Translations under genes and position numbers: made by a program | The notes under the pieces: model-generated | Databases searched by the model: none | What the model was told of the DNA's origin: nothing | The model's input: the letters and a program-made list of their open reading frames with translations, nothing else | Shown: positions 1-59,128 of the stretch, piece by piece | Layout: each line of letters starts with the position of its first letter | Position numbering within the stretch: the first letter of the stretch is position 1 | From: Actinomycetes bacterium | GTDB lineage: Bacteria; Actinomycetota; Thermoleophilia; UBA2241 | Assembly: GCA_029547745.1 (NCBI GenBank) | Contig: JAKPOQ010000033.1 | Span: forward strand, 1-59,128 | Length of the DNA: 59,128 nt | Direction of reading: 5' to 3'

Positions 1-1362
1 GTCCGCGTCGACGAAGCGGCTCTCGAGAAGGGCCTCGAGGCGGTGCGCGCCGAGCTCGACGTCCCCGCCAGGGACGCGACCCTCAAGCTGGACGGCCGCT
101 CCGTCACGGTCGTGCCGGGTGAGGACGGCGTCGCGGTCGACGCAGTCGCGTTCAGCGACGCCGTCCTCACCGCGGTCGCCGAGGGTCGCGCCTACGCCGG
201 CGAGGCCCCGCTGGCGGCCGTGCCGCCGAAGGTGGACACGGCCACGGCGCGGGCCCGCGCCGGCGCGGCCGCGACCTACCTCTCGATGCCGCTCACTCTG
301 CGCCTGCGGGACACGGCGATCGTCCTCCCGCCGGCGCAGCTCGCCGGCATGCTCACGGTCAACACCGGCGATGACGCCGATCTCTGCCCGCTCACCTTCG
401 ACAACCCGCGCGCCCGGGCGCGCCTGCACGAGCTCCTCGCCTGGGCCGAGACGCCGGCCCGCGACGCGCAGATCGTCGTCCACGAGGAGGGCGGCATCAC
501 CGTGCTGCCCAGCCGTGACGGCATCGTGCTCGACATGGCGCAGCTCACCGCCGACATGGACGCGGCCGCGGCGGGCGCCGGCCTGCGCACCGTCATCGTC
601 GCCTTGCGGCCGCAGTCGCCGCGGCTCACGAGCGCCGACGTCGAGAGCATGGGTCTCGCCTCACTGGGCTCCCAGTTCACGACCTACTTCGACACCTCCA
701 ACCCCGGGCGCGCGACGAACATCGCCCTGGCGGCCAAGCTGGTTGACGGGACCATCGTGGAGCCAGGCGAGGTCTTCTCGCTCAACGAGACGGTCGGCCC
801 ACGTAGCGTGAACCGCGGCTTCGACTACGCCCCCGTGATCGCCGGCGACGGCGTCTTGCGCCAGGGCGTCGGCGGCGGTATTTGCCAGTACGCGACGACG
901 CTCTTCAACGCCGTGTTCTTCGCCGGCCTGCCGGTGGTCGAGCGTCACGCCCACGGCCTGCTCATCACGCACTACCCGGTGGGCCGCGATGCGACGGTGA
1001 GCTGGGGCGGCCCCGACTTCAGGTTCCGCAACGACACCGCCAGGGCGGTGATGATCCGGAGCTGGGTCGACGGCAACGCCCTCACCGTCGCCATCGTGGG
1101 GAAGACCGGGCGCAAGGTCTCGTACACGACGAGCCCGTACTATGACATACGGAAGCCTTCCTCGACGCGCGTCCATCCCCGCGTCGTCTACGACCCCGAC
1201 CTGCCCGAAGGCGTCGTGCGCTGGGAGCCTGGGATGGACGGCAAGAGCGTCAAGGTCGTCCGCACAGTGAGGGGCGCGGCGGGGGAGATGCTCTTCCGTG
1301 AGACGTACGTCTCGGTGTACGCACCGAGCGACTGGATCAAGCGCGTCGGCGTCGGCGGGTGA
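1..1362 (+). CDS. VanW-family cell-wall protein, 5' truncated
   Basis: The reading frame is already open at base 1, so the N-terminus (probably a signal or anchor segment) lies outside the window; 453 residues are visible. The first half resembles the repeated peptidoglycan-binding-like domains that precede VanW in YoaR-type proteins. The VanW domain follows at about residues 230-380, with the family-typical stretch around GGGICQYATTLFNA and the HYPVGRDATVSW segment. The C-terminal 70 residues look like a G5-type beta domain. Family knowledge places such proteins at the cell surface near peptidoglycan, but the biochemical role of VanW is unknown. The next gene is convergent, so this gene probably ends an upstream transcript. 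Confidence 0.85.
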   Translation, partial: VRVDEAALEKGLEAVRAELDVPARDATLKLDGRSVTVVPGEDGVAVDAVAFSDAVLTAVAEGRAYAGEAPLAAVPPKVDTATARARAGAAATYLSMPLTLRLRDTAIVLPPAQLAGMLTVNTGDDADLCPLTFDNPRARARLHELLAWAETPARDAQIVVHEEGGITVLPSRDGIVLDMAQLTADMDAAAAGAGLRTVIVALRPQSPRLTSADVESMGLASLGSQFTTYFDTSNPGRATNIALAAKLVDGTIVEPGEVFSLNETVGPRSVNRGFDYAPVIAGDGVLRQGVGGGICQYATTLFNAVFFAGLPVVERHAHGLLITHYPVGRDATVSWGGPDFRFRNDTARAVMIRSWVDGNALTVAIVGKTGRKVSYTTSPYYDIRKPSSTRVHPRVVYDPDLPEGVVRWEPGMDGKSVKVVRTVRGAAGEMLFRETYVSVYAPSDWIKRVGVGG

Positions 1363-1390
1363 TCCGACCGAACGCGTCGGCCCAGGGTCG

Positions 1391-1476
1391 ATCCGAGATA
1401 CGTGCGGCTGAGCTTCGGTTGCGCGTGCTGTCGATGCTCGCAGCACGGTCGATATCCGAGATACGCGCGGCTGAGC
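1391..1476. repeat. 23-bp direct repeat, two copies
   Basis: Copies at 1391-1413 and 1454-1476 share ATCCGAGATACG followed by GCGGCTGAGC and differ at one base. They lie in the gap between the convergent VanW and mglA genes. The second copy runs into the terminator hairpin at the mglA stop codon. Confidence 0.8.
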
Positions 1477-1497
1477 CCGCGCGAGCGTGGGCTCAGC
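1470..1497. terminator. hairpin at the 3' end of mglA
   Basis: A perfect 9-bp inverted repeat (1470-1478 with 1489-1497, GCTGAGCCC/GGGCTCAGC) has a 10-base loop. It overlaps the mglA stop codon at 1493-1495 and sits between convergent genes, so it could act in both directions. There is no clear T-tract on either side, so intrinsic termination is likely but not certain. Confidence 0.5.
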
Positions 1498-2071
1498 CCG
1501 TCTTCGAGATGACCTGCTTGCAGACGCTCTTCAGCGTGTCGAAGACGCCCTTGCCGGTGATGGCGCTCGCCTCGACGACCGGCGAGTTCGTGTGGTTGAG
1601 GAGCTCGTTGAGGTCTTCGACGCTGAACACGTCGGTCAGGTCGCGCTTGTTCATCTGGATGACGAACCCAAGCTTGGCGAGATCGTCGCCCTGGGCGAGG
1701 AGGTTGTCCCAGAGGTTGAGGTAGCTCTCGACGTTCTCGTCGAGGCGCGTGATCTGCGAGTCGGCGACGAAGATCACGCCGTCGACGCCCTGCAGCACCA
1801 GCTTACGGCTGGCGTTGTAATAGCTCTGGCCCGGGACCGTGTAGAGGTGGAAGCGTGTCTGCATGCCCTTGACCGTCCCCAGTGTGAGGGGGAGGAAGTC
1901 GAAGTACAGGGTGCGCTCCTCTTCGGTGGCGATCGAGACCAGCTTGCCGCGCGCCTCAGGGTTGATGGTGCGGTGGATGTACTGGATGTTCGTGGTCTTG
2001 CCGCAGAGCCCGCAGCCGTAGTAGACGATCTTGTAGTTGATCTCGCGCGCGGCGAAGTTGATCAGCGGCAT
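1493..2071 (-). CDS. mglA: MglA-like small Ras-type GTPase
   Basis: This is a 192-residue single-domain GTPase. The P-loop GCGLCGKT lies at residues 19-26, followed by the MglA-type switch region with TVPGQ, the NKRD specificity motif and SAITGKG. In Myxococcus, MglA sets cell polarity for type IV pili and gliding with a roadblock partner (MglB). The roadblock gene here is 10 bases upstream in the same operon, so it is probably the GTPase-activating or effector partner. Start ATG at 2071. The symbol rests on family resemblance; the process controlled in this organism is not known. Confidence 0.88.
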   Translation of the reverse strand: MPLINFAAREINYKIVYYGCGLCGKTTNIQYIHRTINPEARGKLVSIATEEERTLYFDFLPLTLGTVKGMQTRFHLYTVPGQSYYNASRKLVLQGVDGVIFVADSQITRLDENVESYLNLWDNLLAQGDDLAKLGFVIQMNKRDLTDVFSVEDLNELLNHTNSPVVEASAITGKGVFDTLKSVCKQVISKTG

Positions 2072-2081
2072 CGACCTGGCC

Positions 2082-2567
2082 TCACAGGTCCTTGAACAGG
2101 TCGTCGATCGCGAGCCCGGCGTCGGCCTCGAACCCCGAGTCCATGGCCGGACCCTCTTCGTCGTCCGGCCCCTCGAAGACCTGGCGAAGGACCTCCATCG
2201 CGCGCTGGGTGTACAGGCGGACCTTGCCCACCTGAGTCTGGCGCCCGAACGTGACGATCAGCAGCACCTGGTCGGTGACCTGCGAGACGTGCAGGTTCAG
2301 CGCCTTGCCCTCGTGGAACAGCAGCGTGAACTCGTTCTCGTCGAGGATCTTGGCGAGTTGCCGGGTCGCGGCGAACGAGCTCGCCGCGAGCGAAGCCAGC
2401 GACAGGGTCTCCGGATGGTACTCGTCCGAGGCGGTGGTGATGGGCTGGCCCGAGGCCGAGATCAGCGCGAGGAAGCTCGACCCCGACACCTCCTTGAGCT
2501 TCCGCAGCAGGTCGTCACAGCGGTCGAGCTGGCGGTCGTTGATGACCAGCCCCTTGCGCCTGGCCAT
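2082..2567 (-). CDS. roadblock/LC7-domain protein
   Basis: This 161-residue protein has a roadblock/LC7 fold: CDDLLRKLKEVSG helix, then FLALISASGQPI and later LLFHEGKALNLHVSQV strands. The C-terminal tail (about 30 residues) is acidic. Start ATG at 2567 is chosen because GAAGGGAG lies 6-7 bases upstream; an in-frame extension upstream has no such site. It is transcribed just ahead of mglA with a 10-base gap. Roadblock proteins regulate Ras-like GTPases, so MglA is the likely partner. The order (roadblock first) matches MglB-MglA pairs. Confidence 0.85.
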   Translation of the reverse strand: MARRKGLVINDRQLDRCDDLLRKLKEVSGSSFLALISASGQPITTASDEYHPETLSLASLAASSFAATRQLAKILDENEFTLLFHEGKALNLHVSQVTDQVLLIVTFGRQTQVGKVRLYTQRAMEVLRQVFEGPDDEEGPAMDSGFEADAGLAIDDLFKDL

Positions 2568-2602
2568 GCACGCTCCCTTCGTGGCCTCGTCGCGGTGTGC
2601 GC

Positions 2603-2608
2603 AGTATA
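2603..2608 (-). promoter_or_regulatory. possible -10 element for the roadblock-mglA operon
   Basis: TATACT on the minus strand lies 36 bases upstream of the roadblock start. No convincing -35 is visible at 17-18 bases. The gap 2568-2708 separates divergent operons and must hold promoters for both. For the plus strand I see only a strong AGGAGG site before the PATAN gene. Confidence 0.35.
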
Positions 2609-2708
2609 CAACGGTGCGTTGTCGGCGCTGCCGACACCTGGCGCGGGCTCGGCGTGCCCTGCCCAAGCTCACGCGACGCCCGCCCTTCGTGTATCGTCAG
2701 GAGGCCGC

Positions 2709-3470
2709 ATGAGCATGAGTCCCGGCGACGGCGCGCGGCGGCCGCGTCGTCGGCAAGACTGGAATGGGGCGTGGGCCGCACGGGACCCGAAGCGGGGCGA
2801 GGGTCCCACGGGCCCGACGCCCGGAACAGGGCGCAGGCTGGGTGACGCGCACGTGGGCTTGAAGGGCGATCTTGGGGAGCTGGCGCTCAGCGACCTCGTC
2901 GAGATGATGTCGATGGGCGACAAGACAGGCCGTCTGGTGCTGAGCGACGGCGGTGGGCGGGTCGCCGGCGAGCTGGCGTTCCGCGACGGTCTCCTTGTCG
3001 CAGCGTCCCGCGGCTCGCTGAGGGGCGAAAAGGCCTTCTACGCGCTTCTCGACATGCGCGAGGGCACTTTCGATTTCGACGGCGACGCCTACGTTGACGA
3101 TGAGAGTTGTAACCTTCGCGCAGGGATCCAGGCGGCATCACTGCTTGTCGAAGGCATGCGTCGGCTCGACGAGATCCAACAGATGCGCGCCCGCTACCCG
3201 GCTCCGGCCGTGGTCCGGCTGCAGCGTGCGGGCGCCGGGACCGACGACGCGAGCGAGGCACGCGTGCTCGCGCACGTCGGTCCCGGCGCCCGCACCGTCG
3301 GCGACGTCGTCGAAGGCATCCTCGTCGACGGCGAGTTCGACGAGTACGATGCGCTCAAGGCGATCGGCCGTCTCGCCGACAGTGGCATCGTCGCCGTCCA
3401 GATCCCGAGGGATCTGGACGGCGGGACGGTCGGGCACGGGGAACCGCCTCAACCTGAGCTTGAACGTTGA
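2709..3470 (+). CDS. DUF4388 (PATAN) domain protein
   Basis: A 253-residue protein. The first 45 residues are basic and low-complexity. A PATAN/DUF4388 domain follows at about residues 50-160: the segment GDLGELALSDLVEMM, then KTGRLVLSDGGG, LAFRDGLLVAAS and EKAFYALLDMREGTFDF. The last 80 residues may be a second small helical domain. PATAN domains are two-component-associated adaptors in bacteria with complex motility or development. Start ATG at 2709 has AGGAGG 5 bases upstream; ATG at 2715 is an alternative. The gene is divergent from the roadblock-mglA pair. Confidence 0.85.
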   Translation: MSMSPGDGARRPRRRQDWNGAWAARDPKRGEGPTGPTPGTGRRLGDAHVGLKGDLGELALSDLVEMMSMGDKTGRLVLSDGGGRVAGELAFRDGLLVAASRGSLRGEKAFYALLDMREGTFDFDGDAYVDDESCNLRAGIQAASLLVEGMRRLDEIQQMRARYPAPAVVRLQRAGAGTDDASEARVLAHVGPGARTVGDVVEGILVDGEFDEYDALKAIGRLADSGIVAVQIPRDLDGGTVGHGEPPQPELER

Positions 3471-3521
3471 GCGCGCCTCGGCTAACGTAGACACTCCCCC
3501 AATCTACGGAGGGTGAGCGCG

Positions 3522-3800
3522 ATGGACGACATCGTCGACCTGGTCTCGCGATCTGACGACGAGCTTCGGGCGCTGATCGCCCGACTCGAGACCGAAGAGC
3601 GCGAGATCTCCCGCCGGCGGCGCATCTTGCAGGGTAAGCTCGACATCCTGCGCGCCGAGCTCGTCATGCGCCTCCAGAAGAAGCGCACCGAAGGCCAGCC
3701 GGTCATCAGCGCCGACGACGTCGAAGGCCTCAAGCGTATCCTCGCCGGCGAGGGTCCGGGTCGCCGCGGTGAGGTCTCCGGAGACGTCACGGAGGAGTAG
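3522..3800 (+). CDS. rsiG: RsiG-like c-di-GMP-responsive anti-sigma factor
   Basis: A 92-residue, highly charged alpha-helical protein. Residues 26-41 match the RsiG signature E(X)3S(X)2R(X)3Q(X)3D exactly: E26, S30, R33, Q37, D41. In Streptomyces, RsiG holds the sigma factor WhiG when c-di-GMP is bound, using two such motifs on an antiparallel helix pair. Rubrobacter RsiG has one motif and works as a homodimer. Only one copy is present here, so a Rubrobacter-type dimer is predicted. Start ATG at 3522 is 8 bases after GGAGGG; the in-frame GTG at 3513 overlaps that site. The cognate sigma factor is not in this window. Confidence 0.78.
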   Translation: MDDIVDLVSRSDDELRALIARLETEEREISRRRRILQGKLDILRAELVMRLQKKRTEGQPVISADDVEGLKRILAGEGPGRRGEVSGDVTEE

Positions 3801-3801
3801 G

Positions 3802-4254
3802 GTGTTCTGTCCCAACTGCGGGTTCAGGAACTCCGACGGCGCCGCCTTCTGCACGCGTTGCGGCGCCAGCCTCGTCGGCGACCAGCCCGACGACCAGACG
3901 ACGATCAGCTTTCAGCCCGGGGAAGAGGAGGAGCTTGGCCCCGTCGCGGGCGCGCCGCGCGACAAGCCTGCCCTTGTGATCCGCAGCGGCGGCGGCAGAG
4001 CCGGTGAGGTCTACCCGCTCGAGGGCGAGCGCACGAGCATCGGCCGCCACCCGGACGCCGACATCTTCCTCGACGACGTGACGGTGTCACGCAACCACGC
4101 CGTCGTCGTCCGCGGGGGTGAGCGGTTCACGCTGACCGACCAGGGTAGCCTCAACGGCACTTTCGTCAACCGCCGGCGTACGGACGAGACGGTACTCACC
4201 GACGGCGACGAGATACAGATCGGCAAGTACAAGCTGACCTTCATCGTGCCGTGA
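3802..4254 (+). CDS. zinc-ribbon FHA-domain protein, GarA-like
   Basis: A 150-residue protein. A Cys4 zinc ribbon lies at residues 3-20 (CPNC...CTRC) and an FHA domain at about 65-145, with GRHPDAD, the phosphothreonine-binding SRNH and the LNGTFVN turn. Between them, TT at residues 33-34 recalls the ETT phosphorylation site of GarA/OdhI, whose FHA domain binds phosphothreonine and regulates glutamate and 2-oxoglutarate metabolism. GTG at 3802 is preferred: GGAGG ends 6 bases upstream, and it is one base after the rsiG stop. The next gene is an FtsR-type MerR regulator, the same pairing as mycobacterial garA and its neighbour. Confidence 0.8.
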   Translation: MFCPNCGFRNSDGAAFCTRCGASLVGDQPDDQTTISFQPGEEEELGPVAGAPRDKPALVIRSGGGRAGEVYPLEGERTSIGRHPDADIFLDDVTVSRNHAVVVRGGERFTLTDQGSLNGTFVNRRRTDETVLTDGDEIQIGKYKLTFIVP

Positions 4255-5006
4255 CCTCTGCGAGTGCCGTGACTCCCGAGAGCGTCGAGCTGCTGTTCGA
4301 CATCGAGGACGAGAAGCTCCTCACCATCGGCTCGGTGGTAGAGCGCCTCAAGGGCGAGTTCCCCGACATCAGCGTCAGTAAGCTGCGCTACCTCGAGGAA
4401 CAGGGCCTGATCATGCCGCGGCGGACCAAGGCGGGCTATCGTCTCTACTCGCAGGACGACTTCAACCGTCTCGTACGCGTGCTCACCATGCAGCGCGACG
4501 AGTACCTGCCGCTCAAGGTCATCCGCCGCGAGCTCGAGCGCAGCCCGGCCGCGGCCGCGCCGACAGCGCGGCAGGGGCTGCGCAAGGCCGACTTCGTCGT
4601 CCCGGGGGAGGAGCGTACTTACACCGCCGAGGAGGTCATGCAGCTCACCGGGGCGGACAGGGCGCTGCTCGACGAGCTCGAGGAGTACGAACTGGTCAAG
4701 GGGCGCCAAGTCAGCGGCGTGCGCTGCTACAGCGAGAACGACTGCGGCATCATCGGCGCCGCGGCGCAGTTGGCCGTCACGGGGCTGCGGCCCAAGAACC
4801 TGCGTCTGATCAAGAGCGCCGTCGACCGCGAGCTCGGGTTGGTCGAGCAGGTGCTCCTGCCGGCGCTCAGGTCGCGACGCCCGGAGCGCCGCCGCGAGGG
4901 CCTGGACCAGCTTGAAGAGATCGTCCAGGCGACGACGCAACTGCGTCAGCTCCTGCTGACGCGCGGCATCCGTCGCCTGACCGCCGGCGGACCGGGGGAA
5001 GGCTGA
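4251..5006 (+). CDS. ftsR: MerR-family regulator, FtsR-type
   Basis: A 251-residue protein with an N-terminal MerR winged-helix (about residues 23-95: [35 protein letters not shown]). A second MerR-like helical segment ([13 protein letters not shown]...) and a C-terminal helical region follow. Two-part MerR proteins next to a GarA-type FHA gene match actinobacterial FtsR, a regulator linked to cell division in Corynebacterium. The GTG start overlaps the FHA stop codon (GTGA), so translation is coupled. The ligand and target genes cannot be read from sequence. Confidence 0.75.
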
Positions 5007-5122
5007 GCCCGGGCTCGGCGGTCGCTCACTGTCATGCCTGGCACCGTGAGCCTTCCGCACGGGACGCGTCGACCTCGAGCTCGTGTACCGCGAACCAGTG
5101 CCATGCCGAACGAGGAGTCACG

Positions 5123-5650
5123 ATGACTGACGGGCTGATCGACCTCGCCGCCAAAGTGCGCGCGATCCCGGACTTTCCCAAGGAGGGCGTCCTCTTTCGC
5201 GACATCATGCCCTTGTTGCAGGATCCGGCCGCCCTGCGTGAGGCCGTCGACCGCATCGTCGAGTACGGCACCGGCAGGCATATCGACGTGGTCCTCGGGG
5301 CGGAGGCGCGCGGGTTCATCCTCGGCGCCGCAGTCGCCTACGGCCTCGGCGCCGGGTTCGTCTGCGCGCGGAAGTCCGGGAAGTTGCCGTACGAGACGGT
5401 GTCGGCCGAATACGACCTCGAGTACGGCACCGACAAGCTCGAGATCCACGCCGACGCCATCAAGCCGGGGCAGAACGTGCTCATCCACGACGACCTTCTC
5501 GCGACCGGCGGGACGGCGAAAGCCAAGATCGAGCTCGTCGAGAAGCTCGGCGGCAACGTCGCCGGGCTGGCGTTCCTGATCGAGCTCAGCGCCCTCAAGG
5601 GGCGCGACAAGCTCCGCGGCTACGACGTCTTCAGTCTGATCGCCTACTGA
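5123..5650 (+). CDS. apt: adenine phosphoribosyltransferase
   Basis: A 175-residue purine-salvage enzyme making AMP from adenine and PRPP. It has [18 protein letters not shown] near the N-terminus, GAEARGF and the PRPP-binding loop [14 protein letters not shown]. Length and motifs are standard. ATG at 5123 follows GAGGAGTCACG. The 116-base gap after ftsR includes the perfect palindrome GAGCCCGGGCTC at 5005-5016 on the ftsR stop codon, too tight to be an ordinary terminator. Confidence 0.95.
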
Positions 5651-5699
5651 GGGCCGCCCCCGGACGCGGCCCGTCAGGAGGGGACGAACAGGCGTTCGT

Positions 5700-5877
5700 C
5701 TGCGAGCGGTCCACGCCGACGTCTACCTGGCGCGTCGAGACCTCGTACACCTCGTGCACGCTGCTCGTGGGTACCACCAGTCCGTCGACGTTCTGGCCCG
5801 GGCGCAGGTCAAGCGCCTCGCGGATGCGCTTGGGCGATCACGACCTGAAACTTCGGCGAGGTGGTGACAGTCGTCAC
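5700..5877 (-). pseudogene. decayed AbrB-antitoxin/PIN-toxin remnant
   Basis: On the minus strand a GTG at 5877, with CGGAG 6 bases upstream, opens a frame reading TTVTTSPKFQVVI, a typical swapped-hairpin AbrB/VapB antitoxin start. The frame then hits a stop at 5809-5811. Skipping one extra base near 5835 restores PKRIREALDLRPGQ, the expected continuation. Shortly after, the restored frame reads LVVPTSSVHEVYEV, which resembles the PTxxxYEV segment of a PIN-domain toxin rather than an antitoxin tail. This suggests a frameshift plus an internal deletion fusing the two genes of a VapBC-like pair. The downstream boundary is uncertain. Confidence 0.6.
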
Positions 5878-5880
5878 GAC

Positions 5881-6199
5881 GATCTCCGACGATCCCCTAC
5901 GAAGAGGGAACGGCAGGAAAGGAGGGAGACGACGGCGGGGGGGTGCCGCACGTCGAGGCACGGGGAAGTTGCGCGGTCCGGCGTCTACTTTACATAACGG
6001 CGATTATCGTGCGTTACGTTCACGTTCGAAGTCGACGTTACCGCCGAGTCCGGGGAACCTTGGCGATGTGTTTGTCGGCGGGCCGGTGGGCGGCCTGTCG
6101 GCGCGGCGGTGTGATGGCGGCCTGTCGACGCGGCGGTGTGGTGGCGGCCTGTCGGCGCGGCGGTGTCGCGTGTCGCGTCTTTCGGTGCGGCTTAGCCGT
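5881..6199. other. non-coding gap between the toxin remnant and nudix
   Basis: I see no gene here. The stretch 5990-6040 is noticeably less GC-rich than its surroundings. The end of the gap is filled by the 27-bp tandem repeat described separately. It lies downstream of the nudix stop, so it may hold the end of that operon, but no hairpin with a T-tract was found. Confidence 0.5.
6089..6169. repeat. 27-bp tandem repeat, three copies
   Basis: Head-to-tail copies at 6089-6115, 6116-6142 and 6143-6169 each begin GGCGGCCTGTCG and continue to GCGGCGGTGT. They differ only at one internal base and the last two or three bases. The block lies 30 bases past the nudix stop codon. The period is a multiple of three and the frame is open on both strands, but nothing suggests translation. 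Confidence 0.9.
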
Positions 6200-6766
6200 C
6201 TACCAGCGCCGGCCCAGATACTGGGGCGAGGACGGCCGCTCCCGCAGGCACGCGGCGAGGAAGTCGCCGATCGGCGGTCGCACGTCGGCGGCGGCGATCT
6301 CGGTCTCGTCGAGGAAGCGCGCGTCGAGCACGTCGGGGTCGCGCGGGCGCGGGTCCGCCTCGGGCGCGGCCGAGAGGTCGAAGATGAGGTGGACGACGTG
6401 CTTGCGGTAGGCAGGCTCCGGTGAGATCGATTCGACGATGGCAAGCAACGGCCCGACCGCGACGCGCAGATCGAGCTCCTCGCGGACCTCGCGCACGAGG
6501 GCCTGCGCCAGCGGTTCTCCGAAGCGGACGCCTCCGCCGGGCAAGAGCCAATACCGCGCGTCAGCGCGTCGCTGCTGGACCATGAGCAACTTGCCGGCGA
6601 CGGCGAGATATCCACCGACTCTAATAGTAGGCAAGCTCTCGCTGCCTTCCTGCCTCTGGTCGGCTCCGCCGAGACCGGGCGGCCTGTGGTCAAAGATGGA
6701 CGAGCGTCGCTCGCCGGCCGATGGCGCCTGCTCTGGAGCGGGCGAGCCTTCCTGTCTTTCGGTCAC
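6200..6766 (-). CDS. NUDIX hydrolase
   Basis: A 188-residue protein with a complete Nudix box at about residues 78-100 (GVRFGEPLAQALVREVREEL, matching GX5EX7REUXEEXGU). It is preceded by RVGGYLAVAGKLLMVQQ and WLLPGGG. The first 45 residues are polar and probably disordered. Nudix enzymes cleave nucleoside diphosphates linked to another moiety; the substrate cannot be assigned. Its ATG overlaps the dut stop codon (ATGA), consistent with a nucleotide-sanitising pair with dUTPase. Confidence 0.88.
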   Translation of the reverse strand: MTERQEGSPAPEQAPSAGERRSSIFDHRPPGLGGADQRQEGSESLPTIRVGGYLAVAGKLLMVQQRRADARYWLLPGGGVRFGEPLAQALVREVREELDLRVAVGPLLAIVESISPEPAYRKHVVHLIFDLSAAPEADPRPRDPDVLDARFLDETEIAAADVRPPIGDFLAACLRERPSSPQYLGRRW

Positions 6767-7281
6767 GACCGTACCCCCTCTCCCCTGCCTGGTTCGCCCT
6801 GACGTCCACTCGAGCCGAAGCCTTGGCTGCCGCGGTCGGTATCGTCCAGTCTGTCCGTCTCGACAAGGTCGACGTCGGGCAGGTCGACCAGCAGGAGCTG
6901 GGCGATGCGGTCGCCGATTGCCACGCCGAAAGACACGCCGGCGTCGGTGTTGAGCAGGATGACCTTCACTTCGCCGCGATAGCCCGGGTCGATGAGGCCT
7001 GGGGCGTTGACGATGGCGATGCCGTGCCGGGCGGCGAGGCCCGAACGCGGCAGCGTGAGGGCCGCAAGCCCCGGCGGGAGTCCCAAGGCGACGCCCGTGC
7101 CGATCACTGCGCGTCCGAGGGGCGGAAGGACGGCGGCCTCGGCAGCGAACAAGTCCCAGGCGGCGTCGTGCTCATAGGCCCGCTGCGGCAGACGGGCCGC
7201 CGGCGAAAGCAGCTTCACAGGGACGGCGACCGGCGCGCCCGACAGGCGAGCGGACGTGCCCGACTGGCGAGCGGACGTCAC
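6763..7281 (-). CDS. dut: dUTP diphosphatase
   Basis: A 172-residue trimeric-type dUTPase hydrolysing dUTP to dUMP and pyrophosphate. All five motifs are visible: AAWDLFA, PRSGLAARHGI, GLIDPGYRGEVKV, GDRIAQLLL and RGSQGFGSSG. The GTG at 7281 overlaps the hflX stop (GTGA). A later GTG at VKLLSP would give a more usual N-terminus, so the first 20 residues may be dispensable. They include a 7-residue tandem repeat made by a 21-bp duplication. Confidence 0.92.
   Translation of the reverse strand: MTSARQSGTSARLSGAPVAVPVKLLSPAARLPQRAYEHDAAWDLFAAEAAVLPPLGRAVIGTGVALGLPPGLAALTLPRSGLAARHGIAIVNAPGLIDPGYRGEVKVILLNTDAGVSFGVAIGDRIAQLLLVDLPDVDLVETDRLDDTDRGSQGFGSSGRQGEPGRGEGVRS
7237..7278. repeat. 21-bp tandem duplication at the dut/hflX junction
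   Basis: Copies at 7237-7257 and 7258-7278 are identical except one base. They lie inside the 5' end of dut and encode the repeated TSARxSG in its N-terminal extension. The second copy ends exactly at the hflX stop codon. Confidence 0.85.
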
Positions 7282-8690
7282 TGTGCACCCGCCGCGTCGC
7301 CGCCCGCGGCGCGGCCATCGCCTTCGCGGCCATCGCCTTCGCCTTGGTCTTCGCGGTGCGTTCGTCCGCCTTCCTCGTCGCGGCCCGTCCCGGCGCCGCG
7401 CCGGTCGCGGTCGCAGAGGGCGGCGTCGAAGCGCGCGTAGCGCGCCGCCTCCGCCGCCGGCAGCCGCGCCTCGACGACGACGCCCTCGGGGGTGTGCTCC
7501 TCGCGCAGGTCGCTGGCGACGCCGCGCAGGCGGTTCATCGCCGCGCCCTCGGTGTACGGGAACAGCAGGCGCACGGGTCGCAGGGCGCGGTCGAAGAAGG
7601 CGGCGATCCGGGCGCGGAGCTCGTCGAGCCCCTCCCCCGTCGCCGCCGAGATGTAAGCGGCGTCCGGGTACGTCGCTTCGAGGCGGGCGCGCCGCGCCGC
7701 GTCGTCCAGCAGGTCGGTCTTGTTGAAGACGAGGATCCGCGGCGCGTGCGAGCCGATCATGTCGAGCACGTCGGCGACCGTCTTCTCGCGCGCCGCGATC
7801 TCGTCCATCTCGAGGCTTGCGTCGGCCACGACGAGGACGACGTCGGCGATCGTCGTCTCTTCCAGCGTCGAGGCGAACGCATCGACGAGCTGGTGCGGCA
7901 GCTTGCGGATGAACCCGACCGTGTCGGTGATGACGTAATCGCGGTCGCGGTAGCGGAAGGAGCGCGTCGTCGGGTCGAGGGTCTCGAACAGGCGGTCGGC
8001 GACGGGGACGTGCGCGTCGGTGAGCGCGTTCAGGAGCGTGGACTTGCCCGCGTTCGTGTACCCGGCGAGGGCGATGAGCGGGACGGAACTGCGCAGGCGA
8101 CGAGCGCGCTGCGTGCGCCGCGTCCTGGCCATGCGCTCGATGCGCTGTCGGAGCACCTGGATGCGCCGGCGGATGACGCGGCGGTCGACTTCGAGCTTCG
8201 TCTCGCCGGGACCGCGCATGTCGACGCCGGCGCCGAGGCGCGAGAGCACAAGGCCTTTGCCGCGCATGCGCGTGAGCTCGTACTCGAGCTGCGCCAGATG
8301 GACCTGCAAGGTCCCCTCGAGCGAGTGGGCGTGCTTCGCGAAGACGCTGAGGATGAGCTCGGTCCGGTCGAGGACGTCGGCGTCGACGGCGTCGAGCACT
8401 GCAGCGACCTGACCCGGCGTGAGGTCGTCCTCGCAGACCGCGACCGTCGCGCCCGACGCCTTCACCGCCGCCTTGAGCTCGGCCATCTTGCCGCGGCCCA
8501 GGTATGCATGCGGGTCGGGCCGATCGCGATGCTGGACGACATCGGCGAGCCACTCGATGTCCGCCGAGCGCAGAAGCTCCTTGATCTCGGCCAGATGCTC
8601 GTCGTCCGCGGCCGCGTGCGCCTCGCCGCCGGGCAACACGGCGAACACGACGGCGCGCGGCGGACTGACGGCGGTGGATCCGTCGGTCAT
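7278..8690 (-). CDS. hflX: ribosome-associated GTPase HflX
   Basis: A 470-residue HflX-family GTPase, which rescues or splits stalled ribosomes. The N-terminal HflX domain (PDPHAYLGRGKMAELK) is followed by the coiled linker GPGETKLEVDRR. The G domain has GYTNAGKST, DTVGFIRKLP, NKTD and a G5-like SAATGEG. The last 45 residues form an Asp/Glu/Arg/Gly-rich tail. ATG at 8690 is preferred because the longer in-frame extension only translates the 32-bp tandem repeat. The Shine-Dalgarno site is weak. Confidence 0.92.
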   Translation of the reverse strand: MTDGSTAVSPPRAVVFAVLPGGEAHAAADDEHLAEIKELLRSADIEWLADVVQHRDRPDPHAYLGRGKMAELKAAVKASGATVAVCEDDLTPGQVAAVLDAVDADVLDRTELILSVFAKHAHSLEGTLQVHLAQLEYELTRMRGKGLVLSRLGAGVDMRGPGETKLEVDRRVIRRRIQVLRQRIERMARTRRTQRARRLRSSVPLIALAGYTNAGKSTLLNALTDAHVPVADRLFETLDPTTRSFRYRDRDYVITDTVGFIRKLPHQLVDAFASTLEETTIADVVLVVADASLEMDEIAAREKTVADVLDMIGSHAPRILVFNKTDLLDDAARRARLEATYPDAAYISAATGEGLDELRARIAAFFDRALRPVRLLFPYTEGAAMNRLRGVASDLREEHTPEGVVVEARLPAAEAARYARFDAALCDRDRRGAGTGRDEEGGRTHREDQGEGDGREGDGRAAGGDAAGAQ

Positions 8691-8702
8691 GATCTCGTGC
8701 GT

Positions 8703-8766
8703 GTCGGACCCCCAGTCCTTCGTGCCGCACCCCCGTCGGACCCCCAGTCCTTCGTGCCGCACCCCC
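8703..8766. repeat. perfect 32-bp tandem repeat, two copies
   Basis: Copies at 8703-8734 and 8735-8766 are identical, starting GTCGGACCCCCAGTCC. They fill the whole gap between the dapL stop and hflX, and the second copy touches the dapL stop codon. Confidence 0.92.
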
Positions 8767-9929
8767 TACAGGCGCACGCGCTCGGCGATGCGCTGGACGG
8801 CCTCGTGCAGGCGAGCGTCGGGCACCGTGAGCGAGAAGCGGACGAAGCCCTCGCCGGAGGGGCCGTAGGCGGCCCCCGGCGAGACGATCACGTCCGCCTG
8901 CTCCAGCACGAGCTCGGTGAAGCTCGCCGAAGTGTGCCCCTCGGGGACCGGCGCCCACAGGTAGATGGTGCCCTTGGGCGGCGTCGCCGACAAGCCGATG
9001 GCGCGCAGCGCCTCGACGAGGAGGTCGCGGCGGTGGGCGTACACGTCGCACATCTCGCGCACGCAGTCCTGCGGGCCGTCGAGGGCGGCGGCGGCGGCGC
9101 GCTGCACGGCGCCGAACATGCCCGAGTCGACGTTCGTCTTGAGGCGCCAGTACGCCTCGACGACCTCCGCGTCGCCGACGATCGCGCCGGCGCGCCAACC
9201 CGTCATGTTGTAGCTCTTCGAGAGCGAGAACAGCTCGACGCCGACCTCTTTCGCCCCCGGCGTCGCGAGGAAGCTCGGGGCCACGTAGCCGTCGAAGGTG
9301 ATGTCGGCGTAGGCGTTGTCGTGCACCACGACGAGGTCGTTGGTCTTGGCGAAGGCGACGAGGCGGGCGAAGAAGTCGTCTTCGACGACGGCGCCGGTCG
9401 GGTTGTTCGGGTAGCAGACGAAGAGCATCTTCGCCCGCTCGAGGACGTCGGCCGGGACGGCCTCGAGGTCCGGCTGGAAGCCCAGCTCAGGCACCAGCGG
9501 CAGAGGGACCGCCTCGGCGTCGGCGAGCAGTGGCCCGGCGGTGTAGACGGGGTACCCGGGATCGGCCGCCAGGCAGACGTCGTCGGGGTCGAGCAGCGTC
9601 GTGCAGATGTGGGCGACCCCCTCCTTGGCGCCCAGGAGGGGGACGATCTCGGTCTCGACGTCGAGGGTCACGCCGAACCGGCGCGCGTAGTACCCGGCGA
9701 CCGCCTCCCTGAAGGCCGGCTCCCCGCGGTTGCTCGGATACTGGTGCGTCGCCGGGTCGCGCGCGCCGGCGATCAGCGCCTCGACGATGTGGCCGGGCGT
9801 CGGCATGTCGGGGTCGCCGATGCCGAGACTGATGACGTCGACGCCGGCGGCGCGGCGCGCCGCCACCTTGCGCTCGATCTCAGCGAACAGGTATGGAGGA
9901 AGGTCCTGTACGCGCCGTGAGGGTGTCAT
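8766..9929 (-). CDS. dapL: LL-diaminopimelate aminotransferase
   Basis: A 387-residue class I/II PLP aminotransferase. It has GIGDPDMPTP near the N-terminus, CYPNNPTGAV, HDNAYADITFDG and the PLP-lysine motif SLSKSYNMTGWR. Its best family match is DapL, which converts tetrahydrodipicolinate to LL-diaminopimelate in one step. dapF follows closely upstream, and dapA and dapB are elsewhere in the window. Other members of the family act on aspartate or alanine, so the assignment leans partly on this context. ATG at 9929 follows GGAGAG. Confidence 0.82.
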   Translation of the reverse strand: MTPSRRVQDLPPYLFAEIERKVAARRAAGVDVISLGIGDPDMPTPGHIVEALIAGARDPATHQYPSNRGEPAFREAVAGYYARRFGVTLDVETEIVPLLGAKEGVAHICTTLLDPDDVCLAADPGYPVYTAGPLLADAEAVPLPLVPELGFQPDLEAVPADVLERAKMLFVCYPNNPTGAVVEDDFFARLVAFAKTNDLVVVHDNAYADITFDGYVAPSFLATPGAKEVGVELFSLSKSYNMTGWRAGAIVGDAEVVEAYWRLKTNVDSGMFGAVQRAAAAALDGPQDCVREMCDVYAHRRDLLVEALRAIGLSATPPKGTIYLWAPVPEGHTSASFTELVLEQADVIVSPGAAYGPSGEGFVRFSLTVPDARLHEAVQRIAERVRL

Positions 9930-9974
9930 GGCTCTCCGGACATAGTCGTAGAGGGGGCCTCGGCGTCCGCTGCC

Positions 9975-10844
9975 CTATTCCAGGTGACGGAGGAACTCCT
10001 GCGAGAGGTCGCCGTGGTAGATCTCCTCGGCCGGCCCGGTCATGAACACGCGCCAGTCGTCGCCGACCTCGACCTCCAACGTGCCGCCGGGCAGTTCGAC
10101 GGTGACGGGGCTTGTGCACTGGCCGGTCTTGACGAGGGCGACGGCCGTCGCCGTCGCCCCGGTGCCGCAGGCGCGGGTCTCCCCCACGCCCCGCTCCCAG
10201 ACGCGGACCTTGGCCGTGTGCTCGTCCACGACCCTCACGAACTCGACGTTGGCCTTGCGCGGGAAGTGCTTGTGCTCCTCGATCATCGGTCCGACCTCGT
10301 GCAGAGGGACGAGCTCGAGGGGCCAGGGCGACTGGATGACGGCGTGCGGGTTGCCGACGTCGACGAAGGTGAAGGTGAAGTTGCGGCCGGCGGCGTGCAG
10401 CGAGGCGTTGACGGCCTCGTCGTCGAAGCCGGCGAGCTTCTCGCCGCCGAACCGGGCGGCGCCCATGTCGACGCGGACGAGGTCGCCGTCGAGGAGCGTC
10501 GGCTTGATCTCGCCGGCCGCCGTCTCGAGAGTGACGACGTCGCCGTGGAGCGACCCCTCCATCTTGAGCTTGCGGGCGACCATGCGCACCCCGTTGCCGC
10601 ACATCTCGGCCTCGCTGCCATCGGGGTTGAAGATCTGCAGGCGGAAGCGGTCCTCGCCGGTCCGTGGTCCGACGACGAGGATGCCGTCGCTGCCGATGCC
10701 GAGGTTACGGTCGCAGAGCAGGCGTACGCGCTCCGGCGTCAAGGCGAAGGGGACCTGGTCGCGATGGAGGAGGATGTAGTTGTTCCCGAGGCCCTGCCAC
10801 TTCGAGAACTGCATCTTGCCGGGGCCCTGCCACTTGACCGTCAC
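9975..10844 (-). CDS. dapF: diaminopimelate epimerase
   Basis: A 289-residue enzyme interconverting LL- and meso-diaminopimelate by a two-cysteine mechanism. Both active-site motifs are present: NPDGSEAEMCGNG and ETRACGTGATA. GTG at 10844 is preferred because GGAGG lies 8 bases upstream; ATG at 10814 (279 residues) has a poorer site but a more usual N-terminus, MQFSKWQGLGN. The extra 10 residues contain KWQGPG, a copy of KWQGLG produced by a 33-bp-period duplication. The stop lies 45 bases upstream of the dapL start. Confidence 0.92.
   Translation of the reverse strand: MTVKWQGPGKMQFSKWQGLGNNYILLHRDQVPFALTPERVRLLCDRNLGIGSDGILVVGPRTGEDRFRLQIFNPDGSEAEMCGNGVRMVARKLKMEGSLHGDVVTLETAAGEIKPTLLDGDLVRVDMGAARFGGEKLAGFDDEAVNASLHAAGRNFTFTFVDVGNPHAVIQSPWPLELVPLHEVGPMIEEHKHFPRKANVEFVRVVDEHTAKVRVWERGVGETRACGTGATATAVALVKTGQCTSPVTVELPGGTLEVEVGDDWRVFMTGPAEEIYHGDLSQEFLRHLE
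10783..10835. repeat. 33-bp-period duplication at the dapF start
   Basis: Twenty-base copies at 10783-10802 and 10816-10835 match at 18 positions and are 33 bases apart, so the duplication is in frame. It creates two KWQG segments at the DapF N-terminus and places two candidate start sites in front of the gene. Confidence 0.75.
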
Positions 10845-10925
10845 GCGCGACACCTCCATGGGAGCGACCGAGAACCCATCGTACCACGGCGCCTCGAAGC
10901 GGCTGAGCGGCAGGGAGCGCGCGCG

Positions 10926-10983
10926 CCGCGCGGTGTCGGAAGCACGAGAGACGCGCGGCGCGCGGTGTCGGGAGCACGAAAGG
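10926..10983. repeat. 32-bp-period direct repeat upstream of dapF
   Basis: Copies at about 10926-10951 and 10958-10983 share GCGCGGTGTCGG followed by AGCACGA and differ at a few bases. They lie in the 181-base gap (10845-11025) between miaA and dapF, which otherwise shows only GC-rich self-complementary sequence. Confidence 0.7.
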
Positions 10984-11025
10984 CGCGCGCCGCGGATGCC
11001 GCGCAGGGCGCGCGCCCGCGGTCGG

Positions 11026-11958
11026 TCAGCCGGTGACACGCGCGAGGAGAGCAGCGGCGACCTCGTCGGGCGGCCGCCCCTCCACCGGCTCGCGCAGCGC
11101 CTCGGGCAGTTTGCGCATCCAGGTGAGCTGGCGGCGCACAAGGGCATGGGTGCGCGAGCGCATCGCGGCGGCCGCCTGCTCGAGCGTGAGCTCGCCGTCG
11201 AGGACGCCGAGGAGCTCGCGCACACCGATCGCCTGGGTGACCGTGCGTGAGAGCGGACCGGCAGCCCGGGCGCTCCGGACCTCGTCCAGGGCGCCGGCGG
11301 CGAGCATCGCCTGCACGCGGGCGTCGACGCGCTCCCGCAGGCGCGCGCGCTCAGGTTCGAGGGCGACGAGGCGATGCGGATAGCGCTCCGGCAGGCGCCA
11401 GAGGGCGCCGCGCTCAGCCGCCGCCAGCGGCCGTCCCAGCACGCGCACGGCCTCGAGGGCGCGAACGACGCGCCGCGGGTTCGCGGCGTCGACGCGCGCG
11501 GCCGTGACGGGGTCGAGCGAGCGGAGCTCGGCGAGGACCCCGTCCGGGTCGCGCGCCCACGCCGCTTCGAGGGCGCGCCGCAACGCGGGGTCGGGCCGGC
11601 CGGCGAACGTGAGCCGGCCGAGCGCGGCGCGCAGGTACAGTCCGGAGCCGCCCTCGACGACGACCGGCACGCCACGGGCCAAGATGTCGTCGATGGCCGC
11701 GTGGGCGGCCTCGGCGTAGGCGGCCACCGACCACTCGTCCCGCGGGTCGACGAAGCCGACAAGGTGGAACCTGGCCCGCGCCATGAGCTCCGCCGACGGC
11801 TGGTTGGTGAGGATCGGCAGGCCGCGGTACACCTGCATCGAGTCGGCGACGACGATCTCGGCGCCCAGGCGCTCCGCCAGCGCCACGGCGACCTCGGTCT
11901 TGCCGAGGCCCGTGGCGCCGAACAGGGCGACCACGCAGCCGCGCGCGTCGTCAGTCAC
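11026..11958 (-). CDS. miaA: tRNA dimethylallyltransferase
   Basis: A 310-residue enzyme adding a dimethylallyl group to A37 of tRNAs reading UNN codons. It has the P-loop [11 protein letters not shown], the DSMQVYRGL segment and [12 protein letters not shown]. MiaB, which acts next on the same base, is three genes upstream in the operon. GTG at 11958 overlaps the AMMECR1 stop by 8 bases; the longer frame upstream only runs through AMMECR1. Confidence 0.93.
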
Positions 11959-12535
11959 GCGGCGGGTCGCCCTCGTGGTAGCGGGTGACCGTGAAGCGTT
12001 CCAGCGAGAAGTCCTCCCAGGGGGCGATGCCGGCCTTCTGCAAAGCGATCGCGAGCTGGGTGGCGACAGTGTCGACACCCTCGAGGTCGGGGAGCAGGAC
12101 GCCGCGCCTGAACCCCGATGAGACGATGACGCCGTAGCGTGAGGGGTCGAGGTCCGACTTGTCGCACGGCTCCGACGGGCTGAGGACGTCGACGCTCACG
12201 CTCAGGTCGTCGAGCTCCTCCGGCCGGAGGGGCGGGAACCGGGGGTCATGGAAGGCCGCCGAGTAGGCGTTGCGCGCGATCTCGGCGCCGAGGTCGGGTT
12301 CGGCCGGGGCCAGCGTGCCGATGCAGCCGCGCAGCTCGCCACGCTTCTTGAGCGAGACGAAGCAGGCGGCCGGGCGGTCGTAGAAGGGGTCGTCGGGTGG
12401 CGGCGGGGCCGGCTGCCCGTGGACGAACGCCTCGACGCAGGCGCGGGCATAATCGGCCGGTCCCCGTCCGGGGCCGGACGTGTCGGCGCCTGGTCTGCGG
12501 CCTCCCGCGTCGGTCTTCCCCGGTCCGCCGGACAT
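11951..12535 (-). CDS. AMMECR1-domain protein (AmmeMemoRadiSam system A)
   Basis: A 194-residue protein dominated by an AMMECR1 domain, including the invariant ELRGCIGTL and the [13 protein letters not shown] segment. The domain is found across life; its biochemical function is unresolved. It is immediately downstream of a MEMO-family gene (7-base gap), the pairing called AmmeMemoRadiSam. The third partner, a dedicated radical SAM protein, is not adjacent here. ATG at 12535 follows AAGG. Confidence 0.85.
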
Positions 12536-12542
12536 GCGCGCC

Positions 12543-13331
12543 TTAACCCTCGGCCTGCGCTTCGGGGCGCCCGAAGCGCGCCACGAGGTAGCCGACCCCG
12601 AACGGGCCCTCGTAGCTGTAGACGTGCGGATCGACCACGGCGTCGTCCCCGAGGAAGCCGCCGAGGGCGATGAACGAGCGCAGGCCACACTCGCCGGCGC
12701 CGGCGACCAGACTGCGGTCGAGCTCGGCGAGCGACGCCAAGTCGCCGGTCTCGGCAGCTCTGACGACCGCTTCGTCGAACATCGCGCCGCAGGGGTCGTA
12801 CCCGGCGGGCGCGCCCGGGATGAGCCTGTGCGAGAGGTCGCCCGAGGCGACGAAGACCACGTCCCGTCCCAGCTCTTCGGCGCACCGTCGGACCAGTTGG
12901 CCGAGGGCGCGATGCTTGCTGTAGGCGTTGACGATGGAGAGCGAGACGAGACGTCGGGGGTGCAGGAAGCTGATCGGGACGAGGACGCCGTGGTCGAGCA
13001 GCTCGTCTTCAGTGGGCACCAGATCGACCGTCCGGTCGCCGCCGGCGAGAGCGAGCAGCAGGTCGACGAGCGCGGGATCGTTCTCGAACGAGAACGACAC
13101 CTGTGGACAGCCGAAGCCGCTGAAGTCGCCACTGAGGCGCGGCGCGACCTTGATCGTGTGGGCGTCGGCGTAGCCGGGCGTATGGGGCGAGATCACGACG
13201 GCGGTCTCGAACTCGCCGAGGTCGTTCCCCAGTGCCCTCATGCCCCGCACGGTAGCCTCGACCTTGGCGAGCGAGGCGCCCCCGATCTCGGGGATGAGGA
13301 GCGGCGGATGGGGACAGATACAGCCGCGCAT
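12543..13331 (-). CDS. MEMO-family / LigB-like protein (AmmeMemoRadiSam system B)
   Basis: A 262-residue protein with the fold of class III extradiol dioxygenases. Metal-ligand-type residues are visible in [21 protein letters not shown] and [15 protein letters not shown]-family proteins bind metal, but bacterial roles are not established. ATG at 13331 has GGAGGAG 6 bases upstream, so the longer open frame upstream is not used. It lies between miaB and the AMMECR1 gene in an RNA-modification and DAP-synthesis operon. Confidence 0.82.
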
Positions 13332-13348
13332 GAGTGGCTCCTCCCTGT

Positions 13349-14692
13349 CTAGCTCCGCGCCGTCCGACCTCGCAACGTCGTCGAGGTCGCGGCCTCGATC
13401 TCGACTTCCACTATAGTACCCGGCTGGGCGCAGCCCGTGAAGTTCACCGTCACGTTCTGGCGGGTGCGTCCGCGAAGGCCGTCGCCGTGGCGGCTCGGGC
13501 CCTCGACCAGGATCTCGGCTCGACGTCCGACCCAGCGGCGATTGGCTGCGAGGGCGAGCTCCTGGGTGAGGTCGATGAGCCTCTCGACACGCTCCCGGCG
13601 CACGTCCTCCGGGACCTGCTCGGGGAGCGCGGCCGCAGCGGTGCCCTCGCGAGCCGAGTACACGAACGTGAAGGCGCCCTCGAAGCGCGCTGCGCGCACG
13701 ACCTCGAGCGTCGCCGCGAAGTCGGCCTCCGATTCGCCCGGAAACCCGGCGATGAGGTCGGTCGTGACGCTGATGTCGGGGACGGCGGCGCGCAGGGCGG
13801 CGACGCGTTCGAGGAACGCGTCGGCGGTGTAGGCGCGCCGCATGGCGGCGAGGACCGTGTCCGACCCGGATTGCAGGGGCAGGTGCACGTGCTCGCACAC
13901 CGTCGGCAGCTCGGCGACGACGGCGACGAGGTCGTCGCAGAGGTCCTTGGGGTGCGAGGTCATGAAGCGCAGCCGGGAAACGCCGCCCTCGGCGTCGAGG
14001 AGGCGCAGGAGGGACGCGAAGTCCAGGGCGTCTCCCCTCCCGGCGCGGCGCAGGTCGAGCCCGTACGCGTTCACGTTCTGGCCGAGGAGGGTGACCTCGC
14101 GCACGCCGTCGGCGGCGAGGGCCTGCACCTCGGCCAGGATCGCCGCCGCATCGCGACTGCGCTCCGGGCCGCGCACGTAGGGCACGATGCAGTACGAGCA
14201 GAAGTTGCTGCAGCCGGACATGACCTGGACCCAGGCCTGGAAGGGACGGGCCCGGCGTCCGGGAAGCTCGCCGCTGAGGTCAGGGCCATCCTCGAAGAAA
14301 CCGGGGCGGCCGGACGGCCCGCCGGCTTGGCCGGCGGGCTCCACGGCCGCCCGTAACAGCTCGGGCAGCCGGTGCAGGTTCTGCGGCCCCAGGGCGCCGT
14401 CGACGAACGGGAAGCGGCGGAAGAAAGCCCCCGGTCCCGACTGCGGCAGGCAGCCGGTGACGAGCACGACCCGGGCCGGGTCCTCGCGCTTCAGGCGCGC
14501 CGCTTCGCTGAGGTGGCCGGCGATGCGGTCGTCGGCGCTCCGGCGCACGGTGCAGGTGTTGTAGACAAGGACGTCGGCCTCGTCCGGCGCCGGGACCGGC
14601 GCCAGCCCCTCGGCCTCGAGCGCATACCTGATGCGCTCGGCGTCGTGCTCGTTCATCTGGCAGCCGAACGAGCGCAGGTAGTACGTGCGCAT
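13349..14692 (-). CDS. miaB: tRNA-2-methylthio-N6-dimethylallyladenosine synthase
   Basis: A 447-residue radical SAM methylthiotransferase modifying A37 of tRNA after MiaA. The UPF0004 domain carries cysteines in SFGCQMNEHD, NTCTVR and VTGCLP; the radical SAM motif is CSNFCSYC; a TRAM domain closes the protein. A roughly 30-residue Gly/Pro-rich linker separates the first two domains. ATG at 14692 has GGAGG 5 bases upstream; the GTG one codon earlier is less well spaced. Confidence 0.94.
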   Translation of the reverse strand: MRTYYLRSFGCQMNEHDAERIRYALEAEGLAPVPAPDEADVLVYNTCTVRRSADDRIAGHLSEAARLKREDPARVVLVTGCLPQSGPGAFFRRFPFVDGALGPQNLHRLPELLRAAVEPAGQAGGPSGRPGFFEDGPDLSGELPGRRARPFQAWVQVMSGCSNFCSYCIVPYVRGPERSRDAAAILAEVQALAADGVREVTLLGQNVNAYGLDLRRAGRGDALDFASLLRLLDAEGGVSRLRFMTSHPKDLCDDLVAVVAELPTVCEHVHLPLQSGSDTVLAAMRRAYTADAFLERVAALRAAVPDISVTTDLIAGFPGESEADFAATLEVVRAARFEGAFTFVYSAREGTAAAALPEQVPEDVRRERVERLIDLTQELALAANRRWVGRRAEILVEGPSRHGDGLRGRTRQNVTVNFTGCAQPGTIVEVEIEAATSTTLRGRTARS

Positions 14693-14728
14693 CACGTCCT
14701 CCCCACGGGGCGGCGCCCGGGGTCGCGT

Positions 14729-16261
14729 CTACTTGGCGTACTCCACGGCCCGGTTCTCGCGGATGACCGTGACCTTGACCTGGCCCGGGTAGTCGAGCTG
14801 GGTCTCGATCTCTTTGGCGATCTCGCGCGCGAGCAGCGCGGTCCCGCCGTCGTCCACTTCCGCCGGCTTGACCATCACGCGGACCTCGCGCCCGGCCTGC
14901 ATCGCGTAGCACTTCTCGACGCCGCTGTGCTTCTCGGCGATCTCCTCGAGGGCCTCGAGCCGCTTGACGTAGTTCTCGAGCGACTCGCGACGGGCGCCGG
15001 GACGCGCCGCCGAGATCGCGTCGGCCGCCTGCACGAGGACAGCCTCGACCGTCTGCGGCTCGATGTCCTGGTGGTGGGCCTGGATCGCGTGCACGACGCT
15101 CTGCGACTCGCGGTACTTCCTGGCGAGCTGCTGCGAGATCTCGGCGTGCGAGCCGTCCACCTCATGGTCGACCGCCTTGCCGATGTCGTGGAGGAGGCCG
15201 GCGCGCCGGGCGATCTTGACGTTCGCGCCGAGCTCGGCCGCCATGATGCCGGCGAGGTGGGCCACCTCGACCGAGTGGTTGAGGACGTTCTGACCGTAGC
15301 TCGTCCGGTACTTGAGGCGTCCGAGGAGCTTGACGAGCTCGGGCGCCAAGCCGTGCACGTTGGTGTCGAAGCACGCCTGTTCGCCGGCCTCCTCGATCGT
15401 CGCTTCGACCTCGGCTTGAGCCTGGGCGTATGTCTCCTCGATGCGCGCCGGGTGGATGCGCCCGTCGGCGATGAGCTTCGTCAGCGTGAGGCGGGCGATC
15501 TCGCGGCGCACGCCGTCGAAGCCCGAGAGGACGACGGCCTCGGGCGTGTCGTCGATGATGAAGTCGATACCAGTGACGTTCTCGAGGGCGCGGATGTTGC
15601 GCCCCTCGCGGCCGATGATGCGGCCCTTCATGTCGTCGGAGGGCAGGTTGACGACGGAGACGGTCGTCTCGGCGACATGGTTGGCCGCCGTCCGCTGGAT
15701 GCTCAGCGAGAGGATGTTGCGCGCCCGCCGGTCGGCCTCGCGACGCGCCTCCTCCTCGACCTGGCGCACGAGCTTGGCCATGTCGTGTCGGGCCTCCTCC
15801 TCGGTCCGCTTGAGCAGCTCCTCGCGCGCCTGCGCCGTGCTCATCCCCGAGACGCGCTCCAAGGTCCCGACGATCTCCTGGCGAGCGGCCTCGACCTCCT
15901 CGGTCAGCTTCTCGATGTTCGCCTCGCGGTCGCGCAGCGACTGGTCGCGCCGGTCCTGCTCGACGGCGCGCGCCTCGAGCTGCTCCTCGCGCTGGATCAT
16001 GCGCTGCTCGGCGCCGGCCAGCTCCGCGCGCCGCTCGCGCAGCTCCTCCTCGACCTCGCTGCGGACCTTGTGGACCTCTTCCTTGGCCTCGAGCCGAGCC
16101 TCCTTGAGGATGGTCTCGGCCTCGCGACGGGCGTCGCGGACGAGCCGCTCCGCCTCGCGCTCGGCCGTCGCCGCGCGACTGCCGGCCAAGGCCCGACGGA
16201 TGAAGTATCCGGCGGCGAGGCCGGCGGCCAACGCCACCACCACGTACAGTGCAGTCATCAT
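14729..16261 (-). CDS. rny: ribonuclease Y
   Basis: A 510-residue membrane-anchored endoribonuclease that starts mRNA decay. An N-terminal transmembrane helix ([17 protein letters not shown]) is followed by a long coiled coil to about residue 190. Then come a KH domain ([16 protein letters not shown]) and an HD domain ([10 protein letters not shown], with a later HHQD). Two adjacent ATG codons (16261 and 16258) are possible starts. An intrinsic terminator sits only 30 bases before the start, inside the leader. It heads the long minus-strand operon running to the nudix gene. Confidence 0.95.
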
Positions 16262-16292
16262 CTTGCGTTCCCCTCACTGTCGTCGCCGCACG

Positions 16293-16317
16293 AAAAAAGC
16301 CGGGCGCGACGCCCGGC
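16293..16317 (-). terminator. intrinsic terminator in the rny leader, possible attenuator
   Basis: On the minus strand GCCGGGCG pairs with CGCCCGGC around a 3-base loop, followed by six Ts (16298-16293). The T-run ends 31 bases before the rny ATG. There is no room for a promoter between it and rny, so rny transcripts must read through it. It could instead end a transcript from recX (stop at 16750) or a small RNA from the intervening gap. Confidence 0.75.
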
Positions 16318-16749
16318 CTGTGCTGCGCTCGCACCGGCACGCGATACCGAGAACGAAGATGTCACGTCGCAGGGGTCACGACACGCACAGTTCAGTACAG
16401 GTCAAAACCTCCCAAACCTCTCTGCCTGACCCCTGTCGTCGTTGTCAATCGCTTCGACGCTGACGCGCCGTCGTCGTATCGCATGTGCCCGCGCGAGGAA
16501 CGTCACTACAGTCCACGCGTCTCATTCGCGCACGACGATACTACGCAAGCGGCGGACGAGCGTCAATTCGGCGCACTACGTCCACCCCTCTTGGCGCGCC
16601 GCGCCTTCGCGCACGGCGACGCAGGCTCGGACTGCCGGAGCACGTCGACGACCCTGCGCCCCCGGCGCTGCAGTCCCGCGGACTCCGACGTACCGCGCCC
16701 CTCGGCGCTGCAGTCCCGCGGACTCCGACGCACCGCGCCCCCCGGCGCT
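16318..16749 (-). other. long gap between recX and rny
   Basis: No protein gene is evident. On the minus strand a perfect TTGACA is at 16443-16448 and TTGACC near 16400, but no good -10 lies at the right spacing. The part next to recX is occupied by a 40-bp tandem repeat. The gap could encode the rny leader or a small RNA ending at the terminator at 16293-16317. Confidence 0.4.
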
Positions 16750-16750
16750 T
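16664..16750. repeat. 40-bp tandem repeat at the recX 3' end
   Basis: Copies at 16664-16703 and 16704-16743 differ at two bases, and a third partial copy begins at 16744 and runs into the recX stop codon. Each copy contains the small hairpin AGTCC-CGC-GGACT. Confidence 0.85.
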
Positions 16751-17469
16751 CAATCGTCGTCGCCGACCTCGCCCAGCCATTGGCGCAGGGCACGCCAGGC
16801 GACGTCGCTGCCGAACCCGCGCCGCCGGAGAGCGGCGAGGGCGCGCCGCCGCACGACGTCGGGCGGCGCGCCCTCGCGCTTGCGCCGCGCGAGCACGGCG
16901 AGAGCCCGGCCGAGCTCGTCGTCTGTGGCGTCGCCGACCTCCGTCGCGTCGGCGCCTTGAGCTACACCGGCCGCCGCGTCGTAGCTCTGCCCTTGGGCGT
17001 CTATTGCATTGCGGCTCCTCGCCTGAACGAGCGCCGCCTCCGCGACGTCGGCGGCGACGCCCAGCTCCCTGAGACCGCGGCGGATCCGCTCCTCGCCCCA
17101 GCCGTTGAGATGGCGCTTGTCGGCAACGTAAGCACGGGCGAACGCGGCGTCGTCAAGCAGTCCGTCCCCGGCGAGCCGCTCGAGCACGACAGCCACCGTG
17201 GTCGCGGCATGGCCCTTCCGCAGCAGACGTTCGCGGAGCTCGTGGCGGCTGCGGGCGCGATGACCGAGCAGGCGGATGGCGTCGCTGAGCGCCTGCTCGG
17301 CCGAGGCCGCGGCGCGTAGCGCCGCGGCCTCGGCCTCGTCCAGCTCGCGTCCCTCGAAGAGACTCTCCCCGGCGACGAGGTCCGCCGAGACCGTGCACGA
17401 GTAGCGGCCGTCAAGATGGACCGCGACCCTGCCGCCGCGCGTGTGCCGCAGTGCCGTGACGACCGGCAC
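16750..17469 (-). CDS. recX: regulatory protein RecX
   Basis: A 239-residue RecX-family inhibitor and modulator of RecA filaments. Three-helix repeats are visible (RSRHELRERLLRKG, LLDDAAFARAYVADKR, WGEERIRRGLRELGV, and a C-terminal copy ending RRRGFGSDVAWRAL). A linker of about 35 residues separates the last repeat. GTG at 17469 is preferred because AGGAG lies 5-6 bases upstream; the longer frame only translates a tandem repeat. recX is normally adjacent to recA, but here a permease gene lies between them. Confidence 0.88.
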   Translation of the reverse strand: MPVVTALRHTRGGRVAVHLDGRYSCTVSADLVAGESLFEGRELDEAEAAALRAAASAEQALSDAIRLLGHRARSRHELRERLLRKGHAATTVAVVLERLAGDGLLDDAAFARAYVADKRHLNGWGEERIRRGLRELGVAADVAEAALVQARSRNAIDAQGQSYDAAAGVAQGADATEVGDATDDELGRALAVLARRKREGAPPDVVRRRALAALRRRGFGSDVAWRALRQWLGEVGDDD

Positions 17470-17485
17470 GCGAACTCCTCTCTGT

Positions 17486-17550
17486 GCCCTATGGCGTCGG
17501 CGACCACCAGGGTGTCCCGCCCTATGGCGTCGGCGACCACCAGGGAGTCC
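17486..17550. repeat. 33-bp tandem repeat upstream of recX
   Basis: Copies at 17486-17518 and 17519-17550 share GCCCTATGGCGTCGGCGACC and the following CACCAGGG, with about one mismatch. They sit just upstream of the recX ribosome-binding site. Confidence 0.88.
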
Positions 17551-17613
17551 GACAACCACGTCCGGCCCCCTGTCGCGTCTTCCGAACGCGCGGGCGCATT
17601 TTAGCGGCGCGGC

Positions 17614-17722
17614 GCGACGCCGGTCAACGGAGCCGACGGGGAAGGTGAGCGACGCCGGTCAACGGGACCCACAGCGCGAGGCTGAGCGATGCCGGTCAAC
17701 GGAGCCGACAGCGCGAAGGGGT
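17614..17722. repeat. imperfect 35-37-bp tandem repeat, three copies
   Basis: Units start near 17614, 17649 and 17686, each opening with GCGACGCCGGTCAACGG or a one-base variant and ending with related purine-rich sequence. They lie between the permease terminator and recX, in a 371-base gap (17470-17840) that otherwise holds no gene. Confidence 0.75.
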
Positions 17723-17764
17723 TCGACGCGCGAGGCGGTCACCCGGCGCGAGGCCGGTGAAAGG

Positions 17765-17800
17765 CGACGGGGGCCGCGCCGCAAGGCGCGGCCCCCGTCG
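17765..17800 (-). terminator. strong hairpin after the permease gene
   Basis: A perfect 16-bp stem (17765-17780 with 17785-17800) closes a 4-base loop, 40 bases downstream of the permease stop. On the minus strand it is followed by CCTTTC, a short T-tract; on the plus strand the following sequence is also pyrimidine-rich. It should isolate the permease transcript from recX. Confidence 0.7.
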
Positions 17801-17840
17801 TTCCTCCTGCGTCGTTCTTCTTCCGCTCTGAGCGCTCGGC

Positions 17841-19433
17841 TCAGGACGGCGGGATCTGGGCGAAGATCTGGTTCGGGTCGATGCCCTCGCGACGGTTCTT
17901 CGCGTACATCCCCGCGACCAGCGAGAGACCGATAGTGACGATGATCGCCATCCCGATCTGCGAGTACGTGTAGGTGAGCTCGAGACCGGTGTAGATGATC
18001 ATGTAGAAGCCGATCCCGAGGACCAGACCACCCAGCACGGACATCCACGGGATGCCGAAGATGCGCTGCTGGAAGGTCGAGTTCGCGAACAGGTCGGGCC
18101 GAGTGAACGGCAGGAAGAGCGCCGCCAGCCCGAGCGTCCAGATGAAGTACATGCCCGTGTAGTCGAGGATGGACATCATCACCGCCGCGGACTCGGTACC
18201 CGCAGCGTCGCCGAGGCCGACGAAGCAGCCGATCAGGGCGAGGATACCGATGACGTGGGTCGCGGTCGTCGGCGTGCCGTTGCTGCTGACCTTGCAGAGG
18301 CCGAGGGGCAACTGGCGGTCGAACGACATCGCGAAGAGGGCGCGTACGGTGCCCATCCACATGGCTGTCGACGTGTTCAGGTACCAGAGGAAGTAGCCGA
18401 TGCCGAGCAGGATGGAGAGCCACGCGGTGTGGGCACAGAACGAGGCGTACAACGGTATCGAGGGCGTGGCCGGCGGGTATCCGAGGAGCTCTTCGAGCGC
18501 GTCCGGGTGGTTGTAGTACAGCCAACCGTAGTCGCGGACGAAGTCGGACCCGAAGGCGAACTGCGGCATCCAGGAGCTCAGGATGTAGAGGACGGTGACC
18601 GCGACGAAGCCGATGCCGATGCCGCGCAGGTAGCTCGTACGCGGTGTCTTCACCTCGCTGCCGACGAACGAGATCGACTCGACCGCGGTGAAGGCCCAGA
18701 ACACCCACAGCAGCGACTGGCCGATGGCCTCGCCCGAGGGCATGATCGCGTCGGCGATGCCCTTCTCTTGGGCGAGGGCGGTGAGCTGCGCCGCAGCGCC
18801 GCTGCCGTAGATCTGGTCGAAGCCGGCCTTGCCGTCGGCGACGATGAACAGAACCAGGGCCACGATCGTCAGCACGAACGGCGCGTAGATGACGCCGCGG
18901 ATGAACCACTTGAGGCGGGCCATGCCCATGAGCTCGATGAGCCAGACGCCGACCGTCATCAGCATCGCGATCCACAGGCTGTTGTAGTCGCTGTCGATGT
19001 AGTTGCCGATGTCGACGAGGGTGGAGCTGCCGTTGATGTGACCACCGACCATGAAGCCGGCGGCGATCACGTACAGGCCGATGTAGTTAAGAAAGCCGAC
19101 CGACAGGCCGCAACTGATCGACCACAGCCAGTTCGGGATGAAGCCGAGGATGGGATGCGTGCTCCGCGAGATCCCGACGTACATCGAACCGCTGCGCGGG
19201 AAGGAGCTCGCGAACACGGCGATCAGGATCACGGGGGCGAGCCAGAGCAGCCCGCCGAGCAGGAACGACAGCGGCATGTTGGTCCCCGGGTACTCACCGG
19301 GGATCCTGACGGAGTAGTACGTCATGCCTGATGCCGCCGGTCCGGCGATGGTGATCAGCAGGACGTCCCACCAGTTGAGCTCGCGCACGAGGCCGGAGGC
19401 CTTGCGTGCGAAGACGATAGTCTCTTCAGCCAT
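17841..19433 (-). CDS. APC-superfamily amino-acid permease
   Basis: A 530-residue integral membrane protein with about 12 hydrophobic helices, beginning with NWWDVLLITIAGPAASG (the first APC helix with its unwound Gly-rich stretch). It has a conserved acidic-helix segment AFTAVESISFVGSEVKTPR. It resembles amino-acid/polyamine/organocation transporters; the substrate is unknown. ATG at 19433 is chosen because GGAGGAG lies 4 bases upstream. It separates recA from recX and has its own promoter, long leader and terminator, so it looks like an independent insertion into the recA-recX locus. Confidence 0.88.
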   Translation of the reverse strand: MAEETIVFARKASGLVRELNWWDVLLITIAGPAASGMTYYSVRIPGEYPGTNMPLSFLLGGLLWLAPVILIAVFASSFPRSGSMYVGISRSTHPILGFIPNWLWSISCGLSVGFLNYIGLYVIAAGFMVGGHINGSSTLVDIGNYIDSDYNSLWIAMLMTVGVWLIELMGMARLKWFIRGVIYAPFVLTIVALVLFIVADGKAGFDQIYGSGAAAQLTALAQEKGIADAIMPSGEAIGQSLLWVFWAFTAVESISFVGSEVKTPRTSYLRGIGIGFVAVTVLYILSSWMPQFAFGSDFVRDYGWLYYNHPDALEELLGYPPATPSIPLYASFCAHTAWLSILLGIGYFLWYLNTSTAMWMGTVRALFAMSFDRQLPLGLCKVSSNGTPTTATHVIGILALIGCFVGLGDAAGTESAAVMMSILDYTGMYFIWTLGLAALFLPFTRPDLFANSTFQQRIFGIPWMSVLGGLVLGIGFYMIIYTGLELTYTYSQIGMAIIVTIGLSLVAGMYAKNRREGIDPNQIFAQIPPS

Positions 19434-19709
19434 TGACTCCTCCATACGGACTCGAAACGCAGCGAACGTCCGAGTTCACGGCGCCCGAGCGGCGCCGTAG
19501 GTCAGAGAGCCGGAAGGCGAAAGGCGGTGGCCGGGCGCCCGTGGCGACGACAAGCCCGCGGACGTCGGGTCGACCGGACGCGACGACTCGTGTAGCCGGT
19601 GCGCCGGCTCCCAACATCGTCATCCTCTCCCCGGACGCAGTGCACCCCATGGCTGGCCATGCACGCGCCGCGGCCTCTGTCGCTCGCGACGAGGCCGGCG
19701 GCGCAATGC
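19434..19709 (-). promoter_or_regulatory. long structured leader of the permease gene
   Basis: If transcription starts about 7 bases after the -10 at 19717-19722, the untranslated leader is about 275 bases. It contains several hairpins, among them a perfect 8-bp stem at 19478-19498 and a GTGCA/TGCAC arm around GGCCAGCC near 19650. I could not match it to any riboswitch class I know. There is no T-tract, so control of ribosome access is more likely than attenuation. Confidence 0.45.
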
Positions 19710-19716
19710 ATACGTG

Positions 19717-19746
19717 AGTATTGCCGAGACAGACCCGGGGTGTCAA
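19717..19746 (-). promoter_or_regulatory. promoter of the permease gene
   Basis: On the minus strand a perfect TTGACA (19741-19746) is followed after 18 bases by AATACT (19717-19722). This is the best housekeeping-type promoter match in the recA-permease gap. Confidence 0.6.
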
Positions 19747-19831
19747 TGTGAGCGACCGTGCTGCCGCCCAGCGTCAGGCCTGTCTGTGAGGGTGCGCAGG
19801 GGCGGCGTCGGGCCGCCGGTCTGCTGACGCG

Positions 19832-20881
19832 CTAGGAGACCTCGCCCGTGACCGGGTCGACTTGGGCCGCGTCGTGGACTGTCGGCGCCGCCGGCAGTGG
19901 CGGCAGACCGGCCTTGGCGCGCACCTCGGCCTCGATGGCATCGGCGAGGTCCGGGTTCTCCTTGAGAAAGGCGCGCGCGTTGGCGCGGCCCTGACCGAGA
20001 CGCTCGTCGCGGTAGCTGAAGAAGGCGCCGCTCTTCTGCACGACGTCGTACTGGACGCCGAGGTCGAGGAGCGTGCCCTCGCGCGAGATGCCCTGCCCGT
20101 ACATGATGTCGAACTCGGCCTGCTTGAACGGCGGCGCGACCTTGTTCTTGACGACCTTCACGCGGACGCGGTTGCCGACCGCCTCGGCGCCGTCTTTGAG
20201 CGTCTCGATGCGGCGGATGTCGAGGCGGATGGTGGCGTAGAACTTGAGCGCCTTGCCGCCCGTCGTCGTTTCGGGGTTGCCGAACATGACGCCGATCTTC
20301 TCGCGCAACTGGTTGGTGAAGCAGCAGATGGTGCCCGACCGGTTGAGCGTGCCGGCAAGCTTGCGCAGGGCTTGGCTCATGAGGCGCGCCTGCAGGCCGA
20401 CGAAGCTGTCGCCCATCTCGCCCTCGATCTCGGCCTTGGGCGTGAGGGCGGCGACCGAGTCGATGGCGACGATGTCGAGAGCGCCGCTGCGCACGAGCAT
20501 CTCGGCGATCTCGAGGGCCTGTTCGCCATAGTCGGGCTGCGACACGAGGAGGCTGTCGACGTCGACGCCGATCGCCTTGGCGTACATGGGGTCCATGGCG
20601 TGCTCGGCGTCGATGAAGGCCGCCTGACCGCCACGGCGCTGGGCCTGGGCGATGAGATGGTAGACGAGGGTGGTCTTGCCCGAGGCCTCGGGGCCGAAGA
20701 TCTCGACGATGCGTCCGCGCGGGACGCCGCCGACGCCGAGGGCGATGTCGAGGGCGAGCGACCCGGTCGGCAGGCACTGGACGTCGGCCGCGGCATGGTC
20801 GCCCATGCGCATGATGCTGCCCTTGCCGTACTGGCGCTCGATCTGGGTGACCGCTGCTTCGAGCGCTTTGTCCTTGTCCAC
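19832..20881 (-). CDS. recA: recombinase RecA
   Basis: A 349-residue recombinase. The Walker [10 protein letters not shown], the catalytic region around [18 protein letters not shown] and loop 2 near [16 protein letters not shown] are all present. GTG at 20881 follows AGAGGAG by 8 bases; no ATG fits the conserved N-terminus [20 protein letters not shown]. The gene is the last of the rodZ-to-recA run, 16 bases after thpR. recX is displaced by a permease gene. Confidence 0.96.
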
Positions 20882-20897
20882 GGCGGGTGCTCCTCTC

Positions 20898-21452
20898 TCA
20901 GGATGCGGTGAAGACGGCCAGGGGGGTGTGCACGGCGCCGGCCCTCTCCAGGACGCTACTATACAGGACCATCCGGCGCAGGCAAAACCGCGGAACGTTG
21001 ACGTTTTGCAGGGAAAAAGGTGGACCGGGGCGGCGATAGCGGGCGACGGTGACGTGGGCCAGGAAGGGCCGCTTCTCGGGCCTGTAGAGGCGGCGCGCGG
21101 CGAGCGCGGCGGACACCTCGGCCTGGAGGGCGGCGAGCGCGCCGCCGTGGTCGTCGAGCTCGAGGGCCACGACCCGCTTGGGTCCCCGCGGGGGCAGGAA
21201 GAGGACGCCGGCGACGTCCACGTCGAGCGGTGCGAAACGCACCGCGGCAAGAGCCTCCTCGATCTCGGGGATGCGCTCGACGGCGACGTCGCCGAGGAAG
21301 CAGAGGGTGAGGTGCACGCTCGACGCCAACCGCAGCTCCTCGTGCGGGGCGAGCTCGGCCTCCTGCCAGCGGTCGACGACGAGGCCGACCTCGGGGGGCA
21401 GTTCGCAGGCCACGAACAGACGCCGCGTCTCGCCCGTCCACGAACGGCTCAC
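20898..21452 (-). CDS. thpR: RNA 2',3'-cyclic phosphodiesterase
   Basis: A 184-residue 2H-phosphoesterase (old name LigT). The two catalytic His motifs are HLTLCFLG (about residue 47) and HVTVARY (about residue 137). It opens 2',3'-cyclic phosphates on RNA. The GTG start overlaps the cinA stop (GTGA). It sits in the conserved cinA-thpR-recA order of many Actinobacteria. Confidence 0.9.
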
Positions 21453-22771
21453 GCGTCGCCGCCCTCGGCGGACGGCGCGCCGCCGTCATCGGCCCCGGCG
21501 AGCGTCTCGCCGGGGCCCTCGCCCGCTTCGAGCGTCTCGCGGAGCAGGTGAAGGGCGCGGGTGACCGCCCACTCGCGGACGCTCGCGCGATCGCCGGGGA
21601 ACCGTTCGCGCACGGTGCGGCAGCCGTCGGGACCGGCGCAACCGAGGTAGACCAGGCCCACGGGCTTTTCGGGCGTCCCGCCGTCGGGACCCGCGACGCC
21701 GGTCGTCGAAAGGGCGAACGTCGCTCCGGTCGCGGCGCGCGCCCCCTCGGCCATCGCGGCGGCGACCTCGGCCGAGACGGCGCCATGGCGGGCGAGCACG
21801 TCGCCGTCGACGCCGAGCAGAGCGACCTTGGCCTCGTTGGCGTAGGCGATGACGCCGCCGAGGAAGTAGTCGGAGCTGCCGCGAAGGTCGGTGAACCGCC
21901 CCCCGACGAGTCCGCCCGTGCACGACTCGGCGACGGCGACCGTCGCCCCTCGGGCACGGAGCCCTTCGGCGACGATCTCGTCGACCGTGCGGCCGTCGGT
22001 CGAATAGACGGGAACGGCCGCGACGAGCGCCTCGACCAGCGCATCGGCCTCGGCTTGCGCGGCGCCCGAGCAGGCATGGCGGATCCGCACCGCGACCTCT
22101 CCCCCGCCGACGTTGATGGCGACGTCGATCAGTGTGCGTGGGACGCCGTCGACCACCGTGCCCACCTGCAACTCGCCGACGCCGAAGATGCGAACGACGC
22201 GGGTCACCGCGTCGCCGAGCACGCCGGCGGCGGCGAGCTCGCCGCGGACCCACGGCCACATGGCGCGAAGCTCGGACGGCACGCCGGGAAGCGCGTAGAC
22301 GAGCGTGCCTTCGTGGCGCAGGGCGATACCGGGCGCGACCCCGGCCGGAGGCACGGGTCGCGCCCCCTTCGGCAGAAGCGCCTCGCGACGCGTGACGGCG
22401 AACATCTCGGCGAACAGCGCGTGCCGGCGCTCGGCCAGGTCGCGCGTCCGGCGCGCGACCATCGCGAGCGCCTCAGGGTGCTCCTCGAGCCTCCTTCCCG
22501 TCGCCGCGGCGATGGCCGCCGCGGTGAGGTCGTCGTGGGTCGTGCCCAGTCCGCCGCTGATGATGACCACGGCGGGCTCGAAGGCCAGCGCCTCGCGCAG
22601 CGCCGCCACCAGCAGGCCCATGTCGTCGGGCACCACGGTGAGACGCGCGACCTGGACGCCGTCGGCGGCGAGGCGCGCGGCGAGAAAAGCGCCGTTGGTG
22701 TCGCGGGTGCGTCCGTCGAGGAGCTCGTCCCCGGTCAGCACGATGATCGCCTGAGGCAGTTCCGTCCTCAT
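21449..22771 (-). CDS. cinA: CinA-family competence/damage protein, NMN amidohydrolase
   Basis: A 440-residue two-domain protein. The N-terminal MoCF/COG1058 domain (about residues 1-165) has TGDELLDGRTRDTNG and SGGLGTTHDDLT. The C-terminal PncC domain (about 265-420) has AESCTGGLVGGRFTD and STTGVAGPDGGTPEKPVG. The family has ADP-ribose pyrophosphatase and nicotinamide-nucleotide deamidase activities. ATG overlaps the pgsA stop (ATGA). Confidence 0.94.
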   Translation of the reverse strand: MRTELPQAIIVLTGDELLDGRTRDTNGAFLAARLAADGVQVARLTVVPDDMGLLVAALREALAFEPAVVIISGGLGTTHDDLTAAAIAAATGRRLEEHPEALAMVARRTRDLAERRHALFAEMFAVTRREALLPKGARPVPPAGVAPGIALRHEGTLVYALPGVPSELRAMWPWVRGELAAAGVLGDAVTRVVRIFGVGELQVGTVVDGVPRTLIDVAINVGGGEVAVRIRHACSGAAQAEADALVEALVAAVPVYSTDGRTVDEIVAEGLRARGATVAVAESCTGGLVGGRFTDLRGSSDYFLGGVIAYANEAKVALLGVDGDVLARHGAVSAEVAAAMAEGARAATGATFALSTTGVAGPDGGTPEKPVGLVYLGCAGPDGCRTVRERFPGDRASVREWAVTRALHLLRETLEAGEGPGETLAGADDGGAPSAEGGDA

Positions 22772-23352
22772 CGCGCCGTCCCCGGCAGATGCAGCAGGTC
22801 GCGCGCCTTCCAAAAGTAGTTGACGCCCGACCCCAGAGTGAGTACGACGGCCACCGTCAGGAGGACCGTCTCGAGGACGGCGTCGGCGGTCGCCACCGGG
22901 CCCGAGAAGAGCGCCGGCGGAAGCATCAGCGAGACCACGGCGACGATCTGCGCGAGCGTCTTGGCCTTGCCGTACCTGTCCGCCGGGATCGAGACCCCCT
23001 GGGCCAGCCCCACGATGCGTAAGGCGACGACGGCGAACTCACGGGCGATGATCACGACGGCGACCCAGACCGCGAGACGCTGCATGCCGACAAGGGCGAT
23101 GAGCGGAGCCGCGATGAGCAGCTTGTCGGCGAGTGGGTCCATGAACTGACCGAAGGTCGTGACGCTGTCGCGCGAGCGCGCCAGGTAGCCGTCGAGCTTG
23201 TCGGTGGCCGCGGCGACGACGAAAAGGGCGATGGCGAAGACGTAGCCGTACGGGACTGCGACGACGAGGAGGACGACGATCACGGGGATAAGCAGTATGC
23301 GCGCCACGGTGACGATGTTGGCGGCGTTCGCGTTGCGCAGCAGGCGGTCCAT
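22768..23352 (-). CDS. pgsA: CDP-diacylglycerol-glycerol-3-phosphate 3-phosphatidyltransferase
   Basis: A 194-residue integral membrane enzyme with about five hydrophobic helices. The CDP-alcohol phosphotransferase motif DGYLARSRDSVTTFGQFMDP continues with LAD. It makes phosphatidylglycerol phosphate. The position between rimO and cinA is the classic one for pgsA, which supports this over other CDP-alcohol transferases. ATG at 23352. Confidence 0.9.
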   Translation of the reverse strand: MDRLLRNANAANIVTVARILLIPVIVVLLVVAVPYGYVFAIALFVVAAATDKLDGYLARSRDSVTTFGQFMDPLADKLLIAAPLIALVGMQRLAVWVAVVIIAREFAVVALRIVGLAQGVSIPADRYGKAKTLAQIVAVVSLMLPPALFSGPVATADAVLETVLLTVAVVLTLGSGVNYFWKARDLLHLPGTAR

Positions 23353-23397
23353 ACGATGCTCCAGACCCGGCCGGCGCTCCCCGGCGGGCTTGCCGGG

Positions 23398-24747
23398 TCA
23401 GTCGGCCGTCGTCGCCGCTACATCATAGCCGAGCCTGGCGACGACGCGGGCGCGGACGAGCCGGCCGCGGCGCAGGCGGCGGCCGGTGAGCAGCGTGCGC
23501 CCGTCGACGTCGGGCGCCTGCACGGCGAGGCGCCCGACCGCCTCGCCGTCGGGGCGCCGAGTCCCCTGCTCGACGAGGACGTCCAGCTCGCGCCCGATCA
23601 GTCCGTCCCAATAGCCGGCCGCCGCGTCGTCGATGGCCGCGGTGACGCGGGCGGCGCGGTCCTCGGCCACGGCGGCCGGGACCTGCCCGGCCATGCTGGC
23701 CGCCGGGGTGCCTTCTTGGGGATCGAAGGTAAAGACGCCGGCGACGGCCGGCCGGGCCTCGACTATGAAGTCGACGAGCTCGTCGACGTCGGCCTCGGTC
23801 TCGCCGGGGAAGCCGACCATGAAGGTCGAGCGGACAGCGGCGCCGGGCAGGGCGCGCCGGATCGCGGCGAGCAGCCGCAGGTAAGCCTCGCCGTCGCCGG
23901 CGCGCCCCATGCGCTGCAGCACGCCGCGGGCGGCGTGCTGCAGGGGCAGGTCGACGTACGGGACGGCGTGGGCGGCGAGGGTCTCGAGCAAGGCCTCGTC
24001 CACGCCGTCGGGCTGGAGGTAGAGGAGACGGATCCAGACGGGCCCCAGCGCCTCGAGCTCCGCCAGGAGGCGCGCGAGCCCGCCCCATCCCGGCCACTCC
24101 CAGCGCGAGGTGTCCTGGCCGACGAGCACGAGCTCGCGCGCGCCGCAGCCAAGGGCCGCCTCGGCTTCACGGAGGATCTCCGTCGGCGGCACGGCCGCGT
24201 ACACGCCCTTGATCAGCGGGATGGCACAGTACGCGCAGCGGCGGTCGCAGCCGTCCGAGAGCTTCACGTAGGCGTGCACGGGGCGGACGCGACGCGCTGC
24301 CGACGACCCGGCGGCGTCGGCGCCGGTCCGGGCGCGCGCGGCCGACTTCGTCGCGCGCGCCTCCACTCCGCTCCGGTCGCCTGCGGCCGGCGTCGTGCGC
24401 GCCTCGGCGGCCAGCGCGCCGACCAGAGGGCCCCAGTCGAGCCCCGCCCAGAGATCCACCTCGGGCAGCTCCGCCGCGAGCTCGCCGCGATATCTCTCCA
24501 CCAGACAGCCCACGGCGGCGACGCGCGCGCCGCGCGCATGCGCCGCCGTGACGGCATCGAGGATGGCGGCGATCGACTCCTCCTTGGCGGCGTCGATGAA
24601 GCCGCAGGTGTTGACGATCACGATATCGGCGTCCGTCGGCCGTCCTCGCTGCAGGCCGCCCTCCTCGAGGGCGCGTTCGAGGCGGGCGGAATCGGCCTCG
24701 TTCTTGGGGCAGCCGAGAGTCTGGACGAAGAAGCGCGTGGTGCTCAG
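23398..24747 (-). CDS. rimO: ribosomal protein S12 methylthiotransferase, CTG start
   Basis: A 449-residue radical SAM methylthiotransferase acting on S12. Auxiliary-cluster cysteines are Cys13 (QTLGCPKNEADS), Cys48 (NTCGFID) and Cys81 (VGCLV); the radical SAM motif CDRRCAYC is at 167-174; a TRAM domain ends the protein. No ATG, GTG or TTG precedes the essential LGCPKN; the first GTG (24621) would delete Cys13. The best start is CTG at 24747, overlapping the yajQ stop as CTGA, like the ATGA and GTGA junctions nearby. A 30-residue Ala/Arg-rich linker lies before the radical SAM domain. Confidence 0.88.
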   Translation of the reverse strand: MSTTRFFVQTLGCPKNEADSARLERALEEGGLQRGRPTDADIVIVNTCGFIDAAKEESIAAILDAVTAAHARGARVAAVGCLVERYRGELAAELPEVDLWAGLDWGPLVGALAAEARTTPAAGDRSGVEARATKSAARARTGADAAGSSAARRVRPVHAYVKLSDGCDRRCAYCAIPLIKGVYAAVPPTEILREAEAALGCGARELVLVGQDTSRWEWPGWGGLARLLAELEALGPVWIRLLYLQPDGVDEALLETLAAHAVPYVDLPLQHAARGVLQRMGRAGDGEAYLRLLAAIRRALPGAAVRSTFMVGFPGETEADVDELVDFIVEARPAVAGVFTFDPQEGTPAASMAGQVPAAVAEDRAARVTAAIDDAAAGYWDGLIGRELDVLVEQGTRRPDGEAVGRLAVQAPDVDGRTLLTGRRLRRGRLVRARVVARLGYDVAATTAD

Positions 24748-25235
24748 CGGTAGTTGACGAACTGAAGCGGCAGACCCCAGTCCTCGTCCTTGAGAAGCTT
24801 GATGGCGGCCTGCAGCTCGTCCTTGCTCGGCGAGGACACGCGCAGCGTGTCGCCCTGGATCTGGACCTTCACCTTCTTGAGCCGCTGGCGGAGCAGCTTG
24901 TTCATCGCCTTGGCCTTCTCGTCGGGGATCCCCTGGACGACGCCGACCTGTTGACGCACCGTGCCGCCCAGGGCGTCCTCGACCTTGCCGTACTGGAGCG
25001 CCTTGAGCGACACCTTGCGACGCACGAGCTTCTCTTCGAGCAGGTCGACGACCTGGGCGAGCTTGCCCCGGTCATCCGAGACGAGGACGAGGTGGTCGCC
25101 CTCGAGCGAGACGCGACTGACGCTCTTCTTGAAGTCGTAGCGCGTCGCGAGCTCCTTCTGCGCCATGTTGACGGCGTTGCGCACCTCGCTCATGTCGGCG
25201 CGCGAGACGACGTCGAACGACAGTTCCTTCGCCAC
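24744..25235 (-). CDS. yajQ: YajQ-family c-di-GMP-binding protein
   Basis: A 163-residue UPF0234/YajQ protein with the signature N-terminus MAKELSFDVVSRADMSEV and C-terminal WGLPLQFVNYR. YajQ proteins in Xanthomonas and Pseudomonas bind c-di-GMP and act as transcription co-regulators; tRNA and nucleotide binding are also reported. GTG at 25235 is preferred: GGAGGGG lies 8 bases upstream, and the N-terminus matches the family. GTG at 25241 would overlap the rodZ stop. It is the second predicted c-di-GMP effector in the window, after RsiG. Confidence 0.88.
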   Translation of the reverse strand: MAKELSFDVVSRADMSEVRNAVNMAQKELATRYDFKKSVSRVSLEGDHLVLVSDDRGKLAQVVDLLEEKLVRRKVSLKALQYGKVEDALGGTVRQQVGVVQGIPDEKAKAMNKLLRQRLKKVKVQIQGDTLRVSSPSKDELQAAIKLLKDEDWGLPLQFVNYR

Positions 25236-25237
25236 CC

Positions 25238-25996
25238 TCACACCCCTCCGTCGGAACCTTGCACGAGCTTGCCGTCGACGATGCGCACGTCGAGCGGTCC
25301 CGCGCCCTCGAGGCGCGGCAACACCTTGCTGCCGGCACGGATGGAGATCGCCGTAGGGGCGCCGACCCGCATGTACAGGTCGTCGCCGCGGAACACTTTC
25401 GTGATGCCGCGCTGCAGGGTCTCGCTGTACACCACGACGCCGTCGGGCCCGCCGCGGCGGACCTCGAGCCAGCAGTCGCCGCGGCTCGCGCTCACGCGGA
25501 CCACGTCGGTCGCGACGACCGTGGGCGAGACGGACGGCGAAGGCGACGGGCTGGGCGACGACGACGGCGAGGTGGGCAGCATGCCGGGGCCCGCGCCAGA
25601 GTCCGCCTCGCCGGGCGTGCCCGGGCTGTTGAGGCCGAGCACATAGATGACGGCGAGGACGAGCAGACAGGCGACGGCGACGAAGGCGAGGGTGTTGCGG
25701 CGCCGGTGGCTGCGCGGTCGGCCGATGATCGACGCGCCGCCGAACGGTTCGTACTCCTCCGGTGAGGCGTATCGCGAGCGATACTCGTCGAGGATTATCT
25801 CCGGTTCGAGTCCGAGGTACTGGGCGTAGGTCCGCAGGAAGCCCTTGACGTATGCCTCCCCGGGCATCTCGTCGAAGTCCTCGTTCTCCATCGCCTGGAG
25901 GTACTTGATGCGGATCTTGGTGTCTTCTTCGACCTGCCGCAGCGTCAGCTTGCGTCGGACGCGCGCCTCACGCAGGGTGCTTCCGATCTCGAACAC
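25238..25996 (-). CDS. rodZ: RodZ-like cytoskeletal anchor protein
   Basis: A 252-residue protein. The N-terminal helix-turn-helix domain (GSTLREARVRRKLTLRQVEE, continuing to GLEPEIILDEY) is about 80 residues. One transmembrane helix follows (TLAFVAVACLLVLAVIYVLG), then a Ser/Pro linker and a C-terminal DUF4115-type beta domain. This is the RodZ layout linking the MreB cytoskeleton to the wall. GTG at 25996 has AAGAAGG about 10 bases upstream. rodZ starts the rodZ-yajQ-rimO-pgsA-cinA-thpR-recA run. Confidence 0.85.
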   Translation of the reverse strand: MFEIGSTLREARVRRKLTLRQVEEDTKIRIKYLQAMENEDFDEMPGEAYVKGFLRTYAQYLGLEPEIILDEYRSRYASPEEYEPFGGASIIGRPRSHRRRNTLAFVAVACLLVLAVIYVLGLNSPGTPGEADSGAGPGMLPTSPSSSPSPSPSPSVSPTVVATDVVRVSASRGDCWLEVRRGGPDGVVVYSETLQRGITKVFRGDDLYMRVGAPTAISIRAGSKVLPRLEGAGPLDVRIVDGKLVQGSDGGV

Positions 25997-26067
25997 GACG
26001 CGTGGACCTTCTTCCCGTCGGTCGGCGCCGGCGCGTCGCCCCGGGTGGCGCCGGCGCCCGAAGCCCA

Positions 26068-26097
26068 AGTCTAGTGGACCGCGCCGAGCGCTGACAA
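26068..26097 (-). promoter_or_regulatory. promoter upstream of rodZ
   Basis: TTGTCA (26092-26097) and TAGACT (26068-26073) on the minus strand are 18 bases apart. They give a leader of about 65 bases before rodZ. The motif lies directly after the hairpin that follows ftsK, so a new transcript starting here makes sense. Confidence 0.5.
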
Positions 26098-26099
26098 TC

Positions 26100-26123
26100 G
26101 CGCCGGCCGCCAGCGGCCGGCGC
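26100..26123 (-). terminator. hairpin after ftsK
   Basis: An 11-bp self-complementary arm pair (GCGCCGGCCGC/GCGGCCGGCGC) begins 5 bases after the ftsK stop. Only GATTGT follows on the minus strand, so it is a weak intrinsic terminator at best. Confidence 0.5.
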
Positions 26124-26128
26124 AGGCG

Positions 26129-28669
26129 TCACGGGCCGGCCTCGGGGGCGGGCGCCTCGTCGCCCGCAAGCCCGTCCACGAGCGTCTCGCTGACGCTCTC
26201 ATCGACGGGGCGGTCGAGCGGCGCCCGCCCCTCCAGCCGGGCGAGGACGCCGGCGATCTCGGCGTCGTCCATGAGGACGGTACGCGCCTTGCTGCCCTCG
26301 AACCCCGAGATGATGCCCATCTGCTCCATGATGTCGATGAGGCGGCCGGCGCGCGCGTACCCGATCCGCAGCCGGCGCTGCAACTGGGCGACGGAGGCGG
26401 CGCCGATCGACGCCACCGTGCGGACCGCCTCGGCGAGGTACTCGTCCTCGCCGGCCGCCTGGCCTGTCTCGGTCCCCGGCCCGGCCGGGTTCTCGAGCAG
26501 GTCCTCGCGGAACTCCGGCGCCGCCTGACGTCGCCAGTGCTCGGTGATGAGCTTCATCTCGCGGGGGGTCACGAACGCCCCCTGGACGCGCAGGGTGCGC
26601 GTGCTCCCCAACGGGTGGAAGAGCATGTCGCCCGAGCCGAGGAGGCTCTCGGCGCCTCCCTGGTCGAGGATGACGCGCGAGTCGATCTGTGACGACACGG
26701 CGAAGGCGATGCGGGACGGGATGTTCGTCTTGATCATCCCCGTGACGACGTCGACGGATGGCCGCTGGGTAGCGACGACGAGATGGACGCCGGCCCCGCG
26801 ACCGAGCTGGCCGAGACGGATGACGGCGTCCTCGACTTCGGACGGAGCGACCATCATGAGGTCGGCAAGCTCGTCGACCACGACCATGATGTAGGGCAAG
26901 GGCTCTTCGCCCAGCCTCTCGAGCTTGCGGTTGAGGTCACGGAGGTTCTGCGCGCTGCCGTGGCGCGCCATGACCTCGTAGCGACGGTCCATCTCGCGGC
27001 AGATGTTGTCGAGGACGTAGCTCGCCTGCTTCATGTTGGTGACGACCGGGGCCAGAAGGTGCGGGATGCCGTCGAAGTTCGAGAGCTCGACCTTCTTCGG
27101 GTCGATCATGATCATGCGTACCTGGTCGGGCGTGGCGCGCAGCAGGATCGAGCTGATGAGGGCGTTGATGCAGCCGCTCTTGCCGGAGCCCGTCGTGCCG
27201 GCGATCAGCAGGTGGACCATCTTGACGAGGTCGGCGACGATCGGCTTGCCGGAGACGTCCTTACCGAGCCAGAAGGCGAGCGGCGAGGCGTGCGGCGGGA
27301 ACGTCTGGTAGACGTCGCCGAGCGAGACGTAGTTGGCCTCGAGGTTGGGCACTTCGACGCCGACGGCGGTCTTGCCGGGGATCGGCGCCTGGACGCGGAT
27401 GTCGGTGGCGGCGAGCGCGTAGGCGAGGTCGTCCTTGAGGCCGGCGACGCGGCTCACCTTGATGCCCGGCGCCAACTGCAGCTCGTATCGCGTGACGCGG
27501 GGACCGGACACGGTGCCGACGACGTTGGCCTGGATGTTGAAGTGCCCGAGGGTCTCGACGAGTCTCTGGGACACCGCCTCGATGGTCTGCGGGGCCTCGC
27601 CCCTCCCCGTCTCCATGCGCTCGAGGAGGCGGGGATCGGGCGTCTGCCAGACACGGCGCGCGGGAGTCTCCGGGCTCAGGGCGAGCGCCGTCTCCCTCGC
27701 CTCAGGGACGTCTTCGACCGCCGCGGCGAGGTTGAGCTGCTCGCCCTCGTCGACCGCGCCGACAGGCTCGGGCGGCGCCGGCGCCTGCGGCGCAGGATAC
27801 GGCGTCGGCGACGGCGCGACGAAGATCTCGGGCGCGTCGTGGACGCCGTCGATCAGCCGCGGGCCCGCGGGCGCCGCTTCGACCTCGAACGGCTCATACG
27901 CGGTGAACGGCGCGACGATGGTGGCGGCCTCATGGCGATCGACCACGGCCGTCACATCTTCGTCGGCGCCCATGACCCGCGTCGTCGCCTCGCGGCGCCG
28001 TTCGCCGAGGCCCTCGGCGCGCGCCTTCGCCGCCCGCCCGGCGTGGGCCATGCCGGCGCGCGACCGTTGCGCCCAGAGGCCGAGCGACGAGCCGGTGACG
28101 AGGAGCAAGCCGCCGGTCCACAGGGCGACGACGAGAACGTCGACGCCGATGCCGCCGACGAGGGGATGGAGCAGAGTCCAGAGGGCCTCGCCCGCGAGGC
28201 CGCCGTGGTCCTTCATGTACGCATCGGCGAACGACCGGCTGGGACGGCTGCCGCCGAACATGCCGAACGTATCGGCGGCCGCGGCGAGCAGGAACCCCGT
28301 CACGAGCACGGCGATGCCCGCGGACATCGAGCGCCGCGGCCGTCGCCGCTCACCGGCCGCGACAACGTAGGCGACGTAGGCAAGCAGGAACGGCACGGCG
28401 TAGGCGACGAGGCCGACCAGCCGGCGCAAGGCGTCGCTGAGCCAGCGCCCCGCCGCTCCGCCGTCCCAGCCGAAGTAAAGGACGAAGGCGAGGAACACGG
28501 CGAGCGCCACGCAGGCGATCGCTGCCAGCTCGCCACGACGACCCGTCGCCGGCGACGGGTCGGGCGCGTCCGCGCGCGCGGCAGGGCGCCGTGACACCGG
28601 CTTCGCCGGTCGCCCGGCGCCTCCTTTCGCGCGCGCGGACGCGCGTCGTGCCGTGCCCGAAGTGGCCAT
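26129..28669 (-). CDS. ftsK: DNA translocase FtsK
   Basis: An 846-residue DNA translocase for chromosome segregation at the septum. After a basic Ala-rich leader, four hydrophobic helices lie at about residues 45-210, then a Pro/Ala-rich linker. The motor has GTTGSGKSGCINALI (Walker A) and VVVDELADLMM (Walker B). The C-terminal gamma winged helix (SVAQLQRRLRIGYARAGRLID) reads KOPS-like signals. ATG at 28669 lacks a clear Shine-Dalgarno site. Confidence 0.95.
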   Translation of the reverse strand: MATSGTARRASARAKGGAGRPAKPVSRRPAARADAPDPSPATGRRGELAAIACVALAVFLAFVLYFGWDGGAAGRWLSDALRRLVGLVAYAVPFLLAYVAYVVAAGERRRPRRSMSAGIAVLVTGFLLAAAADTFGMFGGSRPSRSFADAYMKDHGGLAGEALWTLLHPLVGGIGVDVLVVALWTGGLLLVTGSSLGLWAQRSRAGMAHAGRAAKARAEGLGERRREATTRVMGADEDVTAVVDRHEAATIVAPFTAYEPFEVEAAPAGPRLIDGVHDAPEIFVAPSPTPYPAPQAPAPPEPVGAVDEGEQLNLAAAVEDVPEARETALALSPETPARRVWQTPDPRLLERMETGRGEAPQTIEAVSQRLVETLGHFNIQANVVGTVSGPRVTRYELQLAPGIKVSRVAGLKDDLAYALAATDIRVQAPIPGKTAVGVEVPNLEANYVSLGDVYQTFPPHASPLAFWLGKDVSGKPIVADLVKMVHLLIAGTTGSGKSGCINALISSILLRATPDQVRMIMIDPKKVELSNFDGIPHLLAPVVTNMKQASYVLDNICREMDRRYEVMARHGSAQNLRDLNRKLERLGEEPLPYIMVVVDELADLMMVAPSEVEDAVIRLGQLGRGAGVHLVVATQRPSVDVVTGMIKTNIPSRIAFAVSSQIDSRVILDQGGAESLLGSGDMLFHPLGSTRTLRVQGAFVTPREMKLITEHWRRQAAPEFREDLLENPAGPGTETGQAAGEDEYLAEAVRTVASIGAASVAQLQRRLRIGYARAGRLIDIMEQMGIISGFEGSKARTVLMDDAEIAGVLARLEGRAPLDRPVDESVSETLVDGLAGDEAPAPEAGP

Positions 28670-28762
28670 GGTCAGATGTTCGACGCGCTCAGGTCGTCTC
28701 CTAGGACGGCGGTGCGCCTCGCCGCCCGCCGACGCCCTAGCCTGGTCGGCCCGGCCGCGGCG

Positions 28763-30424
28763 TCACACCTCGACCACGACCGGCATGATCATCGGCCGTT
28801 GCCGCGTCTCGCGATAGACGAGTTCGGCGAGCGTCTCGCGGACGTCCTCCTTGATGAGGCGCTGGCCGGTGACCCGCTCTTCGGCCAGCGTGTCGAGGAG
28901 GCCGTCGAGGACGCCCGCCGCCCGGTCGAGGAGCTCCTGTTCACGGGCGTCGTCGTGAAGGAAGCCGCGGGCGACCAGTTCGGGTCGCGCGACCGACGCT
29001 CCGGTCTGCCCGTCGATGGTGACGACGGCGATGAGGATGCCGTCTTCGGCGAGCTTGCGACGGTCGCGCAGGACGAGCCCTTCCTCCCCTCCGAGCTCGA
29101 AGCCGTCGACGAACACCATGCCGGTATGGACCTTGTCGACGACCTCGGCGTTCTCAGCGTCGAGCTCGAGGACGTCACCGTTCTCGAGCAGGAAGATGCG
29201 CTCATCGCCGATGCCGGCTCCGCGGGCCAGCTCGGCGTGCATGTGCTGATGACGATACTCGCCGTGCACGGGGATGAAGTACTGCGGCTGAAGCAGCTCG
29301 AGCATGCGGCGCATGTCGTCCTGAGCGGCGTGACCGGAGACGTGCACGCCGCTCTCCTCGCCGTAGATGACCCGCGCGCCCGCCTTGAACAGCCGATCGA
29401 TGGTCGTCATGACGCTGACCTCGTTGCCGGGGATCGGCCGGGCGCTGATGACGACCGTGTCGCCGTCGTCGAGCGCGACCTGCGGATGGTCGTCCCACGC
29501 CATCCGCGAGAGCGCCGAGAGCGGCTCGCCCTGGCTCCCCGTCGAGAGGATGAGAAGTTGCTCAGGGCGGTACTCGTCGATCTCGCTGAGCTTGATCATC
29601 GCCCCCTCGGGCACGTCCAGGTAACCGAGGGTGCGGGCGATGTTCACGTTCTTCTGCATCGACCGCCCGGAGACGGCGAACTTGCGCCCGTGCTCCGCGG
29701 CGATGCTCACCGCCTGTTGCACGCGATGGATGTGCGAAGCAAAGCAGGCGAGGATCACGCGCCCTTCGGCCTCGGCGAAGATGCGGTGCAAGGCCGCCCC
29801 GACGACGCTCTCCGAGGCCGTCGACCCCGGGACCTCGGCGTTGGTCGAGTCGGCGAGCAGAGCGAGGACCCCGCGCCGACCGAGCTCCGCAAGGGTGTCG
29901 ACGTCGGTCACTCGTCCGTCGATCGGCGTCGGGTCGAACTTGTAGTCGCCGGTGAAGACGACCGCGCCGTGGTCGGTGTGGATCGCGACCGCCAAGGCGT
30001 CGGGCACGCTGTGGCTCACGGCGACGAACGAGATGAGGAACGGCCCCAGCCGGACGTCCCGCCCCTCGACCACGTCGTTGACGGCGACACTCTTGATGAG
30101 CCCGTGCTCGTCCAGCTTCGACTTCGCGAACGCCAGGGTGAGGCGACTCCCGTAAACGGGCGCGTTGACCTGCTTGAGGATGAACGGGAGAGCGCCGAAG
30201 TGGTCCTCGTGCCCATGCGTGACGACGAAGCCGAGCACATCGTCGCGGCGTTCGAGCAGGTAGCTGACGTCGGGCAGCACGAGGTCGATGCCGGGCATCT
30301 CGTCCCGGGGGAAGGCGAGGCCGCAGTCGACGACGACGAGCTTGCCGCGGTACTCGACGGCGGTCATGTTCTTGCCGATCTCGCCAAGACCGCCCAACGG
30401 GACGATGCGCACGACGTCTCTCAT
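28763..30424 (-). CDS. rnj: ribonuclease J
   Basis: A 553-residue metallo-beta-lactamase/beta-CASP ribonuclease with exo- and endonuclease activity. The zinc motif is THGHEDHFGA; SHSVPDALAVAI, TGDYKFDPTPID and the beta-CASP motif ILSTGSQGEP follow. The C-terminal domain ends in RQRPMIMPVVVEV. ATG at 30424 overlaps the dapA stop (ATGA), so it is coupled with lysine/DAP synthesis genes, an arrangement common in Gram-positive bacteria. Confidence 0.94.
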   Translation of the reverse strand: MRDVVRIVPLGGLGEIGKNMTAVEYRGKLVVVDCGLAFPRDEMPGIDLVLPDVSYLLERRDDVLGFVVTHGHEDHFGALPFILKQVNAPVYGSRLTLAFAKSKLDEHGLIKSVAVNDVVEGRDVRLGPFLISFVAVSHSVPDALAVAIHTDHGAVVFTGDYKFDPTPIDGRVTDVDTLAELGRRGVLALLADSTNAEVPGSTASESVVGAALHRIFAEAEGRVILACFASHIHRVQQAVSIAAEHGRKFAVSGRSMQKNVNIARTLGYLDVPEGAMIKLSEIDEYRPEQLLILSTGSQGEPLSALSRMAWDDHPQVALDDGDTVVISARPIPGNEVSVMTTIDRLFKAGARVIYGEESGVHVSGHAAQDDMRRMLELLQPQYFIPVHGEYRHQHMHAELARGAGIGDERIFLLENGDVLELDAENAEVVDKVHTGMVFVDGFELGGEEGLVLRDRRKLAEDGILIAVVTIDGQTGASVARPELVARGFLHDDAREQELLDRAAGVLDGLLDTLAEERVTGQRLIKEDVRETLAELVYRETRQRPMIMPVVVEV

Positions 30425-31305
30425 GCCGTCAGCAGTCCGAGGTCGCGGAGCGCGCCGGCGACGACGGCGCGCTCCGCGTCGTCGACCTCGACCAGTGGCA
30501 GGCGAAGTCCGCCGACGTCCTCTCCGAGCAAACCCAGAGCGGCCTTGATCGGGATCGGGTTCGTGGTCACGGACAGCGCCTTGAAGAGGGGACGCAGGGC
30601 GCCGTCTGCGGCCTCGGCGGCCGCCAGGTCGCCGGCCTTGGCGAGGCGCGCGACCTCGGCCATGGCCGGCCCCACGACGTGACTCGCGACGCAGATCCCC
30701 CCGAGGCCGCCGCGGCGCACCACGTCGAGCAGCATGTCGTCGTTGCCGGCGTAGACCGCGAGGCCGTCGATCGCGCACACGCGATCGAGCTCCTCGCGGT
30801 CCGGGTTCGCCTGCTTGACGGCGACGATGTTCTCGACCTCCGCCAGAGTGGCGAGGGCGTCGGCCGGCAGGTTCACACCCGAGCGCCCGGGGATGTTGTA
30901 GATGATCACCGGGAGGCCGGTCGCCGCGGCGACCGCGCGGAAGTGCTCGACGAGGCCGCGGACCGGTGGCTTGTTGTAGTAGGGCGTCACGACGAGGGCG
31001 GCGTCGGCGCCGCAGCGCTCGGCCGCCCGGGTGAGCTCGATGGTGTGGCGGGTGTCGTAGGTGCCCGTGCCGGCGACCACGGCACCGCGGTCGCCGACGG
31101 CGCCGATGATGACCCGCAGGAGCTCGAGCTTCTCAGCATCGGTCAGGGTCGGTGACTCGCCCGTCGTACCGACGACGACGACGCCGTCCGAGCCGTTGTC
31201 GAGGAGCCGGAGCGCCAGTCGTTCGGCGCCCGGGTAGTCGACGGCCAGGTCCGCGTCGAACGGCGTCACCATGGCCGTCAGGATCGTCCCGAAGTCCGTC
31301 TTCAT
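30421..31305 (-). CDS. dapA: 4-hydroxy-tetrahydrodipicolinate synthase
   Basis: A 294-residue class I aldolase-type enzyme condensing pyruvate with aspartate semialdehyde. It has VVGTTGESPTL, the catalytic tyrosine in VVTPYYNKPP and the Schiff-base lysine in IVAVKQANPD. GGAGACGATC precedes ATG at 31305. It stands between dapB and rnj. Confidence 0.95.
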   Translation of the reverse strand: MKTDFGTILTAMVTPFDADLAVDYPGAERLALRLLDNGSDGVVVVGTTGESPTLTDAEKLELLRVIIGAVGDRGAVVAGTGTYDTRHTIELTRAAERCGADAALVVTPYYNKPPVRGLVEHFRAVAAATGLPVIIYNIPGRSGVNLPADALATLAEVENIVAVKQANPDREELDRVCAIDGLAVYAGNDDMLLDVVRRGGLGGICVASHVVGPAMAEVARLAKAGDLAAAEAADGALRPLFKALSVTTNPIPIKAALGLLGEDVGGLRLPLVEVDDAERAVVAGALRDLGLLTA

Positions 31306-31336
31306 GATCGTCTCCTCGCAGTCGTTCTCCGTCTCT

Positions 31337-31419
31337 CCTCAGTCAAGCAGGTCCTCCAGGCCGACGGTCGGTCCCGAGCATGCCCTCAGTCGAGCAGGTT
31401 CTCCAGCCCGACCACGGTC
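31337..31419. repeat. decayed copy of the dapB 3' end
   Basis: Bases 31337-31369 resemble the last codons and stop of dapB (31384-31419). Read on the minus strand, the downstream copy still spells VGLEDLLD and a stop, against VGLENLLD in DapB. It is a tandem duplication of the gene's tail in the dapB-dapA gap. Confidence 0.75.
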
Positions 31420-32138
31420 TCTTTGAGGCCGGTGACGGTGCGGAGGGCGAGGAGCACCCCGCCCATGAAGCAGGAGCGCGAGGACGAGTCGTGACGGATG
31501 GTGAGGAACTCGTCGCCGCCGGCGAGCAACACCTCCTGGTGGGCGACGAGTCCGGGCAGGCGGACGCTGTGGATGCGGACGTTGTCGGTCGCAAGGCCGC
31601 GCGAGGGGGCGTCGCCCGACACGGGCGCCAGCTTCGAGCCGGGGGCGTCGGCCATGAGGCGGGCCGTGTAGAGCGCCGTCCCCGACGGCGCGTCCTTCTT
31701 GCCCGCCTCATGCAGTTCGACGATCTCGGCGCTGCCGAAGTAGCGTGCCGCCTCCGCGGCGAAGCGCATCATGAGCACTGCGCCGAGGGCGAAGTTCGTC
31801 GCCACGATGCAGCCGACGTCGCGCGCCGCGGCCGTCGCGCGCAACTCATCGATCTGCGCCCCGGTGAGCCCCGTCGCGCCGATCACCGTCGGCACGCCGG
31901 CGGCGAGGAGGGCGCGCGCGTTCGCGAACACGGACGTGGGCAGGCTGAACTCGATCGCGGCGCCGTAGGCGCCGGCCGCCAACGCGTCGCCGAGCGACGC
32001 GTAGGCCGGCACGTCCTCGGCGCCGCTCACCTTAGGGTCGACGATCGCCGCGAGCCGCAGATCCTCCTGCGCGGCCACGGTGGCCGCCGTCAGCGACCCC
32101 ATCTTCCCCTTTCCGCCGACCACGAGCACGTCGATCAT
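31386..32138 (-). CDS. dapB: 4-hydroxy-tetrahydrodipicolinate reductase
   Basis: A 250-residue NAD(P)H-dependent reductase. The dinucleotide-binding GGKGKMGSLTAA is at the N-terminus, and the substrate motif KKDAPSGTAL is at about residues 155-165. The usual paired histidines before it (ELHH) appear as ELHEAG, so the second histidine is replaced by glutamate; the first, normally the catalytic one, is kept. ATG at 32138 has AGGAGG 5 bases upstream. dapA follows on the same strand. Confidence 0.93.
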   Translation of the reverse strand: MIDVLVVGGKGKMGSLTAATVAAQEDLRLAAIVDPKVSGAEDVPAYASLGDALAAGAYGAAIEFSLPTSVFANARALLAAGVPTVIGATGLTGAQIDELRATAAARDVGCIVATNFALGAVLMMRFAAEAARYFGSAEIVELHEAGKKDAPSGTALYTARLMADAPGSKLAPVSGDAPSRGLATDNVRIHSVRLPGLVAHQEVLLAGGDEFLTIRHDSSSRSCFMGGVLLALRTVTGLKETVVGLENLLD

Positions 32139-32190
32139 GACGCCCTCCTCTTCCGGCGTACACAAGCAGGACACCGCAAGTCCATGCCGT

Positions 32191-33459
32191 TCATCGTTCC
32201 TCCCAGGCGAAGCCGTCAGTCGCGGCGCGAAACGGCCCCGGTTCCGGGCCGATGCACGCCGCCGACCATGACGCCGGGCTCCAATAGCGCCGCACGGCGG
32301 CGCGCGCGTCGTCGACCGTCACGGCGTCGATGCGCGCCAACATCTCGTCGACGCTGAGCACCGGCTGCCCCATGAGGATGCAGCGCCCCAGCGACTGCAT
32401 GCGGCTTCCCGGACTCTCCATCGAGAGCACCGTCTGTCCCTTGAGATGATTGCGGGCCCGGGAGACCGCCTCCTCGCTCATGTCGTCTTCGAGGTTCTCA
32501 AGGACGTCCATGATCACGCGCAGGGCCTCGGCCACGGCTTCGGCCCGCGAGCCGACGTAGACGGCCGTCATGCCCGTGTCGGTGTAGAGCGACGTGTACG
32601 AGTAGATCGAGTAGGCCAGGCCGCGCTTCTCGCGCACCTCCTGGAAGAGCCGCGAGCTCCACGAGCCCCCGAGGATGACGTCGACGACGAAGGCGGCGAA
32701 GCGGTCCTCGTCGGCGCGCCGCGGGCCAAGGCCGCCGAGGCAGACGTGGTACTGCTCGGTGTCCTTGGCCGTGAAGCGCGCCGCGTGTCGGACGGGGGGC
32801 AGGGTGAGCGACGCCGGGAGCACGACGGCGTCGGGCTCCGGCCCGAAGTACCGTGACGCCAGGCCGCAGAGCTGCTCGTGGTCGACGTGGCCGGCGGCGG
32901 CCACGACGATGCCCGGGTTCACGTAGTGGGCGCGGTGGTAAGCGGCCACCGTCTCGCGGTCCATGCTCGCCAGGGTGTCGGTGCGCCCGATGATGGGCCG
33001 CCCCAAAGGATGGTCGCCGAACACCACCGCGGCGAGGTCGTCGTGGATCACCTCGATCGGCGTGTCCTCGTACATCGCGACCTCTTCGAGGACGACCTCG
33101 CGTTCGCGGTCGAGCTCCACGAAGGACGGCCGCGCGACCATCTCGGCGAGGAGCTCCAAGGCCTGCTCGACGTCGTCGTCGAGGCAGTGGGCGTGCACCA
33201 CCGTGTGTTCGCGCGACGTCGCCGCGTTGGCCTCCGCTCCCATGTCGTCGAACAGGTGGGCGATATCCCAGGACGAGTAGTGCTCGGAGCCCTTGAAGAT
33301 CAGGTGCTCGATGAAGTGGGACACGCCGCCGAGCTCCGGCGGTTCGAGCCGGGACCCGGCGGCGATCCAGAGACCGAGCGCTACCGAGCGCACCCCTTCG
33401 ACGCGCTCGGTGGCGACGCGCAGGTCGTTGTCGAGCGTTGCGGACTCGTACGCCTCGAT
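32191..33459 (-). CDS. M16-family zinc peptidase, apparent ATC start
   Basis: A 422-residue M16 peptidase of the processing-peptidase type. The inverted zinc motif HFIEH is at residues 48-52 and the downstream glutamate is in VVLEEVAMYEDTP. A second inactive-type M16 domain follows. The conserved first strand (TLDNDLRVATERVEGVRSV) begins before the first GTG (33393), and the frame hits the pnp stop TGA seven codons above an ATC at 33459. AGGAGG lies exactly 6 bases before that ATC, so I take it as the start. The pnp-M16 order is common in Gram-positive bacteria. Confidence 0.82.
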   Translation of the reverse strand: MEAYESATLDNDLRVATERVEGVRSVALGLWIAAGSRLEPPELGGVSHFIEHLIFKGSEHYSSWDIAHLFDDMGAEANAATSREHTVVHAHCLDDDVEQALELLAEMVARPSFVELDREREVVLEEVAMYEDTPIEVIHDDLAAVVFGDHPLGRPIIGRTDTLASMDRETVAAYHRAHYVNPGIVVAAAGHVDHEQLCGLASRYFGPEPDAVVLPASLTLPPVRHAARFTAKDTEQYHVCLGGLGPRRADEDRFAAFVVDVILGGSWSSRLFQEVREKRGLAYSIYSYTSLYTDTGMTAVYVGSRAEAVAEALRVIMDVLENLEDDMSEEAVSRARNHLKGQTVLSMESPGSRMQSLGRCILMGQPVLSVDEMLARIDAVTVDDARAAVRRYWSPASWSAACIGPEPGPFRAATDGFAWEER

Positions 33460-33477
33460 GGCCGTCCTCCTGCCTCG

Positions 33478-35577
33478 TCAGTCCTTCTCGGGCAGCTTCA
33501 GCGGCTTGAGGCCGATGCGGTTGCGCGCCTTGTCGATCTCGACCACCTCGACCGTGATCGTGTCGCCGCGCTTCACCACGTCCTCGACCGACTTCACGCG
33601 CTCGCCCTTCTTGCCGAGACGGGAGACGTGGATGAGACCGTCGGTGCCCTTTTTGAGCTCGACGAAGGCGCCGAAGTCGGTCGTCTTGACGATGCGCCCG
33701 GTGAACACGTCGCCGACCTCGATCTCTTTGGTCATCGCCGTGATACGGGCGATGACGCCGTCGGCCGACTCCTGGTCGGGGGCGCAGATGAAGATGGTGC
33801 CGTCGTCCTCGATGTCGATGTCGACCCCGAACTCATCCGTCATCCCGCGGATGGTCTCGCCGCCCTTGCCGATGACGAGGCCGATCTGGTCGGGGTTGAT
33901 CTGTATCGTGAAGATCCGCGGCGCGTACGGCGAGAGCTCCGGCCGCGGTTCGGCGATGGTGGCCCTCATCTTCTCGAGGATGTGGTGGCGCGCCCGCCGG
34001 GCCTGGGCCAACGCCTCGCCGAGGATCGCGAACGTCACGCCGCTGATCTTGATGTCCATCTGCAGCGCCGTGATGCCGTCGGCCGTGCCGGCGACCTTGA
34101 AGTCCATGTCGCCGAGGTGGTCTTCGACCCCGGCGATGTCGGTGAGGATGACGTAGTCGTCGCCCTCCTTGATGAGCCCCATGGCGATGCCGGCGACGGC
34201 CGCCTTCACCGGGACGCCGGCGTCGAAGAGCGACAAGCTGGAGCCGCACACGCTCGCCATCGAGGACGAGCCGTTGCTCTCGAGGATCTCGCTGACGAGG
34301 CGCATGGTGTAGGGGAACTCGGTCTCGTCGGGCAGGACCGGCAGCAGGGCGCGCTCGGCGAGGGCGCCGTGGCCGATGTCGCGGCGCTTGGGCCCGCGCA
34401 TGAAGCCGGTCTCGCCGACCGCATAGGGCGGGAAGTTGTAGTGGTGGATGTAGCGCTTCTTCTCGACGATGCTGAGGTCGTCGATACGTTGGAACTCGCC
34501 TGTGCCGCCCAGGGTGCTCATCGTCAGAGCCTGGGTCTGGCCGCGCGTGAACAGGGCGCTGCCGTGGGTACGCGGGATGACGCCGACCTCGCAGGTGATC
34601 TCGCGGATGTCCTCGGCGCCGCGGCCGTCGGGACGGCGCTTGTCGACGGCGATGCGCCGCCGGATGATGTCTCGTTCGAGCTTGGCGGCGGCGCGCCGGA
34701 CCTGTACGAGGCGCTCGGGGTCGACGTCGTCGCCCCCGGCGAGCGCCTCGACGATCGCGGCGCGCAGCTCGCTGGTCGCCGTCTGGCGTTCCTGCTTGTC
34801 GACGATCTGCGTGACGCGGTCCATCTCGGCGCCGTACGCATGCTGGACCTCGACGTACACAGCCGGATCGACCGCGTACTCGGGGATCTGCCACTTGGGC
34901 TTCCCGACGGCCTCGCGCAGCTCGAGCTGCACGTCGATCAGCTTCTTGATCTCTTCGTGGGCGACCTTGAGGGCCTCGACCACCGTCGCCTCGTCGACCT
35001 CCTTGGCTCCGGCTTCGACCATGACGATCGCGTCCCGTGTACCGGTGACGACGAGGTCGAGGGTCGATTCCTCCTGGGTCTCGGTGAGCGTGGGGTTGAC
35101 GACGAAGCGACCGTCGATCAAGCCGATGCGCACGGAACCGACGGGGCCGCCGAACGGGATCTCGGAGATCGTCAGGGCGGCCGAGGCACCGATCGTGCAG
35201 AGCACGTCGTGGGCGTTCTCGAGGTCCACCGAGAGCGTGGTGGCGACGACGTGGACCTCGTTCATGAAGCCCTTCGGGAACAGAGGCCGCAGGGGTCGGT
35301 CGATCTGGCGTGCGGCGAGGATCGCCTTCTCGCTGGGCCGCGATTCGCGCTTGATGAACCCGCCAGGGATCTTGCCGGCGGCGTAGTGGCGTTCTTCCAC
35401 GTCCACCGTGAGGGGGAAGAAGTCCTGTCCCTCACGAGCTTCTTCACGGACGACCGCGGTGACCAGCACCACGGTGTCCCCGCAGCGGACGAGCACGGCG
35501 CCGTTCGCCTGCCTGGCGAGCCTGCCGGTCTCGAGAGAGATCGTCTTGCCGCCGATCTCGACTTGGACTGTCTTCAT
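33478..35577 (-). CDS. pnp: polyribonucleotide nucleotidyltransferase
   Basis: A 699-residue 3'-5' exoribonuclease. Two RNase PH domains are visible (GRLARQANGAVLVRCGDT and the second with SSSMASVCGSSLSLFDAGVP). A KH domain (GLVIGKGGETIRGMTDEFG) and a C-terminal S1 domain (GDVFTGRIVKTTDFGAFVEL) follow. ATG at 35577 has AGGAAGAG nearby. The rpsO-pnp order and the hairpin between them match the well-studied E. coli arrangement. Confidence 0.96.
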   Translation of the reverse strand: MKTVQVEIGGKTISLETGRLARQANGAVLVRCGDTVVLVTAVVREEAREGQDFFPLTVDVEERHYAAGKIPGGFIKRESRPSEKAILAARQIDRPLRPLFPKGFMNEVHVVATTLSVDLENAHDVLCTIGASAALTISEIPFGGPVGSVRIGLIDGRFVVNPTLTETQEESTLDLVVTGTRDAIVMVEAGAKEVDEATVVEALKVAHEEIKKLIDVQLELREAVGKPKWQIPEYAVDPAVYVEVQHAYGAEMDRVTQIVDKQERQTATSELRAAIVEALAGGDDVDPERLVQVRRAAAKLERDIIRRRIAVDKRRPDGRGAEDIREITCEVGVIPRTHGSALFTRGQTQALTMSTLGGTGEFQRIDDLSIVEKKRYIHHYNFPPYAVGETGFMRGPKRRDIGHGALAERALLPVLPDETEFPYTMRLVSEILESNGSSSMASVCGSSLSLFDAGVPVKAAVAGIAMGLIKEGDDYVILTDIAGVEDHLGDMDFKVAGTADGITALQMDIKISGVTFAILGEALAQARRARHHILEKMRATIAEPRPELSPYAPRIFTIQINPDQIGLVIGKGGETIRGMTDEFGVDIDIEDDGTIFICAPDQESADGVIARITAMTKEIEVGDVFTGRIVKTTDFGAFVELKKGTDGLIHVSRLGKKGERVKSVEDVVKRGDTITVEVVEIDKARNRIGLKPLKLPEKD

Positions 35578-35601
35578 CTCTTCCTTCGTCTTCCTTCCGT
35601 C

Positions 35602-35622
35602 CCCCGTGCCGGGTGCACGGGG
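35602..35622 (-). promoter_or_regulatory. hairpin between rpsO and pnp
   Basis: CCCCGTGC and GCACGGGG pair perfectly (8 bp) around 5 bases. There is no T-tract after it on the minus strand, so it may be an mRNA processing or stability element of the kind known in the E. coli pnp leader rather than a terminator. Confidence 0.5.
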
Positions 35623-35676
35623 CGTCCGTCCGCGCGGGATGTGGACGGGAGTGGGTTGCCGGGCTCGGGCCGCCTT

Positions 35677-35946
35677 CTACTTGCGGAGGTCGAGCTCCTT
35701 GACGAGCGCGCGGTAGCGCTCGACGTCGCGCGACTGGAGATAGTCGAGCAGGCGGCGACGCCGGCCGACCATCTTCAGCAGGCCGCGCCGCGAATGGTGG
35801 TCCTTCTTGTGCGTCTTGAGGTGTTCGGTGAGGGCGTCGATGCGCGCCGTGAGCAGCGCGATCTGGACCTCTGGGGAGCCGGTGTCGCCCTCGTGCTTGG
35901 CGTGCCGGTTGATGATCTCGAGCTTCTCTTCCTTGGGGAATGCCAG
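35677..35946 (-). CDS. rpsO: 30S ribosomal protein S15, CTG start
   Basis: An 89-residue S15, the normal family length, with [17 protein letters not shown] and [15 protein letters not shown]. The conserved N-terminus [11 protein letters not shown] needs a start just before it, and the only candidate is CTG at 35946. The complete Shine-Dalgarno AGGAGGTGA ends 5 bases before this CTG. The upstream GTG at 35955 lies inside that Shine-Dalgarno sequence and cannot use it. S15 binds 16S rRNA early in 30S assembly and often represses its own mRNA. Confidence 0.93.
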
Positions 35947-35995
35947 GGGACTCACCTCCTCCCGACGCGTCCGCGCCGGGTACTCCTGAGACCCA

Positions 35996-36018
35996 GTCAC
36001 GGGTCGGCGGCCCGTGAC
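35996..36018 (-). promoter_or_regulatory. hairpin in the rpsO leader
   Basis: GTCACGGG and CCCGTGAC form an 8-bp stem with a 7-base loop, 50 bases upstream of rpsO. No T-tract follows. It may end the ribF transcript weakly or be part of an S15 regulatory leader; the sequence does not decide. Confidence 0.45.
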
Positions 36019-36079
36019 CGAGAGACGGTCGCGCTAGGGTAGCACAGGGCGTCGGCAGCGGCGAACCGGGCCCGCCCTG

Positions 36080-37045
36080 CTATCCGCGACCCAGGCCTAC
36101 CTCGTCCAAGGCGGGGTCCTCGAGGGCGGCCGTGGCGTCGATGTCGGCCTGCATCTGCGCGACGAGCGCCGCGACGGTAGCGAAGCGGCGCTCGTCGCGC
36201 AGCTTGTGGAGGAAGTCGAGGCGGATGTCCTCGTCGTAGATGTCCCCTTTGAAACCGAGCAGATGCGCCTCGACGGTGACGTGAGTGGTCTCCTCGCCGC
36301 GGTCGTGGAAGGTCGGGTTGTGGCCGACGTTCACGGCGGCGCGGAACCAACGCCCCGCGACGCAGGCCCGCGCGGCGTAGACTCCCCTGCCGGGAAAGAC
36401 GGTGCCGGCCTCGACGTCGACGTTCGCCGTCGGCATGCCGAGCGTCCGGCCGCGACACATGCCGGGCACGACGCGGCCGGACGCCGACGGCGGCCGGCCG
36501 AGGATCGCCCGGACCTCCTCGAGCCGACCCTCGCGCAGCAGGCGGCGGATGCGTGTCGAGCTGATCGGCCGACCGTTCCCGGTGAGGAGGCTCACGGTCA
36601 CGGACTCGAACCCGTAGGCCTCGCCGCAGCGCGCAAGTTCCGCCGCGTCGCCGCGACCTCCGGCCCCAAAGGTGAAGTTCTCGCCGACGACGACGATGCG
36701 GGCGTCGAGCGCGTCGCGAAGAACGCGGCGGCAGAACGCGGCGGGACTGAGCTCCGCGAGCTCCTCGTCGAAGGGGACGACGACCAGCTCGTCGGGGCCG
36801 AGCGCGGCGATGAGACGCTCCTTCTCGGCCGCCGTCGTGAGCAGGCGCGGCTGATGCGCGGCGTCGAGGACGGCGAGCGGGTGCCGGTCGAAGGTGAGCA
36901 CCGCGCTCGTCAGGCCCCGGGCGCGGGCGCGCGCCACCGCCTCGCCGATGACGGCGCGGTGGCCGACGTGCACGCCGTCGAACGTGCCGATGGCGACGGC
37001 GCGCGGCCGCGGCGAAAGGGATCCGAGGGCGCGGACGACTTGCAT
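36080..37045 (-). CDS. ribF: bifunctional riboflavin kinase/FAD synthetase
   Basis: A 321-residue enzyme making FMN and FAD. The N-terminal adenylyltransferase has IGTFDGVHVGH and STRIRRLLREG; the C-terminal kinase has MPTANVDVE and NVGHNPTF, EAHLLGF. ATG overlaps the truB stop by one base (TGATG). The truB-ribF-rpsO order is widely conserved. Confidence 0.94.
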   Translation of the reverse strand: MQVVRALGSLSPRPRAVAIGTFDGVHVGHRAVIGEAVARARARGLTSAVLTFDRHPLAVLDAAHQPRLLTTAAEKERLIAALGPDELVVVPFDEELAELSPAAFCRRVLRDALDARIVVVGENFTFGAGGRGDAAELARCGEAYGFESVTVSLLTGNGRPISSTRIRRLLREGRLEEVRAILGRPPSASGRVVPGMCRGRTLGMPTANVDVEAGTVFPGRGVYAARACVAGRWFRAAVNVGHNPTFHDRGEETTHVTVEAHLLGFKGDIYDEDIRLDFLHKLRDERRFATVAALVAQMQADIDATAALEDPALDEVGLGRG

Positions 37046-37956
37046 CAGAGGCGCACGAGCAACTTGAGCGCCTGTCCGTGTTCGGCCGGCCCGTACACGG
37101 CGATCAGCTCACCGCGATGCATCACGCGCACGGGCTCCTGGGGGCCGCCCGGCAGACGCGCGCCGTTGCGCACCGGCAAGACCTGGGCGGCGCTCAGCTC
37201 GACCGCGGGCAGGAAGCTGAGGGCGCTGGCTGGGGCGACGAGGCCGGGGACATGCTCGTCGCCCTCGCCGCGGGCGGCGACCGCCGCCTCGAAGGCGGCC
37301 AGTGTCTGGCCGTCTTCGAGGCGCAGGTCGCCGACGGCGGTGCGGGTCAGCTCGCTCAGGTAGGCGCCCGCGCCCACCGCCTCGCCGAGGTCGATGGCGA
37401 GTTGGCGCACATAGGTGCCCTTCGAGCAGGCGATGCGACAGCGCATCCGCTGCCGCTCGACGTCGAAGTCGAGCACATCGATCGCCGTGATCTCCACTTC
37501 CTTGACGGGGGTCTCGACCACCTCGCCGCGATGCGCCTTCTTGTAGAGCCTCTCGCCGTCGATCTTCACGGCGGACGTCATGGGCACGCGCTGCATGACG
37601 GTCCCGAGGAACTCCGGCAGCACGGCTTCGACCTGGTCGCGCGTCACCGTGACGCCGGTCTCGACCAGCGCGCCCGTGCGGTCGCCGGTGTCGGAGCGCG
37701 TGCCGAACTGGACCGTGCACTCGTACTCCTTCGGCAGGTCGACGAAGAAGCGCGCCAGCTTCGTCGCCCGTCCGACGAGCACCACGAGCAGACCGGTCGC
37801 GAACGGGTCCAGCGTCCCGGCGTGGCCCACCTTCTTCACGGTGGGCCGCAGGATCCTCCGCACGCGCGCGACGACGTCGTGCGAGGTCAAGCCCTCGGGC
37901 TTGTCGATCAGGAGGACGCCGTCGAGAGCAGCCTTGCGAGTGCGGAACTGAGCCAC
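37045..37956 (-). CDS. truB: tRNA pseudouridine(55) synthase
   Basis: A 303-residue enzyme making pseudouridine 55 in the T-arm of tRNA. The catalytic aspartate is in GHAGTLDPFATGLL; GVLLIDKPEGLTSHDVV, the tyrosine motif KEYECTVQFG and IACSKGTYVRQLA agree. GTG at 37956 follows GGAGGTGA by 5-7 bases. This start lies inside the nrnA coding region, giving an unusually long 49-base overlap in a different frame. Confidence 0.93.
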   Translation of the reverse strand: MAQFRTRKAALDGVLLIDKPEGLTSHDVVARVRRILRPTVKKVGHAGTLDPFATGLLVVLVGRATKLARFFVDLPKEYECTVQFGTRSDTGDRTGALVETGVTVTRDQVEAVLPEFLGTVMQRVPMTSAVKIDGERLYKKAHRGEVVETPVKEVEITAIDVLDFDVERQRMRCRIACSKGTYVRQLAIDLGEAVGAGAYLSELTRTAVGDLRLEDGQTLAAFEAAVAARGEGDEHVPGLVAPASALSFLPAVELSAAQVLPVRNGARLPGGPQEPVRVMHRGELIAVYGPAEHGQALKLLVRL

Positions 37957-38885
37957 TCCGTCACCTCCTCGGGGGACTCGTCGGCCTCGAACCCGGCCGC
38001 CTGGACATGGCCGCCGCCGCCGCGACGGGCGGCCAGGGCGCTGACGTCGGCGCCGCTCGAGCGCAGGCTGACGCGAACGCGCGGCGAGCCCTCCTGTTCT
38101 TTGACCAGGGCCACGACGTCGACGCCGTCGACGGCCCGCAGGCGCTCGACGACTCCCTCGGCCTCGTGGTCGGCGGCGCCGCTGGCGGCGTAGTCGGCGC
38201 GCGTGAGGACGGCGATTAGAGCGCGTCCGTCGGCTACGGTGCGCATACCGGCGAGGGCACGGCCCTCGAGACGGACCGCGCCCGGCGAGCGCCGCTCGTA
38301 AAGCTCGCGATACACGGCGGTCACGTCGACTCCCAGTGCCGCCAGCCACGCCGCCGTGGCGAATGTCGCCGCACTGGTGCTCGTGTGACGGAAGTGGCCC
38401 GAATCGAAGGAGATACCGGCGTACAGCGCGATTGCGGCAGCCCGGCCGGGCGTGAGCTCGAGGGCTCGCGCCAGGTCGCAGACGATCTCGCTCGTGCTGC
38501 TGGCCTGGGGCCGCACCAGCACGAGATCGCCGAAGCGGGTGTTGTCATGGTGATGGTCGATGTCCACCACCTCGCCGCGCCAGTCGCCGAGGTCGAGGGC
38601 AAGGCGAGGCAGCGAACCGCTGTCCAGAGCGAAAAGGGTCTCGCCGGGCGCCGGTGGGCGACGCGCCACGGCATCGCTCGGCAGCATGCTCTCCTCGAAC
38701 GGGAGCAGCTCGCCCTCAGCGACGCACAGCGTCGCCGGCGTCCCGAGCTGCCCGAACAGGTCGAGCATGCCGGCCGCGGCGCCGACCGCGTCGAGGTCCG
38801 GCTGCTCGTGCACTGCCAGCGCCACCCGGTCGACCGAGCGCATGCGGCGGGCCACGGCGTCCAGGTCGGCGGCGAGCACTCTCAT
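37908..38885 (-). CDS. nrnA: DHH/DHHA1 phosphoesterase, NrnA-like
   Basis: A 325-residue DHH-family enzyme, probably degrading nanoRNA or pAp. The motifs are HEQPDLDAVGA, FALDSG, VDIDHHHDNTRFGD (DHH) and the DHHA1 loop GGGGHVQAAGF. The family also includes c-di-AMP phosphodiesterases, so the exact substrate is open. ATG overlaps the rbfA stop (ATGA). The rbfA-nrnA-truB order is standard for Actinobacteria and Firmicutes. Confidence 0.9.
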   Translation of the reverse strand: MRVLAADLDAVARRMRSVDRVALAVHEQPDLDAVGAAAGMLDLFGQLGTPATLCVAEGELLPFEESMLPSDAVARRPPAPGETLFALDSGSLPRLALDLGDWRGEVVDIDHHHDNTRFGDLVLVRPQASSTSEIVCDLARALELTPGRAAAIALYAGISFDSGHFRHTSTSAATFATAAWLAALGVDVTAVYRELYERRSPGAVRLEGRALAGMRTVADGRALIAVLTRADYAASGAADHEAEGVVERLRAVDGVDVVALVKEQEGSPRVRVSLRSSGADVSALAARRGGGGHVQAAGFEADESPEEVTEWLSSALARLLSTASS

Positions 38886-39409
38886 GCGCCCGTCTCTTCC
38901 CCGCCGCCCCGCTCGCCGCCGGGGGCCGCCGCGGAGGCGCCCTCGCCGCCGAGCTCGGGCGGGCCCGGCTCTTCTGCTTCCGGCGAGTGTGCCTGCCCTG
39001 CTTCCGGCGGCCCCGGCCGCCCTGCTTCCGGCGGCCGCTCCTGCCCTGCTTCCGGCGCCTTCTCGCCCAGCAACTCGGCCTCACGCTTCATGAGCGCCTC
39101 GATACGCATCGCCCGGTCGGTCGTCTCGTCGTAAACGAACTCGAGCTGCGGCGTGTGTTTGAGGTGCAGCTCGTCGTTGATGCGCGCCTGCAGGTAGCCG
39201 TGCGAGGCGCGGAGACCCTCGAGCGTCGCGGCGCGCTCGGGCGCTCCCGCCAGGACGCTGACGAACACCTTGGCGTGGCGGAGGTCGTGGCTCGTCTCGA
39301 CGGCGGTGACGGTGACGAAGCCGACGCGCGGGTCCTTGAGGCCGTCGGCGATCGCCGCCGAGACGACTTCCCTGACGCTCTCGTTCACCCTGCGGAGTCG
39401 ATGTCCCAC
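38882..39409 (-). CDS. rbfA: ribosome-binding factor A with repeat tail
   Basis: A 175-residue protein; RbfA proper covers about residues 1-118 (RVNESVREVVSAAIADGLKD, then HTPQLEFVYDETTDRAMRIE). The last 55 residues are an acidic, Pro/Gly-rich tail of 8-residue repeats (PEAGQERP, PEAGRPGP, PEAGQAHS, PEAEEPGP). RbfA helps mature the 16S 5' end during cold and growth. GTG at 39409 follows GAGGG and keeps the normal N-terminus; GTG at 39388 would overlap the ylxP stop as GTGA. Confidence 0.92.
   Translation of the reverse strand: MGHRLRRVNESVREVVSAAIADGLKDPRVGFVTVTAVETSHDLRHAKVFVSVLAGAPERAATLEGLRASHGYLQARINDELHLKHTPQLEFVYDETTDRAMRIEALMKREAELLGEKAPEAGQERPPEAGRPGPPEAGQAHSPEAEEPGPPELGGEGASAAAPGGERGGGEETGA
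38973..39057. repeat. 24-bp in-frame repeat inside rbfA
   Basis: The core CTGCTTCCGGCG recurs at about 38973, 38997, 39021 and 39045, a 24-base period that encodes the 8-residue PEAG-type repeats in the RbfA tail. Confidence 0.85.
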
Positions 39410-39714
39410 AGCGCCCTCACAGGTTCGGCAGTCTTGAGCAACGTGCGTGAGACCTCGAAGTCGCGCCCGTGCAGATAGCGTTCGATCTCGTCCACGCGCT
39501 CGCGAGCTTGGGCGAGGGACGACGCCGCGGTCACGATGAGCACTTCGGCGCGCTGCCAGGATCCGAGCCCGCCGGTCACGGAGAACGCCGCCCGAAAACG
39601 GCGCTGCACGACGTCGCGCAGCGAGTCCAGCGGGGCGCGCTTCTCCTTCAGCGACCGGTTCCCAGGAAAGTGCAGCTCCGCGAAGAGGACGCCGATGCAG
39701 GCGTCAGACCTCAC
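39385..39714 (-). CDS. ylxP: YlxP/DUF503 family protein
   Basis: A 109-residue protein of the DUF503 (YlxP) family, with CIGVLFAELHFPGNRSLKEKR at the N-terminus and ending VRALWDIDSAG. Its position between infB and rbfA is the family's usual place. A role in ribosome assembly or RNA binding is inferred from context only. GTG at 39714 overlaps the infB end by 11 bases. Confidence 0.88.
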   Translation of the reverse strand: MRSDACIGVLFAELHFPGNRSLKEKRAPLDSLRDVVQRRFRAAFSVTGGLGSWQRAEVLIVTAASSLAQARERVDEIERYLHGRDFEVSRTLLKTAEPVRALWDIDSAG

Positions 39715-41782
39715 GGGCGACTTCTCGGGTCTCGTAGGCCTCCAACACATCGCCTTCCTTGATGTCGTTGAAGCCGTCGAGCAGGATGCCGCACTCGAAC
39801 CCCTCCTGGGCCTCGCGCACGTCGTCCGAGAACCGTCGCAGAGAGGCGATCTTGCCGTCGTGGACGACCACGTCGTTGCGCAGGACGCGGACGTTGGCGT
39901 TGCGGGTCATCACGCCGCGCGTGACCATGCACCCCGCGATGGTGCCCAGCTTCGAGGCGCGAAAGAGCTGGCGCACCTCGGCCTGCCCGAGCACGACCTC
40001 CTCGTACTCCGGCTTGAGCATACCGACGAGCGCCGCCGTGATGTCCTCCGTCACTTTGTAGATGACGCGGTAGGTACGGACGTCGACGCCCTCGCTTTCG
40101 GCGAGCGCCTGAGCCGCCGGACTGGGCCGTACGTTGAAGCCGATGACGATCGCCGACGACGCCGCCGCCAGCATGACGTCCGACTCGTTGATGCCCCCGA
40201 CGCCGCCGTGGATGATGCGGACCTTGACCTCGGGATGCTGGATCTTGAGCAGGGCGTCGGTGAGCGCCTCGAGGCTGCCCTGCACGTCGGCCTTGACGAC
40301 CAGGTCGAGCTCGCGGACCTTGCCCTCGGCGATGCGCGCGAACACGTCGTCCAGCGTGAGGGAACGCTGACGGGCGAGCGTCTCGCTCTTGATGCGGTTG
40401 GCGCGCTTCTGGGCCAGCGAGCGCGCCGTGCGCTCGTCCTTGACGACGCGGCACAACTCACCGGCGGCGGGCAGGCTGTCGAAGCCGACGATCTCGACCG
40501 GCGTCGAGGGGCCCGCCGCCTTGAGCGGCTCGCCGCGGAAGTCGCGCATCGCGCGGACGCGGCCGCTGGCCTCGCCGGCGACGACCGCGTCGCCCACATG
40601 CAGGGTGCCGCGGCCGACGAGCATGGTGGCGACGACCCCGCGTCCGGGGTCGACGCGCGACTCGATGATGAACCCGCTCGCCGGGGCATCGGGGTTCGCT
40701 TTGAGGTCGGCCATCTCGGCGACCAGCAGCAGCATCTCGAGGAACTCCTCGATGCCGATACGCTTCTTGGCGCTGACCTCGACGAACACCGTGTCGCCGC
40801 CCCACTCCTCGGGGACGATCCCGTACTCGGTGAGTTGCTGCTTGATGCGCTCGACGTTCGCCTCGGGCTTGTCGATCTTGTTGACGACGATGACCATGGG
40901 GACGCCGGCCGCCTTGGCGTGGTCGATCGCCTCGACGGTCTGCGGCATGACGCCGTCGTCGGCGGCGACGACGATCGCGGCGATGTCGGTGACCTTCGCG
41001 CCGCGGGCGCGCATCGCCGTGAAGGCGGCGTGCCCTGGGGTGTCGATGAAGGTCACGAGCTTGCCCTTATGGCGGACCTGGTAGGCGCCGATGTGCTGCG
41101 TGATGCCGCCGGCCTCGCCGGCGGCGACCGCCGTGTCGCGGATCGCGTCGAGCAGGCTCGTCTTGCCGTGGTCGACGTGACCCATCACCGTGACGACCGC
41201 CGGCCGTGGCTCGAGGTCGGCCTCATCGTCGACAGCCTCGGTCTCGAGCTCGGCTTCTTCGTCTGCAGCGTGCGTGATCTCGACCTCGCGACCGAAGTCG
41301 CCGGCGAGGACCTCGATGGCGTCGTCGGTGAGGGTCTGCGTGATGGTCACCATCTCGCCGTAGCCCATCAGCGTCTTGATGATGGCGGAGGTGGGGATAC
41401 CGAGGAGCTGCGAGACGTCCTTGACCGTGGCCCCCGACGGAACCTTGACGACGCCGGTCGGCACGACGGGCGGCGCAGCCTGCTCGTCGCTGCGGTCGCT
41501 GCGGTTGCGGCGTCCGCGACGCTGCCGTCCGCCGGTCTGCGGACCGCCGCGGCGCGAGGCCCCGGCGTCGATGATCACACGACGACGACGACCGCCCGGG
41601 TTCGGGCGGGGACGTCGGGGACCGGTGGAGCCCGCAGCATAGGCGCGCTCGATCGCCTCCTCGTCGACCGACACCTCGCCGTCGACGACCTCGATGCCGG
41701 CGCGCTTCAGGTGGGCGAGGACGTCGTCGACGCTCGTGCCGCGCTGATTAGCGATGTCGCTGACCTTGCGCCTCTTCGCCAT
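39704..41782 (-). CDS. infB: translation initiation factor IF-2
   Basis: A 692-residue IF-2, short for an actinobacterium because the N-terminal disordered region is small. It has an IF2_N motif (VSDIANQRGTSVDDVLAHLK), an Arg/Gly-rich linker and a second IF2_N segment. The G domain has GHVDHGKTSLLDAI, DTPGHAAF and NKIDKP. Domains II and IV complete it. ATG abuts the ylxR stop with no gap. Confidence 0.96.
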   Translation of the reverse strand: MAKRRKVSDIANQRGTSVDDVLAHLKRAGIEVVDGEVSVDEEAIERAYAAGSTGPRRPRPNPGGRRRRVIIDAGASRRGGPQTGGRQRRGRRNRSDRSDEQAAPPVVPTGVVKVPSGATVKDVSQLLGIPTSAIIKTLMGYGEMVTITQTLTDDAIEVLAGDFGREVEITHAADEEAELETEAVDDEADLEPRPAVVTVMGHVDHGKTSLLDAIRDTAVAAGEAGGITQHIGAYQVRHKGKLVTFIDTPGHAAFTAMRARGAKVTDIAAIVVAADDGVMPQTVEAIDHAKAAGVPMVIVVNKIDKPEANVERIKQQLTEYGIVPEEWGGDTVFVEVSAKKRIGIEEFLEMLLLVAEMADLKANPDAPASGFIIESRVDPGRGVVATMLVGRGTLHVGDAVVAGEASGRVRAMRDFRGEPLKAAGPSTPVEIVGFDSLPAAGELCRVVKDERTARSLAQKRANRIKSETLARQRSLTLDDVFARIAEGKVRELDLVVKADVQGSLEALTDALLKIQHPEVKVRIIHGGVGGINESDVMLAAASSAIVIGFNVRPSPAAQALAESEGVDVRTYRVIYKVTEDITAALVGMLKPEYEEVVLGQAEVRQLFRASKLGTIAGCMVTRGVMTRNANVRVLRNDVVVHDGKIASLRRFSDDVREAQEGFECGILLDGFNDIKEGDVLEAYETREVAREV

Positions 41783-42055
41783 TCACCTCACCGCCTTTCG
41801 TCCGTCGCAGACCGCGGCGAACGCGGCGACGAACTCCTCATCGACGGCCGCCGGACCGCGGAACGCGCGGCCGAAGGCGCGCCGTCTGCCGGCCGCCTCG
41901 AGACAAGCCGGGTCGGGGCACAGATAGGCGCCGCGACCCGATGCACCCGGCGTCGCCAGGCGAACGCGGCCGTCCTCGACGCGCAATCGTATCAACTCGC
42001 GCTGGGCGCGTTTGCGCCGGCAGCCGATGCAGCTCCGCTCCGGGCCGTCCACCAC
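41783..42055 (-). CDS. ylxR: YlxR-family RNA-binding protein
   Basis: A 90-residue DUF448/YlxR protein with the signature ERSCIGCRRKRAQREL and the ASGRGAYLCPDPACLEAA segment. It lies between nusA and infB as usual. In other bacteria YlxR affects RNase P activity and gene expression, so an RNA-related role is likely. The start is GTG at 42055, directly after the nusA stop; a second GTG follows immediately. Confidence 0.92.
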   Translation of the reverse strand: MVDGPERSCIGCRRKRAQRELIRLRVEDGRVRLATPGASGRGAYLCPDPACLEAAGRRRAFGRAFRGPAAVDEEFVAAFAAVCDGRKAVR

Positions 42056-43408
42056 TCACTCCGCCGCTTCGCCGGCCGCGCCGACGGGTTCGTCTTCTCC
42101 TTCGCCGCCCTGCGCCGGCCGCGATCTGGCCGCCTCGGCGGCCGCCTGGGCGGCCTTCTCCGCCTCGCTGGGCACGTAGTCGGCGTGGATGCTGCAGTAC
42201 TTCGACCCTGGCTCGGAGGCGTTCACGCAACGCTTGCCGTTGCGCGTGATCGCCATGCACTGTCCGGCGAGCTCGTCGTCGCCGAAGTCGAGCTCGGCTT
42301 CGGCGGCGGCCATCTGCTGCTGGCTCTTGATGTCGATGCGCCAGCCGGTGAGCTTGCTTGCGAGACGGGCGTTCTGCCCCTCCTTGCCGATGGCCAGGGA
42401 GAGTTGGTCGTCGGGGACGATGACCGTCGCCTCTTCCTTCTCGTCGTCGACGATGACCTCGCGCACGCGCGCCGGCGACAGCGCCTTGGCGACGAAACGC
42501 GCCGGGTCGTCGTGGTACGGGACGATGTCGATGCGCTCGCCGCGCAGCTCGCTGACGACCATGCGCACGCGCGAGCCGCGTGGCCCGACGCAGGCGCCGA
42601 CCGGGTCGACCCCGTCGGCGTGGGACACGACGGCGATCTTGCAGCGCCCGGGCATGGGTTTGCCGTCACGGCCGCGGGACCCCGTTTCGCGCGCGACGTA
42701 CTTGATCTCGACGAGGCCGTCGGCGATCTCCGGGACCTCGAGCTCGAACAGCTTGCGCACGAGCTGGTCGCTGCGTCGCGACAGGATGACCTGAGGCCCC
42801 TTGCTCGAGTCCTGCACCTTGACGATCACGGCCTTGATACGACTGCCGTGATCGTAGTGCTCAGTCTCGATCTGCTCGCTCTTGGGAAGCAGCGCCTCGA
42901 CGCGGCCGAGTTCGACCAGCGTGTAACGCGCGTCGCTCTGCTGCACGACGCCGGTGACGAGGTCGCCGACGCGGTCGACGTACTCTTCGAACATGAGGTC
43001 GCGCTCGGCCTCGCGGATGCGCTGCAGGATCACCTGCTTGGCGGTCTGGGCGGCGATGCGGCCGAAGTTCTCCGGGGTCACCTCGACGCGCTCGACCTCG
43101 CTCATGTCGACGCCCGACAGGTCGAGACGCCAGTTGTCGCGCGGCGCCTCCGCGCCCGAGAGCGTCCCTTCCGCAGGCTCGTCATAGACCTTCAGCGACT
43201 CGACGTCGATGTGGTCCGGGAAGATCAACTGGAAGACGCGCATCTCCCCGGTCTCGGTGTCGACCTCGACCTTGGCGTGCTCCACGGCATCTGGGGTCTT
43301 CTTGTACGCCGACAGCAGCGCGTCCTCGAGGGCCTCGACGAGCGCGTCGAAAGCGATGCCCTTCTCTTTCTCGATCTGGCGCAGAGCCTCGATGATCTCT
43401 CTACTCAC
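42056..43408 (-). CDS. nusA: transcription termination/antitermination protein NusA with zinc-finger tail
   Basis: A 450-residue NusA. The N-terminal RNA-polymerase-binding domain (SREIIEALRQIEKEKGI) leads to an S1 domain and two KH domains (HADGVDPVGACVGPRGSRV; LSLAIGKEGQNARLASKL). An extra C-terminal segment carries CMAITRNGKRC then SKYCSIH, a C-x9-C-x10-C-x2-H pattern suggesting a small zinc finger, followed by an Ala/Glu tail. GTG at 43408 has GGAGG 5 bases upstream and gives the standard N-terminus; ATG at 43420 is the alternative. It overlaps rimP by 8 bases. Confidence 0.94.
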   Translation of the reverse strand: MSREIIEALRQIEKEKGIAFDALVEALEDALLSAYKKTPDAVEHAKVEVDTETGEMRVFQLIFPDHIDVESLKVYDEPAEGTLSGAEAPRDNWRLDLSGVDMSEVERVEVTPENFGRIAAQTAKQVILQRIREAERDLMFEEYVDRVGDLVTGVVQQSDARYTLVELGRVEALLPKSEQIETEHYDHGSRIKAVIVKVQDSSKGPQVILSRRSDQLVRKLFELEVPEIADGLVEIKYVARETGSRGRDGKPMPGRCKIAVVSHADGVDPVGACVGPRGSRVRMVVSELRGERIDIVPYHDDPARFVAKALSPARVREVIVDDEKEEATVIVPDDQLSLAIGKEGQNARLASKLTGWRIDIKSQQQMAAAEAELDFGDDELAGQCMAITRNGKRCVNASEPGSKYCSIHADYVPSEAEKAAQAAAEAARSRPAQGGEGEDEPVGAAGEAAE

Positions 43409-43865
43409 GTCGGCCTCCATTCCTCGCGAAGTCGTAGACCACGTGCGCGGTCGCGATCTCGCGCAACGGCAGGCAGGCTTCTCCGCCGCCGGCGAGCGTG
43501 AGCGCGACGCTCTCGTCGCTCGCCGCCCTGACGACGCCGCGGAACGTGCTGCGTCCGTCCCGCGGCTCGCCCAGCCTGATCACGACGTCTTCGCCGAGCG
43601 CCGCGGCGAAGTGCGCCGCCGTGCGCAGGCGCCGGTCCAGACCGGGCGAGGACACCTCGAGCGCGTAGCGCTCGCGGATCTCGTCGAGGGCGCCGCTCAC
43701 GGCGGCGCAGAGCTCCAGATCGACCCCGCCCGGCCGGTCGATGTACAGCGTCAGCGTGCGGCCGGGCTGACCGACGTCGAGGTCCACGACCTCGACGTCG
43801 GGGAAGGCCGGCCGCAACGCGGCCTCGATCTCGGTCAGCAACTGTCCTTTACTTTCGCGCCTCAT
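43401..43865 (-). CDS. rimP: ribosome maturation factor RimP
   Basis: A 154-residue RimP with LTLYIDRPGGVDLELCAAVSGALDE and the signature YALEVSSPGLDRRL, then an SH3-like C-terminal domain. It is needed for 30S maturation and opens the rimP-to-ribF operon. ATG at 43865 is chosen because the conserved region begins soon after; the longer frame upstream would read through the terminator. Only 8 bases separate the terminator T-tract from the start codon. Confidence 0.92.
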   Translation of the reverse strand: MRRESKGQLLTEIEAALRPAFPDVEVVDLDVGQPGRTLTLYIDRPGGVDLELCAAVSGALDEIRERYALEVSSPGLDRRLRTAAHFAAALGEDVVIRLGEPRDGRSTFRGVVRAASDESVALTLAGGGEACLPLREIATAHVVYDFARNGGRRE

Positions 43866-43873
43866 ACCGTTCC

Positions 43874-43899
43874 AAAAGAAAAGCCGGTGTCGCACCGGC
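43874..43899 (-). terminator. intrinsic terminator in the rimP-nusA leader, probable attenuator
   Basis: On the minus strand GCCGGTG pairs with CACCGGC around a 3-base loop, followed by TTTTCTTTT. The T-tract ends 8 bases before the rimP ATG and lies downstream of the only good promoter (43945-43974). All operon transcripts must therefore pass it. Confidence 0.82.
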
Positions 43900-43944
43900 C
43901 TTCACGCGTCGAACCGCCTCCGGGTGTGGTTTTCTGACCGCCGG

Positions 43945-43974
43945 ATTATAGCACCAAGCCGCAGCGCCGCTCAA
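43945..43974 (-). promoter_or_regulatory. promoter of the rimP-nusA-infB operon
   Basis: A perfect TATAAT (43945-43950) lies 18 bases from TTGAGC (43969-43974) on the minus strand. The predicted leader is about 73 bases and consists mostly of the terminator hairpin. The -35 falls inside one copy of a 42-bp tandem repeat. Confidence 0.75.
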
Positions 43975-44053
43975 TACGTGGTCCCGCCCATCGCTCGGCC
44001 CGGCGCCGTCCCTCGACACGTGGTCCTGCCCGTCGCTCGGCCCGGCGCCCCTC
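43970..44053. repeat. 42-bp tandem repeat upstream of the nusA operon
   Basis: Copies at 43970-44011 and 44012-44053 share ACGTGGTCC, TCGCTCGGCCCGGCGCC and more, differing at several bases. A partial third copy (CTCAATACGTGG) is at about 44092. The first copy holds the operon's -35 element. Confidence 0.8.
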
Positions 44054-44156
44054 TCGATGCGCCGCCTCGCTCTTTCTGGGCGCGACGTCGCCCTCAATAC
44101 GTGGGCGCGTCCTGCCGATACGCTTCGACGTCGAGCGACGTACGGGAGAGGGCACG

Positions 44157-44441
44157 ATGGGAGAGTACACGACGTTCCGTTGCCGGAAGTGCGGCTACAG
44201 CGCCGAGCGCGTGCGCTGGGGCGTCGGCATGAACGACCCTCGGCAACGTTTCATGCCCGCCTATTGCGTCGAATGCAGCACGATCGTCGAGGTCGACCTC
44301 ACGGGCGCCGACCTCATGGTCGACGAGTTCACCTGCCTGAAGTGCGGCAGCGAGCTCTTCTTCCTCGAGAAGGCGGCGTCGTACACCTGCCCGAAGTGCA
44401 AGGCGCACGACATGCTGCTCACCCAGGGCGAGTACTGGTGA
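44157..44441 (+). CDS. small double zinc-ribbon protein
   Basis: A 94-residue protein with four CxxC pairs: CRKC (residues 9-12), CVEC, CLKC and CPKC. They should form two zinc ribbons separated by a hydrophobic strand. I do not recognise a named family or function; such proteins are often RNA, DNA or chaperone adaptors. ATG follows GGGAGAGGGCACG. It is a lone plus-strand gene between divergent and convergent minus-strand genes. Confidence 0.8.
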   Translation: MGEYTTFRCRKCGYSAERVRWGVGMNDPRQRFMPAYCVECSTIVEVDLTGADLMVDEFTCLKCGSELFFLEKAASYTCPKCKAHDMLLTQGEYW

Positions 44442-44479
44442 CGGGGGCGCGGGCCGACGTCGCGTCGCCCGCGCCCCCG

Positions 44480-44527
44480 CGACTGCTCCTGGATGACGAG
44501 CGCCCCCCGACTACTCCTGGATGACGA
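44480..44527. repeat. duplicated 3' end of the L,D-transpeptidase gene
   Basis: Twenty bases at 44508-44527, covering the last codons and stop of the transpeptidase gene, recur at 44480-44499 with one mismatch. The copy lies just downstream of the gene on the minus strand. Confidence 0.75.
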
Positions 44528-45302
44528 CCGGGCTCCCGGCCGGGACGACCTTGTCCACGGCGAGGATGTCCTTGTTCCGCATCCGCACGCATCCGTGGCT
44601 GATGGCCTTGCCGATCAGCCAGGGCTCGTTCGTGCCGTGGATCGCCACCGGCCCGCCCTGCACCCACCCCGGAAGCTTGGGCTGGAAGGCGCTGATGCCG
44701 ATGGCGAGGACCCCGTACGGCCCGCCGGGCTGCGGCGGCTTGAGCTTCTGATTGACGAAGAAGGACCCGGTAGGGGTCTCGAGGCCGGGCCGCCCGACGG
44801 CGACCGGATACTCACCCCTGAGCTCTCCTCGCCGGTACGTGCGCAAGGTGCGCTCCGAGAGGTCGATGACGATCTTCGCCGAGGTCGTGTAGAAGGCCAG
44901 CGAGCCCTCCTTCACCCAGCCCTTGCTGCCGTTCGGTCGCATGGCGACGTAGACGAGATACCACGTGGCATCGCCGACCCGCTTGACCCTGTCGACGAGC
45001 ACGAGCGTGGGGTAGCCGTTCTGGTTGCGCACCCCGAGACGCGTCTTCACGGCGGCGGCCGACGACGGACGCCTGCGGACGATGACGGGGCCGGTCGCCT
45101 TGCCGACGACCCAGCGCTCGTACTGGGGCGCCGTCCCGACCCCTGGCGCGGCCGATGACACGGGGGGCGCCTCGGCGAGGTCTTGCGCCGCCCCTCCGCC
45201 TGCCGCCCGGGCGCGCACGACCGCGTAGCCGCCCAGCGCCAGCACGGCGAGCAGGACGACGACGCCCAGGATCACGAGGGACTTGCGTAGAGAAGCCGGC
45301 AT
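44511..45302 (-). CDS. L,D-transpeptidase (YkuD domain)
   Basis: A 263-residue membrane-anchored wall enzyme forming 3-3 cross-links or attaching proteins to peptidoglycan. One N-terminal transmembrane helix (LVILGVVVLLAVLALGGYAV) is followed by an Ala-rich linker, an SH3-like region and a YkuD domain with the substrate loop IHGTNEPWLIG and catalytic SHGCVRMRN. ATG at 45302 has no Shine-Dalgarno site. Confidence 0.92.
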   Translation of the reverse strand: MPASLRKSLVILGVVVLLAVLALGGYAVVRARAAGGGAAQDLAEAPPVSSAAPGVGTAPQYERWVVGKATGPVIVRRRPSSAAAVKTRLGVRNQNGYPTLVLVDRVKRVGDATWYLVYVAMRPNGSKGWVKEGSLAFYTTSAKIVIDLSERTLRTYRRGELRGEYPVAVGRPGLETPTGSFFVNQKLKPPQPGGPYGVLAIGISAFQPKLPGWVQGGPVAIHGTNEPWLIGKAISHGCVRMRNKDILAVDKVVPAGSPVVIQE

Positions 45303-45313
45303 GCTCGCCGGCG

Positions 45314-45342
45314 AGGATAGCCCAGCGTCCCGCGCGTGTACA
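45314..45342 (-). promoter_or_regulatory. promoter close to the transpeptidase start
   Basis: TGTACA (45337-45342) and TATCCT (45314-45319) on the minus strand are 17 bases apart. The predicted transcript would begin only about 5 bases before the ATG. Together with the missing Shine-Dalgarno site, this fits a nearly leaderless mRNA. Confidence 0.4.
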
Positions 45343-45454
45343 GTAGCGGTCTGTTGCGCGGCGCGGGCGGCGCGGCCGCCCGGCCCGCGCCGCGCCGCCC
45401 ATACCGTAAAATACGGCCAGCCCGGGGAGACCGGGGGACAGAAAGGAGACGCGC

Positions 45455-46015
45455 GTGGACGTGGTCATCGTCATCATCGTGGTCCTGATCGTGCTGGGGG
45501 TCGTCTTCGCCGTCCTCTACAACCGGCTCGTGGGGCGCCGGAACCGCGTCGACAACGCCTGGAGCCAGATCGACGTCCAGCTCAAGCGCCGGTACGACCT
45601 CATCCCTAACCTCGTCGAGGCTGTGAAGGACTACATGGCCTATGAGCAGGAGACGCTCGCCAAGGTCACCGCGGCGCGGGCGGCGGCGATCGACGCCGGC
45701 GCCGCCGGGCCGAGGGCGCAGGCGCAGGCCGAGAACGCGCTCTCCGGCGCCCTGAAGTCGCTGTTCGCCGTGGCCGAGAACTACCCCGACCTCAAGGCCA
45801 ACCAGAACGTCATGAGCCTGCAGGAAGAACTTACGGCGACCGAGAACAAGATCGCCTTCGCGCGGCAGTTCTACAACGACAGCGTGCTCACCTACAACAA
45901 CACCATCCAGATGTTCCCGACCAACGTCATCGCCGGCATGTTCAACTTCACGACGCGTCAGTTCTTCGACGCGCCGGAAGAAGAGACGGCCGCGCCCAGG
46001 GTCGACCTGCGCTGA
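45455..46015 (+). CDS. lemA: LemA family protein
   Basis: A 186-residue protein with an N-terminal transmembrane helix (VVIVIIVVLIVLGVVFAVLY) and the LemA helical bundle (NAWSQIDVQLKRRYDLIPNL, then NENVMSL-like and ENKIAFARQFYND). LemA-HtpX pairs are common and HtpX follows here after 41 bases, but the function of LemA is not settled. GTG at 45455 has AGGAG 7 bases upstream. Confidence 0.92.
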   Translation: MDVVIVIIVVLIVLGVVFAVLYNRLVGRRNRVDNAWSQIDVQLKRRYDLIPNLVEAVKDYMAYEQETLAKVTAARAAAIDAGAAGPRAQAQAENALSGALKSLFAVAENYPDLKANQNVMSLQEELTATENKIAFARQFYNDSVLTYNNTIQMFPTNVIAGMFNFTTRQFFDAPEEETAAPRVDLR

Positions 46016-46056
46016 AGCCTGGGCGCGGCCGGCGGCCGCCGCGCCGGTGACATGGG

Positions 46057-47049
46057 ATGTACGAACAGATCAACAGGAATCGCCGCGCCTCCTGGCTGTT
46101 GATGGTCGTCGTCGTCGCGATCCTCGCGGCGCTCGGCTACGTGATCGGGGCGGTCTCCACGGGAACCAGCGCGGGCGGTCTCAGCTTCCTCGGACTCTTC
46201 GGGGTCGTCGCCGTCGCCTGGAGCCTCGTCGCCTACTTCACCGGCGACAAGATGGCCCTGGCCGTGAGCGGGGCGCGGCGGATCTCGCACGAACAGGAGC
46301 CGCGCCTCTGGAACGTCGTCGAAGAGATGACGATCGCGGCCGGGCTCGGACAGCCGCCGCAGGTCTATGTCATCGAGGACCCGGCGCCCAACGCCTTCGC
46401 GACGGGACGCGATCCCGCGCACAGCGCCATCGCCGTCACGCGCGGGCTGCTCGACAAGCTGGACCGCAACGAGCTCCAGGGCGTGGTCGCACACGAGATG
46501 GCGCACGTGCGCAACTACGACATCCGCTTCGCCACTCTCGTCGGCGTCCTCGTCGGGCTGATCGCCTTGGTCGCCGACCTCTTCCTGCGTGCCCGCTGGT
46601 TCGGCTTCGGCGGCCGGCGCGGCGAGGGCGGGGGCTCGGCCGGCGTCGTCCTCGTGCTCGTCGGCCTGGTGTTCGCGATCGTCGCGCCCCTCGCCGCGCG
46701 CGCCGTCCAGTTCATGATCTCGCGCCGCCGTGAGCTGCTCGCCGACGGGACCGCCGTCGAGCTCACGCGCGACCCGTTGGGCCTGGCCGGCGCCCTGCAG
46801 AAGATCGCCGCCGACCCCGCCGGCTTGCGCATGGCCAACCGCGCCACGGCGCACCTCTACATTGCGAACCCTCTGCGCAAGGTCAAGAAGTCGGCGGGAC
46901 TCTTCGACACGCATCCGCCGATCGAGCTGCGCATCGAACTCCTGCTGGCGATGGCCCGGGGACAGGCGCCGGCCACCGCCGCGCGGGATCGGCGTCAGAC
47001 GGCGTCCGACGGCGACGCGTCGCTCGCGCCGCCGAGCGCCTCTCCATAG
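46057..47049 (+). CDS. htpX: HtpX-family membrane zinc metalloprotease
   Basis: A 330-residue M48 peptidase with two N-terminal transmembrane helices, the zinc motif HEMAHVRNYD, two more helices and a downstream glutamate in ELLADGTAVELT. It degrades damaged membrane proteins. The last 20 residues are polar and overlap the end of the convergent TPR gene by 55 bases. ATG at 46057; it follows lemA. Confidence 0.93.
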   Translation: MYEQINRNRRASWLLMVVVVAILAALGYVIGAVSTGTSAGGLSFLGLFGVVAVAWSLVAYFTGDKMALAVSGARRISHEQEPRLWNVVEEMTIAAGLGQPPQVYVIEDPAPNAFATGRDPAHSAIAVTRGLLDKLDRNELQGVVAHEMAHVRNYDIRFATLVGVLVGLIALVADLFLRARWFGFGGRRGEGGGSAGVVLVLVGLVFAIVAPLAARAVQFMISRRRELLADGTAVELTRDPLGLAGALQKIAADPAGLRMANRATAHLYIANPLRKVKKSAGLFDTHPPIELRIELLLAMARGQAPATAARDRRQTASDGDASLAPPSASP

Positions 47050-47396
47050 AGGCGCCGACGCGGCGCGAGAGCGGCCGCAAGCCTGAACCGGCCGCGACCC
47101 TCCGCCGCCCTGCCCATCTTCACGAGGCAGCGCCCGAGCGCGTACTGCGCGTAATCGTTGTCCGGGACGGCGGCGACGATGGCCTCGAACTGGGCTGCCG
47201 CACGCGACGTCTCCCCGAGCGCGAACAGGGCGCGTCCCAGCGCTTCGCGGATGGACATGCGGTCCGGTTCGAGGGCGAGGGCGCGCTCGAGGAGCTGCGC
47301 CGCCTGCCCGGGATGCCGCGCGTCGAGAAAGGCCATGCCCCGGCGGAACAGGGCGTAGGCCTCGCTGTGCTCGTCGAAACCGGGCTCGCGGCGCAT
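46995..47396 (-). CDS. tetratricopeptide-repeat protein
   Basis: A 133-residue protein with about three TPR units (FRRGMAFLDARHPGQAAQLLERALALEPD; LGRALFALGETSRAAAQFEAIVAAVPD; ALGRCLVKMGRAAEGRGRFRLAAALAP). It is probably a protein-interaction adaptor; no specific role can be given. ATG at 47396 follows AGGTGA; GTG at 47405 is an alternative. The last 55 bases overlap the htpX end on the other strand. Confidence 0.78.
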   Translation of the reverse strand: MRREPGFDEHSEAYALFRRGMAFLDARHPGQAAQLLERALALEPDRMSIREALGRALFALGETSRAAAQFEAIVAAVPDNDYAQYALGRCLVKMGRAAEGRGRFRLAAALAPRRRLYGEALGGASDASPSDAV

Positions 47397-47420
47397 CGAC
47401 GTCACCTCTCCCCCACCGTC

Positions 47421-47978
47421 TCAGAGCCCGAGGTCGGGCGCCACCGTCTGCATGGCGGCGAGACCGAGCGCCAGCACCTCGTCAAGGTCCAGGCCGAGCT
47501 CGCTGCAGCGCGCGATGGCGGCGCGGTCGACGCCGCGCGCGAACGCGCCCTCGCGGTAGCGCTTGCGCAACGACTTGAGCTGCACGCCGGCGAGCTGCTT
47601 GTCGGGGCGGATGAGGGCCGCCGCCGTGACGAGCCCGCTGAGCTGATCGGCGACGACGAGGGCGACGTCCAGGCGACTCTCGGCGGCGACGCCGGTGGCG
47701 GGATTGTGCGCGGCGACGGCATGAGCGACATCGGCGGGCGCCCCGGCGGCAGTGAGGGCGGCGGCGGCTTCCGCGCCGTGGCGCGTGAAGTCGTCACGGG
47801 TCTCGTCGGCATCGAGGTCGTGGGCGAGCCCGGCGAGACCCCACCGTTCGGGGTCTTCGCCGAAGCGCTCGGCGAGGGCGCGCATGATCGCCTCGCAGGC
47901 CAGCATGTGGCGCCGCAGGTTCTGGTCGGCGACGCGCGCCTCGATCAGCGACAGCACGTCGGCGCGCGTGGCGCTCAT
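47421..47978 (-). CDS. HD-domain hydrolase
   Basis: A 185-residue HD-superfamily protein. The HD metal motif LAGLAHDLDADET lies at about residues 49-61, with a likely first His at 24 and further ligands in AHNP and LVVADQLSG. It is probably a phosphohydrolase of nucleotides or a related compound; the substrate is unknown. It lies between the TPR gene and coaBC with short gaps. Confidence 0.82.
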   Translation of the reverse strand: MSATRADVLSLIEARVADQNLRRHMLACEAIMRALAERFGEDPERWGLAGLAHDLDADETRDDFTRHGAEAAAALTAAGAPADVAHAVAAHNPATGVAAESRLDVALVVADQLSGLVTAAALIRPDKQLAGVQLKSLRKRYREGAFARGVDRAAIARCSELGLDLDEVLALGLAAMQTVAPDLGL

Positions 47979-48006
47979 CGCCGGGTCCCCTCAGCGTGCG
48001 CGCGTG

Positions 48007-49239
48007 TCATGCAGAGCCTCTCAGGGCGCGCTCGATCGCGTCGACGATCGCCGCCGCGCACGTCCGCTTCGAGGTCCGAGGCACGTGCGTCTCGCCGTCG
48101 GCGCCGATGATCGTGATCTCGTTGTCGTCGGCGCCGATCCCGACGCCGGCAGCGAGGATGTCGTTGAAGACGAGCAGGTCGACGCCCTTCGCCGCTCTCT
48201 TTGCGCGCGCCCGGTCCAGCCGGGGTCCCGCCTCGGCGGCGAAGCCGACGCGCAGCAGCCCGGGGCGCGCCGCGGCGGCGAGGATATCGACCGTCCGCTC
48301 GAGCTCAAGGGTGAGCGACTCGCGCTCGTCGCGGCCGATCTTGCCGGCGAGGGTGGAGCGCGGCCTGAAGTCGGCGACCGCCGCCGCCATGACGAGGACG
48401 TCGGCCGACGCCGTGGCCGCGTTCACCGTCGCCGCCATGTCGGCGGCGCTCTCGACGGCGACGACCTCGTACGGCGCCGCCTCGGCCGGCACCGTCGTCA
48501 CGAGGACCACGTCGGCGCCGCGCAGGTACGCCTCGTCGGCGACCGCGCGCCCCATCTTGCCGCTCGACCGGTTGCCGATGAAGCGCACGGCGTCGACAGC
48601 TTCGCGCGTCCCGCCGGCGGTGACGACGACGCGCCGACCCGCGAGCGGGCCTCGCGCCTCGCGGGCGAAGGCGCGGCGCACGGCCATGAGGATGGCCTCG
48701 GGCGACGCCATGCGCCCGCTGCCTTCCTCCCCGCAGGCGAGGTCGCCGCGCTCGCCGGGGAGCACCTCGACGCCCCGGGCGGCGAGCGTCCGCAGGTTGT
48801 CCTGGGTCGCCGGGTGTTCGTACATGGCCCAGTTCATCGTCGGCGCGACGATCACGGGCCCACGGAAGGCGAGGTAGGTCGCGGTGAGCAGGTTGTCGGC
48901 GACGCCGGCGGCCATCTTGGCGAGCGTGTTCGCCGTCGCCGGAGCGACGACCATCACATCCGCGGAGCGCGCCGCCTCGATGTGCTGGAACCAGCCGCGG
49001 TCGCCCTGCCAGGCGGTCTCGTCGTCGAGGACCGCCGTCTGGGCGACGGCGGCGAAGGTCAGCGGCATGACGAAGCGGCGCGCCGCCGGCGTCTCGACGA
49101 CGCGGGGGGCGAGGCCCTCCTTCGCCAGAAGGCGCACGAGCTCGACCGCCTTGTAGACGGCGATGCCGCCGCTGACGCCGACGAGGACGCTGCGTCCGGC
49201 GGTCGGGGCCTGGGCTCCTTGCGCCGCGTCGCCGTTCAC
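48007..49239 (-). CDS. coaBC: bifunctional phosphopantothenoylcysteine decarboxylase/synthase
   Basis: A 410-residue coenzyme A enzyme. The CoaC half has VGVSGGIAVYKAVEL, the active-site histidine in FQHIEA, PTMNWAMYEHP and ACGEEGSGRM. The CoaB half has VTAGGTREAVDAVRFIGNRSSG and the N-D-motif VFNDI. GTG at 49239 follows GAGGG. gmk-rpoZ-coaBC is the standard order. Confidence 0.95.
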   Translation of the reverse strand: MNGDAAQGAQAPTAGRSVLVGVSGGIAVYKAVELVRLLAKEGLAPRVVETPAARRFVMPLTFAAVAQTAVLDDETAWQGDRGWFQHIEAARSADVMVVAPATANTLAKMAAGVADNLLTATYLAFRGPVIVAPTMNWAMYEHPATQDNLRTLAARGVEVLPGERGDLACGEEGSGRMASPEAILMAVRRAFAREARGPLAGRRVVVTAGGTREAVDAVRFIGNRSSGKMGRAVADEAYLRGADVVLVTTVPAEAAPYEVVAVESAADMAATVNAATASADVLVMAAAVADFRPRSTLAGKIGRDERESLTLELERTVDILAAAARPGLLRVGFAAEAGPRLDRARAKRAAKGVDLLVFNDILAAGVGIGADDNEITIIGADGETHVPRTSKRTCAAAIVDAIERALRGSA

Positions 49240-49249
49240 CGCGCCGCCC

Positions 49250-49489
49250 TCACTCCCCAGTCTTGAAACCCAGCTTGCCGTCGGCGATCTCTTCGAAAGC
49301 GATGGTCAGCAGGTTCGTGCTGCGCGTCGACACCAGCGGCGGGGTCAGCTCCTCCATGCCGAGCGTCCCTTCACCGAGGCTGTGGTAGTAGTTGTTGATC
49401 TGGCGCGCCCGCTTGGCGGCGATCATGACCAGCGCGTAGCGCGAGCCACCCGCCCGGGGCAGGACCTCGTCGATCCGGGGTCGGTCCAC
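49250..49489 (-). CDS. rpoZ: RNA polymerase omega subunit
   Basis: A 79-residue omega subunit with RIDEVLPRAGGSRYALVMIA, AKRARQINNYYHSLGEG and TIAFEEIADGKL. GTG at 49489 overlaps the gmk stop by one base (TAGTG), with AAGGAAGA upstream. Omega helps assemble RNA polymerase and can carry ppGpp responses. Confidence 0.93.
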   Translation of the reverse strand: MDRPRIDEVLPRAGGSRYALVMIAAKRARQINNYYHSLGEGTLGMEELTPPLVSTRSTNLLTIAFEEIADGKLGFKTGE

Positions 49490-50049
49490 TAGTCTTCCTT
49501 TCGTTCTTCGCTGATGATCGCAGCCAGTTCGGCCGCGGCGCGCTCGGCGTCGTCGTTGACGACCACGTGGTCGAACTCGTCCGCCGCGGCGAGTTCGCCG
49601 GCGGCGATCTCGAGACGGCGGGCAACGGCCTCGTCGCTCTCGGTGCCGCGTCCGCGAAGACGGCGGCCGAGCTCGTCGAGCGACGGCGGGGCGATGAACA
49701 CCAGCACGGCCTCCGGCATCGCCCGACGCACCGCGCGGGCGCCGCGCAACTCGATCTCGAGGAGTACGTCGTCGCCGCGGGCGAGCTTGTCTTCGACCTC
49801 GCGGCGCAGCGTCCCATAGAGCGCACCGCTGTATTCTACCCACTCGAGGAACGCCCCCGCCGCGACCTCCCTCTCGAACTCGTCGCGGGTCATGAAGTGG
49901 TACTCGCGCCCGTCGACTTCGCCCGGCCGCGGAGCTCGGGTCGTAGCCGACACGGCGAGGCTGAGTCCGCCGAGGCGACGGCGAAGGAGGGCGATGACGG
50001 TCCCCTTTCCGGCGCCTGACGGTCCGGAGATCACGAAGACACGCGGAAT
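49489..50049 (-). CDS. gmk: guanylate kinase, possible ATT start
   Basis: A 186-residue kinase phosphorylating GMP. The P-loop is ISGPSGAGKGT, with SATTRAPRPGEVDGREYHFM and VLLEIELRGARAVR. The first GTG (50034) would cut the initial beta-strand to MISGPSG. Reading on upstream gives PRVFVISGPSG, the family-typical start, which begins at an ATT at 50049, 4 bases after the mihF stop. No ATG, GTG or TTG is available in frame. Both starts are possible; I favour ATT. Confidence 0.88.
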   Translation of the reverse strand: MPRVFVISGPSGAGKGTVIALLRRRLGGLSLAVSATTRAPRPGEVDGREYHFMTRDEFEREVAAGAFLEWVEYSGALYGTLRREVEDKLARGDDVLLEIELRGARAVRRAMPEAVLVFIAPPSLDELGRRLRGRGTESDEAVARRLEIAAGELAAADEFDHVVVNDDAERAAAELAAIISEERKED

Positions 50050-50053
50050 GGGG

Positions 50054-50386
50054 TCAGCCCCCGAAGAAGTCGAGCAGCTCGGAACGCTGACGCTCGGACA
50101 GTCCGCCCACCGTCTTACTGGGGCTGATGCGGCACTGCTCGAGGATCTTCGCCGACTTGACGCGCCCGCACTTCGGGGCCGCCATGAGCACGTCGATCAC
50201 CTTGGCCGTGAGCAGGTAGTCGGGGGGCGAGGCGAGGACCTCGCGGATGCCCACCGAACCGCTCTTGAGCTGGCCCTTGAGCGCCGCCCGTCGGCTGCGG
50301 ACCTCGTTCGCCCGTGACAGCGCCTCCCTGCGCTGGTCCAGGGAGCGCTCCGGGGCCGTGTTGAACTGCTTCGCTGAGGGGGACAT
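50054..50386 (-). CDS. mihF: integration host factor, actinobacterial type
   Basis: A 110-residue mIHF protein, the actinobacterial nucleoid and integration factor unrelated to E. coli IHF. The SRANEVRSRRAALKGQL helix and the H2TH-like VLMAAPKCGRVKSAKILEQC segment match the family, and mihF-gmk-rpoZ is its conserved place. ATG at 50386 lies about 9 bases after a TATACT, implying a leaderless or nearly leaderless mRNA. Confidence 0.9.
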   Translation of the reverse strand: MSPSAKQFNTAPERSLDQRREALSRANEVRSRRAALKGQLKSGSVGIREVLASPPDYLLTAKVIDVLMAAPKCGRVKSAKILEQCRISPSKTVGGLSERQRSELLDFFGG

Positions 50387-50394
50387 CGGGCGCC

Positions 50395-50424
50395 AGTATA
50401 TGTGAAGCACGTCGGCGGCGGCAA
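50395..50424 (-). promoter_or_regulatory. promoter for a leaderless mihF mRNA
   Basis: TTGCCG (50419-50424) and TATACT (50395-50400) on the minus strand are 18 bases apart. Start of transcription would be at about 50387-50388, 1-2 bases before the mihF ATG. No Shine-Dalgarno site is present. Confidence 0.6.
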
Positions 50425-50509
50425 CAGGCGAGCCGCCGGGGAACGTCCTCGCTTGCGGGTGTTTTGCCGCCCGCTGCGGAGGACCGCGGGATCGGCCGGC
50501 GGGCGCGCG

Positions 50510-51475
50510 TCAGGCGCCGCGCGCGAGCGCGACGCCACGCGCGTCGGTGACGCGCGCGAACCCGCGCGCGGCGCACTCCGCGCGCAGCCCATCGAGGATG
50601 CGCCGCGGCGCCTCGAGCCCTGTGAAGTTCGCCATGCCCACGGCGACCGCCGTGGCGCCGCAGGCGATGAACTCGAGGGCGTCGACACCGGTCATGATGC
50701 CGCCCATCCCGACGAGCGGTACGCCCGGGAGGGCCTCGGCGACCTCGGCGACCATGCGCAGGGCGATCGGCTTGATCGCGGGGCCGGAAAGTCCACCGGT
50801 GCTGTTGCCGAGGAAGGGTCGCAAGCTGGAACGGTCGAGGACCATGGCGCGGAAGGTGTTGACCAGCGAGAGACCGTCGGCGCCGGCCTCGACGGCGGCG
50901 CGCGCCACGGGGCGCACGTCGGTCACGTTGGGCGTCAGCTTGACGAGCAGCAGGCGCCCCGTCGCGGCGCGCGCCGCCCGCGTGACCTCCGCCGTGAGCT
51001 GCGGGTCGACGCCGATCGCGAGGCCGCCGGGGACGTTCGGGCACGAGACGTTGAGCTCGTAGCCGGCGACGTCGGGGAACCTCCTCGCCCCCTCGCCGAG
51101 AGCCGTCTCGACGCGGCGCACGACGTCGGCGTACTCCTGCGTTGCGTTCCCGCCCACGCTGACGATGACCGGCCGGCGCAGTCCCACGATCGTCGACAGG
51201 CCCTCGAGGAACGCCGCGACACCCGGGTTCTCGAGACCGATGGCGTTGATCATCCCACACGGCGTCTCGGTGACGCGCGGCGGCGGACCGCCCTCGCGGG
51301 CATCGAGAGTCACGGTCTTGGGGACGTAGGCCGCATACGGGAAGGCGGCGACGTAGTCGCCGCGCGAGCGCCGCGCCGTCTCGACGAGGTCGAAAGTCCC
51401 GGAGGCGTCGACCAGCGGGTGCTCGAGCTCGAGACGACCGAGGCGTACGCGCAGATCGACAGCGGCCGGGTTCAC
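50510..51475 (-). CDS. pyrD: dihydroorotate dehydrogenase, class 1B catalytic subunit
   Basis: A 321-residue FMN enzyme oxidising dihydroorotate to orotate. The class 1 catalytic cysteine is in ELNVSCPNV, with VKLTPNVTDV and GMGGIMTGVDALEF. The PyrK electron-transfer subunit gene overlaps it (GTGA), which makes class 1B (NAD-linked) the right assignment. It closes the pyrimidine operon. Confidence 0.95.
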   Translation of the reverse strand: MNPAAVDLRVRLGRLELEHPLVDASGTFDLVETARRSRGDYVAAFPYAAYVPKTVTLDAREGGPPPRVTETPCGMINAIGLENPGVAAFLEGLSTIVGLRRPVIVSVGGNATQEYADVVRRVETALGEGARRFPDVAGYELNVSCPNVPGGLAIGVDPQLTAEVTRAARAATGRLLLVKLTPNVTDVRPVARAAVEAGADGLSLVNTFRAMVLDRSSLRPFLGNSTGGLSGPAIKPIALRMVAEVAEALPGVPLVGMGGIMTGVDALEFIACGATAVAVGMANFTGLEAPRRILDGLRAECAARGFARVTDARGVALARGA

Positions 51476-52280
51476 GGGATCACCACCTCGTCGAGCGCGA
51501 ACACCGGGCCTTCGCTGCAGACCCGCAGGGCGCCCCGCTTCGTCGCCACGACGCAGCCGTGGCAGGCGCCGACACCACAGGCCATGTGCGCCTCGAGGGA
51601 CGCGTAGCCCCGCAGCCCGGCGCCGGCGGCCCAGCGCTGGACCGCGGCGATCATCGCCGCAGGGCCACAGCAGAAGACGGTGGCCGACGGCGGCGCGTCG
51701 AGGGCGGCGAGCAGGTCACTGACCATGCCTGGCCGCCCGACGCTGCCGTCTTCGGTCGCGACCCACAAGCGCTCGATGTCGAAGGCGGCGGCCACCCTCG
51801 CCTGGCGGCCGTCGCGGAACCCGAACGCGGCCATCACCGGGACGCCGCGGCCGGCGAGCGCGTCGGTGAGCATCTGCAACGGCGCGCAGCCGATGCCGCC
51901 GCCGACGAGTAGAGCTGTGCGGACGCCCTCCAGCGGGAAACCTGCGCCGAGGGGGCCGGCGAGGTCGAGCGCCTCGCCGACCTGCGCGTCGGCGAGGCGC
52001 TCGCTCCCCGGCCCCCGCGCCTCGATCAGCAGGCCGAGGCGGTCGCCGCGGGCGGTGAACACCGAGAACGGACGGCGCAGGAGGAACCCGGAGCCGGGCA
52101 CCTTCACCATCACGAACTGTCCGGGCCACGCTACGGCCGCGATCTCCGGAGCGAGCAGCTCCAGGGCCGTGAACGCGCCGAAGCGGCGCGCGGCGACCAC
52201 TCGGCAGCGGCTCGTCTCGGCCCACTGCTCGCCGCGCTCAGGTCGTGCGCGCCGCGGATGCGGACTCCTCGCGGCGGCTG

Positions 52281-52284
<4 letters not shown>
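51472..52284 (-). CDS. pyrK: dihydroorotate dehydrogenase electron-transfer subunit
   Basis: A 270-residue ferredoxin-reductase-type subunit binding FAD and a 2Fe-2S cluster, passing electrons from PyrD to NAD. It has FLLRRPFSV (FAD), [12 protein letters not shown] (NAD) and four cluster cysteines in [11 protein letters not shown] and RVCSEGP. About 25 residues at the N-terminus are extra. ATG at 52284 overlaps the carB stop (ATGA), with GGAGG upstream. Confidence 0.94.
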
Positions 52285-56621
<4,337 letters not shown>

Positions 56622-56629
<8 letters not shown>

Positions 56630-57937
56630 CGTCCTCCCAGGCGACCCGTCCGGCGGCGACGGTCAGCTTGACGCGCCCGGTGAGCCGGCGGCCCAGGAAG
56701 GCACTGTTCGCCGACTTCGACTTGAAGCCCTCGACGGTGACCGTCCACGTCGCTCGCGGGTCGACGACGCACAGGTCGGCGAGGGCGCCGGGCCTGATCG
56801 CCGGCGGTTCCCCGCCGGCGATCGCCGCCGGCGCCTGGCTCATACGGGTGACGAGCGTACCCAGGTCGAGAGCGCGCCTCTTGACGAGGTCCGTGTAGAG
56901 GACGGCGAAAGCCGTCTCGAGGCCGGTCGTGCCGAAGGCCGCCTCCTCGAAGGGCACGTCCTTGCTCATCGGGGCGTGCGGGGCGTGGTCGGTGGCCACG
57001 CAGTCGACGAGCCCCGACTTGAGCGCCTTCACGAGGGCCTGACGATCGTCCTCCTCGCGCAGGGGCGGGTTCATCTTCACGTTGCTGTCGAGACTGACGA
57101 CCGCCTCGTCGGTCATCGTCAGGTGGTGCGGCGTGGCCTCGGCGGTCACTTTGAGACCGGTCGACTTGGCGCGGCTCAGGGCCTCGAGGCTTGCCGCCGC
57201 GCTCACATGATGGACGTGTAGCGGCGCCGCCTCGTAGGCCGCCATGTCGAGGGCGCGGGCGACATCGAGGCTCTCGCACAGCGACGGGATGCCCGCCAGC
57301 CCGAGACGCGCCGACACGGGCCCCTCGTGCATCTGGCCGCCGGCGAACAGCGAGTCGTCCTGTCCGTGGACAGCGACCACCCGGCCGGTGATCTTGGCGT
57401 ACTGGAGGGCGCGACGAACGAGGACGGCCGTGGCCAGAGGCCGGCCGTCGTCGCTGAAGGCGACCGCGCCGGCCTCCGCGAGCTCGGCCATCTCGGTGAG
57501 CTGCTCACCCTTGAGCCCGCGGGTCACGGCGCCGTAGAAGCCGAGGGGGACGACGGCCTCGGCGCGGGCGACGTCGGCCATCCCCCGCAGGCCGGCCGCC
57601 GTGTCGATCGCGGGGTCCGTGTTGGCCATCGCGAAGACGCGCACGTAACCGCCCGCGGCGGCGGCGAGAGTCCCGCTGGCGACGTCCTCCTCGTCCTCAC
57701 GTCCCGGGGCGCGGAGGTGCGCATGCAGGTCGACGAAGCCGGGAAGGACGAGCATGCCCGTGACGTCGACTTCTCGGGCGCCCTTCGGCGCCGTGATCGC
57801 CGCCCCGGTCTCGGCGATCCTGCCCCGCTTGACGAGCACGTCCTGCACGGCGTCGATACCGCTCCGCGGGTCGACCACCCGGCCCCCGCGCAACAGCAGG
57901 TCGGCGGCCGGCAGCGGCTTGTGCCACGTGCGATCCA

Positions 57938-57938
<1 letters not shown>
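56622..57938 (-). CDS. pyrC: dihydroorotase
   Basis: A 438-residue class I dihydroorotase converting carbamoyl aspartate to dihydroorotate. It has the metal motif LPGFVDLHAHLRAPG, the histidines in VHHVSAA and TPHHLTMTD, and the catalytic aspartate in VATDHAPH. The second position of the motif is Leu instead of the usual Pro (DLHAHLR). ATG overlaps the pyrB stop by one base. Confidence 0.95.

Positions 57939-59128
<1,190 letters not shown>

What the first reader, a model, noticed from the sequence alone, without database searches (positions are those of the whole stretch)
3522..3800. RsiG homologue with exactly one c-di-GMP motif
Residues 26-41 satisfy E(X)3S(X)2R(X)3Q(X)3D at every fixed position (E26, S30, R33, Q37, D41), in a 92-residue helical protein. 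Known Streptomyces RsiG has two copies and binds WhiG; Rubrobacter RsiG has one and dimerises. A single-copy form here suggests a c-di-GMP-controlled sigma switch of the ancestral type.
Basis: partly seen in the sequence, partly recalled or inferred. Interest (0 to 1): 0.8.

Follow-up and report, generated by a model that had tools for sequence, protein, structure and literature searches.

The report
Single-motif RsiG switch controlling pili
This small gene encodes an already described type of protein that, when the signal molecule c-di-GMP is plentiful, is expected to trap a gene-activating sigma factor; here a sigma-specific start signal hidden inside a neighbouring gene suggests the switch turns on the bacterium's type IV pili.

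Summary
In detail: window 3522-3800 (+) encodes a 92-aa protein with exactly one E(X)3S(X)2R(X)3Q(X)3D motif (E26, S30, R33, Q37, D41). It is a genuine RsiG: Pfam RsiG 56.4 bits (cutoff 27), PDB hits to S. venezuelae and Rubrobacter RsiG. The genome has one WhiG (NCBIfam WhiG equivalog, above cutoff), GGDEF enzymes, type IV pilus ATPases and no flagellin. The organism is a Thermoleophilia bacterium (GTDB genus of UBA2241). Single-motif, homodimeric RsiG was already described in Thermoleophilia and Rubrobacteria (Schumacher 2021, PMC8325347), so this is a new member of a known kind. What is new is an output: a WhiG/sigma28-type promoter (TAAA-N15-GCCGATAA) lies inside the aroE coding sequence upstream of pilB-pilT-pilC in all 10 family genomes where the region could be read, conserved at synonymous sites (summed mismatches 6; codon-resampled minimum 26 in 200,000). 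This places type IV pili under the switch in a lineage not examined in that paper. rsiG also sits beside mglA/mglB in every family member read, which hints at, but does not prove, a surface-motility control locus.

The parts
3522..3800 (+). rsiG: 92-aa single-motif RsiG anti-sigma factor; c-di-GMP motif residues E26 S30 R33 Q37 D41 (codons within 3597-3644)
3802..4254 (+). zinc-ribbon + FHA domain protein (GarA/OdhI-like), GTG start 1 base after the rsiG stop, probably co-transcribed
4251..5006 (+). ftsR: MerR-family regulator FtsR, overlaps the FHA gene by 4 bases
   Evidence: NCBIfam FtsR 207.9 bits, cutoff 150
2700..3470 (+). DUF4388-domain protein directly upstream of rsiG, same strand (start not fixed)
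   Evidence: Pfam PF14332 62.1 bits, cutoff 25
2082..2672 (-). mglB-like Roadblock/LC7 protein, divergent (true start inside this ORF)
   Evidence: Pfam Robl_LC7 40.6 bits, cutoff 23; NCBIfam MglB model matched below its cutoff
1493..2071 (-). mglA-like small Ras-family GTPase
   Evidence: Pfam Arf/Ras over cutoff
5123..5650 (+). apt-like phosphoribosyltransferase, the 3' flank of the conserved gene order
   Evidence: gene named from sequence; order conserved

Best explanation
The gene encodes a single-motif RsiG. Two copies should pair as an antiparallel coiled coil, bind a c-di-GMP dimer between their two motifs, and only then hold the sigma factor WhiG (encoded elsewhere in this genome, G000:C15) away from RNA polymerase. 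When c-di-GMP falls, WhiG is released and transcribes from TAAA-N15-GCCGATAA promoters, one of which lies inside aroE and drives the pilB-pilT-pilC type IV pilus operon. Shown here: RsiG homology, single motif, presence and contact-residue conservation of WhiG, conserved WhiG-type promoter before the pilus operon. Inferred from the Rubrobacter structure: dimerisation, c-di-GMP binding, sigma sequestration.
For: RsiG membership. WhiG present, over the WhiG equivalog cutoff, next to rpsB/xerC/dprA/comM. Sigma residues that touch c-di-GMP in Rubrobacter (K53, G57, R58) are K56, G60, R61 here, and R43, partner of RsiG D39, is R46 while RsiG has D6; these are nearly invariant in 23 class WhiGs. Nine or more GGDEF proteins, type IV pilus ATPases, flagellin absent. 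Promoter inside aroE in 10 of 10 readable family genomes; mean 0.6 mismatches of 12 against 5.2 for the next best of 511 homologous windows; codon resampling gives sum 37.7 on average, minimum 26 in 200,000, observed 6. RsiG and WhiG co-occur in 52 of 60 genomes and are both missing in 4.
Against: No binding or dimer test. The four genomes lacking both genes are one genus, so the co-occurrence rests on few events; G022 has WhiG but no RsiG and G048 RsiG without a scored WhiG. The pilus promoter lies in coding sequence about 200-270 bases before pilB, outside the intergenic limit used in PMC8325347, and the copy in this genome has one mismatch (TCAA). The N-terminal linker has no glycine, unlike the published single-motif set.
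Confidence: 0.8

Rival explanations
1. It is an RsiG that binds c-di-GMP but its main partner is another sigma factor of this genome, for instance the SigB/SigF-like sigma encoded next to the pilus operon.
For: Several SigB/F-like sigma factors exist, and two are encoded at the pilus locus of the sister genome G001.
Against: The only sigma with the full WhiG family score and the c-di-GMP-contacting K/G/R triad examined is WhiG; all published RsiG partners are WhiG (PMC8325347).
Confidence: 0.08
2. RsiG-WhiG pair is real but the pilus operon is not its target: the aroE-internal sequence is kept for another reason (coding or RNA structure) and the sigma consensus match is coincidence.
For: The site is inside a gene; in this genome the -35 has a mismatch; the sister family f4 lacks it.
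Against: Conservation is confined to the -35 and -10 codons (same-codon fraction 1.0) and absent in the spacer (0.31-0.36), uses rare codons (AAA about 2-16%, GAT 6-30%), and the spacing is 15 in all.
Confidence: 0.12
3. A degenerate RsiG-like coiled coil that no longer binds c-di-GMP and serves the FHA/FtsR operon in another way.
For: Tightly coupled to FHA and ftsR genes in a conserved order.
Against: All five ligand residues kept in all loci read; invariant E26, S30, R33, D41 across 25 named relatives.
Confidence: 0.04

Closest known systems
Rubrobacter radiotolerans RsiG, (RsiG)2-(c-di-GMP)2-WhiG switch (PDB 7lq2, 7lq3, 7lq4; PMC8325347)
   Same: Single motif, small helical protein, cognate WhiG with the same c-di-GMP-contacting residues, type IV pilus genes as apparent output.
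   Different: Different class; N-terminal linker without glycine; K60 and R72 are R27 and K39; WhiG N47 is A50; pilus promoter lies inside aroE rather than in an intergenic region.
Single-motif RsiGs of Thermoleophilia (Patulibacter medicamentivorans, Conexibacter woesei, Thermoleophilum album; PMC8325347)
   Same: Same class and same single-motif architecture; P. medicamentivorans RsiG (L246) is 57% identical over the aligned part.
   Different: Most class members, including RsiG of C. woesei, have H at the Q position; this one has Q. Their target genes were not reported in the paper sections read.
Streptomyces venezuelae RsiG (PDB 6pfj, 6pfv)
   Same: Same motif and family; both repeats match the window protein.
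   Different: Two motifs in one chain, works as a monomer, controls sporulation.

Membership tests
RsiG | E(X)3S(X)2R(X)3[Q/H](X)3D motif on a long helix | tested here: met
   E26 S30 R33 Q37 D41; helix 12-56 predicted
RsiG | Sequence homology to the family profile and solved members | tested here: met
   Pfam PF22802 56.4 vs 27 bits; 6pfj 1.4e-11, 7lq2 1.3e-9
RsiG, single-motif type | Exactly one motif, no second helix | tested here: met
   92-aa ORF, one motif; same in the 13 family members read
RsiG | Cognate WhiG sigma factor in the genome | tested here: met
   G000:C15:1756-2433 (-), FliA_WhiG 278 vs 189.6 and WhiG 365.6 vs 343 bits
RsiG, single-motif type | Glycine-containing linkers on both sides of the coiled-coil helix | tested here: inconclusive
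   C-terminal side has G58; N-terminal 11 residues have none
RsiG, single-motif type | Antiparallel homodimer | not testable with these tools
   Only monomer prediction available; Foldseek of the lone helix is uninformative
RsiG | Binds c-di-GMP and, so armed, WhiG | not testable with these tools
   Needs purified protein

The most novel reading that the evidence does not exclude
In this lineage the c-di-GMP/RsiG/WhiG switch, the MglA-MglB small-GTPase pair and the DUF4388 protein form one control locus for type IV pilus motility: c-di-GMP sets pilus gene transcription through WhiG (promoter inside aroE), possibly also acts on the MshEN domain of PilB, while the neighbouring GTPase sets pilus polarity.
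Probability: 0.3. Interest if true: 0.6.

Novelty: new member of a known kind. Interest (0 to 1): 0.45.

Why it matters
RsiG-WhiG is described as the only known sigma/anti-sigma pair controlled by c-di-GMP (PMC8325347). What the single-motif form controls was worked out only for Rubrobacter. A WhiG-type promoter kept by selection inside aroE before the pilus operon, across an uncultured Thermoleophilia family, is independent support that type IV pili are the old output of the switch, and it names an exact site to test.

Tried and rejected
WhiG-type pattern within the window: 12 matches at up to 3 mismatches (5.2 expected), none better than 3, so no claim that WhiG transcribes rsiG. Most other one-mismatch matches in relatives are unsupported by conservation. 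Foldseek of the AlphaFold model against PDB found nothing (best E 6), as expected for a lone helix. A region-2-only hit to FliA/WhiG (C81) is a SigH-like sigma beside a pilT-like gene, not a second WhiG. First pass of the second promoter site failed because minus-strand loci were not turned round; corrected.

Full report
Observation. Window 3522-3800 (+) encodes MDDIVDLVSRSDDELRALIARLETEEREISRRRRILQGKLDILRAELVMRLQKKRTEGQ..., 92 aa, with one E(X)3S(X)2R(X)3Q(X)3D motif at E26, S30, R33, Q37, D41. It scores 56.4 bits to Pfam RsiG (cutoff 27) and matches solved RsiGs of S. venezuelae (1.4e-11, both of its repeats) and R. radiotolerans (1.3e-9). AlphaFold (25 sequences) gives helices 4-8, 12-56 and 64-74; by the alignment, Rubrobacter's coiled-coil residues 45-83 correspond to 12-50 here.

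Organism. The nearest genome (same genus) carries its rsiG on a contig of 114,194 bases, which is DDYF01000027.1, 'Thermoleophilia bacterium UBA2241'. The window's genome G000 is therefore a Thermoleophilia MAG of that GTDB genus (2.27 Mb, 203 contigs, 95.8% complete). Thermoleophilia and Rubrobacteria are the two classes in which Schumacher et al. 2021 (PMC8325347) found single-motif RsiG, showed c-di-GMP and WhiG binding, and solved the Rubrobacter homodimer complex. The protein is thus a new member of a known kind.

Partner. The genome has one full FliA/WhiG sigma (G000:C15:1756-2433, minus; 278 bits vs 189.6), over the WhiG equivalog cutoff (365.6 vs 343), located by rpsB, xerC, dprA and comM (names read from the sequences). 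Against 7lq4, the residues that touch c-di-GMP in Rubrobacter WhiG (K53, G57, R58) are K56, G60, R61; R43, which pairs with RsiG D39, is R46, and RsiG D39 is D6 here; N47 is not kept (A50). In 23 WhiGs of the class these positions are nearly invariant. Of 60 relatives, 52 have both RsiG and WhiG over the cutoffs, 2 RsiG only, 2 WhiG only, 4 neither (Fisher p = 4e-4), but the four belong to one genus, so this may be a single joint loss.

Setting. rsiG lies between a DUF4388 gene and a zinc-ribbon/FHA gene, followed by ftsR (NCBIfam FtsR 207.9 vs 150) and an apt-like gene; mglB-like and mglA-like genes are divergent. mglA/mglB next to rsiG was found in all 13 family members read and in other families of the class, while ftsR follows rsiG almost throughout. 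In genome G017 the pilB operon and rsiG lie about 10 kb apart on one contig. MglA/MglB control pilus polarity in Myxococcus (own knowledge), so the neighbourhood is suggestive only.

Output. GGDEF proteins are present and flagellin is absent, while type IV pilus ATPases are present. The WhiG/flagellar promoter consensus used for Rubrobacter (TAAA, GCCGATAA), with spacing 15, has only two matches with at most one mismatch in the whole genome. One lies at G000:C162:595-621, inside aroE and about 270 bases before pilB-pilT-pilC. The same position of aroE holds the site in all 10 family genomes where it could be read: five perfect, four with one mismatch, one with two. Among 511 homologous windows of the aroE alignment this one averages 0.6 mismatches and the next best 5.2. 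Keeping the amino acids and redrawing codons by local usage gives a summed mismatch of 37.7 on average and never below 26 in 200,000 trials; observed 6. Same-codon agreement is 1.0 at the codons that form -35 and -10, and 0.31-0.36 in the spacer, against 0.52 overall; aroE is only 52% identical (median) among these genomes. The draws treat genomes as independent, so the number is not a strict probability, but the contrast within the site does not depend on that. The sister family f4 lacks the site at this position. In PMC8325347 the pilus link was shown for Rubrobacter by promoter matches and mapped starts; here it is extended to Thermoleophilia by an independent kind of evidence.

The second match in this genome lies 241 bases before a 65-aa gene of unknown function (MIYCVVPPELGEE..., no Pfam match). 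Sites with 0-3 mismatches at spacing 15 precede the same gene in all 11 family genomes that could be read, 125-284 bases upstream, and not in f4. In this genome a strong hairpin lies between site and gene, so this target is less secure.

PilB of the operon carries an MshEN domain (80.3 vs 23.1 bits), a known c-di-GMP-binding domain (PMC5013675), so c-di-GMP could act on the pilus both at transcription and at the motor; its binding residues were not examined here.

How it probably works. High c-di-GMP: RsiG dimer plus c-di-GMP dimer holds WhiG. Low c-di-GMP: WhiG is freed and transcribes the pilus operon. The direction and the dimer are taken from the Rubrobacter and Streptomyces work; nothing biochemical was tested here.

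Evolution. Two genomes of the class carry twin-motif RsiG at the same locus (G016, G026). G026's repeats look arranged as in Streptomyces. G016's two halves are 54% identical over 42 residues, more than the 33-40% quoted for Streptomyces-type RsiGs, and close single-motif relatives surround it, which fits a separate duplication in place; no tree was built, so this is a lead.

Noticed in passing
L079 5557-7839 (-) (genome G016): A 761-aa ORF that reads as an acyl/acetoacetyl-CoA synthetase (AMP-binding 157 bits) with a C-terminal twin-motif RsiG-like hairpin (Pfam RsiG 32.9 bits, cutoff 27; motifs 38 residues apart): possibly a c-di-GMP-binding domain fused to a metabolic enzyme. Assembly or frame error not excluded.
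   Followed up: partly
L078 about 5530-5994 (+) (genome G016): A further twin-motif RsiG-like protein, motifs 81 residues apart (Pfam RsiG 39.9 bits), so this genome has three twin-motif RsiG-like stretches.
   Followed up: partly
L077 5710-6231 (-) (G016) and L065 5379-6071 (+) (G026): Twin-motif RsiG at the conserved ftsR locus within Thermoleophilia; in G016 the halves are 54% identical, suggesting an independent duplication.
   Followed up: partly
L131 4065-4091 and 4333-4527 (+) (G000:C21): Conserved WhiG-type promoter-like site before a 65-aa Arg-rich protein of unknown function in all readable family members.
   Followed up: partly
L163 (G001:C8, pilus locus): Two further sigma-70-family genes at the pilus locus, one upstream of alaS and one between pilC and a pilin-like gene.
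   Followed up: no
L018 1135-1818 (-) (G000:C81): A sigma factor scoring over the cut-off of an NCBIfam sporulation SigH model, beside a pilT-like gene, in an actinobacterium.
   Followed up: no

Follow-up and report, generated by a model that had tools for sequence, protein, structure and literature searches.

The window analyzed here, the whole stretch of 59,128 nucleotides, comes from an uncultured Thermoleophilia bacterium whose genome of 2.27 Mb is spread over 203 contigs and is 95.8% complete. The closest named relative by NusA is Thermoleophilia bacterium UBA2241, with 88% identity in the best segment. On the minus strand a predicted leader is followed by genes in the order rimP-nusA-ylxR-infB, whose products were assigned to RimP, NusA, YlxR, and IF-2 by Pfam matches (Table 1). 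The C-terminal part of the NusA protein contains a short cysteine/histidine motif, CMAITRNGKRCVNASEPGSKYCSIH, for which the NCBIfam HGGxSTG match was sub-threshold.

Table 1. Features of the rimP leader and of the operon downstream, in window coordinates.
Feature	Position	Strand	Basis and remarks
-35 element TTGAGC	43969..43974	-	sequence and promoter scan
Extended -10 element TGCTATAAT	43945..43953	-	sequence and promoter scan; 18-bp spacer to the -35 element
Predicted leader, 73 nt	43866..43938	-	putative start G43938, about 7 nt past the -10 element
Purine-rich motif CCGGAGGCG	43915..43923	-	kept in most of the window's family (alignment)
Stem-loop GCCGGTG-CGA-CACCGGC, 7-bp stem	43883..43899	-	core CGG/CCG instead of GGG/CCC
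Interrupted T-tract TTTTCTTTT	43874..43882	-	sequence; ends 8 nt short of the rimP ATG
rimP (RimP_N + DUF150_C)	43401..43865	-	domain matches; ATG at 43865
nusA	42056..43420	-	TIGR01953
10-residue insertion RGRDGKPMPG, nusA codons 249-258	42647..42676	-	directly precedes the Pfam KH_5 match (residues 259-323)
ylxR	41783..42055	-	Pfam
infB (IF-2)	39704..41782	-	Pfam

A scan of positions 43000-47500 returned TTGAGC-18-TGCTATAAT as the sole promoter-like site, where 0.2 were expected from shuffled sequences, and this bears out the TATAAT-type promoter proposed in the first-pass annotation of this DNA. In the relatives the -10 element mostly reads TGnTATAcT/TATAAT and lies 23-50 nt 5' of the hairpin, with TG ahead of it in 50 of 55 cases, TATACT in 20, and TATAAT in 15; these statistics are biased towards the motif since the script took the best-scoring hairpin and the best-scoring -10 in each region. 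With the start that we infer at G43938 the leader has the length of about 73 bases given previously. Its description as mostly terminator was overstated, because the hairpin and T-tract account for only 26 of the 73 nt and the 39 nt 5' of the hairpin hold a conserved CCGGAGGCG-like motif. Inspection of the family alignment by eye found no consistent start codon 3' of this motif. A leader peptide was considered, as a GTG frame overlaps the hairpin, but was rejected since a start codon after the purine motif is not conserved in the family. Upstream of the promoter, at about 43965-44110, imperfect repeats composed of GTGGTCCCGCCCATCGCTCGGCCCGGCGCC and a near copy were seen by eye; these were not reported by Tandem Repeats Finder.

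The 7-bp stem and T-tract ending 8 bases 5' of rimP are present in the sequence as originally read. When the 291-nt intergenic region was shuffled 2000 times with dinucleotides preserved, just one shuffle had an equally good hairpin with T-tract, and the same rule selected only two sites in the window, namely the rimP leader and 16317-16299. The hairpin was absent from the list of the terminator scan tool, an omission probably due to the stem running on into the T-tract, and the leader had no match to any described RNA family in Rfam at gathering score; the whole 93-nt leader region folds no better than shuffled sequences (z -0.15). A role as terminator of an upstream gene was ruled out because the next plausible gene, a zinc-ribbon-like ORF at 44157-44441, runs in the opposite orientation. 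The stem had been called weak, a claim which fails: at -13.6 kcal/mol it ranks 26th of 55 and is average for its kind (median -13.4), when compared with its relatives and not with ordinary terminators. The interruption of the T-tract, on the other hand, is real and is shared by 51 of the 55 relatives, as in NusA-sensitive terminators.

The hairpin at 16317-16299 (minus strand), the window's one further strict intrinsic terminator, is positioned about 40 nt 5' of rny (RNase Y, 16261-14729). Inspection by eye shows it preserved ahead of rny in all 13 members of the window's family in view, in four out of four genomes of family f6, and in five out of six of f4, and was not seen in the single f8 genome or in the four f3 genomes inspected. 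Its arms have changed yet remain paired (GCCGGGC..GCCCGGC to GCCGAGC..GCTCGGC), and a GTATC -10-like string is found upstream of it in most of the window's family. This element may be a second attenuator, or else the end of an upstream operon on the recX side.

The conservation of the rimP leader was addressed in 60 genomes, of which 56 yielded RimP, the window's own included. A scripted search upstream of rimP recovered a hairpin and T-tract from 55 of the 56, the exception being L052. The 55 hairpin cores align well: across the 10-bp helix 95.9% of the pair cells are standard, and in seven of the ten pairs both sides have changed. Covariation scored 0.411, as against 0.246 in shuffles (none of 500 as high) and 0.066-0.147 with the partner slid, relatedness being kept in the slid versions and lost in the shuffles. 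Four T columns are conserved at 90% or more, and the distance from the hairpin to rimP differs widely between relatives. Read from this alignment, the leader element is ancestral, with its hairpin retained through matching changes in both arms. Such conservation and covariation, together with a comparable family already published, give good support to the attenuator-type leader originally proposed; the stop hairpin is very probably a real brake of the published type, with an unusual altered core.

That published family is the rimP-leader, an attenuator ahead of rimP-nusA-infB; its proposed regulator is NusA, with RimP also named as a possible one (Naville & Gautheret, 2010, PMC2965389). In the section of that paper devoted to it, the element is described as a terminator with a GGGc(...)gCCC core and a T-stretch, its general form being without visible antiterminator; it lies 4-130 nt from the gene, within a leader of 180 nt in B. 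subtilis, and the conserved core is taken as suggesting direct recognition. The leader in the window agrees with this description in that it precedes rimP as first gene of the same operon, is composed of a hairpin and then a T-stretch with no large conserved domain, has its terminator 8 nt from the gene and thus inside the published range, and belongs to a family in which an antiterminator is likewise not visible. It differs in that the literal GGGc(...)gCCC is absent, since the arms GCCGGTG/CACCGGC have a CGG/CCG core. As its homology to the motif-bearing leaders rests on position and alignment, the window's leader is best regarded as a derived variant of the rimP-leader and not as a literal member. 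The idea of an attenuator at this locus is therefore not new, given that the leader belongs with published ones; the relevant section of the 2010 paper mentions neither Thermoleophilia nor an insertion in NusA.

The first-pass annotation had drawn its analogy from Bacillus. The precedent is genuine, as the NusA passage of a review states that B. subtilis NusA is autoregulated through NusA-stimulated termination in its own leader and that NusA acts in particular where hairpins are weak and U-tracts interrupted (PMC12288461); Bacillus alone was too narrow a frame, however, as the leader type is described as broadly distributed (PMC2965389). The two leaders have in common an intrinsic terminator before an operon encoding NusA and an interrupted U-tract. 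They are unlike in length, about 73 nt here and 180 nt there, and in the hairpin, which in the window is not weak but a GC-rich stem of average strength among its relatives.

A more elaborate arrangement is the tandem terminator/antiterminator of the gammaproteobacterial rimP-leader, which is described as including the general rimP-leader hairpin (PMC2965389). Its second terminator and its antiterminator are absent in the window's family, and the sister families f7 and f3 of the class show a different, single overlapping stem. Folds of f7 leaders contain GCUUUCG-hairpin-CGAAAG or a close version in nine of 11 (L016, L025, L034, L035, L048, L244, L245, L248, and L249, by eye), enclosing a variable hairpin; L034 is counted from a longer sequence, the 5' part lying outside its folded segment. 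In f3 the pairing is CAUUUC..GAAAUG in all seven leaders (L021, L023, L029, L036, L041, L042, and L045, by eye), with one G-U pair in a single case and a mean z of 1.60. These 5' segments of f7 and f3, which are absent from the window's family, are candidate antiterminators on the basis of the predicted folds.

The second and third pairs of the terminator core, GG/CC, are invariant in all 55 leaders; at the first pair, 45 leaders have G-C and 10 have C-G. The GGG/CCC form was found in all 40 leaders outside the window's family and in five of the 15 within it, and the genomes with the flipped CGG/CCG form comprise three of the window's genus (g1) and seven of a sister genus (g6). This flip of the otherwise invariant first G-C pair to C-G in g1 and one sister genus is what is new here; our search of the open-licence literature found neither this leader in Thermoleophilia nor a flipped core. 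The flipped form was also sought in 396 genomes of the phylum with a pattern so strict that it misses the leader of the window itself, and 70 genomes gave some match. Only two of the 38 loci examined among these 70 genomes (30 returned, plus eight further stretches) were located before rimP; these two belong to genera g61 and g74 of family f18. As f18 also holds the genera g47 and g254 with an unflipped core, the flip probably had two or more separate origins, as far as can be read from the sequences.

The specificity of the element was analyzed with two models. The first, R1, was built from the 55 leaders and so had the window's site among its training sequences; in the window's own genome it gave one match below E 0.1, at the rimP-leader site (E 2.4e-4), followed by 16282-16328 at E 0.8. 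Across 119 genomes of the phylum, R1 had a match at E 0.1 in 61 and none in 58. Of 30 loci returned, nine of them from training-set genomes, 27 were directly before rimP and/or nusA; outside the class this held for 18 of 21, the other three being L147, at the end of a contig, and L150 and L166, located elsewhere. The second model, R2, is the fairer test, having been built from the other families only with the window's family left out. It scored the window's leader at 18.0 bits (E 0.019) and the rny hairpin higher, at 20.2 bits, and its scan of the window's own genome gave no match. In a set of 80 named loci R2 recovered four unflipped members of the window's family at E 5e-7 to 3e-6 and five of eight flipped members at E 0.0065-0.01, and we infer that the flip accounts for much of the loss of score. 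Among Bacillota loci, R2 matched five of 62 at E 0.05, with two of the matches falling on the opposite strand.

NusA itself differs in the window's clade. An insertion of the form RGRDGKxxPG, just ahead of the KH_5 match, is common to the nine flipped-core genomes of the window's family that have the NusA region in view, and an alignment-based check found it absent in five unflipped members of the family. It is likewise absent in five f18 genomes, flipped or not, and in three NusA chains of solved structure compared by alignment. Of the 155 locus rows covering the insertion site 18 have it and 137 do not, the 18 rows being the nine genomes counted twice each, and other genomes also being counted more than once. 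Our reading of the insertion is that it is a beta-hairpin loop of the first KH domain. Because other flipped genomes, those of f18, lack the insertion, a link between it and the core flip can be put forward only as a hypothesis; there is one co-occurrence on one branch, which proves nothing on cause. That one Thermoleophilia clade has co-evolved a flipped core with a 10-residue basic NusA loop, such that NusA reads its own terminator core by sequence, is accordingly an improbable reading, the flipped leaders of f18 being paired with an insertion-less NusA. If it were true, NusA with and without the insertion and the flipped and unflipped cores would make up a ready-made specificity swap.

The interpretation that we favor, and to which we give reasonable though by no means full credence, is an attenuator of the rimP-leader type in which termination at about 65 nt is raised by NusA as a negative feedback. 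RNA polymerase would start near 43938 and reach the terminator after about 65 nt, where in vivo part of the transcripts would end and the remainder would read into rimP-nusA-ylxR-infB. NusA would most likely raise termination at a hairpin with an interrupted U-tract of this type, and high NusA would therefore lower expression of its own operon. Attenuation as such is likely on the strength of the conserved hairpin and T-tract, and NusA autoregulation in this bacterium is plausible by analogy with B. subtilis. The window's family shows no antiterminator, which favors regulation by a protein that affects the hairpin or pausing over an RNA switch.

The absence of an antiterminator or sensor domain in the window's family, and a short leader of which mainly the terminator is conserved, would equally suit a constitutive partial terminator, one that holds transcription into the operon at a constant low level without answering to any particular signal. 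We consider this unlikely, given that the GG/CC pairs are invariant in 55 of 55 leaders, beyond what pairing needs, which suggests recognition, and that regulation has its precedent in the B. subtilis leader as reviewed (PMC12288461). Recognition could also be by a factor other than NusA, such as RimP, NusG, or ribosomes acting at the same terminator, and RimP is among the possible regulators named in the 2010 paper (PMC2965389); this too has a small chance, slightly below that of a constitutive terminator, as the leader reported to be autoregulatory belongs to NusA (PMC12288461) and inspection of the family alignment by eye revealed no conserved start codon for a leader peptide.

Riboswitch-like control through an alternative antiterminator fold would find its best case in f7 and f3, where a 5' segment is complementary to the base of the terminator 5' arm in nine of 11 and seven of seven leaders, respectively; the statistic for arm pairing in f7 is itself modest (mean z 0.39). 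For the window's family, pairing of the leader with the 5' arm is no better than in shuffled leaders, being weaker than shuffled over the 15 members (mean z +0.77) and unremarkable in a second test of the same 15 (mean z 0.19), and such control is very unlikely. Least probable of all is a post-transcriptional function of the hairpin on the mRNA, as 5' stability element or shield of the ribosome site instead of terminator: its hairpin and T-tract do end only 8 nt from the start codon, but a stability hairpin would not need four T columns conserved at 90% or more, and the distance to rimP varies widely.

For NusA-dependent attenuation, the flip of one core pair with pairing kept, which has apparently occurred twice, separates what is read by sequence from what is needed for pairing, and the flipped lineage supplies leader templates and the NusA proteins that go with them, with which recognition can be tested directly. 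Few terminators are predicted in the high-GC phylum Actinomycetota, and the element is now documented across one of its classes.
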